Source: Paracoccaceae bacterium
GTDB lineage: Bacteria; Pseudomonadota; Alphaproteobacteria; Rhodobacterales; Rhodobacteraceae
DNA length: 64,000 bases
Assembly (NCBI GenBank): GCA_018222585.1
Contig: JAAFAB010000001.1
Coordinates: 594,198-658,197 of the forward strand
Direction: 5' to 3'
Shown here: in pieces, positions 1 through 64,000 of the stretch
Position numbering within the stretch: position 1 is the stretch's first letter
How the letters are laid out: each line of letters opens with the position of its first letter
Program-made: the position numbers and the translations under genes
The notes under the pieces: generated by a model
The model's database searches: none
The model's input: only the letters and a program-made list of their open reading frames with translations
What the model was told of the DNA's origin: nothing

Positions 1-4
1 CGGG

Positions 5-520
5 TCAAAGTCCGGCGCCTGCCTGCAGCACGGTCACCGCGCGGCGGTTCTTGGCGTAGCAGGCTTCTTCCGAGCAGATCTCGATCGGGCGTTCCTTGCC
101 GTAGCTGATCGTGCTCAGCCGGTAATCCGGCACGCCTTGGGTCAGCAGGTATTCCTTGACCGAATTGGCGCGGCGCGCGCCAAGGGCCAGGTTGTACTCG
201 CGGGTGCCCTGCTCGTCCGCATGGCCCTCGATACGGGCCTGGTAGTCGCCGTTGGCCAGCAGCCAGCGGGCTTGCTGGTCCAGGGTCAGCCGGGCTTCGG
301 GGCTCAGCGTCGACTGGTCGACGGCGAAGAGAACGCGGTCCCCGACGCTTTGCTGGAAATAGGCCGGCGAGGCCGGATCCGAGGCCGTCCCGCTGCCGGC
401 GCCAGCCGCGCCGTTCAGGTTGGTCACGTTGTCGAAACGGTTCGGGCTCATCGAGCTGCAGCCCGCCAGGCCCAGTCCGAGGGTGGCGGAAAGAAGGATG
501 GCTTTTGCCAGGTAGGTCAT
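5..520 (-). CDS. pal: Peptidoglycan-associated lipoprotein Pal
   Basis: Outer-membrane lipoprotein that anchors the outer membrane to peptidoglycan and partners TolB in the Tol-Pal system. The 171-residue protein starts with a lipoprotein signal ending in a lipobox, LGLAGC, so Cys21 should be the lipidated first residue. After a short Gly/Ala/Ser linker comes an OmpA-like peptidoglycan-binding domain (about residues 60-165), with the family signature IEGHADEQGTREYNLALG and the NRRAV motif near the end. It is the last gene of tolQRAB-pal in this window and is separated from tolB by 123 bases that carry a possible promoter of its own. Its stop lies only 5 bases from the window edge, so a following cpoB/ybgF gene cannot be seen. 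Confidence 0.95.
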   Translation of the reverse strand: MTYLAKAILLSATLGLGLAGCSSMSPNRFDNVTNLNGAAGAGSGTASDPASPAYFQQSVGDRVLFAVDQSTLSPEARLTLDQQARWLLANGDYQARIEGHADEQGTREYNLALGARRANSVKEYLLTQGVPDYRLSTISYGKERPIEICSEEACYAKNRRAVTVLQAGAGL

Positions 521-547
521 GCGGAAGGCCTCATATGTTGGTTTTAA

Positions 548-575
548 TCTATAGTATCCGGATTGCGCCGGGCAA
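548..575 (-). promoter_or_regulatory. Putative sigma-70-type promoter for pal
   Basis: On the minus strand TTGCCC (570-575) and TATAGA (548-553) are separated by 16 bases in an AT-rich patch 28 bases upstream of the pal start. The spacing and both hexamers fit a housekeeping promoter and would give pal a short leader of about 20 bases, in addition to read-through from tolB. It is inferred from sequence only. Confidence 0.4.
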
Positions 576-607
576 GCGCCGCCCAGTCTCGGGTTCAGGC
601 TCGGTGC

Positions 608-638
608 CGGCGCGCAGCCCTGCGAGAGCGGCGCGCCG
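608..638 (-). terminator. Possible hairpin between tolB and pal
   Basis: CGGCGCGC (608-615) pairs perfectly with GCGCGCCG (631-638) across a 15-base loop, just downstream of the tolB stop. There is no T-run after it, so it may be a weak terminator or an RNA-stability element rather than a full stop. Confidence 0.3.
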
Positions 639-643
639 TGCCC

Positions 644-1981
644 TCATTGCAGCGGCCCCCAGGCGGGGTCGGAGGCGCCGGAGGGCGTGGCGACCCGCTT
701 CAGGTTCCGCCCGGTGATATCCACGGTGTAAAGCGACGAGGCCCCCTGCTCGCCCTGGGTCTCGCGGGCGAACATGATCACGCGCCCATTGGGCGACCAG
801 CTCGGCCCTTCATCGAGGAAGGAGGCGGTCAGCAGCCGCTCGCCAGAGCCGTCGGTGCGCATCACCCCGATGTGGAACCGGCCCTTGGACTGCTTGGTGA
901 AGGCCACCAGGTCGCCGCGCGGCGACCAGACCGGCGTGCCGTAGCGCCCTTCTCCGAAGGAGATCCGCTGCGCCTCGCCACCGGTCGCCGGCATGATGTA
1001 CAGCTGTTGCGTCCCGGACCGGTCGCTTTCGAAGACGATGCGCGACCCATCGGGCGAGAAGCTGGGCGCAGTCTCGATCGAGGCGGCATCGGTCAGCCGC
1101 ACGCTCTGGCCGGTGGCCAGGTCCATCCGGTAGATATCCGTGTTGGCGCCCTGGGTCAGCGAATAGATCACGGTGCGGCCATCCGGCGCGAAGCGCGGCG
1201 AAAAGGCCATGTCGCCCTGCCCGGTTTCCAGCACCCGGCGCCCGACAGAGGCCACGTCGAGGACGTAGATCTGCGGCCGCCCGGTCTCGTAGCTGGTGTA
1301 GAGCACCCGGTCGCCGGTCGGCGAGAAGCGCGGCGCCAGCACGATCGAGGCGCTGTCGGTGAGGTACTGCACATTGGCGCCGTCGTAGTCCATGATCGCC
1401 AGCCGCTTGCGGCGGGCGTCCTTGGGGCCGTCCTCGGCGACGAAGACGGTGCGGCTGTCGAAATAGGGATCCTCGCCGGTGATGCGGGAATAGACCGCGT
1501 CGGCGACCTTGTGGGCCATGCGGCGCCAGCCGGCTTCGGTGCCGGTGAACTGCAGGCCCGCGCCCATTTCCTGACCGGCGAAGACGTCATGCAGGCGGAA
1601 CTTCACGTTGACCTGGCCGCCCTGCACCGACACGGCGCCGGTGATCAGCGCATCGGCGTTGATCGCCTTCCAGTCGGCATACTGCACCGGGCTGGCGAAA
1701 GAGGTGATCGCACCGATATGGGCCGAGGGCGGGATCTCGCGGAACAGGCCGGTGCCGACGAGGTCATCCACCACCACGCGGCTGATCTGGCTGGCCAGCT
1801 GCCCGGCCTCGCCGCCCTCGGGCACGAAGTTGGGGACCGCAATGGGCATCGGCTCGATCACCCCTTCGGTGATCTCGATGCGCAGGGGCCCGGATTGCGC
1901 GACGGCGGGCGTGGCCGGGGCCAGGAGGCCGGCAAGCGCCACGCAGAGGGCGGGCAGAATGGGAAGGGCAAGATGTCTCAT
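644..1981 (-). CDS. tolB: Tol-Pal system protein TolB
   Basis: Periplasmic beta-propeller protein that binds Pal and TolA and helps outer-membrane constriction during division. I chose the start at 1981 (445 residues) because the protein then opens with a clean Sec signal peptide ([20 protein letters not shown], cleavage near AVA-Q at about residue 28), and the ATG overlaps the tolA stop by one base. An N-terminal TolB_N domain (about 35-165) is followed by repeated WD40-like PD40 blades with motifs such as [48 protein letters not shown] and [13 protein letters not shown]. An ATG 17 codons upstream exists but would spoil the signal peptide. Confidence 0.95.
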
Positions 1982-3129
1982 CACAGGTTCCGCATGTTCT
2001 CCGGGTTGAATGTCATTTCGATGTCGCGCCACTGATCGTATTTCTCCTGCGGCAGCCTGAAGCCGCCGAGTTGTGCGCTGCAGCGCAGGACCGCCCGCCG
2101 CGCCGCGTCGAAGGCCGACCGCTGGGCCGAGGCATCGCCGCCGCGCGCGCTGACCATTTCCAATGTAGACTGCTGCACCTGTCCGTCACGGTCGAGCGAA
2201 AAGGCCAGGGTCACCACAACCTGCGCGGCCGGTGATCCGGGATCGACCACCCAGCAGTTCTGCACCGCCAGCCGCAGCCCCTCGCGCTCGCTCGCCGAGA
2301 GCGGCGGGCCGGCGGGACGGGGCGTTTCGGCAGGTTCACCGCCGCCGAGCGCTTCGGAAAGCGCCTGGTCGATGGCATCGTTGTTCTGCTGCGGCTCGGG
2401 CTCAGGGTCGGGCTGTTGCGCGGCCTGCTGGCGGGGCTCTTCGGGGGCCTCCGGCTCCGGCGCCTCGGCGACACGCTGCGGGCGGGTCTTGGGACGCACG
2501 GAAGAGGTCGGCGCCCCCGAGGGCCGGTCGGCCTCGGTCACGATCTCGGTGGTGCTTTCCTCGGGCGCGGCGGGCGGCTGTTCTTCCTGCTGCACCTCGG
2601 CGGGCTCGTCCGAGGGCACGACCTCGGGGCGGGTTTCGACATCCACGGCCACGTCTTCCTCGGGCCGCTGGACCGGCTCGGGCGCGACGCGGGGCGCCTC
2701 CTCGGGGCTGGGCGGCAGGTCGGGACGGTCCGGGCCCTGCACCTGTTCCGGCGCGGGGGGCACCTGCGGTGCCTCCTCGGCGCCCGTCACGGGCGGCAGG
2801 GGCTCGGGTTCGGGCACGGGTTCGGGGGCCGGTTCCGGTGCAGGCGCCGGTTCAGGCTGCGGCTCCGGCTGCGGTTCCGGGGCGGGGGCTTCGGGCTCCG
2901 GCGGCGCGGGCGCCTCGGGCTCGGGCGTGGGGGCCTCGGGTTGCGCGGTCTCGACCTCGGCCGCAGGCGACTGGCTGGCCTGCTGCAGTTCGGCGAATTC
3001 CTCGGAGGTGATCAGCGTCACCGGGCTGACCTGCGCCTGCTCGGGGTCGGGGGCGAACAGCCCGCCAAGGAACAGCCAGGCAATCAGCCCGACATGCGCT
3101 GTCCCGGATATGACATGACCTGCGTGCAT
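1981..3129 (-). CDS. tolA: TolA/TonB-type energy-transducing protein
   Basis: Inner-membrane protein bridging TolQR to TolB/Pal across the periplasm. The 382-residue protein has one N-terminal transmembrane helix (about residues 5-26), a long periplasmic stretch (about 50-270) that is extremely rich in Pro, Glu and Ala with many PEPE/PAPEP repeats, and a small C-terminal domain (about 280-382) containing the single conserved-looking motif [14 protein letters not shown]. The classical enterobacterial TolA spacer is a Lys/Ala helix, whereas this one should be an extended proline-rich rod, as is usual in Rhodobacterales. It lies between tolR (9-base gap) and tolB (1-base overlap). Position, not overall similarity, is the strongest reason for the name. 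Confidence 0.85.
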
Positions 3130-3138
3130 GGGCCCGGC

Positions 3139-3609
<471 letters not shown>

Positions 3610-3612
3610 GGC

Positions 3613-4308
<696 letters not shown>

Positions 4309-4440
4309 TGTCTGCTCTGTGCTCTCGTTCTCAAGAGGGCCGTCTGTCGCGACCATTCGAGGGCGAACTTAGCGCAGATCCCCGCCAAACGCCAATGACA
4401 AAGGCTTTTGCGTGGCGTGAGCGCGGGGCAGAGCCGCCGG

Positions 4441-4830
4441 TTACCCCACAGGCAATTGGCGGATAACCGCCGGAAGCCGCATTGCCGTGCCCTGCCCGTC
4501 CAGCGCGACCAGCGTGACCCGGGCCTGGAACAGCCGCTCGGCGCCGCGCAGGACCACCTGTTCCAGCTCCAGCCGCGCAGGCGTGACCCGGGTGACCGAG
4601 GTGGCGACCTCGAGCTGGTCATCGAACCGCGCCGGGCGCAGGTAATCGGCCTCGACACGGCGCACGGCGAAGACCGCGCCGGTCTCTTCCTTCATCCGCC
4701 GCTGGTCGATCCCCAGCTCGCGCACCCATTCGCTGCGCGCCCGTTCGATGAAGCGCAGGTAATTGGCGTAATAGACGATGCCCGCCAGGTCGGTGTCCTC
4801 GTAGTAGACCCGCAGTGCGAAACTGTGCAT
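4441..4830 (-). CDS. ybgC: YbgC-type acyl-CoA thioesterase
   Basis: Hot-dog-fold thioesterase found at the head of tol-pal operons in many proteobacteria. The start at 4830 (129 residues) follows a strong ribosome site, GAAGGAGATAGGA. The catalytic signature reads YYEDTDLAGIVYYANYLRF, with Asp14 matching the catalytic Asp of the family. The His common in enterobacterial YbgC (VVYHASY) is a Tyr here (IVYYANY). The rest of the hot-dog fold follows (RRVEADYLRPARFDDQLEV). Its physiological substrate and its role in the Tol system are not settled for the family. Confidence 0.92.
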   Translation of the reverse strand: MHSFALRVYYEDTDLAGIVYYANYLRFIERARSEWVRELGIDQRRMKEETGAVFAVRRVEADYLRPARFDDQLEVATSVTRVTPARLELEQVVLRGAERLFQARVTLVALDGQGTAMRLPAVIRQLPVG

Positions 4831-4914
4831 TCCTATCTCCTTCGCGCGCCGCACCCGGTTCCAGCCCGCCCGAACATGTCGGGGCCAAGAGGGGCGCGGG
4901 GCCAGGCCCCTGTC

Positions 4915-5562
4915 CTAGTTGAACACCTGCCCCGCCCGGGCCGACAACCGCAGGGCCAGGGTGGCATCGTCTGAAAAGGCGGGCAGAACAGGGTCGTAGG
5001 CCGCACGCAGAACCGAGGCGAGATCGGGGCGCAGCATCGCCGGCCCCCGCCCCTCGGCCCGCGCCAGGGCCGAGCGTCCGGCGAAGGCCGACGGCCCCCA
5101 GAGCAGCGCCGATTTCAGCATCTGCTCCATGCCCAGTTCCGCCGCCGGCATCTTCGCCAGGGCACCCTTCATGCGCAGGAAGACAAAGCCCGCCTTGATC
5201 GCGTTGTCCTCGGCGAAACGAAAGAACCGGTACTGGTCCGCCCCCTCGGCCTGCAGCCGCGGCAGCAGGGTATCCAGGCCCGGCACCAGCTGGTCCATGT
5301 CCTTCACCTCGGCCAGCTCCTGCCACTCCTGCATGAAGAAGAACATCAGGTTGGCGCCGAACTCGGGGTCGTTCTCGGCCATCTTGTGCCCGGAGGCGAG
5401 GACCACGGCCTCCATGGCGCCCTTGAGGGGCGGCAGGCTTTCCTCGGCGGCGCCGAAGATCACCGGAACGATGGGGCGGGACCAGCGGGCGAAGCGGAAC
5501 GCCCCTTCGGCGTCGCTGAACAGGGCCTCGACCTCTTCCGGTCCGGGCGCGAGATTTGCCAT
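4915..5562 (-). CDS. Conserved hypothetical protein between ruvB and ybgC
   Basis: A 215-residue, apparently soluble protein that I do not recognise as a named family. The start follows a good ribosome site (GAAAGGAGACGCA). There is no signal peptide or membrane helix. The sequence is rich in acidic and hydrophobic residues, with aromatic clusters such as FFFMQEWQELAEV and QYRFFRFAEDN and a helix-like C-terminus. It sits 18 bases downstream of ruvB in the same direction and 84 bases before ybgC, so it probably belongs to the transcript linking ruvCAB to tol-pal. I recall similar proteins at this place in Rhodobacterales but know no function for them. Confidence 0.8.
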   Translation of the reverse strand: MANLAPGPEEVEALFSDAEGAFRFARWSRPIVPVIFGAAEESLPPLKGAMEAVVLASGHKMAENDPEFGANLMFFFMQEWQELAEVKDMDQLVPGLDTLLPRLQAEGADQYRFFRFAEDNAIKAGFVFLRMKGALAKMPAAELGMEQMLKSALLWGPSAFAGRSALARAEGRGPAMLRPDLASVLRAAYDPVLPAFSDDATLALRLSARAGQVFN

Positions 5563-5580
5563 TGCGTCTCCTTTCCGCCC

Positions 5581-6621
5581 CTACTTGCCGAAGAGATCCG
5601 GGCCCGCCGGCGCCTTCGACGGCGCGGCAAGGCCAAGATGTCCCCAGGCGCGGGGCGCCAGCATTCGGCCGCGGGGGGTACGCTGAACCAGAGCCTGTTG
5701 CAACAGGTAGGGCTCGATCACCTCTTCCAGCGCATCGCGGCTTTCCGAGAGCGCGGCGGCCAGGGTCTCGATCCCGACGGGGCCGCCCCCGTAACCTTCG
5801 CCGATCATCCGCAGGTATCGCCGGTCGGCACCATCAAGGCCCAGTTCATCGACACCCAGACGGGTCAGCGCCCGGTCGGCCAGAGCCCTGGTGATCGTGC
5901 CGTCGCCCTCGACCACGGCGAAATCCACGACCCGGCGCAGCAGGCGTCCGGCGATCCGGGGCGTGCCACGGGCGCGGCGCGCGATTTCCAGCGAGCCCGC
6001 CGGATCGGCAGGCGCGCCCAGCAGGCGGGCATTGCGGGTGACGATTTCATCAAGTTCTTCAATGGTATAGAACTGCAGGCGGGTGGGAATGCCGAAACGG
6101 TCGCGCAGCGGGGTGGTCAGCAGGCCAAGCCGGGTGGTCGCGCCGACCAGCGTGAAGGGCTGCAACTCGATCCGCACCGTCCGGGCGGCGGGGCCTTCGC
6201 CGATCACCAAGTCCAGCTCGAAGTCCTCCATCGCCGGATAGAGCACTTCCTCGACCGCCGGGTTCATCCGGTGGATCTCGTCGATGAACAGCACGTCGCG
6301 GGCTTCGAGGTTGGTCAGGATCGCCGCCAGATCGCCCGCCTTGGCCAGCACCGGGCCAGAGGTCATGCGAAAGTTCACCCCCAGCTCGCGCGCCATGATC
6401 TGCGCCAGCGTGGTCTTGCCGAGACCGGGCGGGCCATGAAACAGCGTGTGGTCCATCGCCTCGCCACGCTGGCGGGCGGACTGGATGAAGACCTTCAGGT
6501 TGGCCCGCGCCTCGGCCTGGCCGATGAAGGCGTCCAGCTCCTGCGGGCGCAGCGCGCGGGTATCGGCGGCGGCATCCTCGGGCAGCGGCGCCGGGCGCAG
6601 GGTGGGATCGGGTTCGCTCAT
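5581..6621 (-). CDS. ruvB: Holliday junction branch migration helicase RuvB
   Basis: AAA+ ATPase that drives branch migration of Holliday junctions with RuvA. The protein is 346 residues long, a normal length. Walker A is GPPGLGKT (residues 63-70) and Walker B is LFIDEIHRM (Asp114-Glu115). Sensor 1 ([19 protein letters not shown]) and the C-terminal winged-helix domain with [19 protein letters not shown]-type residues follow, along with the late motif QRTPRGRM. It is preceded by ruvA after a 43-base gap. Confidence 0.97.
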
Positions 6622-6664
6622 GTCTCTGTCCTATCGCCCCACAGGGCCGGGCCGCAAGCGCGGC

Positions 6665-7336
6665 TCATTCCTTGGGCGCCAACAGGCGCAGCGCGGCGCG
6701 GATCAGGCCGGACATGTCCAGCTCGGGATCATCGGTCAGCGCCTGAGCCACGGCCGAGGCCGCCTCGGAGGGCTGATACCCGAGGTTCGCGAGCGCCGAA
6801 AGCGCATCCCCCTGCACATTGGCGGCCGGCCTGGGCGGCGCCTTTGGTGCGGTTCTCTTCGGCGCGGGCGTCTCGATCACCGGCTCATCGGGCAGCGGAT
6901 CGGGCGTGGCGGCGCCACCCCCCATGGCCATGACCGCAGGGGCCTTGTCCTTCAGCTCGGCCACCACGCGCTGCGCGATCTTCGGGCCGACGCCCTTGGC
7001 GGCCTTCACCGCGTTCCAGTCGCCGAGCGCGATGGCGCGGCCCACCCCGTCGGGACCAAGCGCCCCGAGGATCGCCAGCGACGCCTTGGCCCCCACCCCC
7101 TGCACCGAGGTCAGCAGCCGGTGCCACTCCTTTTCCACCATCGTCGGGAAGCCGAAGAGCTGCAGCAGGTCCTCGCGCACCACCAGATCGGTATAGAGCG
7201 CCACCGCCTCGCCCGGGCCGGGCAGCGTGGCCAGCGTGCGGTCCGAGCAGTAGACGATGTAGCCGACGCCGCGGACGTCGATCAGCACGTGATCCAGCCC
7301 CTTGAAGTCGATCCGTCCGGAAATCTTGCCGATCAT
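6665..7336 (-). CDS. ruvA: Holliday junction DNA helicase RuvA
   Basis: Tetrameric Holliday junction-binding protein that loads RuvB. The 223 residues begin with the typical [13 protein letters not shown] and the OB-fold domain. A helix-hairpin-helix region follows ([16 protein letters not shown] and [17 protein letters not shown]), then a Pro/Ala-rich flexible linker and the small C-terminal RuvB-contact domain ([19 protein letters not shown]). Its ATG overlaps the ruvC stop (ATGA), showing translational coupling. Confidence 0.97.
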
Positions 7337-7830
7337 GCCTGTGCCTTCAGAAGTTGCGCGAGGTTGGAGCCCGCATGACGTGCATGGCAGATCGCCACGG
7401 CCAGTGCATCGGCAGAGTCCGGTCCGGCGAAGGTCACGCCGGGCAGCTGCATCCTCACCATGTGCTGAATCTGCTTCTTGTCCGCATGGCCGACGCCGAC
7501 CACGGTCTTCTTGATCTGGTTGGGGGCATATTCGCCCACCTCCAGCCCGAAGCGGGCCGGCACCAGCAGGGCCACGCCGCGCGCCTGCCCCAGCTTCAGC
7601 GTCCCCGCCCCGTCGCGGTTGACGAAGACATGTTCGACGGCGGCGGCATCGGGCTTGTACTCTTCGAAAACGGCGCAGAGCTGGTCATGCAGCGCCAGCA
7701 GACGCTGCGCCAGTGCGGTGCCGCTGCCATGGCAAACGCCGTTGCCCAGGTGCGAGATCCGGCTGCCATCGACGCGAATCACGCCCCAGCCAAGGTTCTG
7801 CAACCCGGGGTCGATCCCGAGAATCCGCAT
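7333..7830 (-). CDS. ruvC: Holliday junction resolvase RuvC
   Basis: Endonuclease that resolves Holliday junctions. The start at 7830 (165 residues) has a GGAAAGGG ribosome site and gives the canonical N-terminus [17 protein letters not shown]. The four acidic catalytic residues can be counted: Asp7, Glu66 (AAVEHVFV), Asp138 and Asp141 ([11 protein letters not shown]), the same positions as in E. coli RuvC. It is the first gene of the ruvCAB-tol run. Confidence 0.97.
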
Positions 7831-8044
7831 CAATCTGCCCTTTCCGCCACATCTTCCCGGGATTTTCCGGAGTTTTTTCATGACTAGCACGAAAGGGGAA
7901 CATCCGCCAAGGGCCGATCCGGGCCACTGAAAGGCGCGCGCCGAGCGTCACCAAGGCGCGAATCCGACACTCCGCGATCACATGGCGACGCCCTTGTCAC
8001 GAAAATTCATACAACCTGAGAAAGATTCCTGATGTTTCGCGAGA

Positions 8045-8077
8045 CATGCAGAAATTGCATGTTTCTCATGCAGAAAT
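8045..8077. promoter_or_regulatory. Direct repeat CATGCAGAAAT x2 upstream of the DUF1127 gene
   Basis: The 335-base gap between ruvC and the DUF1127 gene (7831-8165) has a marked AT-rich stretch from about 7995 to 8108. In it CATGCAGAAAT occurs at 8045-8055 and again at 8067-8077, exactly 22 bases apart (two helical turns). The first copy is part of a small palindrome, CATGCA-GAAAT-TGCATG. A weak promoter-like pair (TTGTTT at 8083-8088, TCTAGC near 8104) lies just downstream. The arrangement suggests a regulator binding site in front of the DUF1127 gene. I do not know the regulator. Confidence 0.45.
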
Positions 8078-8165
8078 GCCGATTGTTTGGGCGAAAAGAA
8101 AACTCTAGCTGCAGGGTCAGAAACACCCCGGGCCACACGGCCCCCTCCCCCGAAAGGATCTGACC

Positions 8166-8363
8166 ATGACCCATATTTCGCGCAACGCCGCCTCGACCTC
8201 CTTCGCCCTGCCGATCGCTTCGGCCGTGCACCACCTGGTCGCCGCCGTCATCAACTGGAACGACGCGCGCGTGACCCGCAAGGCCCTGTCCCGCCTGACC
8301 GACCGTGAGCTGAACGACATCGGCCTGGTGCGCGGCGACATCGACGACGTAGCCAGCTTCTGA
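8166..8363 (+). CDS. DUF1127 domain protein
   Basis: Small protein of 65 residues with the DUF1127 core near the C-terminus (ALSRLTDRELNDIGLVRGDID). The ribosome site GAAAGGATCTG precedes the ATG. Small DUF1127 proteins in alphaproteobacteria are often stress-induced and have been linked to RNA turnover and to phosphate or oxidative-stress responses. The exact job of this one is unknown. It is a single-gene unit with its own upstream repeats and a strong terminator. Confidence 0.88.
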   Translation: MTHISRNAASTSFALPIASAVHHLVAAVINWNDARVTRKALSRLTDRELNDIGLVRGDIDDVASF

Positions 8364-8411
8364 ACCCCGTCGCGGCCCCTCGGGCCGCCGCTTTCGGGGT
8401 AGAAAGACAGA

Positions 8412-8440
8412 GCCGCCGCGGAGCGATCCGCGGCGGCTTT
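8412..8440 (+). terminator. Rho-independent terminator after the DUF1127 gene
   Basis: GCCGCCGCGG (8412-8421) pairs perfectly with CCGCGGCGGC (8428-8437) across a 6-base loop and is followed by TTTCT. It is a ten-pair stem in the right place for the DUF1127 transcript. Confidence 0.85.
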
Positions 8441-8543
8441 CTGTTGCCAGGGTTTTCTGTTGTCAGGTACCCGGTCGCTGCCGGTCCGCGCATGTCGGAC
8501 GCGTGGCCGGCACGCGGCATCATCTGCACCCGTGATGGGTGTA

Positions 8544-8909
8544 TCAGAGAGTCCGCAGCAGCGGGTGCAGCGCGGCGGCCAGCCGTTCGGTCAGCGGATC
8601 GGGCTGCATCAGCACCGCGATCTGACGTTCCAGGGCCGAGCCCTCGGCCAGCGCCTCGCTGCGCAACTGGAACTCGGATTCGCCCAGGGTGGCGAAGGCC
8701 ACGACCTTGAACAGGTAGAGCGCCAGCGCCACGAAGCAGAGCGGGCGCAGCAGGCGCCAGAGCGGGGCGCGTCGCGCCGCCGGGCGGCGTCGGCGCACAT
8801 TGCCGTAATCGTCCACCTCGAAGCGCATCACCTGCCCGCGCGGCCGGTCCGGCCGGTTGCCCTCGATCCGGCGCAGCCGGTCGTCGAAGTCCTGAATGGT
8901 CTGCGTCAT
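8544..8909 (-). CDS. Small single-pass membrane protein, hypothetical
   Basis: 121 residues from the ATG at 8909, preceded by GCGAGGGGATATC. A charged, Arg-rich cytoplasmic N-terminal half (about 1-55) is followed by one transmembrane helix (about 57-78, LLRPLCFVALALYLFKVVAFA) and a periplasmic tail of about 40 residues with helical character. I do not recognise a function. It lies alone between the DUF1127 terminator and prmA. Confidence 0.75.
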   Translation of the reverse strand: MTQTIQDFDDRLRRIEGNRPDRPRGQVMRFEVDDYGNVRRRRPAARRAPLWRLLRPLCFVALALYLFKVVAFATLGESEFQLRSEALAEGSALERQIAVLMQPDPLTERLAAALHPLLRTL

Positions 8910-9001
8910 GATATCCCCTCGCACCTTGCCCCCGGGTCCGGTCACGATGACCGTTTGACGGGGTTAACGGGGGATTCGGGCGTCAATGGGGCCGAAAAGG
9001 G

Positions 9002-9877
9002 TCAGACCTTGCGCAGGGTCAGGGTGGTCCACTCGCGGATCTGCTCGGCATGGTGCAGGGCGAAGCCCTCGGCTTCGTAGGCTTCCTGAACGGCCGGGGC
9101 CTGTTCGTTGAGCAAGCCGGACAGGATCGCGTAGCCGCCCGCTTCGAGGTGGCCCGCGATATCGGGCGCCAGCGAGATCAGCGGCCCCATCAGGATATTG
9201 GCGAAGACCAGGCCATAGGGGGCCCCGGCTTCCAGCGCCGGGTTGCCGAAGCCGGCGGCCTCGACGCAGGTGACACGGCCGGCCATGCCGTTGGCGCGCA
9301 TGTTCGCCTCGGCGACCTCGACGGCGACCGGGTCGATATCGCCCGCCACCGGGGTGCCCGGCCATATCCGCGCGGCGGCCATGGCCAGCACGGCGGTGCC
9401 GCAGCCGATATCGGCGGTGCGGTCGGTCGAGAAACCCTCGGTGTCGAGACGGTCGAGCGCGCGCAGGCAGCCCAGCGTGGTACCGTGGTGGCCGGTGCCG
9501 AAGGCCATGGCGGCCTCGATCAGCAGCGGGATCTTCGCCGGTTCGGTCGGCACCTTGTCCGCATCATGCGAGCCGTAGACGAAGAAGCGGCCGGCCTCGA
9601 CCGGCGCCAGCTCGCGCTTCACATGGGCGACCCAGTCGGTTTCCGGCAGTTCGGAGACGGCAAAGGGCTTGGCGCCGTTGATCTTGGCCAGCAGTTCGAG
9701 GCCCGCGATATCGGGCTTTTCCTCGAAGTAGCCGCCGACCTCCCACAGGCCCGAGTCGTCCTCGACCTCGAAGACGCCGATGCCGGTGGCCTCGGGCACG
9801 AGGTTTTCCATCGCAGTGCCGAGCGCCTCGGCGTCGGCCTTGCTGGTCAGGGTGGTCAGGGCGGTCCAGGTGGCCAT
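9002..9877 (-). CDS. prmA: Ribosomal protein L11 methyltransferase
   Basis: SAM-dependent enzyme that methylates lysines of ribosomal protein L11. The 291-residue protein has the N-terminal L11-recognition domain, a linker, the AFGTGHHGTT motif, and the Rossmann-type SAM site TADIGCGTAVLAMAAARI followed by GDIDPVAVEVAEANMRANG. The catalytic-region motif ANILMGPLISLAP matches the N-I-L-x-x-P-L signature of PrmA. It is downstream of an MFS gene in the same direction but behind a possible terminator. Confidence 0.93.
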   Translation of the reverse strand: MATWTALTTLTSKADAEALGTAMENLVPEATGIGVFEVEDDSGLWEVGGYFEEKPDIAGLELLAKINGAKPFAVSELPETDWVAHVKRELAPVEAGRFFVYGSHDADKVPTEPAKIPLLIEAAMAFGTGHHGTTLGCLRALDRLDTEGFSTDRTADIGCGTAVLAMAAARIWPGTPVAGDIDPVAVEVAEANMRANGMAGRVTCVEAAGFGNPALEAGAPYGLVFANILMGPLISLAPDIAGHLEAGGYAILSGLLNEQAPAVQEAYEAEGFALHHAEQIREWTTLTLRKV

Positions 9878-9898
9878 GGTATCCTCGCTAGCGGTTTG

Positions 9899-9940
9899 GC
9901 GCGGGCGTAGAGCCTGCCCGCGCCCCCGTCAAGCGGGGGC
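9899..9940 (-). terminator. Tandem hairpins downstream of the MFS gene
   Basis: Two GC-rich hairpins lie between the MFS gene stop and prmA: GCCCCCG/CGGGGGC (9922-9928 with 9934-9940) and GCGCGGGC/GCCCGCGC (9899-9906 with 9916-9923). They share bases, so only one can form at a time. There is no clear T-run, so terminator strength is uncertain. Confidence 0.4.
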
Positions 9941-9957
9941 GGCGCGGCGCGGGCGCC

Positions 9958-11193
9958 TCACTCTGCCGCTTCGGGTAGCTTGCCGCGGGCAAAGATGGTC
10001 TCGTGGCCCGGCTCCGGGTGGCGCGGGATCATCAGCGCGAAGAGGAAGGAGCAGGCCGCCATGCCGGCAGCGAGGAAGAAGACCGCACCGGGGGCCACCA
10101 GCCAGAGGTAGCCGAGCGAGGCGGGCAGGAAGACCGCCGCGATATGGTTGATGGTGAAGGCCACGGCCGCGGTCGGGGCGATGTCGCCCGGATCGGCGAT
10201 CTTCTGGAAATAGGTCTTCAACGCCAGCGCCAGGGCGAAAAAGATGTTGTCGATGACATAGAGCACCGCCGCCAGCACCAGCCCCCAGGAGAAGTAGTAG
10301 ATCCCGCCGTACATCAGGAAGATCACCGCCAGCGAGGCATATTCGACCAGCAGCACCCGACGCTCGCCGAAATGGCCGACGGCGCGGCCCAGCACCGGGG
10401 CGAGGATCATGTTGGACACGAGGGTGATCAGGAACAGCGAGGTGACCTCGTGCACGTCGAAGCCGAAGCGCTCGACCATCATGAAGCCGGCGAAGACGAC
10501 GAAGATCTGCCGCCGTGCCCCGGCCATGAACTGCATCAGGTAGTAGAGCCAGTACCGGCGGCGCAGCACGAAGGTCTTGCGCTGCGGGTTCGGCGCCTCG
10601 AACTGCGGATAGGCGAAGCGGGCGAAGGCGACCAGCGCCACGGTGGCGGCACCGGCGGCCATGTAGACCATGTTGTAGGTCAGCCCCAGCGGATCCCAGA
10701 GCAGCAGGATCAGCCCGTAGCTGACCAGAGTCGCCGCCGAGCCGGTGGCCAGCAGCTTGCCCAGCACCCGGGGGGCCTCCTCCTTGGTCAGCCATTGCAG
10801 TTGCAGCGACTGGTTGACGGCCTCGTAGTAGTGGAAGCCCACAGAGCTGAGGAAGGTGATGACGAGGATCCCGCCGAGGCTGGGAAAATAGGCCGTCAGC
10901 GCCGTGGAAACGCCGAGCAGCAACAGCGATGTCAGCGCCAGGGTCTGTTCGCGCACGATCAGCAGCACCAGGATCACCCCGATCGACAGGAAGCCGGGGA
11001 TCTCGCGCACCGTGTGCAGCCAGCCGATGTCGGAGCCGTTGAACTCTGCCGCCTCGATGACGAAGTTGTTCAGCAGGGCCGACCAGGTGGCGAAGGAGAT
11101 CGGCATCGCCGCCGCCATGACGAAGAGCAGGGCCAGCGGGCGGCGCCAGAAGGGCAGGGTCTGCGCTTCGGCGAGGGGAGTCGTCGTTTTCAT
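9958..11193 (-). CDS. MFS transporter
   Basis: Predicted 12-helix major facilitator superfamily protein of 411 residues. The start at 11193 follows an AAAGGACAT ribosome site. Hydrophobic segments alternate with short charged loops throughout. A typical central cytoplasmic loop (PQFEAPNPQRKTFVLRRR) separates the two six-helix halves. The second half contains FGERRVLLVEYASLAVIFLM. No substrate-specific motif is evident. It stands alone between a dispersed intergenic repeat upstream and prmA downstream. Confidence 0.8.
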   Translation of the reverse strand: MKTTTPLAEAQTLPFWRRPLALLFVMAAAMPISFATWSALLNNFVIEAAEFNGSDIGWLHTVREIPGFLSIGVILVLLIVREQTLALTSLLLLGVSTALTAYFPSLGGILVITFLSSVGFHYYEAVNQSLQLQWLTKEEAPRVLGKLLATGSAATLVSYGLILLLWDPLGLTYNMVYMAAGAATVALVAFARFAYPQFEAPNPQRKTFVLRRRYWLYYLMQFMAGARRQIFVVFAGFMMVERFGFDVHEVTSLFLITLVSNMILAPVLGRAVGHFGERRVLLVEYASLAVIFLMYGGIYYFSWGLVLAAVLYVIDNIFFALALALKTYFQKIADPGDIAPTAAVAFTINHIAAVFLPASLGYLWLVAPGAVFFLAAGMAACSFLFALMIPRHPEPGHETIFARGKLPEAAE

Positions 11194-11285
11194 GCGATGT
11201 CCTTTACTCCCGGTCACCTTAAACTCCCAGAAAAATGATTGCGCGGGACTTGCGCAGCGGGATGTGCGGATTTCGCGGGTCGGGA

Positions 11286-11356
11286 GGGGGGCTCTGCCCC
11301 CTTGCGCCCTGCGGGCCCAATTCCCCCGGAGTATTTTCAGCCTGGTGATGATCGAG
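11286..11356 (-). repeat. Dispersed intergenic repeat, copy 1
   Basis: Between priA and the MFS gene the sequence holds the core CCGGAGTATTTTCAGCCTGG followed by TGATGATC (11323-11353), next to a GGGCCCGCAGGGC-type and GGGGGCAGAGCCCCC-type palindromic block (11286-11322). Closely related copies lie at 48273-48318, 50401-50440, 50526-50607 and, shorter, 59041-59090. The role is unknown. The palindromic part could act as a terminator at the converging or neighbouring gene ends. Confidence 0.75.
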
Positions 11357-11383
11357 GGGGGTCGGACCAGGCGGAAGCGGGGT

Positions 11384-13636
11384 TCAGTAAAAGCTTTGCG
11401 GGTCGATATCGACCGACAGGCGCAGGGTCTTCGGCAGCCGCACCCCGGCGATCCAGTCCGAGACCGCCCGTTGCAGGGCCACACCCTTCGGCGCCTTGAC
11501 CAGCATCCGCACCCGGTGCCAGCCGCGGATGCGAGCGATCGGCGCGGGGGCCGGGCCGTAGACCACCGCGCCGGCCTGACGGATCGGCCCGTCGTGGCGG
11601 GCCAGCAGGGTGCCGGCCTCGAAGGCTTCTTCCGGGCGTTCCGAGGAGAGGATGATCCCCGCCATGCGCCCGAAGGGAGGCATTCCGGCCTGCGAACGGC
11701 TCTCGGCCTCGGCGTTCCAGAAATCCTCTTCGTCGCCCGAGAGGATGGCGCGGATCACCGGGTGCTCGGGCTGGTAGGTCTGCATCAGCGCCTCGCCGGG
11801 CCTTTCGGCGCGCCCTGCCCGGCCCGCGACCTGGCGCATCAGCTGGAAGGTCTTTTCCGCCGCCCGCATGTCGGAGCCGTGCAGGCCGAGGTCGGCGTCG
11901 ATCACCCCCACCAGTGTCAGCAGCGGGAAGTTGTGCCCCTTGGCCACCAGCTGGGTGCCGACGATGATGTCGGCACCGCCCGTGGCAATGGTCTCGACCG
12001 CCTGCTTCAGGGCGCGGGCCGAGGCGAAGAGGTCCGAGCTGAGCGTGGCGATGCGGGCCTCGGGAAAGAGCGCCGTGGCTTCCTCGGTCAGGCGTTCGAC
12101 GCCGGGGCCGACGGCGGCGAGGGTGCCTGTCGCCTCGCACTTGGGGCAGGTGTCGGGGATCGGCATGGTCTCGCCGCACTGGTGGCACATCAGGCGCTTC
12201 TGGAAGCGGTGTTCGACCATGCGGGCGTCACATTGCGGGCATTCGATCTGGTCGCCGCAGGCCCGGCAGAGGGTGACGGGCGCATAGCCGCGCCGGTTCA
12301 GGAACAGCAGCGCCTGTTCGCCCGCCTCGACGCGTTTCAGCACCTCGGATTGCAGGCGGGGGGAGATCCAGCGGCCCTTCGGCACCTCCTCGGCCCGCAT
12401 GTCGATGGCGCGCATTTCCGGCAGGGCGGCAGAGCCGAAACGGGACTTCAGGTCGAGACGGCGGTACTTGCCGGCACTGGCGTTGACCCAGCTTTCCAGC
12501 GAGGGCGTGGCCGAGGCCAGCACCACCTGGGCGCTGGCCAGCGAGGCGCGCAGCACCGCCATGTCGCGGGCGTTGTAGAGGACGCCGTCCTCCTGCTTGT
12601 AGGAACTGTCGTGTTCCTCATCCACCACGATCAGGCCAAGGTCGCGGTAGGGCAGGAACAGCGCCGAACGGGCGCCGACGACCAGCTGCGCGCCGCCCTC
12701 GGCGACCATCTTCCAGGTGCGCCGGCGCTCGGTCATGGTCACGCCCGAGTGCCATTCGGCGGGCCGCGCGCCGAAACGTTTCTCGACCCGGGTCAGGAAT
12801 TCGGCAGACAGGGCGATCTCGGGCAGCAGGACCATGGCCTGACGGCCCCGGGCGAGGCAGGCGGCGACGGCTTCCAGGTAGACCTCGGTCTTGCCCGAGC
12901 CGGTGATGCCACGCAGCAGGGTGGTGCCGTAGCGGCCCGAAGCGATCCCCTCGCGCAGGGTCTCGGCGGCGGCCTTCTGGGCCTCGGAGAGGTCCTTGCC
13001 CGGCAGGTCGGGGTCAAGGCGCGGGAAGGGCAGGTCGCGGGGGGTGTTTTCCTCGAGGACCGCACCCTGCTTCACCAGCCCCTTGATGACGGAGGAGGTG
13101 ACTCCGGCGGCATCCGACAGCTCCTTCAGGGTGAAGGCGAGGCCGCCGAATTCCTCCAGCACCGCCAGCACGCGGCCCCGGGCATCGGTCATCCGGTCGG
13201 GATCGCGGTCCCCCAGCCGGTAGACCTTCTGCATCGAGGGCGGGTTGGTCAACCCCGGCGCCCGGGTCGCCAGGCGCAGCATGGCGGGCATCGGGGTCAG
13301 GGTGTAGTCGCCGGCCCTGGTCAGGAAATCGCGCATCTCCTCGCGCATCGGCGGCACCGGCAGCACCGCCTGGATACGGCGCGCCTTCTTCAGGTCGAAG
13401 CCGCCGATCCCCCTGCCCCAGACCACGCCCAGCACCTGCCGGGGACCGAGGGGCACCAGGACGAAGGCGCCATCCGCCACCCCGCCTTCGGGTGCGAGGT
13501 AGTCGAGCGGGCGGTCCAGCGGCTGAGTCGTCAGCACCGAGACCAGTTCGCCCGCCGCGTAATCGGCGGGGGCGTAGTGATAGGCGGGGGTCTCGTCGAA
13601 AAGCGAGCCGGGAAAGGGGGGGTCGGGATCGGCCAA
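11384..13636 (-). CDS. priA: Primosomal replication restart helicase PriA
   Basis: 3'-5' helicase that restarts stalled replication forks. The 750-residue protein has an N-terminal DNA-binding domain, Walker [15 protein letters not shown], a DEEH box ([15 protein letters not shown]), motif [12 protein letters not shown], and the zinc-binding cysteine cluster ([17 protein letters not shown], then [17 protein letters not shown]). The helicase C-terminal motif follows ([17 protein letters not shown]). The start at 13636 is the first in-frame ATG and there is no obvious strong ribosome site, so the exact N-terminus is uncertain. It diverges from fsa. Confidence 0.95.
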
Positions 13637-13736
13637 GCGGACGCGCTCGCGTGTCAGGGGTTTCGGCAGTGCACTCTATCGGGTAAACGCGGGGCGACAC
13701 AATCCAACCTCGGACCAACCCCGGAAAGCCAGAGCC

Positions 13737-14390
13737 ATGAAGTTCTTTGTCGATACCGCCGATGTCCCCGCCATTGCCGAGTTGAATGACCTCGGCATGG
13801 TGGATGGCGTCACCACCAACCCCTCGCTGATCAAGAAGTCCGGCCGCGATATCCTGGAAGTGACCAAGGAGATCTGTGACCTGGTCGAAGGCCCCGTCTC
13901 GGCGGAAGTCACCGCCACCGAGGCCGAGCAGATGATCGCCGAAGGCCGCAAGCTGGCCAAGATCGCCGACAATATCGCCGTCAAGGTGCCGCTGACCTGG
14001 GACGGTCTGAAAGCCTGCAAGGTGCTTTCGGACGAGGGCAACATGGTCAACGTGACGCTCTGCTTCAGTGCCAACCAGGCGCTGCTGGCGGCCAAGGCGG
14101 GCGCGACGTTCATCAGCCCCTTCATCGGGCGCCTCGATGACATCAACCTGGACGGGATGCAGCTGATCGAGGACATCCGCACCGTCTACGACAACTACGG
14201 ATTCGAGACTCAGATCCTGGCCGCCTCGATCCGCACCGCGAACCATGTCGCCGAGTCTGCGCGGATTGGTGCCGACGTGATCACCGCCCCGCCCTCGGTG
14301 ATCAAGTCCCTGGCCAGCCATCCCCTGACCGACAAGGGCCTGGCGGCCTTCCTGGCCGACATCAAGGATGCGGGAATCAAGATCCTGTAA
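13737..14390 (+). CDS. fsa: Fructose-6-phosphate aldolase / transaldolase-like protein
   Basis: 217-residue short transaldolase (TalC/FSA type) acting on sugar phosphates in the pentose phosphate or fructose-6-phosphate pathway. Signatures are [29 protein letters not shown] and the Schiff-base lysine in [13 protein letters not shown] (Lys83, corresponding to Lys85 of E. coli FSA). The motif [13 protein letters not shown] follows. Members of this short group may be true transaldolases, so the reaction is not certain from sequence. It is a single-gene unit with a strong terminator. Confidence 0.92.
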
Positions 14391-14413
14391 GACCATCCCC
14401 GGGACGGTACGGA

Positions 14414-14440
14414 AGCGGAGGGAAACCCCCTCCGCTTTCT
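14414..14440 (+). terminator. Rho-independent terminator after fsa
   Basis: AGCGGAGGG (14414-14422) pairs perfectly with CCCTCCGCT (14428-14436) and is followed by TTCTTCTTT. It is a good intrinsic terminator for fsa. Confidence 0.85.
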
Positions 14441-14568
14441 TCTTTCCGGGACTTGCACCAAAGTCTGTGCCGCAGCCGCTTCCACTCTGGACCTCGGGGG
14501 TGAAAAGGCGCGAAAAAGGCGGCGGATTCTGATACCGTCCCGACAATAAGAACCGATCCGAGGCAGGC

Positions 14569-15285
14569 ATGAACACCCCTAACGGCAAGCCCGAGCTGGA
14601 CCGCAAACTGCGTGAGCATGTGCTGGCACGGCCCGACTTCATCCTTGATGACCGCGACATGATGCAGGCCCTGGTGGCCGCGAACGAGAAGTCGATGGGC
14701 GGCAATATCGTCGACCTGCGCGGCATCGCCATGGAGCGGCTCGAAGCCCGCCTGGACCGGCTGGAAGACACCCACCGCAGCGTCATCGCCGCCGCCTACG
14801 AGAACCTCGCCGGCACCAACCAGATCCATCGCGCCCTGCTGCGGATGCTGGACGCCCAGGAGTTCGAGACCTTCCTGCGTGATCTCGGCGGCGAGGTCAG
14901 CGATATCCTCGGGGTTGATTCCATGCACCTGGTGCTGGAATCCAACGAGGCGGGGGACGATCCGGCGGTCTTGCGCCTCGGCGGCGTGCTGCGGGTGGTC
15001 GAGCCGGGTCACATCAGCGCCTACATGGATGGTCACCGGGGCTCTCCGGCGCGTCAGGTTGTGCTGCGCCAGATCGAGGCCGGGCCGGTCGAGCTTTACG
15101 GTGAGAAGGCCGGGTATACCCTGTCCGAGGCCTGCCTGCGGCTGGACTTCGGCCCCGGGCGGCTGCCCGGCATGTTGCTGATGGGGTCGGAGGATCCGCA
15201 CCAGTTCACCCCGCAGCAGGGCACCGATCTGCTGGCCTTCTTCGCAGGCGTGTTCGAAAGGACCATGCGCCGCTGGCTGGCATGA
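14569..15285 (+). CDS. DUF484 (GAF-like) protein
   Basis: 238 residues. The N-terminal part shows the DUF484 pattern LREHVLARPDFILDDRDMMQALV and a coiled-coil segment (MERLEARLDRLEDTHRSV). The rest forms a GAF-like domain with a late GMLLMGSEDPHQFTPQQGTD stretch. DUF484 genes typically sit next to xerC, as here: the stop overlaps the xerC ATG by 4 bases. The family has no established biochemical function. The neighbour suggests a link to chromosome dimer resolution or division. Confidence 0.9.
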   Translation: MNTPNGKPELDRKLREHVLARPDFILDDRDMMQALVAANEKSMGGNIVDLRGIAMERLEARLDRLEDTHRSVIAAAYENLAGTNQIHRALLRMLDAQEFETFLRDLGGEVSDILGVDSMHLVLESNEAGDDPAVLRLGGVLRVVEPGHISAYMDGHRGSPARQVVLRQIEAGPVELYGEKAGYTLSEACLRLDFGPGRLPGMLLMGSEDPHQFTPQQGTDLLAFFAGVFERTMRRWLA

Positions 15286-16229
15286 GCGGGCCTGCGCGCA
15301 AGGACGGCGGGCTGGCGATCTCGGCCGCCGCGCGGGATGCGCTGGCGGACTGGCTGGAGATGCAGGCGGCGTTGCGCGACCGCGCGGACAACACCATCGA
15401 AGCCTATCGCGGCGATGTCGCCGAGTTCCTGTCCTTCATGAGCCTGCACAAGGGCGGCCCGCAGGGGCTGGGCCCGCTGAAGGAGGTTTCGCTGAGCGAC
15501 ATGCGGGCCTGGATGGCCCATGTGCGCGCCGGCGGCTGCGGCGCACGCAGCCTGGCGCGCAAGCTCTCGGCGGTGAAGGGCTTCTATCGCTGGCTGGCCG
15601 AACGCGAAGGCTTCGATGCGACGCCGGTGCTCTCGGCCCGCTCGCCCCGCTACCAGCGCAAGTTGCCGCGTCCGCTGTCCGAACCCGATGCGGCGCAGAT
15701 GCTGCAGGAACTGGGCCAGCAGGATCCGCGCGACTGGGTCGCCGCCCGGGACGTGGCAGTGGTGACGCTGCTCTATGGGTGCGGGCTGCGGATTTCCGAG
15801 GCCCTGGGCCTGTCCGGCGCCGACCTGCCGCTGGGACCCAGCCTGCGCATCCGCGGCAAGGGCGGCAAGGAGCGCGTGGTGCCCCTGATCGCCCCGGCCC
15901 GGGAGAGCGTGGAGCATTACGCCGCGCTCTGTCCCTGGCCGATGGAGGCCGATCTGCCGCTGTTCCGGGGCATCCGGGGCGGTCCGCTGCCGCCCCAGAC
16001 GATCCGCAAGGCGATGGCGCAGGTGCGCGCCCGGATGGGCCTGCCGGCCACCGCGACCCCGCACGCGATGCGCCACAGCTTCGCCACCCACCTGCTGAAC
16101 GCCGGCGGAGACCTGCGCGCCATCCAGGAACTTCTGGGGCATGCCAGCCTGTCCACGACGCAGGCCTACACCGCCGTCGACAGCGCCCGCCTGATGGAGG
16201 TCTATCGCCGCGCCCACCCCCGCGGCTGA
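15282..16229 (+). CDS. xerC: Tyrosine recombinase XerC
   Basis: Site-specific recombinase that resolves chromosome dimers at dif with XerD. The 315-residue protein has an N-terminal SAM-like core-binding domain (TIEAYRGDVAEFLSFM) and the catalytic domain. The active-site residues can be counted: Arg170 (YGCGLRISEA), Lys in the GKGGKERVVPL hairpin, His261 and Arg264 (HAMRHSFATHLL), His287 (LGHAS) and the nucleophile Tyr296 (TTQAYT). It is translationally coupled to the DUF484 gene. XerC is favoured over XerD by that pairing. Confidence 0.93.
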   Translation: MSGPARKDGGLAISAAARDALADWLEMQAALRDRADNTIEAYRGDVAEFLSFMSLHKGGPQGLGPLKEVSLSDMRAWMAHVRAGGCGARSLARKLSAVKGFYRWLAEREGFDATPVLSARSPRYQRKLPRPLSEPDAAQMLQELGQQDPRDWVAARDVAVVTLLYGCGLRISEALGLSGADLPLGPSLRIRGKGGKERVVPLIAPARESVEHYAALCPWPMEADLPLFRGIRGGPLPPQTIRKAMAQVRARMGLPATATPHAMRHSFATHLLNAGGDLRAIQELLGHASLSTTQAYTAVDSARLMEVYRRAHPRG

Positions 16230-16297
16230 CCGCCTTTCCTGCTCTGCCGGGGCGGCATTTGCTTGTCTGCGCGGCAAAATTGTGGCTAGCCTTCCCC

Positions 16298-16999
16298 ATG
16301 ATGACATCCCTCCGCGCCCGCGCCGTCTCCGTCCACCTCCTGACCGCCACTGGCGCGGTCTTTTCCATGCTGGCGATCATCGCCGCCGCCAATTCCGCCT
16401 GGGAAACCATGTATCTCTGGCTGGTGGTGGCCTTCGCCGTGGACGGCCTGGATGGCCCACTGGCGCGGCGCTACGACGTCAAGACCCATGCCGCCCAGAT
16501 CGACGGGGTGCTGCTGGACCTGATCATCGACTTCCTGACCTATGTCTTCATCCCGGCCTTCGCCCTCTATCAGAGCGGCCTGCTGCCGGGCTGGACGGGC
16601 TGGTTCGGCGTGCTGCTGATCGCCTTTGCCAGCTCGGTCTACTTCGCCGACACGCGGATGAAGACCGATGACAACAGCTTCTGGGGCTTCCCGGGCTGCT
16701 GGAACATGGTGGTGCTGGTCTTCTTCGCCACCGAGCCGCACTGGATCATCATGGTCGGCATCATCCTGGTGCTGACCGCCGCGATGTTCCTGCCGCTGAA
16801 GTTCATCCACCCGGTGCGCACGAAACGCTGGCGTGCGCTGACGCTGCCGATGGCGGCGCTCTGGGTCGGGCTGGCCCTGTTCGGCACGCTGCGCAACTTC
16901 GTCATGCCCGACTGGTCGGTGACCCTGCTGATCCTGGTGAGCCTCTACCTGCTATTCGCCGGCATCGCCCAGCAGGCCATTCCCGAAAAGGCCCGCTGA
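16298..16999 (+). CDS. pcs: Phosphatidylcholine synthase
   Basis: Membrane enzyme that makes phosphatidylcholine directly from CDP-diacylglycerol and choline. The protein is 233 residues with about eight hydrophobic helices. The Pcs-specific variant of the CDP-alcohol phosphotransferase motif is intact: DGLDGPLAR (49-57), twelve residues, then GVLLDLIID (Gly70, Asp74, Asp78), i.e. DGx2DGx2ARx12Gx3Dx3D. An ATG-ATG pair leaves the start ambiguous by one codon. It lies 68 bases after xerC and converges on an alpha/beta hydrolase gene with only 3 bases between stops. Confidence 0.93.
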   Translation: MMTSLRARAVSVHLLTATGAVFSMLAIIAAANSAWETMYLWLVVAFAVDGLDGPLARRYDVKTHAAQIDGVLLDLIIDFLTYVFIPAFALYQSGLLPGWTGWFGVLLIAFASSVYFADTRMKTDDNSFWGFPGCWNMVVLVFFATEPHWIIMVGIILVLTAAMFLPLKFIHPVRTKRWRALTLPMAALWVGLALFGTLRNFVMPDWSVTLLILVSLYLLFAGIAQQAIPEKAR

Positions 17000-17002
17000 G
17001 CC

Positions 17003-17758
17003 CTAGAGGGCGGCCAGCACCTCCTCGATGGCCACGCCGATCAGCGCCAGGCAGTCCGGCGTCGAGAAACGGTGGTCGGCGCCCTTCACCAGGCGCAGGT
17101 GGATGTCCTCGCCGGTGGCGCGCTCCATCAGCCGCAGGGCGACCGACAGATCCACGTCGGCATCCGCCGTGCCGTGCAGGAAGCGCACCGGGAAGGGCAG
17201 CGGCACCGGGTCACGCAGCAGCAGGTGGTTGCGCCCGTCCTCGATCAGCCGCTTGGTGATCACGTAGGGTTCGCCGTAGTCCGACGGCAGGGCGACCTGT
17301 TCGACCATCTCCAGCGCCAGCCGCTGTGCCTCGGTGAAACCGGCCCACATGCTGTCTTCGGTGAAGTCCGGCGCGGCGGCGATGGTGACCAGCCCGGCGA
17401 TACGCTCGGGCATCCGGCGGCTCATCAGCAGCGAGATCCAGCCGCCCATGGAGGACCCGACCAGGATCAGCGGGCCCGAGGTGACCTCGGACAGGATGAA
17501 CTCGGCATCCTCGGCCCAGTCGCCGATGCAACCGTCGGTGAAGGCTTCGGAGCTTTCGCCGTGCCCCGAGTAGTCAAAGCGCAGGAATGCGAGGCCCTGC
17601 GCCGCGCACCACTCTTCCAGGAACACCGCCTTGGTGCCGCCCATGTCCGAATTGAAGCCGCCGAGGAAGGCCACGGTGGGGCGATCTGCCGCCCCGTCGC
17701 TCAGGTGATAGGCCAGCGTGCGGCCCTGCGGCATGGCGATGCGGCGCGCTTCGGTCAT
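17003..17758 (-). CDS. Alpha/beta hydrolase
   Basis: 251-residue serine hydrolase. The start at 17758 has a GAGGGGAG ribosome site. The nucleophile elbow is VGSSMGGWISLL, the oxyanion region is FLGGFNSDMGGTK, and the C-terminal catalytic His is in KGADHRFSTPDCL, with an Asp before it in HGTADADVDLSVA. The overall pattern resembles the small alpha/beta hydrolases related to ABHD10/acyl-protein thioesterases common in Rhodobacterales. The substrate is not predictable. An upstream in-frame ATG (17794) adds 12 residues without a ribosome site. Confidence 0.88.
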   Translation of the reverse strand: MTEARRIAMPQGRTLAYHLSDGAADRPTVAFLGGFNSDMGGTKAVFLEEWCAAQGLAFLRFDYSGHGESSEAFTDGCIGDWAEDAEFILSEVTSGPLILVGSSMGGWISLLMSRRMPERIAGLVTIAAAPDFTEDSMWAGFTEAQRLALEMVEQVALPSDYGEPYVITKRLIEDGRNHLLLRDPVPLPFPVRFLHGTADADVDLSVALRLMERATGEDIHLRLVKGADHRFSTPDCLALIGVAIEEVLAAL

Positions 17759-17815
17759 CTGGGGCTCCCCTCGTTTCGGGGGAATGATTGGCATGGGCCG
17801 CAGCCGAGGGCAATA

Positions 17816-19072
17816 TCAGCCACGCTCGACCTCCCGCAGGGTCAGCGCCAGCGCCCCGCCGAGGGCCGAGACCGCCGCGAAGCCCGCCAGTGCCCAGGCC
17901 GCCGAGAGGGTCGAGACCGCCCCGCCGAACAGCCCGGCAAGCAACAGGATCGAGCCGATCATCGTGTTGGCCACTGCGGCATAGCGGCCCCGGGCGTCCT
18001 CGGGGGCGAGGTCCACCAGGTAGGTCGACCGCGCCTGCCGCACGCCATGATAGGCCACCATCAGCAGGAACAGCACCGCCGGTCCGGCCCAGACGGCCTG
18101 CGCCAGCCCTGCCCAGAGCAGCCCCAGCATCAGCGCCATGGCCGCCGCCCCGGCAAAGCCCGCCGCCGAAAGCACCCGGCGCGACGAGCGGTCGGCCAGC
18201 CGGCCCCAGACATAGGAAGACAGGAAAGAGGCCAGCGCCGAGGCCAGCAGCAGCGCCCCGAGCTGTCCCAGCAGCCCCTCGCCGCCCTGTTGCGAGAGCA
18301 GCACGATATAGGGCGGCGCCAGCGCCGTCGGCACCAGCAGCCCGCGCACGGCGATGAAGCGGCGCAGGTCGGCGTCCTCGCGCAGGGTGGCACGCAGGGG
18401 CGGCAGGCCGGAGGTCTCTTCGGCCTCGCTCACCGGCTCCTTCAGGGTAGAGAACAGCGCCCCGGCCACCAGCCAGAGCACGCCCGCCAGCGCCACGGCG
18501 ACCACTACCGCGCCCCGATCCTGCAACAGACCCGAGAGCAGCAGCAGCGCGAAGGTGACCACCGCGACCGAGGCCAGCGACGAGGCGGTGCCGGTGACCG
18601 CCCCGCGACGTGTCTTGGCAATGGTCTTGCCCTGCACCTCCTTGAACGAGACCGAACAGGCGGCCCGCGCCAGCGCCAGCACCGCCAGCGCGGCACAGAT
18701 CGCAAGCCCCGCCATCCAGCCCTCAAGCAGCAGCCCCGAGGCGGCGATGACCAGCGCGGCCAGGCCCTGCAGCGCCGCGCCCGTCGCCCACATCCACTTG
18801 CGCCGCGCCAGGGTCTCCAGCTTCGCGGCCAGCAGGATCTGCGGCAGCAGCGCCCCGGCCTCGCGGATCGGGACAAGCGCTGTGACGAAGGCGGCCGGCG
18901 CGCCAAGCGCGTTCAGCAACCACGAGAGCACCAGCTTGGGGTCGATCAGCCCGTCGCTGATCTTGGTCATCGACAGGGCCGCGATCTCTCGCAGCCCGTT
19001 GCGGCCCTCGCGCCGATCCGGCGCCTCGTCCTCTGCCCCGGAGATCTGCGCGAATAGCTCTTGTTCGGTCAT
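17816..19072 (-). CDS. MFS transporter
   Basis: 418-residue multi-helix transporter with a soluble, acidic N-terminus (about 1-40). The start at 19072 follows AGAAGGGCC. Twelve or so hydrophobic segments are visible, with MFS-type loops such as WGRLADRSSRRVL and VRQARSTYLVDLAPEDARGRYAAVAN. The latter resembles the cytoplasmic loop after helix 10 of drug-type MFS proteins. No substrate can be assigned. It is divergent from thrS with a 173-base spacer and just upstream of the hydrolase gene on the same strand (57-base gap). Confidence 0.82.
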   Translation of the reverse strand: MTEQELFAQISGAEDEAPDRREGRNGLREIAALSMTKISDGLIDPKLVLSWLLNALGAPAAFVTALVPIREAGALLPQILLAAKLETLARRKWMWATGAALQGLAALVIAASGLLLEGWMAGLAICAALAVLALARAACSVSFKEVQGKTIAKTRRGAVTGTASSLASVAVVTFALLLLSGLLQDRGAVVVAVALAGVLWLVAGALFSTLKEPVSEAEETSGLPPLRATLREDADLRRFIAVRGLLVPTALAPPYIVLLSQQGGEGLLGQLGALLLASALASFLSSYVWGRLADRSSRRVLSAAGFAGAAAMALMLGLLWAGLAQAVWAGPAVLFLLMVAYHGVRQARSTYLVDLAPEDARGRYAAVANTMIGSILLLAGLFGGAVSTLSAAWALAGFAAVSALGGALALTLREVERG

Positions 19073-19245
19073 GACTGGCCCTTCTGCTGGTCGGGAACCC
19101 AACGTGGCAGAACGGCATCCGGTTCACCGCTTTCCCATCCCTGCCCCGACCGGTCTTGACCCCGCCTGCGCGCCGCGTCACAAGGTCGGCACCATAACCC
19201 GCAACCGGGCGTTCCGTGGGCGCCAAACTGACGAGGAGGACTTGC

Positions 19246-21192
19246 ATGTCCCAGATCTCCCTCACCTTTCCCGATGGCAATGCGCGCGACTATGATGCAG
19301 GGGTGACCCCTGCCGAGGTCGCTGCCGGCATTTCCACCTCGCTGGCCAAGAAGGCCATCTCTGCCACCGTCAACGGCCAGCACTGGGATCTGCAGTGGCC
19401 GATCGAGGCCAACGCCAGCATCGCCATCCACACGATGAAGGACGAGGTGCAGGCCAACGAGTTGGTGCGCCACGACCTCGCGCATATCATGGCCCGCGCC
19501 GTGCAGGAGATCTGGCCCGACGTGAAGGTCACCATCGGCCCGGTCATCAAGGACGGCTGGTACTACGACTTCGACCGCGCCGAGCCCTTCACCCCGGAAG
19601 ACCTGGGCGAGATCGAGAAGAAGATGAAGGAAATCATCAACCTTCGCGATCCCGTCCGTACCGAGGTCTGGGACCGTGACGTGGCGATCAAGTACTATGA
19701 GGACCGTGGCGAACCCTACAAGGTAGAGCTGATCGAGAGCATCCCCGGTGACGAGCCGCTGCGCATGTACTGGCATGGCGACTGGCAGGACCTCTGCCGG
19801 GGTCCGCACCTGCAGCACACCGGCCAGGTCCCCGCTGATGCCTTCAAGCTGATGTCAGTCGCCGGTGCCTACTGGCGTGGCGACAGCTCGCGCCCGATGC
19901 TCCAACGGATCTACGGCGTCGCCTTCACCGGCAAGGAAAAGCTGAAGGCCCACCTCACCATGCTGGAAGAGGCCGCCAAGCGTGACCACCGCAAGCTGGG
20001 CCGCGAGATGGAGCTGTTCCACATGCAGGAAGAGGCTCCGGGTCAGGTCTTCTGGCATCCGAACGGCTGGACCATCTACACCCAGCTGCAGGACTACATG
20101 CGCCGCAAGCAGCGCCAGGGGGGCTATGTCGAGGTCAACACGCCGCAGGTGGTGAACCGCAAGCTGTGGGAGGCCTCGGGCCACTGGGGCAACTACCAGG
20201 AAAACATGTTCATCGTCGAAGTGGACGAGGACCATGCGCGCGAGAAGACCATCAACGCGCTGAAGCCGATGAACTGCCCCTGCCACGTGCAGGTGTTCAA
20301 CCGCGGCCTGAAGTCCTACCGCGACCTGCCGCTGCGCATGGCCGAATTCGGCAGCTGCAACCGCTACGAACCCTCGGGCGCGCTGCATGGCATCATGCGG
20401 GTGCGTGGCTTCACCCAGGATGACGCGCATATCTTCTGCACCGAAGCGCAGATCGAGGCCGAGACCAAGACCTTCATCGCCTTCCTCGCCGAAATCTACG
20501 CCGACCTGGGCTTCGAGGGCTGGACGATCAAGCTGTCGACCCGCCCCGAGAAGCGCGTCGGCACCGAGGAAAGCTGGGATCGCGTCGAGGCCGCGCTTGG
20601 CAATGCCTGCAAGGCCGCCGGCTACGATTACGAGATCCAGGAGGGCGAAGGTGCCTTCTATGGTCCGAAGCTGGAGTTCACCCTGACCGATGCCATCGGC
20701 CGGGAATGGCAGTGCGGCACGCTGCAGGTCGACCCGAACCTGCCCGAGCGTCTGGGCGCCAGCTACATCGGCCAGGATGGCGAGAAGCACATGCCGATCA
20801 TGCTGCACCGCGCCGTGCTGGGCTCTTTTGAACGCTTCATCGGCATCCTGATCGAGAACTCGGAGGGCAAGCTGCCGATCTGGCTGGCCCCGCGTCAGGT
20901 GGTGGTCGCGGCCATCGTCTCGGATGCGGATGACTATTGTCTTGAGGTGGTCGAGGCGCTGCGCGCCCGTGGCGTGCGTGCCGAGGCCGACCTGCGCAAC
21001 GAGAAGATCAACTACAAGGTCCGCGAGCATTCCGTCGGCAAGGTCCCCTACATCCTCGCCTGCGGCATGAAGGAGGTCGAGGAACGCACCGTCTCCACCC
21101 GCCGCCTCGGCGAGAAGCAGACCAAGACGCAGACGCTGGACGAGATCGTCGCGCAACTGGCCCGCGAGGCCATGGCGCCGGATCAGCTGTAA
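19246..21192 (+). CDS. thrS: Threonyl-tRNA synthetase
   Basis: Class II aminoacyl-tRNA synthetase that charges tRNA-Thr. The start at 19246 (648 residues) follows GAGGAGGA. The domain order is a TGS/N1 domain ([20 protein letters not shown]), an editing domain with [17 protein letters not shown], the catalytic core, and a C-terminal anticodon-binding domain. The catalytic zinc ligands are Cys344 (MNCPCH), His395 (FTQDDAHIF) and His521 (MLHRAVLGS), with spacings identical to E. coli ThrS. A strong terminator follows. Confidence 0.97.
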
Positions 21193-21213
21193 GGCTGCCA
21201 CGGACAGACAGCG

Positions 21214-21240
21214 AAGGGCGCCCCTCGGGGCGCCCTTTTC
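21214..21240 (+). terminator. Rho-independent terminator after thrS
   Basis: AAGGGCGCCCC (21214-21224) pairs with GGGGCGCCCTT (21227-21237) over a very short loop, and the stem runs into TTTTC. It is a strong intrinsic terminator for thrS. Confidence 0.9.
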
Positions 21241-21299
21241 CTTGGCGGGAATGGTGTTCGGGGTTCCGCAGAGGGGCCCCCTGCCCGCGGCGGGGGCCC

Positions 21300-21941
21300 C
21301 TACCAGCGCAGCAGCTGCCGCCCGGCCAGCGCCCCGAGGCCGGTGGCGATCATGATCCCGGCCGAATACCAGACGGCGTAGAACAGCGGGCTGTCCTCGA
21401 TGCAGAAGGTCGAATAGATCGCCGTCGCCAGCCCGGCCGCGACCAGCCCGGCAAGCGCCCCGCAGCGGGCCGGGCGGACCGGGGCCCCGCGCCGCAGTGC
21501 CACCAGCAGCCCGGCCAGCATGGGCAGGGACAGCAGGGTGATCGCCGGCAGGCAGACCGGAATCGAATGCCCGAGGAAGAGGCGCAGGCGATCGCCGGGA
21601 AGCTCGGTGAGGAAGGCCAGCAGGAACAGGCCCGCCACGGCCAGCGGCACGGCCCAGATCAGCGCCCCCGGCAGGCCGTAGCGCGCGCCCGGACGGGCAT
21701 CACGCAACACCAGCGGCAGGGCCAGCGCGGCCAGCAGCAGCGGCAGCAGGGTCTTGGCCAGCACCACGGGCCGGGCCAGCGCCGCCGCCAGATCGGGCCG
21801 CGGGCCGAGCACCAGCGCGAAGGCCAGCGCCGTCACCAGCACGCCCAGCCCGAGGAACCCCGGCAGCCGGGTCTCGACCCGGGGCGGGCGGGGGGCGGCG
21901 GGATCTGCCGCCAGCGCGGAAATCAGGTCTTCGGTCTTCAT
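21300..21941 (-). CDS. nrsF: NrsF-type (DUF1109) membrane anti-sigma factor
   Basis: 213-residue protein with a short cytoplasmic N-terminus ([16 protein letters not shown]) followed by about six transmembrane helices, the DUF1109/NrsF layout. It should hold the ECF sigma factor encoded just upstream at the membrane until metal stress releases it. Three cysteines are present: Cys130, Cys160 and Cys180. Cys130 and Cys180 correspond closely to the two cysteines I recall as essential for sensing in the Caulobacter SigF partner. The ATG overlaps the sigma gene stop (ATGA), so the two are co-translated. Confidence 0.88.
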   Translation of the reverse strand: MKTEDLISALAADPAAPRPPRVETRLPGFLGLGVLVTALAFALVLGPRPDLAAALARPVVLAKTLLPLLLAALALPLVLRDARPGARYGLPGALIWAVPLAVAGLFLLAFLTELPGDRLRLFLGHSIPVCLPAITLLSLPMLAGLLVALRRGAPVRPARCGALAGLVAAGLATAIYSTFCIEDSPLFYAVWYSAGIMIATGLGALAGRQLLRW

Positions 21942-22630
21942 CGTCGTCGTCCTACTGTCGTTACCGCCTCTTGGTCGTCCCTTTCCTGCCCCGTCGTCTT
22001 GTGTCCCGCCGTCCTGTGTCCCGTCCTGTCCCGCGCCATCGTCGCGTCGGGGGGATCTCCCTCCGCCGCGTGCGCGCCAGCTTCTCCCGCCAGCGCCTTC
22101 AATTGCCGCATGGCGCGGTGATAGGCCACCCGCACCGCGCCCTCGGTCATGCCGTGGCGGGCCCCGACCTCGGCAGCGCTTTCGCCCTCGACCCCGAGGG
22201 CGCGGACGATCTCCGCCGCGCGGGGGTCGAGCCGCTGCAGCAGCCGGGTCAGGTCGCGGGCCGCCGTCACCTCGCCAAGCGCCTCGTCGGGCAGCACCTC
22301 GGCGAGGTCCTCGATGGGCACCTCGGCCCCCGAGCCGCCCCCTCGCGCCCGCCGCCGCCGCGCCGCATCAGCGCATTTGTAGCGCGCGATGGCATAGAGC
22401 CAGGGGGTGACCGGCTCCCCCTCGCGCCAGGTATGGCGCTTGGCATGGATCGCCATCAGCGCCTCCTGCACCACGTCCTCGACCTCTTCGGCGGTGCCGC
22501 CGGCCATCCGGGCCCGCGCGATGTTGCGCAGCACCGGCAGGGTCTCGGTCAGGAAACGCGCATAGGCTGCCCGGTCGCCGGAGTTGCCCCGGCGCAGAAG
22601 ATCCCCCCAGAGCGCGTTACGGTCGTTCAT
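21938..22630 (-). CDS. sigF: ECF sigma factor, SigF-like
   Basis: 230 residues from the ATG at 22630 (ribosome site GGGAGAGGGGA). Sigma region 2 is at about 30-95 ([33 protein letters not shown]) and region 4 at about 130-180 ([32 protein letters not shown]). Paired with an NrsF-like protein and divergent from a DUF2282-DUF692-DUF2063-DoxX operon, it matches the SigF-NrsF systems of alphaproteobacteria that answer copper and other heavy-metal or oxidative stress. Oddly, about 45 residues of low-complexity, polar tail follow region 4, encoded by DNA with short GTCCTGTGTCCCG-like repeats. Its own promoter matches that of the divergent operon, implying autoregulation. Confidence 0.9.
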
Positions 22631-22641
22631 TCCCCTCTCCC

Positions 22642-22668
22642 TTCGCGGGCGGTCTGGCAAACGTTACA
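22642..22668 (-). promoter_or_regulatory. ECF promoter of the sigF-nrsF operon
   Basis: On the minus strand TGTAACG (22662-22668), a 14-base spacer, and CGCGAA (22642-22647) lie 12 bases ahead of the sigF start. The same two elements with the same spacing occur on the other strand in front of the DUF2282 gene, so this is very likely the element read by SigF itself. Confidence 0.75.
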
Positions 22669-22713
22669 GGCAGCGTGCATTTTTCCGCAATCTCTTCACT
22701 CGTTCGTGAGCCC

Positions 22714-22740
22714 TGTAACGGAGCCGCCCGGCGCCGCGAA
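22714..22740 (+). promoter_or_regulatory. ECF promoter of the bufferin-type operon
   Basis: TGTAACG (22714-22720), 14 bases, CGCGAA (22735-22740). It mirrors the promoter of sigF on the other strand and would start a transcript with a leader of about 50 bases before the precursor gene. Confidence 0.78.
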
Positions 22741-22797
22741 TGGCAAGGCACGGACGCCACGACGGCGTACCGATCGGAACATGCAAGGGAGAGACCC

Positions 22798-23112
22798 ATG
22801 TCCACCATCCTCAAGTCCGCCGCCATCGCCGGTGCCTTCGCAACCGCCCTCGCCGCCCATGCCACCACCGCCACCGCGGACGACATGGCCCAGGAGAAGT
22901 GCTTTGGCGTGTCCATGGCCGGCGAGAACGACTGCGCAGCCGGCCCCGGCACCACCTGCGCCGGCACCTCGAAGGTCGATTACCAGGGCAATGCCTGGAC
23001 CCTCGTGGACGCGGGCAAATGCGCCATGATCGAGCTGCCCGCCATGGCCGACGGCACCCCGCGCATGGGATCGCTGGAAGCCCTGGACCGCGATCTGCCG
23101 ATGGAGGGCTGA
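22798..23112 (+). CDS. bufA: Bufferin-type four-cysteine precursor (DUF2282)
   Basis: 104-residue exported precursor. It has an N-terminal Sec signal (about 1-27, [20 protein letters not shown]) and a mature part with four cysteines in the family arrangement: Cys35 (EKCFGV), Cys46 (ENDCAAG), Cys54 ([17 protein letters not shown]) and Cys75 (DAGKCAMI). In characterised members the central cysteines are oxidised by the neighbouring MNIO enzyme to thiooxazole-type heterocycles and the secreted peptide sequesters copper. Here that is inferred from family and neighbours. The ribosome site is AAGGGAGAG. A 30-residue tail after Cys75 has no cysteine. Confidence 0.9.
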
Positions 23113-23124
23113 GGCCCTGCCGGA

Positions 23125-23148
23125 GCGCCCCGGGCCTTCCCGGGGCGC
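23125..23148 (+). promoter_or_regulatory. Intercistronic hairpin between bufA and bufB
   Basis: GCGCCCCGGG (23125-23134) pairs perfectly with CCCGGGGCGC (23139-23148) over a CCTT loop, 12 bases after the bufA stop. No T-run follows, so it is more likely an RNA-stabilising or attenuating element that raises bufA transcript over the enzyme genes than a full terminator. Confidence 0.6.
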
Positions 23149-23216
23149 GCCCCGTCCCGGGAGGTTTCCGCAAACCCCACGCGGTTTTCGCAAGTCCCCC
23201 GAAGCGGAGAGAATTG

Positions 23217-24068
23217 ATGTTCGACCAGAGCCCCTCGCGCCTGCCCGCCCTGCCCGGCGTCGGCTTCAAGGCCCAGCACTACGCTGCAATCCTGCAGGAG
23301 CCCGCCCCCGTCGGCTGGCTGGAAGTCCACGCCGAGAACTACATGGGCGAGGGCGGCCGCCCGATCGCCATGCTGCGCCACCTGGCCGAGCGTTTCCCGG
23401 TCTCGGTCCATGGCGTCGGCCTGTCCATCGGGGGCGAAGGCGCGCTGGACCGCGACCACCTGGCCCGGCTGCGCCACCTCTGCGACTGGCTGGACCCGGC
23501 CAGTTTCTCGGAGCACCTGGCCTGGTCGACCCACGACAGCGCCTATTTCAACGACCTGCTGCCCCTGCCCTATACCGCCGCCACCCTGACGCGGGTCGCC
23601 GATCATGTCGACCAGGTGCAGGAGGCGCTTGGCCGCCCGATGCTGCTGGAAAACCCCTCCTCCTACCTGTCCTTCGACGAGAGCGAGATGGCCGAGACGG
23701 ATTTCCTGCGCGAGGTCGCCCGGCGCACCGGCTGCGGGCTGCTGCTGGATGTGAACAACGTCTTCGTCTCGGCAGTGAACCTCGGTCTGGATCCGCGCGC
23801 CTACGTGCGGGACTTCCCGCTGGCGCAGATCGGAGAGATCCACCTCGGTGGCCATGACGAGGACGAGGATGACGCGGGCCGCCCGCTGCTGATCGACAGC
23901 CATGGCCGCGAAGTCGCAGACCCGGTCTGGGCGCTGCTGGATCACCTGCTGGCGCTCTCCGGGCCGAAGCCGGTGCTGATCGAATGGGACAACGACGTGC
24001 CTGACTGGCCGGTGCTGGCCGCCGAAGCCAGCCGCGCCGAGGCAGCCCTGCAGAGGGCACCGGCATGA
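23217..24068 (+). CDS. bufB: MNIO-family (DUF692) multinuclear iron oxidase
   Basis: 283-residue TIM-barrel-type enzyme that oxidatively modifies cysteines of the precursor peptide using a non-heme iron cluster. The start at 23217 follows AGCGGAGAG. Candidate metal ligands in conserved motifs are His65 (HGVGLSIG), His100 (FSEHLAW), Glu145 (LLENPSSY), Asp178 ([15 protein letters not shown]), His209 and His213 (EIHLGGH), Asp227 and His229 (DSHG), and Glu256 (IEWDND). The length and motifs are normal for the family. It is coupled to the next gene by an ATGA overlap. Confidence 0.93.
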
Positions 24069-24823
24069 GCCCTGTGCTGACCCAGCTCGATTTCCGCGCG
24101 GCCATGCTCCGCCCCGAGGCGCCGGTACCCGAAGGGTTGGGCGATGGCCGGGGCGGCCCTGCCGGGCGGCGCTTTTCGGTCTATCGCAACAATGTCGCCG
24201 TCGGGCTGACCGAGGCCGTGCTGGAGGGTTTCCCGACCCTGCGCGCCCTGCTGGGGGACGAGAACCTGCGCGGAGTCGCGGCGCCCTTCCTGCGGGCGCA
24301 TCCGCCCAGCTCTCCGCTGATGTTCCGCTATGGCGCGGCGCTGCCCGGCTTCCTGAAGGGCTTCGCGCCGTTGGCCCACCTGGGTTACCTGCCCGACGTG
24401 GCGCGGCTGGATCTCTGCCTGCGCGCAAGCTACCACGCCGCCGATGCCACGCCGCTGGACCCGGCGCGGCTGTCGGCGCTGCCGCCCGAGGACCTTGGCC
24501 GTGCCCGCCTGCGGCTGGCGCCGCCGGTGCGGATCCTGCGCTCGGACTGGCCGTTGTGGCAGATCTGGCAACTGGCGCATCACGACGGCCCGCCGCCGCA
24601 GCCGGTGGCGCAGGACATCCTGATCACGCGACCGGGCTACGACCCCCGGCCGTATCTTCTGCCCGCCGGTGGTGCGGGCTTCCTTGAGGCCCTCGGCCAG
24701 GGACAAAGCGCCGAAATGGCGTCGGAGGCCGCCCTCGCGGAGGCCCCCGGCGCAGATCTGGCCGCGATCCTCGGCCTGCTGCTGCAAAGCGGCGCCCTGA
24801 TGTCGCTGGAGATCCCGTCATGA
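24065..24823 (+). CDS. bufC: DUF2063 partner protein of the MNIO enzyme
   Basis: 252 residues. The N-terminal DUF2063 domain is recognised by [37 protein letters not shown] and [20 protein letters not shown]. The C-terminal half is a second small domain. In characterised clusters the DUF2063 protein delivers or binds the precursor for the DUF692 enzyme and is needed for modification. It overlaps both neighbours by 4 bases (ATGA at each junction), which implies fixed stoichiometry with BufB. Confidence 0.9.
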
Positions 24824-25413
24824 CCGATCCGACCGCCCCGCTGGCCCGTGTTCTGGACCACCTGGCCCCGCTGCTGCCCCTGCTGGCCCGCTTCACCTTC
24901 GCCGCCGTGCTGCTGCCCTACTTCTGGGCCTCGGCGATGACCAAGCTTGGCGATGGCGTGGCGGGGCTCTTCCACCCCTCGGTCGGCGCCTATGCGCAGA
25001 TCTTCCCGAGGGTCTTCGAGGCGGCGGGCTACGACACGTCGAAACTGGGTGTCTTCCACTGGGCCGTGGTCACCGCCGGCACCTGGGCCGAGTTCGCCCT
25101 GCCCGCGCTGATCGTGCTGGGCCTGCTGACCCGGCTGGCGGCGCTTGGCATGGTGGGCTTCATCGCGGTGCAGAGCCTGACCGACCTCTATGGTCACGGC
25201 GGACTCGAGCACGCCGCCACCCTCGGCGCCTGGTTCGACCGGATGCCGGACGGGGTAATCCTGGATCAGCGCGCCTTCTGGGTCTTCACGCTGCTGGTTC
25301 TCGCGGTTCAGGGCGCGGGCGCCCTGTCGCTGGACCGGCTGGTGTTCAGAAGTGGCGCACCGGCTCGTCCGGGCGGCCTGCGGCAAGCGCCAGAAGGCCA
25401 GCAATCGCGATGA
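24820..25413 (+). CDS. DoxX-family membrane protein
   Basis: 197 residues with about four transmembrane helices. Family-like segments are FTFAAVLLPYFWASAMTKL, AEFALPALIVLGLLTRLAAL and the terminal helix around FTLLVLAVQGAGALSLDRL. DoxX proteins commonly close DUF2282-DUF692-DUF2063 operons, possibly as a redox component that works with the quinone pool. The job is not established. The last 22 residues after the final helix look unstructured, and the 3' end overlaps the gene on the other strand by 68 bases. Confidence 0.88.
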   Translation: MTDPTAPLARVLDHLAPLLPLLARFTFAAVLLPYFWASAMTKLGDGVAGLFHPSVGAYAQIFPRVFEAAGYDTSKLGVFHWAVVTAGTWAEFALPALIVLGLLTRLAALGMVGFIAVQSLTDLYGHGGLEHAATLGAWFDRMPDGVILDQRAFWVFTLLVLAVQGAGALSLDRLVFRSGAPARPGGLRQAPEGQQSR

Positions 25414-25714
25414 AGGCCATGGGGAAGAGGGTGAAGACCGTGACCCCGAAGCCCATGTAGAAGACACCGGCCGAGCCCAGCATCAGCGCCCCGCCCCAAA
25501 GCGCCCGGGCCCGCGCCATGCCGGCCCCGGCAATGGCCAGAATGGGCGAGAGCAGCGCCGCCGTGCGCAGCGCCTCGACATTGGCGACCTGGCGGAACAG
25601 GCCGTCGACCTCGCCATAGGCGCGGATCGCCTCGGTATAGCCATAGCCCGCGAAACCCACGACCAGGGCCATCAGGCCACCGATCAACCCCAGGATCAAT
25701 GCCGCGTTGCGCAA
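25346..25714 (-). CDS. Small membrane protein, hypothetical
   Basis: 122 residues with four predicted transmembrane helices (starts MRNAALILGLIGGLMALVVG, then segments near residues 50-68, 72-88 and 93-112). The ribosome site on the minus strand is GGAAAGGAAGG, just before the ATG. It converges on and overlaps the DoxX gene by 68 bases, the overlap covering its own last 22 codons. I do not recognise a specific family with certainty. Similar four-helix proteins are widespread in alphaproteobacteria. Confidence 0.72.
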   Translation of the reverse strand: MRNAALILGLIGGLMALVVGFAGYGYTEAIRAYGEVDGLFRQVANVEALRTAALLSPILAIAGAGMARARALWGGALMLGSAGVFYMGFGVTVFTLFPMAFIAIAGLLALAAGRPDEPVRHF

Positions 25715-25780
25715 GGGCGTCTCCTTCCTTTCCGGTGCCGGAGTCGTCCGGCGTCGGATCGTTCCGCTGTCAGGCGCCGG

Positions 25781-26095
25781 TCATGCCCCGAGCGCCTGCT
25801 GAACGTCCTTCGTCCACCCTAGATAGAGATCCTCGCCCGCCACGATAAGAGGGCGCTTCATCAGGGCGGGGTGATCGCGCAACAGATCGCGCGCCGGGCG
25901 GGCGCGCTCGGCCTCGTCCAGGCTCCGCCAGGTGGTCGACCGGTTGTTCACCAGCGCCGGCCCGAAAGCCGCCAGCGCCTTGTCCAGAAGGGCATCGGAG
26001 AGCGGTTCGGCGCGGATATCCACCAGCTCGGCCCCCGGCAGCGCCTTCGCCGCCTTGCGGCAGGTATCGCAGGTCTTCAGTCCGTAAAGCTTCAT
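25781..26095 (-). CDS. Spx/ArsC-family (YffB-like) thioredoxin-fold protein
   Basis: 104 residues beginning MKLYGLKTCDTCRKAAKAL with a CxxC motif (Cys9, Cys12). The C-terminal motif is LRDHPALMKRPLIV followed by DLYLGWTKD, typical of the ArsC/Spx superfamily's YffB branch. True arsenate reductase activity is doubtful for this branch. A glutathione-dependent reductase role is often assumed. It stands alone and is divergent from the cold-shock gene. Confidence 0.88.
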   Translation of the reverse strand: MKLYGLKTCDTCRKAAKALPGAELVDIRAEPLSDALLDKALAAFGPALVNNRSTTWRSLDEAERARPARDLLRDHPALMKRPLIVAGEDLYLGWTKDVQQALGA

Positions 26096-26151
26096 CGCCG
26101 TCCCTTTCGTCTAATTCAGGTAAATAGGGGGCCGTTTTCGGCACCAACCCT

Positions 26152-26176
26152 CGTTTTGCTTGCTTTTTACAAAACG
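26152..26176. promoter_or_regulatory. Dyad in the arsC-like/csp divergent region
   Basis: The 196-base gap between the two divergent genes contains CGTTTTG (26152-26158), 11 bases, CAAAACG (26170-26176), a perfect seven-base inverted repeat within an AT-rich block. It could be an operator or part of the csp leader. The rest of the gap includes CCCCCGGGG-rich sequence close to the csp start that could fold in the mRNA leader. Confidence 0.35.
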
Positions 26177-26291
26177 AATGCAATCCTGACCATGTGGCAA
26201 GGTACCGGATCCCGGGGAAAGTGGGATTGAGTGCCGTCATTGAAAGACCCCCGGGGACCTCCGGGACGGAACGGCAAAAGGGAGATACGGC

Positions 26292-26498
26292 ATGCCTGTA
26301 GGCACCGTCAAATGGTTCAACACGACCAAAGGCTACGGCTTCATCGAACCCGAAGAGGGCGGGAAAGACGTATTCGTACACATTTCAGCAGTGGAACGCT
26401 CGGGGCTGACCGGCCTGGCGGACAACCAGAAGGTCGGCTACGAGCTGACCGAGGGACGTGACGGCCGCAAGATGGCGGGCGATCTCAAACTGCTCTGA
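26292..26498 (+). CDS. Cold-shock protein (CspA family)
   Basis: 68-residue single cold-shock domain, an RNA chaperone. The RNA-binding motifs are RNP1-like KGYGFIEPEEG and RNP2-like VFVHISAV, within MPVGTVKWFNTTKGYGF. A strong ribosome site (AAAAGGGAGA) precedes the ATG. The long leader of up to about 100 bases is usual for csp mRNAs and may itself be temperature-responsive. Confidence 0.95.
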   Translation: MPVGTVKWFNTTKGYGFIEPEEGGKDVFVHISAVERSGLTGLADNQKVGYELTEGRDGRKMAGDLKLL

Positions 26499-26529
26499 CC
26501 ACAGCGGTCAGGAGGGACACCCAACAGCA

Positions 26530-26562
26530 GTGAATCCCCCCAGCAGACGGTCGGGGGTTCAC
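26530..26562. terminator. Hairpin between csp and the converging gene
   Basis: GTGAATCCCCC (26530-26540) faces GGGGGTTCAC (26553-26562) with one bulged base. The hairpin overlaps the stop of the minus-strand gene and could stop transcription from both sides. There is no T-run. Confidence 0.45.
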
Positions 26563-26948
26563 GTCGGATCCTGCGCCCCCGCGCGCTCGTCCAGGTCGCC
26601 GCCGAGGGTCTCGTTCAGGCGTCCCTGCCAGTCCTCTCCCATTGCGACGATGCAGGACCGCCCGGTGGCGTAGGTCACGACCATGGTCCAGTCGCCGCGC
26701 GGCGAGGTCCAGAGCTCCATCACCTGTTCCGGGCCGCGCAGGCCCATCCCGTCCCGTTCGGACTGCATCACCGTCTTCAGGCGGGTCTGCAGGCGCGGGG
26801 TGCTGTCGCAGAGGATCTCGGCGATCGGCGAGGCGGCCAGGGCCGGCGAGCCGGGCACGGCCAGCAACGCTGTCAGGCAGGCCGCCACGGGGACCGTAAG
26901 GCAGGCTGTCGGGCGAAGACGCCGCCAACTATGGGGATGAAGGCGCAT
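26559..26948 (-). CDS. Small exported protein, hypothetical
   Basis: 129 residues from the ATG at 26948, with an excellent ribosome site (AAAGGAGAGAGC). An unusually long basic N-terminus (RLHPHSWRRLRP) precedes a hydrophobic signal segment (about 14-40). The mature part contains two cysteines and the pattern ELWTSPRGDWTMVVTYATGRSCIVAMGEDWQ, which I recall from many short periplasmic alphaproteobacterial proteins of unknown function. The next gene on the same strand is another small exported protein. Confidence 0.7.
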   Translation of the reverse strand: MRLHPHSWRRLRPTACLTVPVAACLTALLAVPGSPALAASPIAEILCDSTPRLQTRLKTVMQSERDGMGLRGPEQVMELWTSPRGDWTMVVTYATGRSCIVAMGEDWQGRLNETLGGDLDERAGAQDPT

Positions 26949-27048
26949 GATCTGCTCTCTCCTTTGCGGGAGTGTAACAGATTCATGACGGATGCTCGAC
27001 AGAAAACCATGGCCCGGGGCGGCGCGCGCCGGGCCCGGCGCAGGCAAG

Positions 27049-27381
27049 TCAGTAGGGCGACTTGGAGCCGTAGTAGCTCATGCCGCCGCCGTAGGCACCG
27101 GACTGGCCGCGCAGATGGCGGTTCCAGTCGCCGGTGGCGACATTGGGCACGCCACAGGAGATCTCTCCGCCCAGTTCCACCGGTTGCAGGCCCGCCGGGC
27201 AGTAGTTGACCCCGGAGGCATAGGGGGTGATCGCCGGGCTGTCGTAGTAGCTGACGCCGCCGTAGTTGGGCACGTCGTGGCCCTGGTAGATGTCGTTGAC
27301 GACCAGACCCTGTGCCGCACCCGCGAGGGGGGCGACCAGGGGCGCGGCGGCGAGCAGCAGGACGGCGGCGAGACGGGGCAT
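27049..27381 (-). CDS. Small secreted Tyr/Gly-rich protein, hypothetical
   Basis: 110 residues from the ATG at 27381 (ribosome site AGAGGATTTC). A clear signal peptide ends near AGA at about residue 22. The mature protein is Tyr-, Gly- and Ser-rich (NDIYQGHDVPNYGGVSYYDS, GAYGGGMSYYGSKSPY) with two cysteines (NYCPAG, ISCGVP). No known family. An in-frame ATG at 27405 adds 8 residues. Confidence 0.65.
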   Translation of the reverse strand: MPRLAAVLLLAAAPLVAPLAGAAQGLVVNDIYQGHDVPNYGGVSYYDSPAITPYASGVNYCPAGLQPVELGGEISCGVPNVATGDWNRHLRGQSGAYGGGMSYYGSKSPY

Positions 27382-27509
27382 GTGAAATCCTCTGGTGAAA
27401 GGCATTGGCTTTCCCCGAGGTTAGCAGGCTCCGCGCGCCGAGAGAACGGATTTCGCATCGCCCCTCACGGATCGCGCCCGTTCCGTCGCGCTCCCGCAAT
27501 CGCGCCGCG

Positions 27510-27920
27510 TCAACCGGCGGCCGGGAAGATCGCCCGGGTGGCCGCGACACCGGCCCAGGCCGAGACCCCGGTCAGCACGGTGCCCCAGGTCAGATCCACG
27601 GCCACCATGGTGGGCGACCAGTCGCGCATCACGGCATAGCTGGTGAATTCGTAGGTGCCGTAGGCCATGGCGCCGAGCAGCGCACCGCTCAGCAGCGCCT
27701 TCAGCGGACGGTCGTCTTCCAGCGCCGGCACCGAGACGAACCAGAGCAGCGCCCCGACGTAGAAGAGGTAGAAGACCGCCGCCACCCCGAGGCGCGGGTC
27801 GGCGAGCAGCTGGTCGCCGAGGCGGGTTTCAAAGAGCGGCCGCATGACGGTCTTCAGCATCAGGGCATCGAGGCCGAGGAAGATCAGCGCGGTGATCAGG
27901 TAGAGGGTGAGCATTTGCAT
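27510..27920 (-). CDS. DUF2177 family membrane protein
   Basis: 136 residues with four transmembrane helices. DUF2177 features are LIFLGLDALMLKTVMRPLFE, GVAAVFYLFYVGALLWFVSVP, AMAYGTYEFTSYAVMRDW and the final VDLTWGTVLTG helix. The function of the family is not known. Start codons at 27920 or 27914 are both possible. Upstream lies a 368-base gene-free gap. Confidence 0.88.
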   Translation of the reverse strand: MQMLTLYLITALIFLGLDALMLKTVMRPLFETRLGDQLLADPRLGVAAVFYLFYVGALLWFVSVPALEDDRPLKALLSGALLGAMAYGTYEFTSYAVMRDWSPTMVAVDLTWGTVLTGVSAWAGVAATRAIFPAAG

Positions 27921-28288
27921 GTGACGATTTCCCGAGTGGTCAGCAGGGATACGCAGCCCGGGGCGGGACGGATCAGTTTGGGAGGGGGCCGGCTCAGGGC
28001 ATGGCCGGATTTCCTGCTACCGGCAGGACCCGCGCCTGACCGGGGGCATGGTGGGTTGGCACCTGCCCTGGGGGTGGCGGAGCGAGGTGCGGGGCCGCAA
28101 TGATATCGCGGGCCGGCGGTCGGCGGGCTGAACCCCGCCATATGGGTGCTGGGGAGAGAAGCCAACAATCGAGGGCGTAGGGTGGATGGCAATCCACCGC
28201 CTGGCGGGGGGAGGAGTGAGAGCGAGACCAGTCTGAGCCGTCTAAAGCTCTACCGGGCTTGAGAATTGGAATTGCCGCTCCTGCGACC
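27921..28288. other. Gene-free gap with a repeat-like hairpin
   Basis: 368 bases separate the DUF2177 gene start from the stop of the low-GC membrane protein gene. I find no credible gene in it. The one readable structure is the hairpin element at 28175-28198, listed separately. The right part (about 28200-28290) is already less GC-rich than the left. Confidence 0.6.
28175..28198 (+). repeat. REP-like hairpin element, copy 1
   Basis: GCGTAG followed by GGTGGAT (28181-28187), loop GGCA, ATCCACC (28192-28198). It belongs to the same family as two units in the composite element at 40834-40916: the GCGTAG lead and the seven-base stem are conserved in form while the stem bases covary. Confidence 0.65.
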
Positions 28289-29446
28289 TCATATCTTGAA
28301 TCGGCGACGGACCGAGAAACCGAATAGGAAGATGAGGCCGAGGCATAGGTAGCTGTAGAAGAACTGGACGACCGCGACCCAGGGCTCTGTCGGCACCACA
28401 AGCTTTCGGGTCGAAAAGACATTCACCGGAGAGAAGATGCTCTCGGTCGCGCCAACCACGGCGCGCGAGAACTGGGCGCGCATATCATCGCCAAAAAGCA
28501 CGTTTCGCCAGCCATCCGCCGCGCTTCCGGCTGGCACGCCGCTCGCAACCGGAGTCGGGTCAATGCCGGGTACAGAGCCAAAGCAGAGCAGCAGGTTCAG
28601 GAAAACCGCGAAGGACAGGAGCAGCCAGAGTAACGGGCGCCACAGGCTGAGGCCGTAGTTCCCAAAGAGCCACCAGAGTTTCAGGAATATTCGCTCCGGC
28701 CAATCTGCCTTGTAGTAATCTACTGAAAGCTGATGCCCGCGCATTTGATGCGCAAGCTTGGCGTCCTCTTTCTCTTGTGCCCAACGGTGCAAGCGTCGGA
28801 AGGCAACCGCATCCATCCGAAGCCAAACTGGCCAGTCTTTCTTTGACGACTGTGACTTCATAGGTCGCTTGGAGAAATGCACGCCAGATACTTCGAGACT
28901 TCGGATGAGCGGCTCTTCTTCGACCTCAATCATGAGGATCCGACCTCCGCGAATGACAATATCCGGGTTTCCGTCACCTGAGATTATCAAGCGGCCAATC
29001 ACACAATTCTCAAACCGTACTGTGCCAAACCCGTCTAGCGTCAATGTGCCAACCGACAAGTCTCTAAGCACGCTATCGCGCACTCGGAGCCCGCCTTCAA
29101 TAAACCTCAACCCGCTAATTTCTTGAGAGTTCAGGGCGAGCTCGGAATACCCGCCCCTTGCGACTATCTGAAGCGTCTCTAGCTCACGGCCTTTGAGACC
29201 AGGGAGCAAGATATCGCGAACTTCTTCCTCAATTACCCCACGGCGACCAATAGAAACATCTACGCGGAGTGGAGTGTCACTTTCTAGCCTATTGGCGGCC
29301 TCAAGTAACGCCTTAGCCGACGTGTATCTTGCAGGGCCACTTGAAATATCATCGAATAATGTAAGTTTGGAAGTTTCCCGACTTGCGTTCCGCAAGAGCG
29401 CCGAAAGGCGTGGATCATCCGCTCCTTCCGGCACCAATCTGGTCAC
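28289..29446 (-). CDS. Low-GC membrane protein with beta-rich domain and two C-terminal helices
   Basis: 385 residues from a GTG whose bases overlap the thyX stop (GTGA), or 394 from an ATG at 29473. Residues about 1-60 are polar. About 60-190 is a run of short, regularly spaced hydrophobic strands ([35 protein letters not shown]) suggesting a right-handed beta-helix like that of pentapeptide-repeat proteins. About 215-255 is charged and helical ([20 protein letters not shown]). Two transmembrane helices follow (about 265-290, [17 protein letters not shown]; and near the end, [17 protein letters not shown]) with a basic tail. The YG-S-RPL start of the first helix recalls ion-channel-like tails of pentapeptide membrane proteins. 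GC is clearly low (42-55% in lines counted). Function unknown. Confidence 0.75.
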
Positions 29447-30351
29447 CCGACAACCCCCATAAACTCCCGCCATTCCCGCTTGCTCATGCCGCAATTCTCT
29501 TCGGTCACCTCTTCCCCGGCGATCATCCTCCGCAGACAGTCCACCATCTGCGCCGACATCGTCACCGCGCCCAGGCGGTAATCCTCGAAGGCCCTGTAGG
29601 CGAAGGGGACCCAGTCGGCGACCAGCTTGCAGATCTCCTCGGCATAGACGCGGATCTCGTATTGCGCATGGGCGTCGGCGCGCAGGCGGAGGAAATGCAG
29701 GAGGTTGTGCAGGTCCACCTTCCAATACCATTGCGTGTAGATGTTGGCGGGCAGGTTCATCCGCGCCAGCTCGCGCGCGAGTCCCTGCTGGCCGTCCTCC
29801 TGGCTGATCATCTCGGCATAATGGTCATAGGCACGGGCCGAATCCGCCTTGAGGTATTCCAGCACACGGGCGGCCTCGTCGCCCTCCAGCGCCTCGCCCC
29901 GGCCCTGGTTGTTGACCACCGATTGCGCCGCAAGGTGCTCGGGCGCGGGAATGTAGAACTCGCGGTCGAGGATCGAGTAGCGGGCCGAGTACTCGTTGAC
30001 GTTGGCGGTGCGGTGGCGGATCCACTGGCGGGCGACGAAGACCGGCAGCTTCACGTGCAGCTTCAGCTCGCACATCTCGAAGGGGGTGCTGTGCCAGTGG
30101 CGCATCAGGTACCGGATCAGCCCCTCGTCGTTCTGCACCGACTTGGTGCCGCGCCCGTAGCTGACCCGCGCCGCTTGGCAGATGGCCGCATCGTCGCCCA
30201 TGTAGTCGACCACCCGCACGAAACCGTGGTCGAGCACCGGGTAGGCCCTGTAGAGATGCGCCTCCATCCCCGGCACGGTGGCCCGCAGGGTGGGCTGCGC
30301 CTGGGCACGCAGCGCATCGATTTCGGCCTGCTGGTCAGAGGAGAGCGGCAT
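29443..30351 (-). CDS. thyX: FAD-dependent thymidylate synthase ThyX
   Basis: Flavin-dependent enzyme converting dUMP to dTMP, replacing ThyA. The 302-residue protein carries the ThyX signature [14 protein letters not shown] at 112-125 (consensus RHRxxSxNxxSxRY, with Ala for the first Ser). Flanking family residues include [17 protein letters not shown] and [18 protein letters not shown]. It is somewhat longer than many ThyX proteins because of an N-terminal extension of about 35 residues, common in alphaproteobacteria. Downstream the membrane protein gene overlaps by 4 bases. Upstream is a 210-base divergent region. Confidence 0.96.
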
Positions 30352-30561
30352 CGGGCGAATCCTTTACACTGGAATGGTTCCGCAAAGGGTATCTTGTGGC
30401 AGGGCGAAGCGGAACCTCCAGATACGGTAGGGCATTTCCGCCGCACCCGGGCGAAGAACGCCCCGTAAGGTCCGTTCAAGATTGACTTTTCACCCCCCTC
30501 CACCGACGCTTCCCGCAACGCGGCCCGCGAGAGGCCGGTCGAGCATAGATGAGGCAGTGAC

Positions 30562-31581
30562 ATGGCAAGGACCTGGATCCTTCTGCTGCTGGCGGCCCTG
30601 GCTGTCAGCGCGTGCGGGAATTCTTCGAATCCCTTCGATGGCGACGAAGCGACGGATGATTCCGGCGGTGGCGACGACGACGGGTCGGGGATCGACAGCG
30701 ACCGCGAACTGCCGCCCGGCACCTCTTCTCCCGACCCCGACGACTCGATCTTCCGCCGCGAGGCGCAGAACGACGAGGGCGGCGGCTATGTCTCGGGCGT
30801 CAGCTACAATTCCGGCAGCGACACCTTCATCGTCGATGGCCTCGCCTTCGACGGGGACAACGAATACACCCGGGTCGTCGCGCCCTTTGGCTCCCTGGGC
30901 GGCTACGCGCTCTACGAGGGGGCGGTCACCTACGAGGATACGGAGACCGGCAACGCGATCAGCCAGCTTCTGCACCGGGCGATCTACGGCGTATCCACCA
31001 GCGGCAACACCGAGTTCGCCATCGCCCGCTCGGGCGGCTACGTGCCCTATGGCTTCGGCGGCTTCATCTACCAGCGCAACGGCTCGGTGACCCTGCCGAC
31101 CAACGGCCAGGCGACCTACAGCGGCGGATACGGCGGGCTGCGCGTCTTCGAAGGGTCCAGCGGGATCGAGTATTCGCAGGGCGACATGACCGTGGACATC
31201 GACTTCGAGGACTTCAACACGGGCGCGGGGGTGAAGGGCGAGATCACCAACCGGCGGGTCTACGCGGCCGACGGCACCGACGTGACCTCGGATATCACCA
31301 CTGCGCTGGACGCCACTGCGCTGCCGACACTGACCTTCGTGGTCGAACCCGGCGTCGCGGACAGCAACGGCGAGATCTCGGGCAGCGTTGTCAGCTATTC
31401 CCAGAACGAAGGCGTGGCCGAAGATTACGAAACCGGGACCTACTACGCGATCCTGTCCGAGGGCGACAAGGACACGGTGAATGCGGACGAGATCGTCGGC
31501 ATCATCGTCATGACCTCGGATGATCCGCGTGTCGACGGGCGGGTCGTGCAGGAAACCGGCGGCTTCATCCTGTATCGCTGA
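30562..31581 (+). CDS. Surface lipoprotein, probable Slam (type XI secretion) substrate
   Basis: 339-residue lipoprotein. The signal ends in a lipobox, AVSACG, putting the lipidated Cys at about residue 18. It is followed by a very acidic Gly/Asp/Ser tether (about 20-70) typical of surface-exposed lipoproteins. The remainder is rich in Gly, Tyr and Thr in alternating patterns (VSGVSYNSGSDTFIVDGLAF, TDEIVG-type strands) and ends with a small barrel-like domain reminiscent of the TbpB/HphA handle or barrel domains. It lies 4 bases upstream of a Slam-like gene, the classic substrate-translocon order. The ligand is unknown. Confidence 0.7.
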   Translation: MARTWILLLLAALAVSACGNSSNPFDGDEATDDSGGGDDDGSGIDSDRELPPGTSSPDPDDSIFRREAQNDEGGGYVSGVSYNSGSDTFIVDGLAFDGDNEYTRVVAPFGSLGGYALYEGAVTYEDTETGNAISQLLHRAIYGVSTSGNTEFAIARSGGYVPYGFGGFIYQRNGSVTLPTNGQATYSGGYGGLRVFEGSSGIEYSQGDMTVDIDFEDFNTGAGVKGEITNRRVYAADGTDVTSDITTALDATALPTLTFVVEPGVADSNGEISGSVVSYSQNEGVAEDYETGTYYAILSEGDKDTVNADEIVGIIVMTSDDPRVDGRVVQETGGFILYR

Positions 31582-31585
31582 ACCG

Positions 31586-32995
31586 ATGCGCCGCCCCGCC
31601 GCAGTCCCGCCCCGCCCCGCCCGTGGCGGCTGGCCCGCCGCGATGCTGGCGCTGGCGCTGCTGGCGGCACCGGAAGCGGGCCGTGCCGAGGAGGCGCTTT
31701 TCGAGCTGACGCCGGTGCAGATGCGCGCCCTTGCCGTCACCCGTATGCAGAAGGGCGACCTGGGCACCACGCGTGACCTGGCGCGGGCGCTGGTGGCGCG
31801 GGATCCGGACGATTTCGCCGCCCAGTTGCTGCTGGCGCAATCGGCCCGCGCCCTTGGCGCCGAGGCCGAGGCCGGGCGGGCCGCCTCGGCCGCCTGGCGC
31901 TGCGCCGCAACCGAAGAAGAACGCTATGCCGCCGCGCTGATCCGGGCGCAGGTGCTGGCCAGCGCCGGGCATCACACCCGCGCCCAGCTGTGGCTGCGCC
32001 GCGCCGCCGAGGCCGCGCCCAGCCCCGCCACCCGGGCCCGTGCGATCCGTGACTTCAAGTATGTCCGCCTGCGCAACCCCTGGTCGACCCAGTTCAGCCT
32101 GGCGGTGACGCCCTCGGACAACATCAACAACGGCTCGGTGCACGACCGCTTCACCATCGACGGGCTGCCCTGGGAATTCGCCCTCTCGGGCGAGGCCCGG
32201 GCGCTGAGCGGGGTCGAGCTGAGTTTCGGCGCCGATACCCGCTACCGCCTGTCCCAGACCGAAACCGAGGCCACCGACATCCTGTTGCGCGCCAGCCACC
32301 GTACCTATCGGCTGTCGGACGCGGCCCGCGCCGCGGCGCCGGATGCCGAAGGCAGCGACTATGCCTATACCAGCCTGGCGGCGGGTCTCGGCCAGCGGAT
32401 GCTGACCGGCGCCCCCGGCAACGAGTTGGTGATGACCGCCTGGGCCGGACAGAACTGGTACGGCGGCGATCCCTACGGCGCCTTCCTGCGCGGCGAGGCC
32501 CGGCTGCAGCACGCACTCTCGCCACGCAACCGGCTGACCACCTCTGTCTCGGTCGAAGCGCGCCGGGGCGACGCCGCGCCCGAGGCCGACGTGGGGCTGC
32601 TCTCGCTCGGCTGGGATCATGCCTGGACCGGCGGTCAGGTCAGCCTCTATGGCAGCTACACGCGCTCCAGCTCGGATTTCAGCTCGGCCGACTACAGCGA
32701 TCTGCGGTTCGGGGCGCGGCTGGCACCGAAGGCGGACTGGCTGGGGCAGACCCTGGGCGCCGATCCGCTGCTGACGCTGGAGGCGCGCAGCCGGGACTTC
32801 GACAGCTCGCCCTACAGCTTCGACGGGCGCCAGGACGAGGAGCTCCGCGCCGAAGTGCAATTCACCTTCCACGATCTCGACTACATGGGCTTCAACCCGG
32901 TGGTGACGCTGGAGACCGCCAGGACCACCTCGAACATCGCCATCTACGAGACCACGCGCACCGGCATCGGGCTGTCGGTCCGCTCGGCCTTCTGA
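31586..32995 (+). CDS. Slam-like outer-membrane translocon (DUF560, type XI secretion)
   Basis: 469 residues. A signal peptide (about 10-35) is followed by a TPR-type helical domain (about 45-160: LARALVARDPDDFAAQLLLA, IRAQVLASAGHHTRAQLWLR). The C-terminal part, about 300 residues, is an outer-membrane beta-barrel beginning NPWSTQFSLAVTPSDNINNG and ending in a C-terminal Phe (GIGLSVRSAF). TPR plus barrel with that entry motif is the signature of surface lipoprotein assembly modulators, which flip lipoproteins across the outer membrane. The neighbouring lipoprotein gene 4 bases upstream is the likely cargo. Confidence 0.78.
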   Translation: MRRPAAVPPRPARGGWPAAMLALALLAAPEAGRAEEALFELTPVQMRALAVTRMQKGDLGTTRDLARALVARDPDDFAAQLLLAQSARALGAEAEAGRAASAAWRCAATEEERYAAALIRAQVLASAGHHTRAQLWLRRAAEAAPSPATRARAIRDFKYVRLRNPWSTQFSLAVTPSDNINNGSVHDRFTIDGLPWEFALSGEARALSGVELSFGADTRYRLSQTETEATDILLRASHRTYRLSDAARAAAPDAEGSDYAYTSLAAGLGQRMLTGAPGNELVMTAWAGQNWYGGDPYGAFLRGEARLQHALSPRNRLTTSVSVEARRGDAAPEADVGLLSLGWDHAWTGGQVSLYGSYTRSSSDFSSADYSDLRFGARLAPKADWLGQTLGADPLLTLEARSRDFDSSPYSFDGRQDEELRAEVQFTFHDLDYMGFNPVVTLETARTTSNIAIYETTRTGIGLSVRSAF

Positions 32996-33087
32996 GGCTT
33001 TCGCATCGACAACGCCGGTGCCTCTGCTACCTTTCCACCGCAAGCGCCCCGCGATGCCCCGGGGCGGACTTTCGAAAGGAACGCGCA

Positions 33088-33516
33088 ATGAAACTCCGCT
33101 ATCTGCACACCATGGTCCGGGTCAAGGACCTGGAGAAATCCATGGCCTTTTACGAACTGCTGGGCCTGAAGGAGACCCGGCGTATCGACAACGAGGGCGG
33201 TCGTTTCAGCCTGATCTTCATGGCCCCGGAAGGCCAGGAAGAGTGCTCGGTCGAACTGACCTACAACTGGGACGGCGACGACGGCCTGCCCTCTGACAGC
33301 CGCCACTTCGGCCACCTCGCCTACCGTGTCGAAAACATCTACGAGCTGTGCCAGAAGCTGATGGACGCCGGCGTGACCATCAACCGCCCGCCGCGGGACG
33401 GCCACATGGCCTTCGTGCGCAGCCCCGACAATATCTCGATCGAGCTGCTGCAGGAGGGCGGATCGCTGGAGCCGGCCGAGCCCTGGGCCTCGATGGAGAA
33501 CACGGGGCACTGGTAA
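33088..33516 (+). CDS. gloA: Lactoylglutathione lyase (glyoxalase I)
   Basis: Metalloenzyme detoxifying methylglyoxal with glutathione. The protein is 142 residues, ribosome site GAAAGGAAC. The four metal ligands are in place: His7 (RYLHTMVRV), Glu56 (CSVELTYNW), His76 (FGHLAYRVENIY) and Glu119 (ISIELLQEG). Length and motifs are normal for the bacterial two-domain-swapped enzyme. Confidence 0.95.
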   Translation: MKLRYLHTMVRVKDLEKSMAFYELLGLKETRRIDNEGGRFSLIFMAPEGQEECSVELTYNWDGDDGLPSDSRHFGHLAYRVENIYELCQKLMDAGVTINRPPRDGHMAFVRSPDNISIELLQEGGSLEPAEPWASMENTGHW

Positions 33517-33517
33517 G

Positions 33518-34249
33518 GTGATCCGCACGGGCCGGAAGATGGCACGGGTGGCGGGGCTTCTGGCCCTCGCCCTGGTGCCGCATCCGGCCCAGGCGCAGGC
33601 TCAGGCGCAGGAGTGCCGCTTGGCGCTGTTGCTGGCGCTGGATGTCTCGGCCTCCGTCGACGGGCGCGAATACGCGCTGCAGCGCGACGGGCTGGCGGCG
33701 GCGCTGAACGATCCCGACATCCGCCGTGCCCTGTTGCAGGGCCGCGCCCCGGTTGCCCTCGCGGCCTACGAATGGAGCGGGCGCTACCAGCAGGCGGTGA
33801 TCCTGCCCTGGCGTCTGCTGGACAGCCCCGGCGCCATCGACCACGCCGTCGCCCGCATCGCCGCCGCCCAACGCAGCCACGAGGGCTTTCCCACCGCCGC
33901 GGGCTATGCGCTCGGCTATGGCGCGGGACTGCTGCGCGAGGCGCCCGCCTGCGACCGCGAGGTGATCGACGTCTCCGGCGACGGGGTCAACAACGAGGGC
34001 TTCGCCCCCGGCCTGGCCTACGAGAATTTCCCCTTCGACGGCGTGACGGTGAACGGGCTGGCGATCTCGGGCTCGGACGCCGGGGTGATTGCCTTCTATA
34101 CCGGGGAACTGGCCTTCGGCCCCGGTGCCTTCGTCGAGGTGGCCGAGGGGTTCGCCGACTTCCGCCGCGCCATGACACTGAAGCTGTTCCGGGAACTCAA
34201 CGACATGCGGCTCGGTCGCGGTGGCGAGGTGCCCGAATGCTGCGGCTGA
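33518..34249 (+). CDS. DUF1194 exported vWA-like protein (copy 1)
   Basis: 243 residues from a GTG one base after the gloA stop (an ATG 21 bases later would give 236). A signal peptide ends in a QAQAQAQ stretch at about residue 30. The domain resembles a von Willebrand A fold with a MIDAS-like DVSASVDGREY and later SGDGVNNEG. The family is DUF1194, exported and of unknown function. The last 13 bases overlap the start of a second DUF1194 gene. Confidence 0.85.
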   Translation: MIRTGRKMARVAGLLALALVPHPAQAQAQAQECRLALLLALDVSASVDGREYALQRDGLAAALNDPDIRRALLQGRAPVALAAYEWSGRYQQAVILPWRLLDSPGAIDHAVARIAAAQRSHEGFPTAAGYALGYGAGLLREAPACDREVIDVSGDGVNNEGFAPGLAYENFPFDGVTVNGLAISGSDAGVIAFYTGELAFGPGAFVEVAEGFADFRRAMTLKLFRELNDMRLGRGGEVPECCG

Positions 34250-34962
34250 TCCTCGGGGCGCTGCTGTCGCTGCTGAGCTGCGGCCCGCTGCTGGCCGAGC
34301 AATGCCGCGAGGCGCTGGCGCTCGGCCTCGATGTCTCGGGTTCGGTCGATGCGGGCGAGTACCGGATGCAGCTGGAAGGTCTGGCGGCGGCACTGGACAA
34401 CGCCCAGGTGCGCGAAGCGCTGTTCGCCCTGCCCGGCGCGCCGGTACGGCTGATGGTATACGAATGGAGCGGCCCCGACGACCAGCGCGTGCTGGCCCCC
34501 TGGAGCGAGATCGACTCGGACGCGGCGCTGGCGGCGCTGCAGGCGCGGCTGCGCGGCGCCCGGCGGCAGGCGATGGATCCCTCGACCGCCATCGCCCCGG
34601 CGCTGCGCTTCGGCGCCACGGCCCTGGCCCAGCAGCCGGAATGCTGGCGGCGGGTCCTGGACCTGTCCGGCGACGGGCGCCACAACACCGGCCCCGTGCC
34701 GCGCCAGCAGGATCTGCCGGGGATCACCGTCAACGGGCTGGTCATCGCGCGCGCCGACCGCATCGCCGAGCTCTCGGCCTATTACCGCGCCCATGTGCTG
34801 CGCGGCCCCGACGCTTTTGTCGAAAGCGCCTTCGGCTTCCGCGACTTCGAGGAGGCCATGGTGCGCAAACTTCTGAAAGAGCTGGCGATTCTTCCCCTCG
34901 CCGGGCTTGAGCCGCCGGGGCCGTCGCGCCCCCTGCCGCAACGCGGCGAGAGATTACGTTAA
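34237..34962 (+). CDS. DUF1194 exported vWA-like protein (copy 2)
   Basis: 241 residues beginning with a signal peptide (MLRLILGALLSLLSCGPLLA). The MIDAS-like site is DVSGSVDAGEY, and SGDGRHNTGPVPRQ and GITVNGLVIARAD follow. It is clearly paralogous to the gene just upstream (shared VYEWSG/AYEWSG, TVNGL, GPDAFVE and F-x-DF motifs), so this is a tandem duplication that has diverged a good deal. A basic C-terminal tail after the domain is not shared with copy 1. Confidence 0.85.
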   Translation: MLRLILGALLSLLSCGPLLAEQCREALALGLDVSGSVDAGEYRMQLEGLAAALDNAQVREALFALPGAPVRLMVYEWSGPDDQRVLAPWSEIDSDAALAALQARLRGARRQAMDPSTAIAPALRFGATALAQQPECWRRVLDLSGDGRHNTGPVPRQQDLPGITVNGLVIARADRIAELSAYYRAHVLRGPDAFVESAFGFRDFEEAMVRKLLKELAILPLAGLEPPGPSRPLPQRGERLR

Positions 34963-35049
34963 CCACGGATCGGTCTATCCATTTGGAATTAACCGGATTT
35001 TTGGGAATTTCTCCGATTTTCTCCCCGAGCAGATGCGACGGAGATGTTG

Positions 35050-35550
35050 ATGAGCATTCAGAACGCGATCGGGCCGAGGGTGGCGCCGAGGGAGTTCATG
35101 CAGGGCTACCTGGAGGCGCTGGCGCTGGTCGAACGTCTGCACCGGCTGTTGCTGGACGTGATCAAGGACGAGTTCGAGCGCGTCGGCGTGCTGGAGATCA
35201 ACGCGGTCCAGGCGCTGCTGCTGTTCAACATCGGCGAGAACGAGGTGACGGCGGGCGAGTTGAAGTCGCGCGGCTACTACCAGGGCAGCAATGTCAGCTA
35301 CAACCTGAAAAAGCTGGTCGAGATGGGCTACATGCACCATGAACGCTGCGAGATCGACCGCCGCTCGGTGCGGGTGCGCCTGACCCAGAAGGGGCGCGAG
35401 ATCCGCGATGTCGTCTCGACCCTGTTCGAGCGTCACGCGGAGGGGCTGGAAAGCCGCGGCGTGCTGGATTTCTCCGGTCTCGACGACATCACCACCGCGC
35501 TGCGCCGGGTGGAACGCTTCTGGAGCGACCAGATCAGGTATATCTACTGA
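35050..35550 (+). CDS. MarR-family regulator (LdtR-like)
   Basis: 166 residues from the ATG at 35050, which sits 6 bases after GGAG (an ATG directly after the GGAG at 35044 is less likely). The winged-helix domain spans about 30-125: VLEINAVQALLLFNIGENEV, the recognition helix region SRGYYQGSNVSYNLKKLVEM, and the wing RCEIDRRSVRVRLTQKG. The pattern matches alphaproteobacterial MarR proteins of the LdtR type, which control cell-wall L,D-transpeptidase and stress genes. The targets here are unknown. It is a single-gene unit. Confidence 0.85.
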   Translation: MSIQNAIGPRVAPREFMQGYLEALALVERLHRLLLDVIKDEFERVGVLEINAVQALLLFNIGENEVTAGELKSRGYYQGSNVSYNLKKLVEMGYMHHERCEIDRRSVRVRLTQKGREIRDVVSTLFERHAEGLESRGVLDFSGLDDITTALRRVERFWSDQIRYIY

Positions 35551-35987
35551 GACTGCCGGAACCTCGGATCTCTCCCGCGACAGCCATCGTTCTGGACCCG
35601 CCTCGTGCATCTTCCGCAGGCATGGTGCGTGCGAACCCACCTGACCTTGCCAGCCTCCGAAGCCCTGCCCCCTGCGCCCGGTCCCTTGCCCGGTCGCAAG
35701 GGTGAGTCGCGCAGCGGCCCGATAGCGGCCCTGACGCTGCGCCGCGGCGCAATCCAGGGCTGTGCCACGCGGCTCGCAATCGCGAATTCCGGCATTTCAC
35801 TGACGTTCCCGTGAAGCCGCGCCATAGGTCACTCTCAAATTTACGTTACAAAGCGGCCCTTTTTGCGGCAGTGCGGCAATCCGCCCCGGTGTTGTCCGGC
35901 GCAACAAGGCGTAGCCCGGCCATGTTCCCACTCCGGGCCGGCGGCCGCTCCTCCTTCTGACCGCCGGAAGACCAAGAGGCGAAGACG
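35551..35987. other. Gene-free region upstream of cyoABCD
   Basis: 437 bases with no credible gene. The only moderately AT-rich patch is around 35838-35872 (CAAATTTACGTTACAA and CCTTTTTGCGGCA), which is the likeliest promoter zone for the cyo operon. I see no clear FNR or ArcA-type box. Confidence 0.5.
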
Positions 35988-37055
35988 TTGCTCCGAAAGA
36001 TAAAACCCCTGCTGGCCGCGGCGGGCGCATTGGCGCTTTCCGGCTGTCAGTACCATGTGCTTTCCCCCTCCGGCTGGGTCGCACACCAGGAGAGAAACCT
36101 CCTGATCATCTCGACCCTGCTGATGCTGATCGTCATCCTGCCGGTGCTCTTCATGGCGGTCTACTTTCCCCTGAAGTACCGCGCCGACCGAGAGGACACG
36201 TCGGATTACGATCCGACCTTCACCCATTCCTCCAGGCTGGAACTGGTGGTCTGGGGCGTGCCGATCCTGATCATTCTGGGCCTCGGCTACTTCACCTGGG
36301 TCTATACGCACCGACTGGACCCCTATCGCCCGCTGGACCACCTGGAAGCCGGTGAGGCCATCGAGGTGCAGGCGGTCTCGCTCGACTGGAAATGGCTGTT
36401 CATCTACCCCGAGCTGGGCATCGCCTCGGTCAACGAGCTGGCCATCCCGGCGGGCCGCCCGGTGAACTTCTCGCTGACCTCCTCGACGGTGATGAACACC
36501 CTGTCGATCCCGGCGCTCGGCGGCATGGTCTACTCCATGGCCGGCATGGAGACCAAGCTGCACCTGATCGCCGACAGCGAGGGCACCTATCCCGGGCGCT
36601 CGGCGCATTACTCGGGTCCCGGCTTCAGCCAGATGACCTTCGACGCCCTGGCCATGGACGATGCAGCCTTCGACGCCTGGGTCGCCAAGGTGAAGGCCGA
36701 GGGCGATGCGCTGGACGCCGCGACCTACCTCGCGCTGGAAACCCCCAGCATCGACGCCCCGGTCAGCTACTACGGCAGCGTCAGCGAAGGGCTGTTCGAC
36801 CGCATCGTCGGGCTCTGCGTGGACGACGACACCGTCTGCATGGGCGACATGATGATGATGGACATGATGGGCGGCGGCGGGCTGCAGGGCATCCCCAACG
36901 TGCCCTTCTACGAATACGACCGGCACCGCGCGATCGACGGCTTCGGCAACCCCGTCTCGCTGCCCGCGCCCGAACCGAAACACTACTACGAGGCCTTCCT
37001 GGCAGATCCCGACCAGCTCTGCCGGACGCCCCTTGCTGCAGAGGCCAAATCCTGA
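35988..37055 (+). CDS. cyoA: Cytochrome bo3 ubiquinol oxidase subunit II
   Basis: 355-residue lipoprotein subunit of the quinol oxidase. The TTG start at 35988 is needed to include the lipoprotein signal with lipobox LSGC (Cys19), and GAGGCGAAG precedes it. Two transmembrane helices (about 38-60 and 83-104) are followed by a periplasmic cupredoxin domain with [20 protein letters not shown] and [12 protein letters not shown]. The CuA cysteines of cytochrome c oxidases are missing, as expected for quinol oxidases. It overlaps cyoB by one base. Confidence 0.93.
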
Positions 37056-39049
37056 TGGCAACCGAACACCTACAACCGCAAGAGACCTGGTCGCCGATCT
37101 TCGGACGGCTGACCCTGGACTGGATCCCCTACCACGAGCCGATCCTGATCGGCACCTTCCTGGGCGTCGCCTTCGCCGGGCTGATCGTGCTGGCGCTGAT
37201 GACCCGCTTCCGGCTCTGGCTGCCGCTGTGGCGGAACTGGGTGATCTCGGTCGATCACAAGAAGATCGGCATCATGTACATGGTGCTGGGCTTCGTGATG
37301 ATGGTGCGCGGCTTCGCCGATGCGCTGATGATGCGCCTGCAACAGGCCCTGGCCGCCGGTGGCGCCGAGGGCTATCTGCCGCCGCATCACTACGACCAGG
37401 TCTTCACCGCCCATGGCGTGATCATGATCTTCTTCGTCGCCATGCCCTTCGTCACCGGCATCATGAACTACGTCATGCCGACCCAGATCGGCGCCCGCGA
37501 CGTGGCCTTCCCCTTCCTCAACAACTTCTCCTTCTGGATGACGGTGGCCGGGGCCCTGCTGGTGAACCTGTCGCTGTTCATCGGCGAGTTCGCCCGGGTC
37601 GGCTGGCTGGCCTTCCCGCCCCTGTCGGGGGCCGCCTACAGCACCGGGCCGGGGATGGATTACTACCTCTGGGCGCTCCAGATTGCAGGCGTGGGCACCA
37701 CGCTGTCGGGGATCAACCTGATCGCCACCATCCTGAAGATGCGCGCGCCCGGCATGAAGATGATGATGATGCCGATCTTCACCTGGACCTCGCTGATCAC
37801 CAACGTGCTGATCGTCGCGGCCTTCCCGGTGCTGACCGCCACCCTCGCGCTGCTGACCCTGGACCGCTACCTGGGTTTCCACTTCTTCACCAATGACTTT
37901 GGTGGCAACGCGATGATGTACATCAACCTGATCTGGATCTGGGGCCACCCCGAGGTCTACATCCTCATCATCCCGATCTTCGGCGTCTTCTCGGAGGTCG
38001 TCGCCACCTTCTCGCGCAAGCCGCTGTTCGGCTACACCACGATGGTCTGGGCCACGGCCTGCATCATGGTGCTCTCCTTCGTGGTCTGGCTGCACCACTT
38101 CTTCACCATGGGATCGGGGGCCAACGTCAACACCTTCTTCGGCATCACCACGATGATCATCGCGGTGCCGACGGGGGTGAAGATCTTCAACTGGCTGTTC
38201 ACCATGTACCGCGGCAAGGTCCGGCTGGAGCTGCCGATGTACTGGACCATCGGCTTCCTCGTCACCTTCACCATCGGCGGCATGACCGGCGTCCTGCTGG
38301 CCGTTCCGCCCGTGGACTTCCAGCTGCACAACACGCTGTTCCTGATCGCCCACTTCCACAACGTGATCATCGGCGGGGTCGTCTTCGGCGTCTATGCCGC
38401 CGTCACCTACTGGTGGCCCAAGGCCTTCGGCTTCAAGCTGGATGACCGTTGGGGCAAGCGCGCCTTCTGGGGCTGGTTCGTGGGCTTCTACCTGGCCTTC
38501 ATGCCGCTCTACGCGCTTGGCCTGATGGGGGTGACGCGGCGGATGAACTCCTACGCCGACATGGGCTGGCAGCCCTATTTCATCGTCGCCGCCCTGGGCG
38601 CCGTGGTGATCCTGTTCGGAATCCTGTCCACCTTCATGTGCTTCTACGTCTCGATCCGCGACCGCAAGCGCCTGGCCTGTGGCGGGGACCCCTGGGATGC
38701 CCGCACGCTGGAATGGGCCAACCAGTCGCCGCCGCAGAAGTACAACTTCCCGCAGGACATCCTGGTCACCGGCCGCGACATGTTCTGGAAGATGAAGGAA
38801 GAGGGCTTCACCTGGTCGACCGATTACCAGCCGATCCACATGCCGAAGGACACCGCCACCGGCGTGCTGATCTCGGCCTTCGCGCTTGGCTTCGGCTTCG
38901 CGATGGTCTGGTACATCTGGTGGCTGGCCATCCTCTGCTTCGTCGCGATGCTGGCCATCGGCATCGCCCATACCTTCAACTACAACCGCGATTACTACAT
39001 CCAGCCGGATGAGGTCGCGGCGACCGAAGCGAAAGGAGCCTCGGCATGA
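37055..39049 (+). CDS. cyoB: Cytochrome bo3 ubiquinol oxidase subunit I
   Basis: 664-residue heme-copper oxidase core that reduces oxygen to water and pumps protons. About 15 transmembrane helices. Heme and CuB ligands lie in recognisable motifs: [23 protein letters not shown] (His-Tyr crosslink), WLHHFFTMG, and [16 protein letters not shown]. The K-channel and quinol-oxidase-type N-terminal extension ([15 protein letters not shown]) are present. The start is set by a one-base overlap with the cyoA stop. Confidence 0.96.
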
Positions 39050-39630
39050 GCGCGGCCGACGCACACCACGCCCACCCCGAGAGCCCGACCAACATCGGGT
39101 TCTGGATCTACCTGATGAGCGACTGCATCATCTTCGGGGCCCTCTTCGCCACCTACGCGGTGCTCGGCGGCGGCTTTGCCGGCGGGCCCGAGCCGAAGGA
39201 CCTGTTCGAACCGGGTTTCGTGGCGATCGAAACCGCCCTGCTGCTGGTCTCCTCGATCACCTTCGGCATGGCGATGCTGGCCGCCGAGAAGCAGAAGCTG
39301 GACGCCACGACCGGCTGGCTGGTCGTCACCGGCCTGCTGGGCGCGGGCTTCATCGGCATGGAGATCTACGAGTTCGCCCACCTGATCCACATCGGCGCGG
39401 GGCCCGACCGCTCGGCCTTCCTGTCGGCCTTCTTCGCGCTGGTCGGCACCCACGGGCTGCACGTGACGGGCGGGATCATCTGGCTGGTCACACTGACCGC
39501 GCAGCTGCGCATGCATGGTCTGAACGCGGCCAACATGCGCCGTCTCGGCACGCTGTCGATGTTCTGGCACTTCCTCGATCTGATCTGGATCGGGGTCTTC
39601 TCCTTCGTCTATCTCGTGAGGTTGATCTGA
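39046..39630 (+). CDS. cyoC: Cytochrome bo3 ubiquinol oxidase subunit III
   Basis: 194 residues with five transmembrane helices, the normal number for CyoC. Motifs: [71 protein letters not shown] and [18 protein letters not shown]. It overlaps cyoB by 4 bases and cyoD by 1 base. Confidence 0.95.
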
Positions 39631-40007
39631 TGAGCGACCATTCGCACGCACATTCCGGCGGTAGCCACGGCACCCTCGGCAGCCTGATGATCGGCTTCGC
39701 CATGGCCGCGATCCTCACCATCCTGCCCTTCGGTCTGGTGATGGGAGAGGTCGACCTGCCCCGCAACCTGACCATCGGCCTGATCATGGGCATGGGCGCG
39801 GTGCAGATCGTCGTCCACCTGGTCTACTTCCTGCACGTCGGCAAATCCTCCGAGCAGGGCTGGACCCTCGTGGCGACGCTCTTCTCGGTGATCATCCTGG
39901 TGATCGTGCTGGCCGGCTCTCTCTGGGTCATGCACAACATGAACGAGAACATGATGCCGATGCCCGACATGGAGCAGATGATGAACCTGCAGAGCCAGCA
40001 GGGCTGA
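39630..40007 (+). CDS. cyoD: Cytochrome bo3 ubiquinol oxidase subunit IV
   Basis: 125 residues with three transmembrane helices (about 18-36, 46-68 and 78-98), a His/Ser-rich N-terminus ([20 protein letters not shown]) and the family motif MGAVQIVVHLVYFLHV. The C-terminal tail after the third helix is unusually long and Met-rich (NMNENMMPMPDMEQMMNLQS). The start is fixed by the ATGA overlap with cyoC. Confidence 0.93.
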   Translation: MSDHSHAHSGGSHGTLGSLMIGFAMAAILTILPFGLVMGEVDLPRNLTIGLIMGMGAVQIVVHLVYFLHVGKSSEQGWTLVATLFSVIILVIVLAGSLWVMHNMNENMMPMPDMEQMMNLQSQQG

Positions 40008-40087
40008 GGCTCCGCCACGCGTTCAGCGACGCGGCCGGGTGCAAGCGCCGGCCCCGTCGCGCATCCCACGGGACGAAAGGTGCCCCC

Positions 40088-40819
40088 ATGAGCCAAGCCA
40101 GGATACGCTGGACCCGCCTGATGATCGCCACTCTGATCGCCGTGGTCGGCCTCGCGGGCTTCACATCGCTCGGGGTCTGGCAGGTGCAGCGCCTGACCTG
40201 GAAGCTGGACCTGATCGCGCGGGTCGACGCCCGCATCCACGCTGTCCCCGTTCCCGCCCCCGGGCCTGAGGCCTGGGCCGGGATCTCCGCGCCCCAGACC
40301 CGCGAAGACTACGAGTACACCCGCGTCAGCCTCTCCGGGCACTACCTGCACGAGGACGAGACCCTTATCTACACCCCCTCGGACTACGGCCCCGCCTACT
40401 GGGTGCTGACCCCCCTGGCGCGCGAGGACGGCACCGTGGTGCTGGTCAATCGCGGCGTAGTGCCCGTGACCGAGGGCCGCGCCGGAAGCTTCCTGCGCCC
40501 CGAGGGAGAGATCACGCTCACCGGGCTGCTGCGCCTGTCCGAGGACCACCGCTGGCTGTTTGCCCGCGCCAATGACCCCGAGGGCGGGACCTGGTACCGG
40601 CGTGACGTGGGCTCGATTACCGCCGCCAAGGGGTTCGACCGGGCAGCGCCCTATTTCGTCGATGCCGAGCGGCAGGGGGATGCGTGGCCGCGCGGCGGGC
40701 GCACGGTGGTCAGCTTCCGCAACGCGCATCTGGGCTATGCGCTGACCTGGTTCGCCCTCGCCGTGCTGGTGGCGACGGGTTACGCGCTGGTGCTGCGGAT
40801 GGAACTGCGCAGGCGCTAG
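40088..40819 (+). CDS. SURF1-family oxidase assembly protein
   Basis: 243 residues with two transmembrane helices (about 14-33 and 217-236) bracketing a periplasmic domain, the SURF1 layout. Family motifs are LGVWQVQRLTWKLDLIARVD, LLVNRG-like VVLVNRGVVPV, and the C-terminal NAHLGYALTWFALA. SURF1 helps insert heme into oxidase subunit I. Lying 80 bases after cyoD it probably serves this quinol oxidase. No heme O synthase gene (cyoE) is visible nearby. Confidence 0.92.
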   Translation: MSQARIRWTRLMIATLIAVVGLAGFTSLGVWQVQRLTWKLDLIARVDARIHAVPVPAPGPEAWAGISAPQTREDYEYTRVSLSGHYLHEDETLIYTPSDYGPAYWVLTPLAREDGTVVLVNRGVVPVTEGRAGSFLRPEGEITLTGLLRLSEDHRWLFARANDPEGGTWYRRDVGSITAAKGFDRAAPYFVDAERQGDAWPRGGRTVVSFRNAHLGYALTWFALAVLVATGYALVLRMELRRR

Positions 40820-40833
40820 GTGCGCAGGGGCAA

Positions 40834-40916
40834 CGGTGGGTTTCACCCACCCTACGCCATGCCCCCCCCGGGGGGCATGGCGGTGCCAGGCCGCGTAGGG
40901 TGGGAGGTATCCCACC
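40834..40916. repeat. Composite REP-like element (two inverted units)
   Basis: Unit A (40834-40858) contains GGTGGGT-TTC-ACCCACC followed by CTACGCC. Unit B (40893-40916) contains GCGTAG followed by GGTGGGA-GGTA-TCCCACC in the opposite orientation. Between them is a perfect palindrome, CCATGCCCCCC-CC-GGGGGGCATGG (40857-40880). The stems covary between units (ACCCACC, TCCCACC and, in the copy at 28175, ATCCACC), which favours a selected hairpin. It sits between the converging SURF1 and sdhE genes and may terminate both. Confidence 0.8.
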
Positions 40917-40953
40917 TTCCGCGCCGTGTCCGTCGCCCCGCGCGCAGACCGGC

Positions 40954-41231
40954 TCAGCGTCCGGCGATACGGTCGATCATCGGCGCCAGCGCCGCAGGCG
41001 CCGCCGCCTGCCCCGAAACCCACTGGTAGAGGTCCTGGTCGTTCTGGCTGAGAACAGCATCGTAAAGGTCGAGCCCGGCGGCATCCATCCCGTCAAGCTC
41101 GGTCTCGGCGAAGCGCATCAGGATGATGTCCATCTCCTTGATCCCGCGCCGCATCGAGCGCATCTTCATCCGCTTCAGCCGGTGCTCGCGCGGTTCGCCT
41201 TGCGGGTAGGATTCGGAGAGACGGGCATCGC

Positions 41232-41235
<4 letters not shown>
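40954..41235 (-). CDS. sdhE: Succinate dehydrogenase assembly factor SdhE
   Basis: 93 residues, the typical size of SdhE/SDHAF2, which promotes FAD attachment to SdhA. The diagnostic RGxxE motif is present as R30-G-I-K-E34 within MKMRSMRRGIKEMDIILMRF. A conserved C-terminal segment follows (YDAVLSQNDQDLYQWVSG). The ATG overlaps the stop of the upstream HTH gene (ATGA). An upstream reading frame of 248 codons extends the ORF but has no start signal. Confidence 0.93.
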
Positions 41236-42947
<1,712 letters not shown>

Positions 42948-42975
42948 GCCCGCGCCGCGAAAGGAAGAGACAGAC

Positions 42976-43389
42976 ATGAGCACCGAGCTGCCCCCCTATT
43001 TCTTCCGCATCCGCGACAATGGCGCGGCGGTCTTCCGGGTCACCTCGGAGGATCGCCAGCGGCGCATCGCAATGGACCAGATCGCGGTGGTCAACATCCG
43101 CAGCGGCGAGGTGAAACCCCACGGTGAGCGCGAGCTGAACCCCGAGGACCTGGCCGCGATCCGTGCCTGGATGGAAGAACGCCGCGAGGTGCTGGCGGCG
43201 CGCGAGATTGACGACATCTTTCGCGCCGTCGATCACATGAACCTGACGGCCCACTGGGCCCAGACGAAGGCCAGCGACGAGTCGCTGGAGGCCGTCACCG
43301 ACACGCTGCTGATGGCCATGCACGACCTCAGGCAGGTCCTGGTGCGCAAGCGGGCGGACCGCCTGATGAAGGAGCGCAGCGAGGGGTGA
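42976..43389 (+). CDS. Conserved hypothetical protein downstream of aspC
   Basis: 137 residues, ribosome site AAAGGAAGAGAC. A soluble, charged protein: a beta-rich N-terminal third (YFFRIRDNGAAVFRVTSEDR, MDQIAVVNIRSGEVKPHGER) followed by long helices (MEERREVLAAREIDDIFRAV, LMAMHDLRQVLVRKRADRL). No cysteine, no signal peptide. I do not recognise the family beyond recalling it as conserved beside aspC in Rhodobacterales. Confidence 0.8.
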   Translation: MSTELPPYFFRIRDNGAAVFRVTSEDRQRRIAMDQIAVVNIRSGEVKPHGERELNPEDLAAIRAWMEERREVLAAREIDDIFRAVDHMNLTAHWAQTKASDESLEAVTDTLLMAMHDLRQVLVRKRADRLMKERSEG

Positions 43390-43446
43390 CCTCGCCGCTG
43401 CGGGGCGGCCAGAGATGCGCAGGACGAATCTGCCCGGCGCCCGGGC

Positions 43447-44814
43447 CTATTTCTCCTGCGCGGCGCGGGCCTGCGGGATGACGGTGCGCCAGAGGCGGGT
43501 CATCATGGTCAGCGCCGCAAGCGTCAGCCCGGCGGCGAGGCCCAGCCAGACGCCGACCCCGCCCAGCCCCAGCTTGAGACCCAGCAGCCAGGCGGCGGGC
43601 ACGCCGACGATCCAGTAGCTGACCCCGGCGAAGATCATCGGCCAGCGCGTGTCCTGCAAGCCGCGCAGCAGTCCAAGCGCCATGACCTGCATGGCATCGA
43701 CCAGCTGGAACACCGCCGCCGCGATCAGCAAGCCGCGCACCACGGCGACGATCTCGTCCCGCGCTTCGGCGTCCGGGTCCAGGAAGGGGCCGACCAGCAG
43801 CTCGGGCACCGCCACGAAGAGGATGCTCGACACGATCACCGTCAGCAGCGACAGCGCGATGGCCACATGGGCGCCGCGCACCATGTCGTCCATCTCTCCC
43901 CGGCCATGGGCCCGCCCGGCGCGGATCGTCGCCGCCTGGCTGAAGCCGAGGTGGATCATGAAGATCAGCGAGGTGATCTGCAGCGCGATCCCGTGGGCGG
44001 TCAGCGCGGTTTCCCCCAGCCGGCCCATCAGGATCGAGGAAGCGGCGAAGAGGCCGACCTCGGCCACCAGGGTCAGCCCGATCGGCCAGCCGAGATGGAA
44101 GACCCGGGCGATGCTTTCCGGGTCTGGCCGCCAGAGGCGTTGGAACAGCGCCTGTTCGGGCAGCACCCGCTGCACGTAGCCGACAAGGAACAGCAGCGTC
44201 GCCAGATGCATCAGCACGGAAGAGATCGCCGCGCCACGGATACCCAGCTCGGGAAAGCCCCAGGCGCCGAAGATCAGCGCGTAGTTGGCAATGGCATTGA
44301 CCACCAGCGCCACCAGCATGACGACCAGCACGACCCGCGTGCGTTCCAGCGCGGCGAGATAGCTTTTCAGCACCATGGCGCCGAGTGCCGGGAAGATGCC
44401 CCAGGAAAGGATATCGAGGTAATCCCCCGCCAGCGCCGCGATCTCGGGCGTCTGGCCGGTGGCGAGGAAGATCGCTTCGGCAGAGAGCAGCACCGGCATC
44501 GCCAGCACCCCGCCGCCAAGCGCCAGCCACAGCGCCATGCGGGTCAGCCGCCGCGCCTGGGTGGTGTCGCCCCGGGCCTCGGCCCCTGCGACGAGGGGCG
44601 ACAGACCGATGGCGAATCCACTGGCCGCCAAGAAGAGCACGATGAAGAGGCCCGCGGCCAGGGTCTCGGCCGCAAGGGTGGTCGGGTCGTACCAGCCCAG
44701 CATGGCCGCATCGATCAGCGTCAGGGCGTTCTGCGCCAGTTGGCTGCCCGCCAGCGGCAGGCCCAGCACCAACACCTGGCGCAGGTGGCGCCCGTATGGA
44801 AGGGGACTATTCAT
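43447..44814 (-). CDS. MATE family efflux transporter (NorM-like)
   Basis: 455 residues with 12 predicted helices in two homologous halves. MATE motifs: LVLGLPLAGSQLAQNALTLI, AAMLGWYDPTTLAAETLAAG, SPLVAGAEARGDTTQARRLT in the first half and GWPIGLTLVAEVGLFAASSI, GFSQAATIRAGRAHGRGEMD in the second. Likely a sodium- or proton-driven multidrug exporter. Substrate unknown. Ribosome site AAGGGAGAGGG precedes the ATG. Single gene, convergent with the hypothetical gene before it. Confidence 0.92.
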   Translation of the reverse strand: MNSPLPYGRHLRQVLVLGLPLAGSQLAQNALTLIDAAMLGWYDPTTLAAETLAAGLFIVLFLAASGFAIGLSPLVAGAEARGDTTQARRLTRMALWLALGGGVLAMPVLLSAEAIFLATGQTPEIAALAGDYLDILSWGIFPALGAMVLKSYLAALERTRVVLVVMLVALVVNAIANYALIFGAWGFPELGIRGAAISSVLMHLATLLFLVGYVQRVLPEQALFQRLWRPDPESIARVFHLGWPIGLTLVAEVGLFAASSILMGRLGETALTAHGIALQITSLIFMIHLGFSQAATIRAGRAHGRGEMDDMVRGAHVAIALSLLTVIVSSILFVAVPELLVGPFLDPDAEARDEIVAVVRGLLIAAAVFQLVDAMQVMALGLLRGLQDTRWPMIFAGVSYWIVGVPAAWLLGLKLGLGGVGVWLGLAAGLTLAALTMMTRLWRTVIPQARAAQEK

Positions 44815-44898
44815 CCCTCTCCCTTAGGGGTCGGACCGATTTTCGGCAAGGCTCGCCATCGCAGGGACCCACGGCCCCTTTTCGCCGCCCCCCCGCAC

Positions 44899-44907
44899 TG
44901 ACATAAT
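44899..44907 (+). promoter_or_regulatory. Putative extended -10 promoter of parE
   Basis: TGACATAAT (44899-44907) matches an extended -10 element (TG-n-TATAAT with one mismatch), 39 bases ahead of the parE start. The -35 region is poor, which is tolerated by extended -10 promoters. Confidence 0.4.
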
Positions 44908-44946
44908 GGCGCGATCAAGAACAACACGAGCAGCCGGGAACACCAG

Positions 44947-46905
44947 ATGGCCGACGATCTTCTGAAGGGCGCCGAGGCGCAGACCTATGACGCCTCCTCG
45001 ATCGAGGTGCTCGAGGGGCTGGAGCCTGTCCGCAAGCGCCCCGGCATGTACATCGGCGGCACGGACGAGCGCGCCCTGCATCACATGGTGGCCGAGATCC
45101 TCGACAACTCGATGGACGAGGCGGTGGCCGGTCACGCCAACCGCATCGAGGTCGAGCTGCACGAGGATTACTCGCTGACCGTGCGCGACAACGGGCGCGG
45201 GATGCCCTTCGATCCACACCCCAAGTTCCCCGGCAAATCGGCGCTGGAGGTGATCCTGTGTACCCTGCACGCGGGCGGCAAGTTCAGCGGCAAGGCCTAT
45301 GAAACCTCGGGCGGCCTGCACGGGGTGGGCGCCTCGGTGGTCAATGCGCTGTCGGATTCGATGGTCGTGCAGGTGGCGCGGGACCGCAAGCTGGTGGAAC
45401 AGCGCTTCTCGCGCGGCATCCCGCTTGGCCCGGTCGAGGAAATCGGCGCCGCCCCCAACCGGCGCGGCACCACCACCACCTTCCACCCGGATGAACAGAT
45501 CTTCGGCTCTCATCGCTTCAAGCCCGCGCGACTGTTCAAGTCGATCCGGTCGAAGGCCTACCTGTTCTCGGGTGTCGAGATCCGCTGGAAATCCGCCATC
45601 GACGACGGCGTGACGCCGACCGAAGCCAGCTTCCACTTCCCCGGCGGCCTGTCCGATTACCTGCGCGAGACCTTGGAAGGCTCCTCGACCTATGCCGACG
45701 CCCCCTTCGGCGGCCGCGTCGACTTCATGGAGCGTTTCGGAGAGCCGGGCCGCGTCGAATGGGCGATCAACTGGACCCCCTCGCGCGACGGCTTCATCCA
45801 GTCCTACTGTAACACCGTCCCCACCCCCGAGGGCGGCACCCACGAGGCCGGTTTCTGGGCTGCCATCCTCAAGGGCATCCGCGCCTATGGCGAGCTGGTC
45901 AACAACAAGAAGGCCGCCAACATCACCCGCGACGACCTGGTCACGGGGGGCTGCGCGCTGGTCTCCTGCTTCATCCGCGAGCCCGAGTTCGTCGGCCAGA
46001 CCAAGGACCGCCTGGCCACCACCGCCGCCGCCAAGCTGGTCGAGAACGCCGTGCGCGACCACTTCGACAACTGGCTGGCCTCCGACAGCAAATCCGCCGG
46101 GGCCATCCTCGACTTCCTGATCCTGCGCGCCGACGAACGCCTGCGTCGCAAGCAGGAGAAGGAGACACAGCGCAAGACCGCGACCAAGCGCCTGCGCCTG
46201 CCCGGCAAGCTGGCCGATTGCTCCAACACCAACCGCGAGGGCACCGAGCTGTTCCTGGTCGAGGGCGACTCGGCCGGTGGCTCGGCCAAGATGGCGCGCA
46301 ACCGCAAGACCCAGGCCCTGCTGCCCCTGCGCGGCAAGATCCTGAACGTGCTGGGCGCGGCCTCCAACAAGATCGGCGCCAACCAGGAGATCGCCGACAT
46401 GTGCCAGGCGCTCGGCGTGGGCCTGGGCACCAAGTTCAACGTCGACGACCTGCGCTATGACAAGGTCATCATCATGACCGATGCGGATGTCGACGGCGCC
46501 CATATCGCCAGCCTGCTGATGACCTTCTTCTTCACCCAGATGCGTCCGATGATCGACCACGGCCACCTCTACCTGGCCTGCCCGCCGCTGTTCCGCCTGA
46601 CCCAGGGCGCCACCCATGTCTACGCCCAGACGGAGGAAGAGCGTGACATGTGGCTGGAGAAGGGCCTGGGCGGGCGCGGCAAGATCGACGTCAGCCGCTT
46701 CAAGGGCCTTGGTGAAATGGACGCCAAGGATCTGAAATCGACCACCATGGACCCCACGACGCGCAAGCTGATCCGGGTGACCATCGACGAGGACGAGCCG
46801 GGCGAAACCGGCGACCTTGTCGAGCGCCTGATGGGAAAGAAGCCCGAGCTGCGTTTCCAGTACATCCAGGAGAACGCCCGCTTCGTGGAAGAACTGGATG
46901 TCTGA
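44947..46905 (+). CDS. parE: DNA topoisomerase IV subunit B
   Basis: 652-residue ATPase subunit of the decatenating topoisomerase. GHKL motifs: EILDNSMDEAVAGHANRIEV, DNGRGMPFDPHPKFPGKSA, GGLHGVGASVVNALSDSMVV. The TOPRIM domain has the catalytic Glu in LFLVEGDSAGGSAKMARNRK and the metal aspartates in IIMTDADVDGAHIASLL. The shorter length and ParE-type LLPLRGKILNV favour ParE over GyrB. The 3' end overlaps the next gene by 8 bases. Confidence 0.95.
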   Translation: MADDLLKGAEAQTYDASSIEVLEGLEPVRKRPGMYIGGTDERALHHMVAEILDNSMDEAVAGHANRIEVELHEDYSLTVRDNGRGMPFDPHPKFPGKSALEVILCTLHAGGKFSGKAYETSGGLHGVGASVVNALSDSMVVQVARDRKLVEQRFSRGIPLGPVEEIGAAPNRRGTTTTFHPDEQIFGSHRFKPARLFKSIRSKAYLFSGVEIRWKSAIDDGVTPTEASFHFPGGLSDYLRETLEGSSTYADAPFGGRVDFMERFGEPGRVEWAINWTPSRDGFIQSYCNTVPTPEGGTHEAGFWAAILKGIRAYGELVNNKKAANITRDDLVTGGCALVSCFIREPEFVGQTKDRLATTAAAKLVENAVRDHFDNWLASDSKSAGAILDFLILRADERLRRKQEKETQRKTATKRLRLPGKLADCSNTNREGTELFLVEGDSAGGSAKMARNRKTQALLPLRGKILNVLGAASNKIGANQEIADMCQALGVGLGTKFNVDDLRYDKVIIMTDADVDGAHIASLLMTFFFTQMRPMIDHGHLYLACPPLFRLTQGATHVYAQTEEERDMWLEKGLGGRGKIDVSRFKGLGEMDAKDLKSTTMDPTTRKLIRVTIDEDEPGETGDLVERLMGKKPELRFQYIQENARFVEELDV

Positions 46906-47830
46906 CAGCCAGGGGGTGCTGGCCCATGTGATCAATCTCGACCGCGCCCGGGACAGGCTGGCCCATATGGCCACCTCCCTGGAGCGCCTCGAAGTGGCGC
47001 ACCGGCGTCAGCCCGCCTGCACCCCGCAGCAGGTGCACCTGGCCTCTGCCGCGCTCGGACTTCGGTTCGGTGCGCGGCTGCGGCCGCTCGAACGGGCCTG
47101 TTTCCTCAGCCACGCCGGAGCCTGGCAGCAGATCGCGACGGGGTCGGCCCACTGGGGCCTGGTGCTGGAAGACGATGCGATTCTCGCCCGGGATGCCGCA
47201 GAGGGAATCCGCTTCGCGGCCCGCGCCTCTGATGCCGAGCTGGTCCGTATGGAGACCCTTGGCAATACCTCTCCACGTATCCGCCTCAGGCCCGATGTCC
47301 GGGGACGGGGCGAGGCGGCCGGATTTGCCCTGCACAGGCTTCTCGGGCGTACCATCGCCGCCGGCGCCTACATGCTGCACAGACAGGCCGCCGGGCGCCT
47401 GCTGGAGGAATTGCGCGGCATGGCCGAGATCAGCCTGGCGGTGGACGAATACCTGTTCCTCGACCCGGCGATCTGCCCGCTGCGACAGCAACACCTCTGG
47501 CCCGCCGTCTCGATCCAGAGCAACGTGCTGGCCGGGGTTCCCCGGGCAGAGCTGCCGCCGGCCTGGGCCTTGGCGGGTCTGCCGCTCTTCGCCTCCTGTA
47601 TGCGCCACGAAGAGGAAGCGCCGGAGCGGAAGTTCAAGGTGCGCAAGTCTGTTGGACACTCGCTGCGCCGCTGGCTGACCGGCCATGGGCGGCGCCCCTG
47701 TCCGCTGTCGCCGGCGGGTCCACTGCTGCTGCCCGCCGGGATGGGCGAAGCGCCCCCCGCAACCATGCCCGCACGCCTGGCCTCCAACGACCCCGACCGG
47801 CAGCCCGCCGCCCATCCCCGCGACGTCTGA
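46898..47830 (+). CDS. Glycosyltransferase family 25 protein
   Basis: 310 residues. GT25 (LPS/lipooligosaccharide glycosyltransferase) signatures: VINLDRARDRLAHM at the start, LRPLERACFLSHAGAWQQIA, GLVLEDDAIL (acidic metal-binding triad), and LSVAVDEYLF-like ISLAVDEYLFLDPA. The C-terminal 70 residues are basic and proline-rich and probably not part of the fold. The start overlaps the parE end by 8 bases. The acceptor sugar is unknown, and the gene may be a Rhodobacterales addition to envelope polysaccharide synthesis. Confidence 0.88.
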   Translation: MSDSQGVLAHVINLDRARDRLAHMATSLERLEVAHRRQPACTPQQVHLASAALGLRFGARLRPLERACFLSHAGAWQQIATGSAHWGLVLEDDAILARDAAEGIRFAARASDAELVRMETLGNTSPRIRLRPDVRGRGEAAGFALHRLLGRTIAAGAYMLHRQAAGRLLEELRGMAEISLAVDEYLFLDPAICPLRQQHLWPAVSIQSNVLAGVPRAELPPAWALAGLPLFASCMRHEEEAPERKFKVRKSVGHSLRRWLTGHGRRPCPLSPAGPLLLPAGMGEAPPATMPARLASNDPDRQPAAHPRDV

Positions 47831-47878
47831 AACCAACCGTCCACTGCCGGCGTTGCTCCCCCTAAACAGGAGCCAGCC

Positions 47879-48214
47879 ATGAAACAGATCCTCTTCGCCA
47901 CGCTCACCGCCGTCACCGCCCTTTCGGGGGCCGCCTACGCGACCCCCGGCAACGGGCACAACAACGGCAAGGGCTGGGGTGTCGGCCATGTCCCGCCCGG
48001 CCACCAGAAGAAGATGCATCGCTATTACTACGCCCCGGGCGACCGCCTGCCCGAGGGCTACATGGTGATCCGCGACTACGACCGCTACGGGCTGCAATAC
48101 CCAGGCGATGGCTATCGCTATGTCCGCTACGACAACGAGGTCTACCGGGTCATGCGCGACACCGCCACGGTGGCCGCCGCCATCGGCATCGTCTCGGACC
48201 TGCTGAACAACTGA
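47879..48214 (+). CDS. RcnB-like periplasmic protein
   Basis: 111 residues with a signal peptide (MKQILFATLTAVTALSGAAYA, cleavage near residue 21). The mature part starts with a His/Asn/Gly-rich stretch (TPGNGHNNGKGWGVGHVPPG) and then the RcnB motif GDRLPEGYMVIRDYDRYGLQ and YRYVRYDNEVYRVMRDT. RcnB affects nickel/cobalt homeostasis in E. coli, but many alphaproteobacterial members have unknown roles. Ribosome site AGGAGCC. A 17-base perfect inverted repeat follows. Confidence 0.85.
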   Translation: MKQILFATLTAVTALSGAAYATPGNGHNNGKGWGVGHVPPGHQKKMHRYYYAPGDRLPEGYMVIRDYDRYGLQYPGDGYRYVRYDNEVYRVMRDTATVAAAIGIVSDLLNN

Positions 48215-48240
48215 CCGCCGATCCCCCGAGGACACGAACC

Positions 48241-48286
48241 TGATGAGCAAGGGCGCGCCCGCAGCCGGACGCGCCCTTGCTCATCA
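48241..48286. terminator. 17-base perfect inverted repeat after the rcnB-like gene
   Basis: TGATGAGCAAGGGCGCG (48241-48257) and CGCGCCCTTGCTCATCA (48270-48286) are perfect inverted copies around a 12-base loop, between the converging rcnB-like and lolD genes. The right arm is also the start of a dispersed repeat. It is a likely bidirectional terminator, and its left arm is an inverted fragment of that repeat. Confidence 0.7.
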
Positions 48287-48318
48287 CCAGGCTGAAAATA
48301 CTCTCGCCGAAGGCAGGC
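48273..48318 (+). repeat. Dispersed intergenic repeat, copy 2
   Basis: GCCCTTGCTCATCACCAGGC followed by TGAAAATACTCTCGCCGAAGGC. The core is the reverse complement of TATTTTCAGCCTGGTGATGA in copies at 11323 and 50411. It lacks the long G/C palindromic block of copies 1 and 4. Confidence 0.7.
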
Positions 48319-48332
48319 CGCGCCCGGCGCGG

Positions 48333-49016
48333 CTATCCGGCCACCAGCCGACCGTCCTCCATCCTCAGAACCCGATCCATCCGCGCCGCCAGCTCAAGGT
48401 TGTGGGTGGCGATCAGCGCCGACATGCCCGTCTCGCGCACCAGCGCCATCAGCGCATCGAAGACCCGGTCCGAGGTGGCGGGATCGAGGTTGCCCGTCGG
48501 CTCATCCGCCAGCAGCAGCGAAGGCCCATTGGCCAGCGCCCGGCAGAAGGCCACCCGCTGCTGTTCGCCCCCCGAGAGCTCGGCCGGGCGATGCTCGGCC
48601 CGTTCGGTCAGCCCGACACGCTCCAGCAGTTCCGCCGCCCGCGCCATGGCCGTGCTGCGCGAGGCCCCCGCGGCCAGCTGCGGCAGGGCGATGTTCTCGG
48701 CGGCGGTGAACTCGGGCAACAGGTGGTGGAACTGGTAGACGAACCCCACTTCGTCGCGCCGGATCGCGGTGCGGCGGCGGTCCGACAGGCCGGTGACCTC
48801 GGTGCCGTTGATCGCCACGGCGCCGCTGTCGGGCGCATCGAGCAGCCCGGCGATATGCAGCAGCGTCGACTTGCCCGAGCCCGAGGGCGCGACCATGGCG
48901 ACGACCTCTCCGGGCGCGATCTCCAGCGAGGCTTCGCGCAGCACGGTGATCTCGTTCGGCTGCCCGGCGTTGTAGGTCTTCACCAGGGCGTCAAGACGCA
49001 GCACGGGATCACTCAT
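48333..49016 (-). CDS. lolD: Lipoprotein-releasing ABC transporter ATPase LolD
   Basis: 227-residue ATPase that powers release of outer-membrane lipoproteins from the inner membrane. Walker A reads APSGSGKS (43-50, Ala for the first Gly, usual in this order), the ABC signature is [16 protein letters not shown], Walker B is [13 protein letters not shown], and the H-loop is [13 protein letters not shown]. It overlaps the upstream permease gene by 8 bases. Confidence 0.93.
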
Positions 49017-50295
49017 AACGCAGGGCCTCCACCGGGTTCAGCCGCGCCGCGCGGCGGGCCGGAAAGATCGTGACGCCGAAGGACAGCAGCAGCGACAGCG
49101 CGACCGAGGAGATCACGTCGCCCGCCTGCAGCTTGGCCGGAATCTGGTAGATGCCTCGGATCGAGGGATCCCAGACGCCGCCCCCGGCGAGGTAGTTCAC
49201 CAGGCTGAAGATCGGATCGATATAGAGCGAAAACAGCACCCCCAGCACCAGCCCGACGGCGGTGCCGATGATGCCGGTGAAGGCGCCGCAGATGAAGAAG
49301 ACCCGCAGCACCGCGCCCTCGGTCAGCCCCATGGTGCGCAGGATGCCGATGTCGCGGCCCTTGTTCTTGACCAGCATGACAAGGCCCGAAGTGATGTTGA
49401 GCGAGGCGATCAGCACCAGGATCGACATGATGATGAACATCACGTTGTCCTCGACGGTCAGCGCCCGCAGGAAGGCGCCCGAAGCATCGCGCCAGGTCCA
49501 GATCAGCGCCCGGTCGCCCGCCACCATGAGGATCGGCAGGGCATATTTCTCGACATCGTCAGGGTCCTCGACCATGACCTCGATCTCGTCGGCCACCCCC
49601 TCGCGGTTGAAGAAGCTCTGGGCCTCGGCGAAGGGCATGTAGAGCCGCGTGCGGTCGATGTCGTAGCGCCCCGCGGTGAAGATATAGGTGACCTCGTAGG
49701 TCTTGACGCGCGGAGAGGTGCCGAAAGCGGTCTTCACCCCCTCGGGCGAGATCAGCTTGATCTTGTCCCCGGCGACAACCCCCAGCTCACGCGCCACGCC
49801 CGAGCCGATGGCCACACCCTCGTCAAAGCGCCCCAGATCGCCCTGGGCCTCCTGCGGCGCGGCGATGCGGGGAATGGCCGCCAGATCCTCGGCGGCAATG
49901 CCGAAGACCTCGACCCCGGCGTTGCTGCCGTTGGCATTGGCCATCAACTGCGACTTGATCAGCGGCGCGGCGCGGGTCACACCCTCGACCCCGGCAATCC
50001 GCGCTGCCCGCACGGCGTAGTCGGGCATGGCGCGCGACAGGGTGCCGTTGGCCTCGGCCTCGGCCGAGTTGAACACCGTCACATGGGCATTGGCGCCCAG
50101 GATCGTATCGACGAACTCCGCCCGGAAGCCCGCCCTGACTGAAAGCGTGGCGATCAGCGCGAAGACCGCCAGCGAGATCCCGACCAGTGAGATCCAGGTC
50201 ATCACCGAGACCCCGCCCTCGGCCCGCCGCGCCCGCATGTAGCGCCAGGCGATCATCCATTCGTAACGGGAAAACGGGGGGGCGGCTCTGGTCAA
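49009..50295 (-). CDS. lolC: Lipoprotein-releasing ABC permease LolC/E
   Basis: 428-residue permease with one N-terminal helix ([20 protein letters not shown]), a large periplasmic domain (about 50-275) and three C-terminal helices ([59 protein letters not shown]). Alphaproteobacteria usually carry a single LolC/E-type permease that works as a dimer with LolD, so LolC versus LolE cannot be distinguished. The N-terminus [12 protein letters not shown] is typical. Translationally coupled to lolD. Confidence 0.93.
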
Positions 50296-50400
50296 GTCTC
50301 TGTCCTCTGATGGGCCCCCTCGGGGGTCTGGCGGAAGGTGGAGCGGCAGCCCCCTGGCGTCAAGGGCAGCCCGCCGATATGGCGCTTTCGCGCCATGCCT

Positions 50401-50440
50401 CCGGCAGAGAGTATTTTCAGCCTGGTGATGAGCAGAAAGG
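50401..50440 (+). repeat. Dispersed intergenic repeat, copy 3
   Basis: CCGGCAGAGAGTATTTTCAG followed by CCTGGTGATGAGCAGAAAGG. It faces copy 4 in inverted orientation in the 312-base gap between lolC and the sseB-like gene. Confidence 0.72.
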
Positions 50441-50525
50441 TCATCCCCGGAAAAGCGACCTACTTTCCCACTTCGCGCGTGCCACGCCCTTCACGGCAAA
50501 GGAGGCCGCCCTCCCGTCACGCCCC

Positions 50526-50607
50526 CTTGCTCATCACCAGGCTGAAAGAACTCCGGGGGTGAATTGGGCCCGCAGGGCTCAAGAGGGGGCAGCGCCCCCT
50601 CCCCCCC
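50526..50607 (-). repeat. Dispersed intergenic repeat, copy 4 (long form)
   Basis: CTTGCTCATCACCAGGCTGA, AAGAACTCCGGGGGTGAATT, then GGGCCCGCAGGGC and a GGGGGCAGCGCCCCC hairpin running to the stop of the sseB-like gene. Apart from a few changes it is the reverse complement of the whole block at 11286-11356, including the GGGCCCGCAGGGC part. The G/C hairpin may serve as a terminator. Confidence 0.78.
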
Positions 50608-51396
50608 TTATCGCAGGATCGGCGGTTTGCCGGGATCGCTGCCGGGCGCGGCCCTGGTCAGTTCCTGCGGCTCGGGTGGCTTGGGCAGATCGAAGCGCAG
50701 CCCGACGCGGGCCAGGGCCCCCGCATGGACATCGGAAGCGCGGAAGAAACCCACGTCCATCTCGCCCGCCTCGATACCCGAGAAGGTCAGCGCCTCGGAG
50801 GCCGCGCGGGCCAGGGAGGGCTCGGCACCGGGGATCGCGTCGATGAAGGCCAGCATGTGCGAGCGCCGCCCGGCCTCGTCCTCGGTGCCCGCAAGGAAGG
50901 CGCAGTCGGCAAGGCCGCGGGCCGTGGCCAGCTTCTGGTCCAGCGCGGTGATCAGCACCTCGGGCAGGCCGGCGGGCGGGTGGAAAGCCTCGATCTGCGC
51001 TTCGATCTCCGAGGGCTGATGCGCGATGGTCTCGGCCAGCCAGGCGACCGCCTCGGGGGGGATCAGGATGGCCGAAGAGGTTTCGAGGTTCACCGCCAGG
51101 CCGACGCCCTGCCCCGCGAGCTGCTCCACGATGGCGCGGCCCGACATCGCCGCATAGGGCGAGGGCCGGGCGGTGAAGGCAGACAACCGTTCCTCGCGGT
51201 CGAAGACCAGCACGAAGCTCACATCCTCGACCGGGAAGAGCTCTGGCGCGGCGGCCTCGCCCTCGGCCTCCCCGGCCAGCAGCAGGAACAGCTCGCTGTC
51301 GGCAAGCCGCTCGTAGAAGCGCAGGCGCGCGTTGTCGTCGGCGGGCGCCGCTTCCATGGCCGCATGGGCGCGGTCGAGGGGGGTCTCTTCGCTCAT
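50608..51396 (-). CDS. SseB-like domain protein
   Basis: 262 residues from the ATG at 51396 (ribosome site AGAAGGGAACG). The SseB N-terminal domain is suggested by LDRAHAAMEAAPADDNARLR, FYERLADSELFLLLAG, VLVFDREERLSAFTARPSPY and VNLETSSAILIPPEAVAWLA. The C-terminal half resembles the second SseB-type domain. Despite the name, which comes from a type III secretion protein family, chromosomal single copies in Rhodobacterales are not linked to secretion. Function unknown. It overlaps the next gene by 4 bases. Confidence 0.82.
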   Translation of the reverse strand: MSEETPLDRAHAAMEAAPADDNARLRFYERLADSELFLLLAGEAEGEAAAPELFPVEDVSFVLVFDREERLSAFTARPSPYAAMSGRAIVEQLAGQGVGLAVNLETSSAILIPPEAVAWLAETIAHQPSEIEAQIEAFHPPAGLPEVLITALDQKLATARGLADCAFLAGTEDEAGRRSHMLAFIDAIPGAEPSLARAASEALTFSGIEAGEMDVGFFRASDVHAGALARVGLRFDLPKPPEPQELTRAAPGSDPGKPPILR

Positions 51397-51992
51397 ATGT
51401 CGTTCCCTTCTGAGAGGGCCTTTCGTACCTGCTGGCGCAGGACCGGCAGCAGCTCGGTCTCGAACCATGGGTTGCGCTTCAGCCATGCCGTATTGCGCCA
51501 TGAGGGATGAGGCAAGGGGATCACGCCCGGCGCGGCCTCACGCCAGCGCGCAACGGTCTCGGTCATCGAGGTGCGGGTGCCCATGTGGAAACGCTGCGAA
51601 TAGGCGCCGATCATCAGGCGCAGGCGCAGCGCGGGGAGGCCCTTCAGGACCGCCTCGTGCCATGTCTGCGCGCAGAGCTTCGGTGGAGGCAGGTCCGCCC
51701 CCTTCGCGTCATAGCCCGGAAAGCAGAAGGCGGCAGGCAGGAAGGCGAAGTTGGCGAGGTCATAGAACTGGTCCCGTGAAACGCCCATCCAGTCGCGCAG
51801 CCGGTCGCCGGAGCGGTCGTCGAAGGGGCGCTGTTTCTCATGCGCCTGCAACCCCGGCGCCTGGCCCGCGATCAGGATACGGGCGCGTGGGTCCAGCCAG
51901 ACCACCGGCGCGGGCCTGTGCCGGGTGCGAGTCGCAGCGAAGCCTGTGGCGCAGAGGCGGCAGGCGCGGATATCGGAAAGAAGCTCTTGCAC
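51393..51992 (-). CDS. Uracil-DNA glycosylase family protein
   Basis: 199 residues from a GTG at 51992 (AAGG upstream). Longer in-frame starts at 52097 or 52265 would run through the arsR operator and are unlikely. Family features: RACRLCATGFAATRTRHRPA, ILIAGQAPGLQAHEKQRPFD (uracil-pocket loop, G-Q-A-P-G), SGDRLRDWMGVS, and the C-terminal active-site-loop motif LPHPSWRN. It matches the UDG-like family 4/5 pattern without the four Fe-S cysteines in full. Activity on uracil is inferred. Confidence 0.8.
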   Translation of the reverse strand: MQELLSDIRACRLCATGFAATRTRHRPAPVVWLDPRARILIAGQAPGLQAHEKQRPFDDRSGDRLRDWMGVSRDQFYDLANFAFLPAAFCFPGYDAKGADLPPPKLCAQTWHEAVLKGLPALRLRLMIGAYSQRFHMGTRTSMTETVARWREAAPGVIPLPHPSWRNTAWLKRNPWFETELLPVLRQQVRKALSEGNDI

Positions 51993-52035
51993 CTGCCTTA
52001 TCTGGGGGCTGGCACGGCGGGGTGCAAATGGAAAT

Positions 52036-52092
52036 ATTTCGATAAGTATCGAAATGACTCGACAGAGGCGCGCGAGTCGGTTTATTTCGATA
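52036..52092. promoter_or_regulatory. ArsR-type operator
   Basis: A perfect palindrome ATTTCGATA-AG-TATCGAAAT (52036-52055) lies 40 bases ahead of the arsR start. A further half site ATTTCGATA (52084-52092) lies 3 bases before the ATG, 48 bases from the first. GACTCG...CGAGTC forms a second inverted repeat between them. The AT-rich palindromes in a G/C-rich context are what ArsR/SmtB repressors bind. Confidence 0.72.
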
Positions 52093-52095
52093 ATC

Positions 52096-52452
52096 ATGAA
52101 ACAATCAGCCACCCCCTCCGTCTCGCCCGGCCTCAGCCTCGAAGTGGCCGCTTCCACCTTTGCCGCGCTCGGCAGCGAACAGCGCCTTATCGTGCTGCGC
52201 TGCCTGGTCCGCGCCGGACGCGAGGGGCTCAGGATCGGCGAACTGGGGGAACGCTCGGGCGTCACCGGCTCGACCCTGACCCATCACCTGAAGATCCTCA
52301 GCCAGGCCGGGCTGGTGCGGCAGGAGCGGCAGGGCCGCTCCATCCTCTGCGCCGCCGTCGCCTACGAGGACCTGGCCGCCCTGTCGGACTTCCTGCTGGC
52401 GAACTGCTGTGCCGATGCCACCACCTCCTGTGGAGTGATCTGCGATGACTGA
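52096..52452 (+). CDS. arsR: ArsR-family arsenic-responsive repressor
   Basis: 118 residues. The winged HTH (about 15-95) carries FAALGSEQRLIVLRCLVRAG, IGELGERSGVTGSTLTHHLK and ILSQAGLVRQERQGRSILCA. At the C-terminus Cys104-Cys105 and Cys112, Cys116 form a cluster like the C-terminal As(III) site of the Acidithiobacillus-type ArsR (a CC pair plus a later Cys), rather than the helix-alpha3 CxC site of E. coli ArsR. The gene overlaps the permease by 8 bases and has its own operator. Confidence 0.9.
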   Translation: MKQSATPSVSPGLSLEVAASTFAALGSEQRLIVLRCLVRAGREGLRIGELGERSGVTGSTLTHHLKILSQAGLVRQERQGRSILCAAVAYEDLAALSDFLLANCCADATTSCGVICDD

Positions 52453-53473
52453 AATGCTACTGAACCGCACCCGCCTGCTGGCGGCCCGCCTCGATCCCGC
52501 CTGGGTGTCGCTGGCGCTGATCTGGCTGGCCATTGCCCTGCTGGATCCGGGCTACCTGGCCGAGGCCAGCCGGATGACTGGCCGTTCCTACCTTCATACG
52601 CTGCCCTTCATCGCCTTCGCCGTCTTCGCCGTCGCCTACCTGAAGGCCACCGGGGCCGAGACCCTGCTGGCCCGGGCCTTCGAGGGCCGCGAGACGCGGA
52701 TGATCGTCATGGCGGCCCTGCTGGGCGGGCTCTCGCCCTTCTGTTCCTGCGAGGTGATCCCCTTCATCGCCGCCCTGCTGGCGGTCGGCGCGCCGCTCTC
52801 GGCGGTGATGGCCTTCTGGCTGGCCTCGCCGCTGATGGATCCGGCGATGTTCTCGATCACCGCGGGGACGCTGGGACTGGACTTTGCCATCGGCAAGGCG
52901 CTGTCGGCCATCGGGCTGGGCCTGCTGGGCGGCACCCTCGTCGCGCTGTTCAAGGGCTCGCCGGTCTTTGCCGATCCGTTGCGCGCACGGCCCCGGGTGG
53001 GCAGCTGCTGCGGCGTGCAGGCACCGTTCCGGGGCAAGCCGGCCTGGCGGTTCTGGACCGAGGCGCCACGGCGCGAGACCTTCACCACCACCGCGCGCGA
53101 GAACCTCGTCTTCCTGACCAAGTGGCTGCTGCTGGCCTACCTGCTGGAGGCGGTGATGCTGCGCCATGTTCCTGCCGAGTGGATTGCCGGAGTGCTGGGC
53201 GGCAGCGGCCCGGTGCCGATCCTGCTGGGGGCCCTGGTCGGCGCGCCCGCCTATCTCAACGGCTATGCCGCCGTGCCGCTGGTCGATGCGCTGCTGGCGC
53301 AGGGCATGGCACCGGGTGCCGCCATGTCCTTCGTCGTGGCGGGGGGTGTCAGCTGCATCCCCGCCGCGGTGGCGGTCTGGGCGCTGGTGAAGCCCCGGGT
53401 CTTCGCTGCCTACCTCGGGATCGCCATCCTCGGCGCCATCCTCGCCGGTTTGGCCTGGTCGGCGGTGGCATAA
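52445..53473 (+). CDS. arsP: ArsP-type permease
   Basis: 342 residues with eight or so transmembrane helices, of the DUF318/ArsP permease family that exports (often methylated or trivalent organic) arsenicals. The family motif is GLSPFCSCEVIPFIAALLA with Cys100 and Cys102, and repeated near the end as GAPAYLNGYAAVPLV and GGVSCIPAAVAVWALV. The loop between helices 4 and 5 holds a vicinal Cys pair (GSCCGVQ). Co-transcribed with arsR, so arsenic is the likely inducer. Confidence 0.88.
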   Translation: MTEMLLNRTRLLAARLDPAWVSLALIWLAIALLDPGYLAEASRMTGRSYLHTLPFIAFAVFAVAYLKATGAETLLARAFEGRETRMIVMAALLGGLSPFCSCEVIPFIAALLAVGAPLSAVMAFWLASPLMDPAMFSITAGTLGLDFAIGKALSAIGLGLLGGTLVALFKGSPVFADPLRARPRVGSCCGVQAPFRGKPAWRFWTEAPRRETFTTTARENLVFLTKWLLLAYLLEAVMLRHVPAEWIAGVLGGSGPVPILLGALVGAPAYLNGYAAVPLVDALLAQGMAPGAAMSFVVAGGVSCIPAAVAVWALVKPRVFAAYLGIAILGAILAGLAWSAVA

Positions 53474-53491
53474 GCCCTTGCATCCCGGCGT

Positions 53492-53520
53492 GGCAGGGTT
53501 AGCCTTCCGCTGACCCTGCC
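53492..53520. terminator. Inverted repeat after arsP
   Basis: GGCAGGGTTAGC (53492-53503) pairs with GCTGACCCTGCC (53509-53520) with a single mismatch over a 5-base loop, 18 bases after the arsP stop. No T-run. Confidence 0.5.
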
Positions 53521-53612
53521 CGCCCGCCCCCGCCAGCCGGAGACGGAGCCCAGGGCCGCCAGACCCATGGCCGCCCCCGCCAGAACGGGCGGCGCAAGCA
53601 AGGACCGTTCCG

Positions 53613-54974
53613 GTGGAAGAGACCCCCCAGCAACAGCGTGACCCAGAGACTCCCGGCGCAGCCGCCAGGCCCGCCACAAGGCACCCCGCCCGACAGGCCG
53701 GCGTCATGCTGCACCGGGTCTGGAACTTCGTCACCAACTACTCGCTGCTGCTGATCCTCGGCGCCCTGACCGCGCTGATCTGGGCCAACCTGGATGCCGA
53801 GAGCTATCATCACGTCATTCACTGGGTACTCTGGGATCACGCCCCCGTCGGCCAAGCCCAGCTGGCCGAAGACGGGACGGTCGCCTATCGCGAGCTGTCG
53901 CTGCACTACCTGATCAACGACATGCTGATGGCCTTCTTCTTCGCCATCGCCGCCAAGGAGGTCTGGGAGGCGGTGATCTTGCAGGAGGGCTCGCTGCGCG
54001 GACGCAAGGCGGCGACACCGCTTTTTGCCACGGCCGGCGGCATGGCCGGGCCGGTGGCGATCTACCTCGGGCTGGCGCTGGTCTTCGGGTCCGAGACCTT
54101 CGACGCGGTGAAGAACGGCTGGGCGATCCCGACCGCCACGGACATCGCCTTTTCCTACCTCGTCGGCCGCCTGGTCTTTGGCGCCGGGCATCCGGCGGTG
54201 CGCTTCCTGCTGCTGCTGGCCATCGCCGACGACGCGGCGGGGCTGATCATCCTGGCGGTCTTCTACCCCTCGGGCGAGCTGGCGCCGGAGTGGCTGCTGC
54301 TCTCGCTCGCGGCGGCGCTGACCGTCTTCGTCCTGTTCAACGCCCTGCCCCGGCGCCTGGACCGGCACAACCAGCTGCGCCCGAACTCCACCTGGGTGCG
54401 CGAAAGGCTGTCGTTCTGGCCCTACCTGCTGGCCGGCTGCATCAGCTGGTACGGCTTCATGCGCGCCGGCATCCACCCGGCGCTCGGCCTGCTGCCCATC
54501 GTGCCCGCCATCCCCCACGCCGACCGCGCCTTCGGGATCTTCAGCGCCGCCGAGGAATATCTGACCGACCTGCTGAACCGCATCGAACACGCGCTGAAAC
54601 ACCCGGTCGAGATCATCCTGTTCTTCTTCGGGCTGATGAACGCGGGGGTCGAGTTCTCGGCGATCTCGGAACCCACCTGGCTGGTGCTGGCCGGGCTGCT
54701 GCTCGGCAAGCCCCTCGGGATCCTGCTGTTCGGCACCTTCGGGGCGCGGGTGCTGCGTCTCGGCCTGCCGGAAGGGATGCGCGGCACCGACCTGCTGGTG
54801 GTCGGCTGCGTCGCCGCCATCGGCTTCACCGTCTCGCTGTTCATCGCCTCGGTCGCCTTCCCGGACGGGCCGGTGCAGGATGCGGCGAAGATGGGCGCGC
54901 TGTTCAGCTTCGCGGCGGCGGCGATCTCACTGCTGGCCGGCAAGCTCTGCCGGGTCCGCAAGGTCGGGATCTGA
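53613..54974 (+). CDS. nhaA: Na+/H+ antiporter NhaA
   Basis: 453 residues if the GTG at 53613 is used, or 422 from the ATG at 53706, which leaves the first helix intact. Twelve transmembrane helices. NhaA signatures: NGWAIPTATDIAFSYLVG and LLLAIADDAAGLIILAVFY, with the paired aspartates of the ion-binding site, and AIPHADRAFGIF and ELLNRIEHALKHPVEIILFF-like LLNRIEHALKHPVEIILFFF. Exports Na+ against protons, consistent with a marine or salt-exposed organism. It stands alone. Confidence 0.93.
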   Translation: MEETPQQQRDPETPGAAARPATRHPARQAGVMLHRVWNFVTNYSLLLILGALTALIWANLDAESYHHVIHWVLWDHAPVGQAQLAEDGTVAYRELSLHYLINDMLMAFFFAIAAKEVWEAVILQEGSLRGRKAATPLFATAGGMAGPVAIYLGLALVFGSETFDAVKNGWAIPTATDIAFSYLVGRLVFGAGHPAVRFLLLLAIADDAAGLIILAVFYPSGELAPEWLLLSLAAALTVFVLFNALPRRLDRHNQLRPNSTWVRERLSFWPYLLAGCISWYGFMRAGIHPALGLLPIVPAIPHADRAFGIFSAAEEYLTDLLNRIEHALKHPVEIILFFFGLMNAGVEFSAISEPTWLVLAGLLLGKPLGILLFGTFGARVLRLGLPEGMRGTDLLVVGCVAAIGFTVSLFIASVAFPDGPVQDAAKMGALFSFAAAAISLLAGKLCRVRKVGI

Positions 54975-55049
54975 GCCCCGAACCGGCGCCTTCGCCCCCC
55001 GGCGACGCGCCGGAATACCCTTTCCGGGTCACATTTTCGCCCGCTTCCC

Positions 55050-55066
55050 TTGGCATGGCTTTTGCA
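55050..55066 (+). promoter_or_regulatory. Sigma-54 (RpoN) promoter upstream of kpsT
   Basis: TTGGCATGGCTTTTGCA has the -24 GG (55052-55053) and -12 GC (55064-55065) separated by the required 10 bases, and differs from the consensus TGGCACG-N4-TTGCA at one base. The surrounding sequence is AT-rich and it lies 89 bases ahead of the kpsT ATG. Confidence 0.7.
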
Positions 55067-55154
55067 AATCCGACATACTGCACGGCAGATGGTCTGTTAA
55101 CCAAAGCCGCTTAACCAAGTTCGGAACCATCGGGTAGATTCAGCCGGAGCGCAC

Positions 55155-55814
55155 ATGCTCGAATTCGACAATGTCAGCAAGTCCTTCTGGACGGGCAGCC
55201 AGCACAAGGTGATCCTTGAGAAGGTCTCCTTCCGGGTGGAGCTTGGCCGGTCCCTGGGCATCCTGGCCCCGAACGGCACCGGCAAGACGACTCTGATCAA
55301 CATGATGGCCGGGCTGGAGAAACCGGACGAGGGCGAGATCCGGCGCAGCTGCAACGTCTCCTTCCCGCTGGGGTTCATGGGGGGCGTGGTCAAGAAGCAC
55401 TCCGCGATGGAGAACTCGCGCTATATCGCCCGCCTTTACGGGCTGGACCCCGACTATGTCGAAGCCTTCTGCCGCTGGCTTTGCGGGCTGGGGGAATATT
55501 TCGACCAGCCGCTCGGCACCTATTCCTCGGGGATGCGGGCGCGGTTCAGCTTCGCCCTGCTGCTGGCCCTGGACTTCGACATCTACCTGATCGACGAGGG
55601 GATGCCCAATTCGACCGACGTGGAGTTCAACCGCAAGGCCGGGGACATCCTGCGCGAACGGCTGGAGACGACGACGGTGATCATCGTTTCGCACCAGCCC
55701 AAGACGCTGGAGAAATTCGCCCGCGAGGCCGCCGTGCTGCGCGACGGCAAGCTGCATATGTTCGACACCTTGGAAGAAGCGAAAGAGCTCTATGACTACG
55801 AAACCCAAGGCTAG
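55155..55814 (+). CDS. kpsT: Capsular polysaccharide export ATPase, KpsT/CtrD type
   Basis: 219 residues, typical of the short polysaccharide-export ABC ATPases. Walker A is APNGTGKT (Ala for the first Gly), the signature is GTYSSGMRARFSFALLLALD, Walker B is DIYLIDEGMPNS, and the switch His is in VIIVSHQPKTLEKF. The region FPLGFMGGVVKKHSAMENSR is characteristic of KpsT/BexA. It overlaps the next gene by 23 bases. A matching membrane permease (kpsM) is not in this window. Confidence 0.9.
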   Translation: MLEFDNVSKSFWTGSQHKVILEKVSFRVELGRSLGILAPNGTGKTTLINMMAGLEKPDEGEIRRSCNVSFPLGFMGGVVKKHSAMENSRYIARLYGLDPDYVEAFCRWLCGLGEYFDQPLGTYSSGMRARFSFALLLALDFDIYLIDEGMPNSTDVEFNRKAGDILRERLETTTVIIVSHQPKTLEKFAREAAVLRDGKLHMFDTLEEAKELYDYETQG

Positions 55815-57813
55815 AAAATTCCGCATCCGGCGCAGCCCCGGCCTGGGCGATGCCTATTCCGGCGATGCGCACCTGGACGAAGGGCCCGAAGAGGCCCCGG
55901 AGCTGGCCCGGGCCTCGCAGGACGCGGCCCCGCTTCATCTGGGTGACCCGGTCGAGCCGGTGCGCCCGCGCCGTCCGGCGCCCCAGGCGATTGCCACGCC
56001 GCGCCCCGTGCCAACCGGGACCGCCCCGGATGAATCCACCCCGGCCCGTCCGCAGAGCCTGGCCGAACGCCGCGCCCTGTCACGGGCCGAAGCCGAACAC
56101 CGTTTGCAGGCCGCAGGTCCCGAGGGTGCCCATCCGACCCGCCGCCCGGTCGCGGCCCCCCAACAGGGCGCGACCGCGGCCCCGCAGGATGAGGACCCCC
56201 GGCCCCGACCCGCAGCACAACCGGCGCCCGTACGTCCGGCGGCGACAGGTCCTTCGACAGCACAGCAGCCTCCCCGACATTCCGCGCAGCCCGCGGCCAC
56301 GCCAGGCCAGCAGCTGCCCCCCGCTGCACCCGCTGGCCGCAGTGACCTCGACGCCATCCGCAAGGAGGGTCTGACCGGCCGCCAGCTGCGCATGGCCCGG
56401 CGGGTGGCGCAGAAGCACGGGTTGGCGCCAACCTCCGACTTCGACGCGGTGCGGCTGCTGCGCGACCGTGGGGTCGATCCCTTCAAACGCGCCAACATGC
56501 TGGAGGTGCGGCCCGAGAACGTGCAGAAGCCTGCCCCGGGCAACGAGGACGATAGCATGGACGGTGGCGCGGGCGGCGGCCGGGTGCAACTGCCCCAGAC
56601 CGTCCCTGCGGGTGGCACCAAGCTGCCCTCGACCGAGGTCGGTCCGCGCGGCATCGCGCCCTCGGAACGGCGCCAGCGCGAGATCATGGAGATCCAGCGC
56701 GACATCGCCCGCCGCCGGCGCCGCCGCTCGCTGCAACTGCTGGTGCGGCTGGCCTTCTTCGTCATGCTGCCGACCATGCTGGCGGGATACTACTACTACC
56801 GCGTCGCGACACCAATGTACGCCGCGACCTCGGAATTCCTGATTCTGCAGGCCGATGCCACCACCGGCTCGCCCCTCGGCGGGCTGCTCTCGGGCACCCA
56901 GTTCGCCACCAACCAGGATAGCATCGCGGTGCAGAGCTACCTGCAGTCCAAGGACGCCATGGTGCGGCTGGATGCCGACACCGGCTTCGCCGCGCATTTC
57001 TCGCAGCAAGGCATCGACCCGATCCAGCGCCTGCCCGAAGCCGCCTCGACCGAGGCGACCTACAAGATCTACAAGAAATACGTGAAGATCGGCTATGACC
57101 CCACCGAGGGCGTGATCAAAATGGAGGTCGCCGCCGCCGATCCGGCCGTCGCCGCCCAGTTCTCGACCCAGCTGATCGCCTATGCCGAGGAACGCGTCGA
57201 CGAACTGTCGCGCCGCAAGCGCGACGACGCGATGAAGTCGGCCCGCGAAAGCCTGGAGCAGGCCAAGGAAGAACGGCGCGAAGCGCAGGAACGCCTGGTC
57301 ACGCTGCAGGAAGGCACGGTGGTCGACCCGGAGGCGGTGATCGGTACGCTGCGCACGCAGATCTCGACCTACGAGCTTCAGCTGCAGGAAAAGGAGCTGC
57401 AGCTGGCGGCGCTGATGGACAACGCCCGGCCCAACCAGGCGCGGGTGGACGGCGTGCAGGCCGACATCGCCCGCCTGGACGAGTTGCTGAGCCGTCTCAA
57501 CGCCCGCATGACCGAAGCGCGCAGCGACGGCCTGTCGCTGGCCGCCGATACGGCGCAGGTGCAGATGGCGCAGGCCGACCTGGCCACCGCCGACCTGTTC
57601 CTGCAATCCGCCCTGCAGAACGAGAAGCAGACCGAGCTGGAGGCCAACCGCCAGGTGCGGTACCTGACGACCTCGGTCCGCCCCGTTGCCCCCGAGGATC
57701 CCAGCTATCCCCGCGCCTTCGAGAACACCATCCTGGTCTTCCTCGTGCTGTCGGGGGTCTACCTGATGATCTCGCTGACCGGGGCGATCCTGCGGGAACA
57801 GGTGTCCAGTTGA
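55792..57813 (+). CDS. kpsE: Capsule export inner-membrane protein, KpsE/CtrB type, with long N-terminal extension
   Basis: 673 residues. The C-terminal half (about 315-673) is a normal KpsE/CtrB-type polysaccharide co-polymerase: first transmembrane helix at about 318-338, a periplasmic domain with long coiled coils (RKRDDAMKSARESLEQAKEE, LSRLNARMTEARSDGLSLAA), and a second helix near the C-terminus. About 300 extra residues precede it: Pro/Ala/Arg-rich, disordered-looking (about 1-180), then a compact helical block (about 184-240, EGLTGRQLRMARRVAQKHGL, FKRANMLEV), then a Gly-rich spacer. The helical block may dock the export ATPase. The start overlaps kpsT by 23 bases. Confidence 0.88.
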   Translation: MTTKPKARKFRIRRSPGLGDAYSGDAHLDEGPEEAPELARASQDAAPLHLGDPVEPVRPRRPAPQAIATPRPVPTGTAPDESTPARPQSLAERRALSRAEAEHRLQAAGPEGAHPTRRPVAAPQQGATAAPQDEDPRPRPAAQPAPVRPAATGPSTAQQPPRHSAQPAATPGQQLPPAAPAGRSDLDAIRKEGLTGRQLRMARRVAQKHGLAPTSDFDAVRLLRDRGVDPFKRANMLEVRPENVQKPAPGNEDDSMDGGAGGGRVQLPQTVPAGGTKLPSTEVGPRGIAPSERRQREIMEIQRDIARRRRRRSLQLLVRLAFFVMLPTMLAGYYYYRVATPMYAATSEFLILQADATTGSPLGGLLSGTQFATNQDSIAVQSYLQSKDAMVRLDADTGFAAHFSQQGIDPIQRLPEAASTEATYKIYKKYVKIGYDPTEGVIKMEVAAADPAVAAQFSTQLIAYAEERVDELSRRKRDDAMKSARESLEQAKEERREAQERLVTLQEGTVVDPEAVIGTLRTQISTYELQLQEKELQLAALMDNARPNQARVDGVQADIARLDELLSRLNARMTEARSDGLSLAADTAQVQMAQADLATADLFLQSALQNEKQTELEANRQVRYLTTSVRPVAPEDPSYPRAFENTILVFLVLSGVYLMISLTGAILREQVSS

Positions 57814-57817
57814 GATG

Positions 57818-57911
57818 CCGGCTCAGGCCGGGACATGAGCGCTGGCAGAAGGCCCCGGCTCACGCCGGGATATGAGGTCCGGTAAAGGAAAAGGCCCCGG
57901 CTCACGCCGGG
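57818..57911. repeat. Three similar hairpins between converging genes
   Basis: Three related hairpins follow each other: CCGGC-TCAG-GCCGG (57818-57831), CCCGGC-TCAC-GCCGGG (57854-57869) and CCCGGC-TCAC-GCCGGG (57896-57911). The last contains the stop codon of the methyltransferase gene on the minus strand. The copies share GGCCCCGGCTCACGCCGGGA and are spaced about 36 and 42 bases. Likely a bidirectional termination array. Confidence 0.7.
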
Positions 57912-58852
57912 ACCTGGGCCTCTCCGTTCAGGTCCCTGGCCGGGGCGGCCCGGTCCAGGGTCGCCACGACGCAGAAAGCCGGCACGTCCTGCCCCCGGTC
58001 CTTGCGCAGTACGCAGTCCGTCATGGTGATTGCCTGGAACCCGGCGTGGCCAAGCACCTCGGCGACATAGGCGGGCGCATGGGCAAAGCGCCGGCTGCGG
58101 CGCAGCTCGACCGAGCGGAGGCCCGCCTCCATGGTGAAGGCCAGCCGCCCCCCGGGCAGCAGGGCCCCGGCACACCAGCCGATGATCCGCTCCAGCGCCC
58201 CGATGTAGTTGAAGACATCCGCCGCCGCGATCAGGTCATAGCCCGGCGCAACGGGGGCGAGTTGCCCCAGGTCCTGCTTCTGCAGCAGATCATACAGGCC
58301 CTTGGCACGCGCCTCGCCCAGCATTCCCGCCGAGATGTCGTAGCCGCCCAGCCAGTCGCAGACCGGCCGCAGTTCCTGTCCCATCAACCCGGTGCCGCAG
58401 CCCAGGTCCAGCGCCCGCCGCGCCCGTAGCAGGCCCGTCTCGCGCAGGGCCGCAGCCAGCAGTTGCGGCCCCCGGTAGGACAGTTGCCCGACCAGGGAGG
58501 TCTCGAAGCGCGGCGCATATTGATCAAAGAGCAGCTCGACAAACGCTGCCGGCATCATCTCGGCCACCGGCACCTGCCGCTGCAGGTCCAGCTTGAGCCC
58601 GGCGCCGAAAGGGTCGCCGGGGTCCAGCGCAACCGCGCGCCGCCAGGCCGTCGCGGCCTCCTCGGGCGCGTTCGCCTGCTCATGATACTCGCCCAGGCGG
58701 AACCAGCCGGCAGCCCAGTCGGGGGTGATCTCCAGGGCAGAGGCAAGGACTTCGATGGCCGCGGCAATGTCGCCCGTGTCGGCCATGGTGGCCGCATAGC
58801 AGGCCCGGCGATCCGCCAGCGGATTGCCCGATGTGAATGGCTTTGCAACCAT
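57902..58852 (-). CDS. TPR-containing SAM-dependent methyltransferase
   Basis: 316 residues. The N-terminal third has two TPR-like helical repeats (AAAIEVLASALEITPDWAAG and APEEAATAWRRAVALDPGDP). A class I methyltransferase domain follows with the SAM-binding ALDLGCGTGLMGQELRPVCD, then GYDISAGMLGEARAK and AADVFNYIGALERIIGWCAG. The pattern resembles small-molecule or quinone-type methyltransferases of alphaproteobacteria with a TPR cap. Substrate unknown. Single gene, convergent with kpsE. Confidence 0.85.
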   Translation of the reverse strand: MVAKPFTSGNPLADRRACYAATMADTGDIAAAIEVLASALEITPDWAAGWFRLGEYHEQANAPEEAATAWRRAVALDPGDPFGAGLKLDLQRQVPVAEMMPAAFVELLFDQYAPRFETSLVGQLSYRGPQLLAAALRETGLLRARRALDLGCGTGLMGQELRPVCDWLGGYDISAGMLGEARAKGLYDLLQKQDLGQLAPVAPGYDLIAAADVFNYIGALERIIGWCAGALLPGGRLAFTMEAGLRSVELRRSRRFAHAPAYVAEVLGHAGFQAITMTDCVLRKDRGQDVPAFCVVATLDRAAPARDLNGEAQVPA

Positions 58853-59040
58853 GTGTCGTACTTTCGGTGAGCCCGCTTGATCAGAAATCCGCAGCGCGGG
58901 ACGTCACTGCGCCTGAGCTGCGCAGCGCTCTGCCGCTAGGCCCGGCGCGGAAAACTGTCAAGATGGTTCGCGACAGGCCCCCGGCCCTGCCAACACGAAG
59001 ACCACCCTCCGCGGCCATCACGCCCGCGTCCTGCCCATTC

Positions 59041-59190
59041 TGAGGCTGGAAATACTCCGGGGGTGCGGGGGCGGAGCCCCCGCCTCCTTTTACCTGTCGC
59101 CTCCGGCCACGGGGGGACAGAGCCCCCGCCCCATTCTACCTGTCACCTCCGGCGACGGGGGGCGGAGCCCCCGCCTCCCTCTACGTCTCA
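59041..59190. repeat. Short dispersed repeat fragment plus tandem G/C repeat
   Basis: The 363-base gap 58853-59215 holds TGAGGCTGGAAATACTCCGG (59041-59060, a diverged core of the dispersed family), followed by three tandem units of about 45 bases starting at 59067, 59111 and 59157. Each starts with GGGGGCGGAGCCCCCGCC-like palindromic sequence and continues with CTTTTACCTGTCGCCTCCGG-like sequence. The rest of the gap shows no gene. Confidence 0.7.
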
Positions 59191-59215
59191 GAGCGACGTT
59201 GCGACCGAAAGCGAC

Positions 59216-61240
59216 CTACTCGGCCGCCAGACCGCGCCCCTTCAGCAGCGCTTCCGGTCCGGGCATCCGACCGCGGAAGCGGGTGTAAAGTTCATCCGCC
59301 TCGACCGAGCCGCCCTTGGACAGGATGTTCTCTTCCAGCGATTTCGCCATGGCCGGATCGAAGGCGCCGCCCGCTTCCTCGAAGGCTTCGAAGGCGTCGG
59401 CATCCATGACCTCGGACCACATGTAGCTGTAGTAGCCGGAGGAATAGCCATCGCCCGAGAAGACATGCGCGAACTGCGGCGTGGCGTGGCGCATCACGAT
59501 GGCCTGCGGCATCCCGAGGGCGTCCAGCACCTCCTGCTGCTTCTGCATCGGATCGGCGGGCGCCGCGCCATCGTGGAACTCAAGATCCACCAGCGCCGAG
59601 GCGATATATTCGACCGTGGCAAAGCCCATGTCGAAGGTGGCGGCGCCCAGCACCTTGTCCAGCATCTCCTGCGGCATGGCCTCACCGGTCTCGACATGGG
59701 TGGCGAAGCTCTGCAGCACCTCCGGCACCTCCAGCCAGTGCTCGTAGAGTTGGCTCGGCAGCTCGACGAAATCGCGGCTGACCGAGGTACCCGAGACCCG
59801 CTCGTAGGTCACGTCCGACAGCATCTGGTGCAGCGCATGGCCGAACTCGTGGAACAGGGTGCGCGCATCATCGTAGGACAGCAGCGCCGCCTCGCCCCTG
59901 GCGGGCTTGGTGAAGTTGCAGACATTGACCACGATCGGCGCCTGTTCGCGCGGCAGTTTCGCCTGGGCCCGGATCGCCGAGCACCATGCGCCGGAACGCT
60001 TGGAAGCGCGGGCGAAGTAATCCCCGATGAACAGCGCAACGTGCTCACCTTTCCGCGTCACCTCGAAGTGGCGGCAATCGGGGTGGTATCCGGGCAGCGT
60101 GACCTCGGAAAATTCCAGCCCGAACAGCCGGTTGGCACAATCGAACGCCGCCTCGATCATCCGGTCGAGCTGCAGGTAGGGCTTCAGAGCGGTCTCGTCG
60201 ATGTCGTGCAGGGCCTTGCGGCGCTTCTCGGCGTAGTAGCGCCAGTCCCAGGGCTGGAAGGGCAGCGCCTCGCCATCTGCCTGCAACATCGCTTCCATCT
60301 CGGCCTGGTCCGACAGGGCGGCCGCGCGGGCCGGTTGCCAGACCTGCATCAGCAGATCGCGCACCCGGGCGGGGGTGCCGGCCATCTCGGTCTCCAGCTT
60401 GAACTCGGCGAAATTGCCATAGCCCAGCAGGGCCGCGCGCTCCTCGCGCAGCTTCAGGATCTCAGCGACGATGGCGCGGTTGTCGGTCTCTCCACCATTG
60501 GCTCCGCGCGCGGTCCAGGCCTCGAAGGCCCTCTGGCGCAGGGCGCGGTCGGGCGAGAACTGCAGGAAGGGCACGATCAGCGAGCGGGACAGCGTGACCA
60601 CCGGACCAGGCAGATCGCGCTCTTCCCCGGCGGCACGGGCGCCACTGGCGAGGAACCCGGGCAGCGGCGCCAGGTCGGCCTCGGAGAGCTGCATGGTCCA
60701 GCTGCGCTCATCCGCCAGCAGGTTCTGGGTGAAGGCGGTGCCCAGTTCGGCCAGCCGCCCCATGATCTCTTTCATCCGCTTCGCCTTGTCGCCGGTCAGC
60801 GCGGCGCCGGCGCGCACGAAGCTGCGGTGGACGAGGTAGAGAAGCCGCGCCTGATCGGCATCGAGGCCCAGCTCGTCGCGGCTCTCCCAGAGCATGGCGA
60901 TACGGGCGAAGAGGTCGCGGTTGGCGTGGATATCCGAGAAATGCGCCGCCAGCTTGGGCGAGAATTGCCGTTGCAGCGCCTCGCGCGCAGGCGTGCTGTC
61001 GGCACCGGCGAGGGCAAAGAAGGGTGCCAGCACCTTTTCCAGCCCCTCGCCCGAGGCCTCGAGCGCCAGGATCGTGTTGTCGAAGCTGGGCGCATCGGCA
61101 TTGTCGGCGATATCGGCGATCTCGACCTCGTGGGCGGCCAGCGCCGCGTCCAGCGCCGGGGCGAAATCCTCGTCCGAGATCTTGTCGAAGGGCGGCAGGC
61201 CGAAGGGCGTGTCCCAGGTCGTCAGCAGCGGGTTGGTCAT
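59216..61240 (-). CDS. M3 family zinc oligopeptidase (OpdA/Dcp type)
   Basis: 674 residues, the normal length of M3 metallopeptidases that degrade short peptides in the cytoplasm. The zinc motif is HEFGHALH with His464, Glu465 and His468. A later Glu for the third ligand lies in the following helix. N-terminal features (PPFDKISDEDFAPALDAALA) and ARTLFHEFGHALHQMLSDVT agree with oligopeptidase A or dipeptidyl carboxypeptidase, which cannot be told apart here. Coupled to the next gene by a 4-base overlap. Confidence 0.93.
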   Translation of the reverse strand: MTNPLLTTWDTPFGLPPFDKISDEDFAPALDAALAAHEVEIADIADNADAPSFDNTILALEASGEGLEKVLAPFFALAGADSTPAREALQRQFSPKLAAHFSDIHANRDLFARIAMLWESRDELGLDADQARLLYLVHRSFVRAGAALTGDKAKRMKEIMGRLAELGTAFTQNLLADERSWTMQLSEADLAPLPGFLASGARAAGEERDLPGPVVTLSRSLIVPFLQFSPDRALRQRAFEAWTARGANGGETDNRAIVAEILKLREERAALLGYGNFAEFKLETEMAGTPARVRDLLMQVWQPARAAALSDQAEMEAMLQADGEALPFQPWDWRYYAEKRRKALHDIDETALKPYLQLDRMIEAAFDCANRLFGLEFSEVTLPGYHPDCRHFEVTRKGEHVALFIGDYFARASKRSGAWCSAIRAQAKLPREQAPIVVNVCNFTKPARGEAALLSYDDARTLFHEFGHALHQMLSDVTYERVSGTSVSRDFVELPSQLYEHWLEVPEVLQSFATHVETGEAMPQEMLDKVLGAATFDMGFATVEYIASALVDLEFHDGAAPADPMQKQQEVLDALGMPQAIVMRHATPQFAHVFSGDGYSSGYYSYMWSEVMDADAFEAFEEAGGAFDPAMAKSLEENILSKGGSVEADELYTRFRGRMPGPEALLKGRGLAAE

Positions 61241-62286
61241 TGTGTCACCTTTTCAGTTGCGCCGCAGACGGGGCAGCCGGGCCGCCGTTTCAGCGCGATT
61301 TTCCGCGTTTCGCCCCAGAGGGCGTCGTAAATCATCATCTCGCCGCGCAGGGCCGCACCCGCGCCGGTGATCAGCTTCACCGTCTCGGCGGCCATCATCG
61401 CGCCGACCACCCCGGGCAGCGGCGCCACCACCCCCGCCTCGGCGCAGGAGGGCGCCAGACCCTCGGCCGGGGCCTCGGGGAAGATGCAGGCATAGCACGG
61501 GGTCCCTGACGCGGGATGAAAGACCGAAAGCTGGCCCTCCCACTGCGACAGCGCCCCCGAGACCAGGGGCTTGCCCGCCGCCACGGCGGTGCGGTTCGAC
61601 AGGTAGCGGGTGTCGAAATTGTCCGATCCATCGAGGATCAGGTCGTACTCGGCCAGCAGCTCGTCCGCGATGGTGTCGTCGAAACGACGCTTGTAGGGGC
61701 GGATCTCGACGTGGGGGTTCAGCGCCTTCAGATGGCGGGCGGCGGAAAGGACCTTGGCATCGCCCACGTCCGCGTCGCCATGCACCACCTGCCGCTGCAG
61801 GTTGGAAACCGACACCTCGTCATCATCGACAACACCGATGCGCCCCACCCCGGCAGCCGCCAGGTAGAGCAGCGCGGGCGCGCCAAGCCCCCCGGCGCCG
61901 ATGACCAGCACCCGGGCTTCCTTCAGCTTCTTCTGCCCCGGTCCGCCGAGTTCGCGCAGCACGATATGACGGGCGTAGCGTTCCAACTCGGCGTCGGAGA
62001 ACAGCGGTCGCGGGCCGTCGGGGGCGGGCTCTTCCCGGACACGGGATTTCAACAGCGCCAGCCCGCGCATGTAGCCCAGCACCAACAGCACCACGCCCCC
62101 CAGGATCAGCCAGGCCGAAAGCGGACCCCAGGCCGTCGCCAGCACATGCTCCGGTGGCAGCAGCGCCAGCGCGCCGGTGACCAGCGCCCAGAGCGCCACC
62201 AGCACCACGCCGCGTCTGCGCCGCGAGACCTCCAGCCAGCCGCCCGCCAACCAGATCAGCAGAGCTAGAAACAGCAACCACCCCAC
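61237..62286 (-). CDS. moeB: MoeB/ThiF-type E1-like adenylyltransferase with membrane anchor
   Basis: 349 residues. The C-terminal 250 residues are a complete MoeB/ThiF domain: VLVIGAGGLGAPALLYLAAA (nucleotide loop), VSVSNLQRQVVHGDADVGDA, the catalytic-Asp region LILDGSDNFDTRYLSNR, and two zinc Cys pairs (PCYACIFP and GCPVCG). Unusually, about 95 residues precede it with three transmembrane helices (MGWLLFLALLIWLAGGWLEV; about 24-43; about 55-72), suggesting membrane attachment. It probably adenylates MoaD or ThiS-like proteins for molybdopterin or thiamine synthesis. Between dut (2-base gap) and the peptidase gene. Confidence 0.88.
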   Translation of the reverse strand: MGWLLFLALLIWLAGGWLEVSRRRRGVVLVALWALVTGALALLPPEHVLATAWGPLSAWLILGGVVLLVLGYMRGLALLKSRVREEPAPDGPRPLFSDAELERYARHIVLRELGGPGQKKLKEARVLVIGAGGLGAPALLYLAAAGVGRIGVVDDDEVSVSNLQRQVVHGDADVGDAKVLSAARHLKALNPHVEIRPYKRRFDDTIADELLAEYDLILDGSDNFDTRYLSNRTAVAAGKPLVSGALSQWEGQLSVFHPASGTPCYACIFPEAPAEGLAPSCAEAGVVAPLPGVVGAMMAAETVKLITGAGAALRGEMMIYDALWGETRKIALKRRPGCPVCGATEKVTQ

Positions 62287-62288
62287 GC

Positions 62289-62750
62289 TCAGCCCCTCCC
62301 GGTGGAGCCGAAGCCGCCCCCTCCGCGCGCGGTCTCGTCCAGCTCCTCGACAAGGTCAAAGCGCGCCTGGAGCACCGGCGCCACCAGCATCTGCGCGATG
62401 CGCTCTCCGTGAGAGATCACGAAGGTCTCGGCACCCGCGTTGAGCAGGATCACCCCGAGGGGGCCGCGATAGTCGCTGTCGATGGTGCCGGGGCTGTTCG
62501 GCAGGGTGATCCCATGCTTCAGCGCCAGGCCGGAACGCGGCCGCAGCTGCACCTCGTAGCCCGCAGGGATCGCCAGCCTGAGGCCCGTGGGCACCAGCGC
62601 GCGGTCACCGGGTTCAAGCGCGATCTCGCCCCGGTCGGGCAGGTTGGCGCGCAGGTCGGCGCCTGCCGCGCCCTCGGTCTCGTAGCGCGGCAGGCCAAGG
62701 GAGGTATCCGCGCCCTCGTCCCACATGATCCGGATTGCCAGTGTTTGCAT
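62289..62750 (-). CDS. dut: dUTP diphosphatase
   Basis: 153-residue trimeric dUTPase that keeps uracil out of DNA and provides dUMP. All five family motifs are present: [57 protein letters not shown] and the C-terminal P-loop-like [11 protein letters not shown]. The start at 62750 is the first ATG compatible with the normal length. Lies 35 bases downstream of coaBC, the common dut-coaBC neighbourhood. Confidence 0.96.
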
Positions 62751-62785
62751 CTTCAACCTGTTCTGAATAAACGATTTCGGACGGC

Positions 62786-63988
62786 TCAGCCCGCCAGTGC
62801 CTCGGCGATCTTCGCGGCCAGCCTGCGGGCCACGTCGTCCTTGCCCATGCGCGGCCATTCCTCGGCGCCCGCGTCCGAGATCAGCACCACCGCGTTCTCG
62901 GTCCCGCCCATGATGCCGGTCGCAGGGCTGACGTCATTGGCCAGGATCCAGTCACAGCCCTTGCGGGCGCGCTTGGCGGTGGCATGGGCCAGCACATCGT
63001 CGGTCTCGGCGGCAAAACCCACCACGAGGCCGGGGCGGCCCTCGGTCAGCTGCGAGACCCCGGCAAGGATGTCGGGGTTCTCGGCGAACTCCAGCACCGG
63101 CAGGGCACGCCCGGGCTGCTTCTTGATCTTCGAGCCGCTTTCCGAGGCGACCCGCCAGTCGGCCACGGCGGCGGCAAACACGGCGGCATCGGCGGGCAGC
63201 GCGGCAGCGACCGCCTGCTGCATTTCGCGCGCGGTCTGCACCTTCACCACCTCGACGCCCTCGGGCGGAGGCACATCGGCCGGCCCGGTGACAAAGACCA
63301 CCTCGGCGCCAAGGGCCGCAAGCGCGCGGGCAATCGCCGTGCCCTGCGCCCCGGACGACCGGTTGGCGATGTAGCGCACCGGGTCGATGGGTTCATGCGT
63401 GGGGCCAGAGGTCACCACGATGCGGCGGCCAGACAGCGGGCCCGAGGCCAGCGCGGCGCGCACCGCATCGACGATGGCAAAGGGTTCGGACATGCGCCCG
63501 GGGCCGTATTCGCCACAGGCCATGTCGCCCTCGTCAGGGCCGACGATCGACACGCCATCACCTTTCAGCACCGCCAAGTTGCGCTGCGTCGCGGGATGAT
63601 CCCACATCCGCACGTTCATCGCCGGCGCGATCAGCACCGGCGTGTCGGTTGCCAGCAGCAGGGTCGAGGCCAGGTCGTCGGCCAGCCCCTGCGCCATCTT
63701 GGCCATCAGGTTGGCCGTGGCCGGGGCGACGACGATCAGGTCGGCGGAGCGGGACAGCTCGATGTGGCCCATCTCGGCCTCGTCGGTCAGGTCGAAAAGC
63801 TCTCGGTAGACCTTTTCCCCGGCCAGCGCCGAAAGGGTCAGGGGAGTGACGAACTCAGCCGCGGCGGCGGTCATCACCGGGGTCACGGCGGCGCCCTCGG
63901 CGCGCAGCAGCCGGATCAGCGCCGGGGTCTTGAAGGCGGCGATCCCGCCCGAGATGATCAGAAGAATGCGCTTGCCTGCCAGCATCAT
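62786..63988 (-). CDS. coaBC: Bifunctional phosphopantothenoylcysteine decarboxylase/synthetase CoaBC
   Basis: 400-residue coenzyme A biosynthesis enzyme. The N-terminal flavin-binding CoaC half has His75 ([12 protein letters not shown]), Asn125 (PAMNVRMW) and Cys158 ([11 protein letters not shown]), the same numbers as the E. coli enzyme. The CoaB half follows ([24 protein letters not shown] with the nucleotide-binding residues, KIKK and ILANDV). ATG codons at 63988 and 63985 are both possible starts. The last feature in the window, 12 bases from its edge. Confidence 0.96.
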
Positions 63989-64000
63989 CGCGTCGCCCCC

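Follow-up and report, generated by a model that had tools for sequence, protein, structure and literature searches.

Bufferin operons that sit beside genes for a sigma factor and its putative anti-sigma factor raise the question of whether these two proteins account for all of their control. The locus studied here lies in a window of 64,000 nucleotides (the whole stretch of DNA that was analysed), and the initial annotation called it a self-contained module in which nrsF and sigF diverge from bufA, bufB, bufC and a doxX gene. The arrangement was confirmed for all six genes:

21300..21941, minus strand: nrsF, putative membrane anti-sigma factor, 213 aa (Pfam NrsF 181.5 bits, cut-off 26.8)
21938..22630, minus strand: sigF, ECF sigma factor, 230 aa (Pfam Sigma70_r2 and r4_2)
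22798..23112, plus strand: bufA, Buf1 bufferin precursor, 104 aa (Pfam DUF2282 81.1 bits, cut-off 22.4)
23217..24068, plus strand: bufB, MNIO enzyme, 283 aa (Pfam MbnB_TglH_ChrH 352.4 bits)
24065..24823, plus strand: bufC, DUF2063 partner protein directly after bufB, 252 aa (Pfam DUF2063 74.8 bits, cut-off 27.2)
24820..25413, plus strand: doxX-like membrane protein gene, 197 aa (Pfam DoxX 23.4 bits, cut-off 23.6)

The genes make up a Buf1 (DUF2282) bufferin cluster that comes with a dedicated sigma factor, a kind of module already known, and the assignment to SigF/NrsF is backed by the protein families, the gene order and the paired SigF promoters. The precursor search against DUF2282, suggested beforehand as a check, gave a match, and BufB passed the NCBIfam equivalog NF050167 (MNIO_BufB, "MNIO family bufferin maturase") with 381.6 against a cut-off of 310. 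Solved structural relatives of BufB are 3bww, 8hci and 7dz9; BufC had no PDB sequence match at E 0.01. The DoxX score falls just below its Pfam cut-off, while the other five genes exceed theirs, and the long DoxX type of the window was found in 120 of the 134 family loci having a doxX hit. ATGA junctions at bufB/bufC (24065-24068) and bufC/doxX (24820-24823) give two overlaps within the last three genes, as had been claimed, and a further one joins sigF and nrsF (21938-21941). Across the 5.15-Mb genome, DUF2282, MNIO and NrsF each matched once, every time at this locus, so their grouping exceeds chance. DUF2282 was found in 140 of 198 sampled family genomes, indicating that the module is ordinary.

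NrsF contains cysteines at positions 130, 160 and 180. Among 28 aligned NrsF proteins, Cys 130 is conserved in all 27 and Cys 180 in 23 of the 26 that have a residue there, and Cys 160 occurs in only 5 of 27. The two cysteines singled out by the initial annotation are thus present and conserved, and they match Caulobacter C131 and C181. Its description of NrsF as a six-helix protein was not confirmed by a crude hydropathy scan, in which five separate stretches exceeded the threshold; the full Pfam NrsF profile matches, and the NCBIfam NrsF equivalog NF042994 scored 107, below its cut-off of 300.

The four cysteines of BufA (35, 46, 54 and 75) were borne out, and all fall in invariant columns of 14 aligned sequences. 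By eye, residues 1-27 resemble a Sec signal, with Lys6, a hydrophobic stretch and ATA-DD. A structure prediction of BufA had a mean pLDDT of 60.9 and was set aside. The C-terminal tail, described beforehand as 30 residues free of cysteine, is indeed Cys-free and one residue shorter:

23023..23109, plus strand: Cys-free C-terminal tail of BufA, 29 residues

We rejected the idea that this tail is unusual, as RD[LIM] lies within the last 12 residues of 120 of the 140 family BufA proteins, and a looser rule found an RD-like tail in 132 of the 140. The class sample comprised the best-scoring 30 of 47 genomes with a match, and 29 of its loci lay outside the family; among these 29, RD[LIVM] occurred in 2 and the tail measured at most 23 residues in 27. 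Most tails sampled there are shorter than the family type, and the tail is a family trait.

The gap between sigF and bufA is 167 bp and contains two outward SigF-type promoters:

22642..22668, minus strand: SigF-type promoter of sigF-nrsF, TGTAAC-N17-CGAA
22714..22740, plus strand: SigF-type promoter of bufA, TGTAAC-N17-CGAA

Their spacing equals that of the Caulobacter SigF consensus GTAACC-N16-CGAA (PMC3511200). GTAAC-N17-CGAA has two exact copies in the genome, both in this gap, against about 5 occurrences expected from the word counts of the window. A wider SigF regulon was considered and rejected, with 67 further one-mismatch sites compared with 74 for the reversed pattern. Of the 18 loci that have nrsF next to bufA, 11 show the exact motif ahead of bufA, versus 1 of the 122 that do not; at a spacer of 16 or 17, the former count becomes 13 of 18. 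The one locus with the exact motif and no adjacent nrsF (L149) belongs to a genome with nrsF elsewhere.

A second element adjoins the bufA promoter:

22696..22709, no strand assigned: palindrome TCAC-N6-GTGA (TCACTCGTTCGTGA), candidate CenR-like operator, 5 bp upstream of the bufA -35 GTAAC

Of 26 SigF-type loci, the window among them, 22 have a palindrome that matches 7 or 8 of the 8 arm bases and is separated from the -35 by 5 or 6 bp; it is perfect in 13 of the 26 and missing from 4. Shifted gap bands, used as a control, contained it in 0, 0, 0 and 4 of the 26 loci. Among loci beyond the family that have the SigF motif, the box occupies this position in only 1 of 9. Within the family, 95 of the 122 loci without adjacent nrsF carry a double palindrome; one of the 122 (L122) lacks upstream sequence and could not be scored. 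Eleven of 80 named loci, identical to a training locus over the middle 200 bases, were excluded from the second palindrome count and retained in the hairpin count and in the count of 60 of 73 given below. These findings bear on the claim of a self-contained module: the assignment to SigF/NrsF is supported, but "self-contained" is incomplete, with a second conserved, putative operator at the bufA promoter.

The palindrome could instead be an inert leftover of an ancestral promoter, with SigF and NrsF alone controlling bufA as in a plain Caulobacter-type module. In its favor, reporter tests described in PMC3511200 showed no dependence of the Caulobacter CC3254 (bufA) promoter on anything but sigF, and a remnant is conceivable because the BufBC tree places the window among thrS-adjacent loci, most of which have double-palindrome promoters. 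A remnant should have drifted, however; instead the palindrome keeps its distance from the -35 while its inner bases differ across most SigF-type loci. We regard this explanation as unlikely.

The arms and spacing of the palindrome fit CenR as a candidate second regulator. In Rhodobacter sphaeroides, 28 of 31 CenR sites are reported directly upstream of the -35 with the motif TGA-N8-TGA (PMC9275681), with which TGAC-N6-GTGA is compatible, and Sinorhizobium meliloti CenR is reported to bind AGTCAC-N6-GTGACT adjoining the -35 (PMC9561847). We built a CenR matrix from the 31 published R. sphaeroides sites and took the 95% shuffle score as the threshold. This was reached by 105 of 139 bufA upstream regions versus 1 of 139 control pieces from inside bufB, and by class in 76 of 95 double-box, 15 of 18 SigF-type and 14 of 26 other upstream regions. 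Among named relatives (80 loci, 7 of them with too little upstream sequence), 60 of the 73 scored reached it, as did 10 of 30 in the class sample (best 30 of 47). The palindrome of the window scores 12.46, the fourth best in the window, with three other places higher, and the matrix is degenerate.

The genome gave 15 Trans_reg_C matches, 14 above the cut-off. The likeliest CenR gene among them (L334) was chosen solely on Asp residues at 51 and 56, hand-counted on a script-chosen start. The 250 bp upstream of it held no strong CenR-like site (best 5.3), although such a site precedes cenR in R. sphaeroides. Any bufferin gene that the R. sphaeroides strain may carry is missing from its CenR regulon table; DUF2282, DUF692, DoxX and copper are unmentioned in the main text of PMC9275681. 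A search for a regulator gene matching the double box by neighbor-gene clustering found nothing.

The palindrome might instead be the site of a different regulator, whether OmpR-type or not, such as a copper two-component system or ChvI. The many Trans_reg_C matches leave room for such an owner, and the E. coli CusR site TGACAAnnTTGTCA, as given in PMC11195947, has a related shape. Against it, the arms and the N6 spacing agree with both sets of CenR sites, and a matrix made from published CenR sites detects the palindrome; we consider a non-CenR owner improbable. On sequence grounds, CenR, or a close OmpR-type regulator, looks like the second input at bufA, and the best reading for most of the family is that the box serves without adjacent SigF. 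We further suggest, tentatively and with rather less than even confidence, that CenR, the essential two-component regulator of the envelope, may act on the bufferin promoters of the family, mostly through double boxes in genomes that lack an adjacent SigF. In the lineage of the window, where sigF-nrsF lies between thrS and bufA, an ECF promoter placed 5 bp downstream of one CenR box would then form a joint ECF-sigma and response-regulator promoter.

Downstream of bufA lies a third element:

23125..23148, plus strand: intercistronic hairpin, 10-bp perfect stem, 4-base loop, 12 nt past the bufA stop (z -2.5)

It is followed by no T run. A hairpin after bufA is conserved in 80 of 138 family loci, with about 3 expected; the count covers 138 of the 140 loci, since L054 (no bufB after bufA and no four-Cys pattern) and L076 (a 464-nt gap) were dropped.

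On balance, and with modest confidence, we favor a Buf1 operon under two inputs, SigF/NrsF and a CenR-type regulator. By analogy with Caulobacter, NrsF would retain SigF at the membrane until a thiol-reactive metal at Cys 130 and 180 released it, and freed SigF would fire both promoters, that of sigF-nrsF and that of bufABC-doxX. To judge from the sequence, a CenR-type response regulator would bind TCAC-N6-GTGA immediately upstream of the bufA -35 and aid RNA polymerase there, that is, activate rather than repress. BufB and BufC would convert the central BufA cysteines (46 and 54) to thiooxazoles, and the peptide would leave via Sec and buffer periplasmic copper. The hairpin probably permits an excess of BufA over its enzymes.

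The copper role is taken from Caulobacter only by analogy. There, metal is reported to free SigF from NrsF (PMC3511200), and the SigF regulon to be copper-induced and a sigF::Tn5 mutant copper-sensitive (PMC8224329). The operon might instead handle another metal or stress (gold, silver, cadmium, chromate or thiol stress), under either reading of its control: chromate and cadmium also induce Caulobacter SigF genes (PMC3511200), and related gig operons are named after gold induction, according to PMC12452194. The Caulobacter sigF mutant, however, reportedly grew much more poorly with copper, whereas its response to chromate and cadmium did not differ from that of the wild type (PMC8224329), and we think another role quite unlikely.

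Common descent of all SigF-type loci was rejected, as a single clade of 18 on BufBC had a p-AU of 1.4e-6 on an imperfect tree. A tree joining the window with loci L050 and L166 was 199 log units better than the free BufBC search, so that search was shallow and its fine branching is unsafe. The SigF-NrsF proteins of these three loci group together (97/91), and one cassette origin for them is allowed.

The new part of these results is regulatory, the module itself being known. In 122 of the 140 family loci nrsF is not beside bufA, and 116 of the 140 family genomes with bufA have no NrsF match at all; for operons without adjacent nrsF, the shared box supplies a named, testable control candidate. 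If the two-input reading is true, copper buffering would be tied to envelope homeostasis, metal sensing and envelope stress would converge on one peptide promoter, and an ECF promoter preceded by a response-regulator site would be open to study.

Among known systems, the Buf1 clusters surveyed in PMC12452194 share the bufABC-doxX order, and sigma factor and NrsF genes are reported there. The words "promoter", "operator", "palindrom", "hairpin" and "C-terminal extension" are absent from its main text, so the operator and the hairpin are not described there. Caulobacter vibrioides sigF-nrsF/CC3254-3257 (Buf1) has the same six genes by domains, an equally spaced SigF promoter before both units and likewise two conserved NrsF cysteines (PMC3511200). 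Caulobacter SigF is also reported to drive a second DUF2282-DUF692 cluster and a YedY/Msr gene (PMC3511200, PMC8224329), whereas no further exact site exists here; unlike the Caulobacter locus, bufA here has a CenR-like box 5 bp above its -35. The CenR regulons of R. sphaeroides and S. meliloti likewise have a TSAC-N6-GTGA-type palindrome directly upstream of the -35. Most targets listed for them are genes of the envelope and of stress responses. The -35 of bufA here is of the ECF type.

The initial annotation read this locus as a sigma/anti-sigma pair divergent from a bufferin-type metal module, and Pfam and NCBIfam assigned the same names to all six genes. The earlier observation is confirmed, and the gene set is as first read. 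The 167-bp intergenic gap between sigF and bufA holds divergent promoters, and the features were located as follows:

21300-21941, minus strand, nrsF, with an ATGA overlap with sigF
21938-22630, minus strand, sigF, with an ATGA overlap with nrsF
22642-22668, minus strand, SigF-type promoter of sigF-nrsF, TGTAAC-N17-CGAA
22696-22709, palindrome TCACTCGTTCGTGA, upstream of the bufA -35
22714-22740, plus strand, SigF-type promoter of bufA, TGTAAC-N17-CGAA
22798-23112, plus strand, bufA
23125-23148, hairpin, 10-bp stem, z -2.5
23217-24068, plus strand, bufB, with an ATGA overlap with bufC
24065-24823, plus strand, bufC, with ATGA overlaps with bufB and doxX
24820-25413, plus strand, doxX, with an ATGA overlap with bufC
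25349-25714, unnamed membrane protein, downstream of doxX
25784-26095, ArsC/Spx-like protein, downstream of doxX

The overlaps claimed among bufB, bufC and doxX were present, two in number, and the precursor gene bufA proved to be the genome's single DUF2282 match. DUF2282, MNIO and NrsF gave one match each in the whole genome, all at the buf locus. In the profile search, DoxX scored marginally below the Pfam cut-off; NrsF was well above its own, yet below the narrow NCBIfam equivalog. BufB has relatives with solved structures in the MNIO family (3bww, 8hci and MbnB). SigF carries about 45-50 hydrophilic residues beyond region 4 (21941-22090), most compared relatives being shorter, and the DNA of this end looks repetitive by eye. 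The BufA tail, raised as a possible oddity, was of family type at 29 residues; tails outside the family were mostly shorter (at most 23 residues in 27 of 29) in the class sample, which comprised the best-scoring 30 loci from 47 genomes with a match.

It has been documented that bufferins bear thiooxazoles on the central Cys, with the outer two Cys in a disulphide, and that they are Sec-exported and buffer copper (PMC12452194). In Caulobacter, the SigF regulon responds to copper and loss of sigF makes cells copper-sensitive (PMC8224329); Cys-to-Ser changes in its NrsF release SigF and raise SigF-dependent expression (PMC3511200). We searched the 5.15 Mb genome for exact GTAAC-N17-CGAA and found two sites, both in this gap, with about 5 expected genome-wide from window word counts and 19 for the reversed control pattern; one-mismatch sites showed no excess. 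Zero exact sites outside the locus against about 5 expected are small numbers; stray SigF promoters are possibly counter-selected in this genome.

We then compared 139 fetched loci of the family Rhodobacteraceae plus the window (140 in all). DUF2282 occurred in 140 of 198 sampled family genomes and NrsF in 30 of 198. The nrsF gene adjoined the buf genes in 18 loci, with the pair downstream and non-divergent in two of them (L048, L077), and was absent beside them in 122. GTAAC-N17-CGAA preceded bufA in 11/18 loci with adjacent nrsF vs 1/122 without, the single exception, L149, having nrsF elsewhere in its genome. In L149 and L207 (genome G175), bufA lies beside thrS with a SigF-type promoter and sigF-nrsF far off, a trans arrangement. 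The nearest named relative, Pseudooceanicola antarcticus (BufA 89% identical), is also SigF-type.

The fetched stretch included thrS in 103/140 loci, the window among them, and relatives of the ArsC/Spx-like protein and the 25349-25714 membrane protein in 93/140 and 57/140; the arrangement thrS-buf-arsC thus appears to be of long standing among these bacteria. Only three of the 18 SigF-type loci have thrS: the window, L050 (same genus) and L166. In the BufBC tree, the window and L050 fell among thrS-adjacent loci mostly lacking nrsF, separate from the 15 SigF-type loci without thrS; a single clade of all 18 was rejected on BufBC sequences. Window, L050 and L166 may form one clade, and their SigF-NrsF proteins group together (97/91). 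This small group would thus have either acquired the cassette or retained it; neither history is preferred here, because the fast tree search was demonstrably imperfect. Among loci L036-L174, DoxX was of two dissimilar types, long and window-like (120) or short (14, 12 of them SigF-type). The genomes of L076 and L141 have two DUF2282 matches each, close together, and such members may produce two precursors. L163 bufB is in two overlapping pieces in different frames, a frameshift or assembly error.

When the 122 loci lacking an adjacent nrsF were searched de novo for motifs, a double box emerged, TSAC-N6-GTGA-NN-CAC-N6-GTGA-NT. Its matrix, trained on the same 122 loci, scored above 10 in 95 of them (shuffles at most 9.3), and 0/18 SigF-type loci reached the threshold. 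In named relatives, excluding loci identical to a training locus, it was found in 49/55 non-SigF and 0/8 SigF-type loci. A strict version matched once each in 31/199 genomes (control, none): 30 sites preceded a known bufA, and the 31st (G211) had bufABC alongside. SigF-type loci carry half of this box, TCAC-N6-GTGA, separated by 5 or 6 bp from GTAAC of the -35. At this spacing, 22 of 26 SigF-type loci (18 family, window included, and 8 named) matched 7 or all 8 of the arm bases, 13 of them perfectly; other gap bands gave 0, 0, 0 and 4 of 26. The 22 are not wholly independent, since the 14-base sequence is identical in the window, L050 and L217. Such a 14-mer is unremarkable alone (0.57 expected in the window); the weight of the evidence lies in fixed place and conservation.

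CenR is a candidate owner of the palindrome. Sinorhizobium meliloti CenR recognizes the inverted repeat AGTCAC-N6-GTGACT adjoining the -35, as gel shift and mutant data support (PMC9561847). For Rhodobacter sphaeroides CenR, the motif derived from ChIP-seq is TGA-N8-TGA, and 28 of 31 sites lie immediately upstream of the -35 (PMC9275681); TGAC-N6-GTGA is one instance of that motif. With a matrix built from those 31 sites (threshold, the 95% point of shuffles), 105/139 bufA upstreams matched vs about 7 expected: 76/95 double-box, 15/18 SigF-type and 14/26 others. Named relatives matched in 60/73, control bufB-internal pieces in 1/139. The window palindrome ranked fourth in the whole window, and only 0.3% of shuffled upstreams had as good a best site. 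Against CenR, its published table contains no bufferin, no strong CenR site was found upstream of the likeliest own cenR, and outside the family the box stood at that place in only 1/9 SigF-motif loci; in the class sample of the best 30 (29 outside the family), 10/30 bufA upstreams reached the threshold. Within a collection of open-access papers, searches on bufferin regulation in the order, on the motif and on CenR yielded no paper joining CenR with bufferins.

A perfect stem of at least 8 bp followed bufA in 80/138 loci, where dinucleotide shuffles predict about 3; the median distance from the stop to its start was 12.5 nt. Among named loci it was present in 48/79 vs about 1 expected, the two sets having 11 loci in common. 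The window hairpin has no T run. The hairpin may serve to keep the bufA message above the bufBC message.

The spacing of the window promoters equals that of the Caulobacter SigF consensus, GTAACC-N16-CGAA (PMC3511200). The module is already known; what is added to it here is a conserved second operator and the hairpin.
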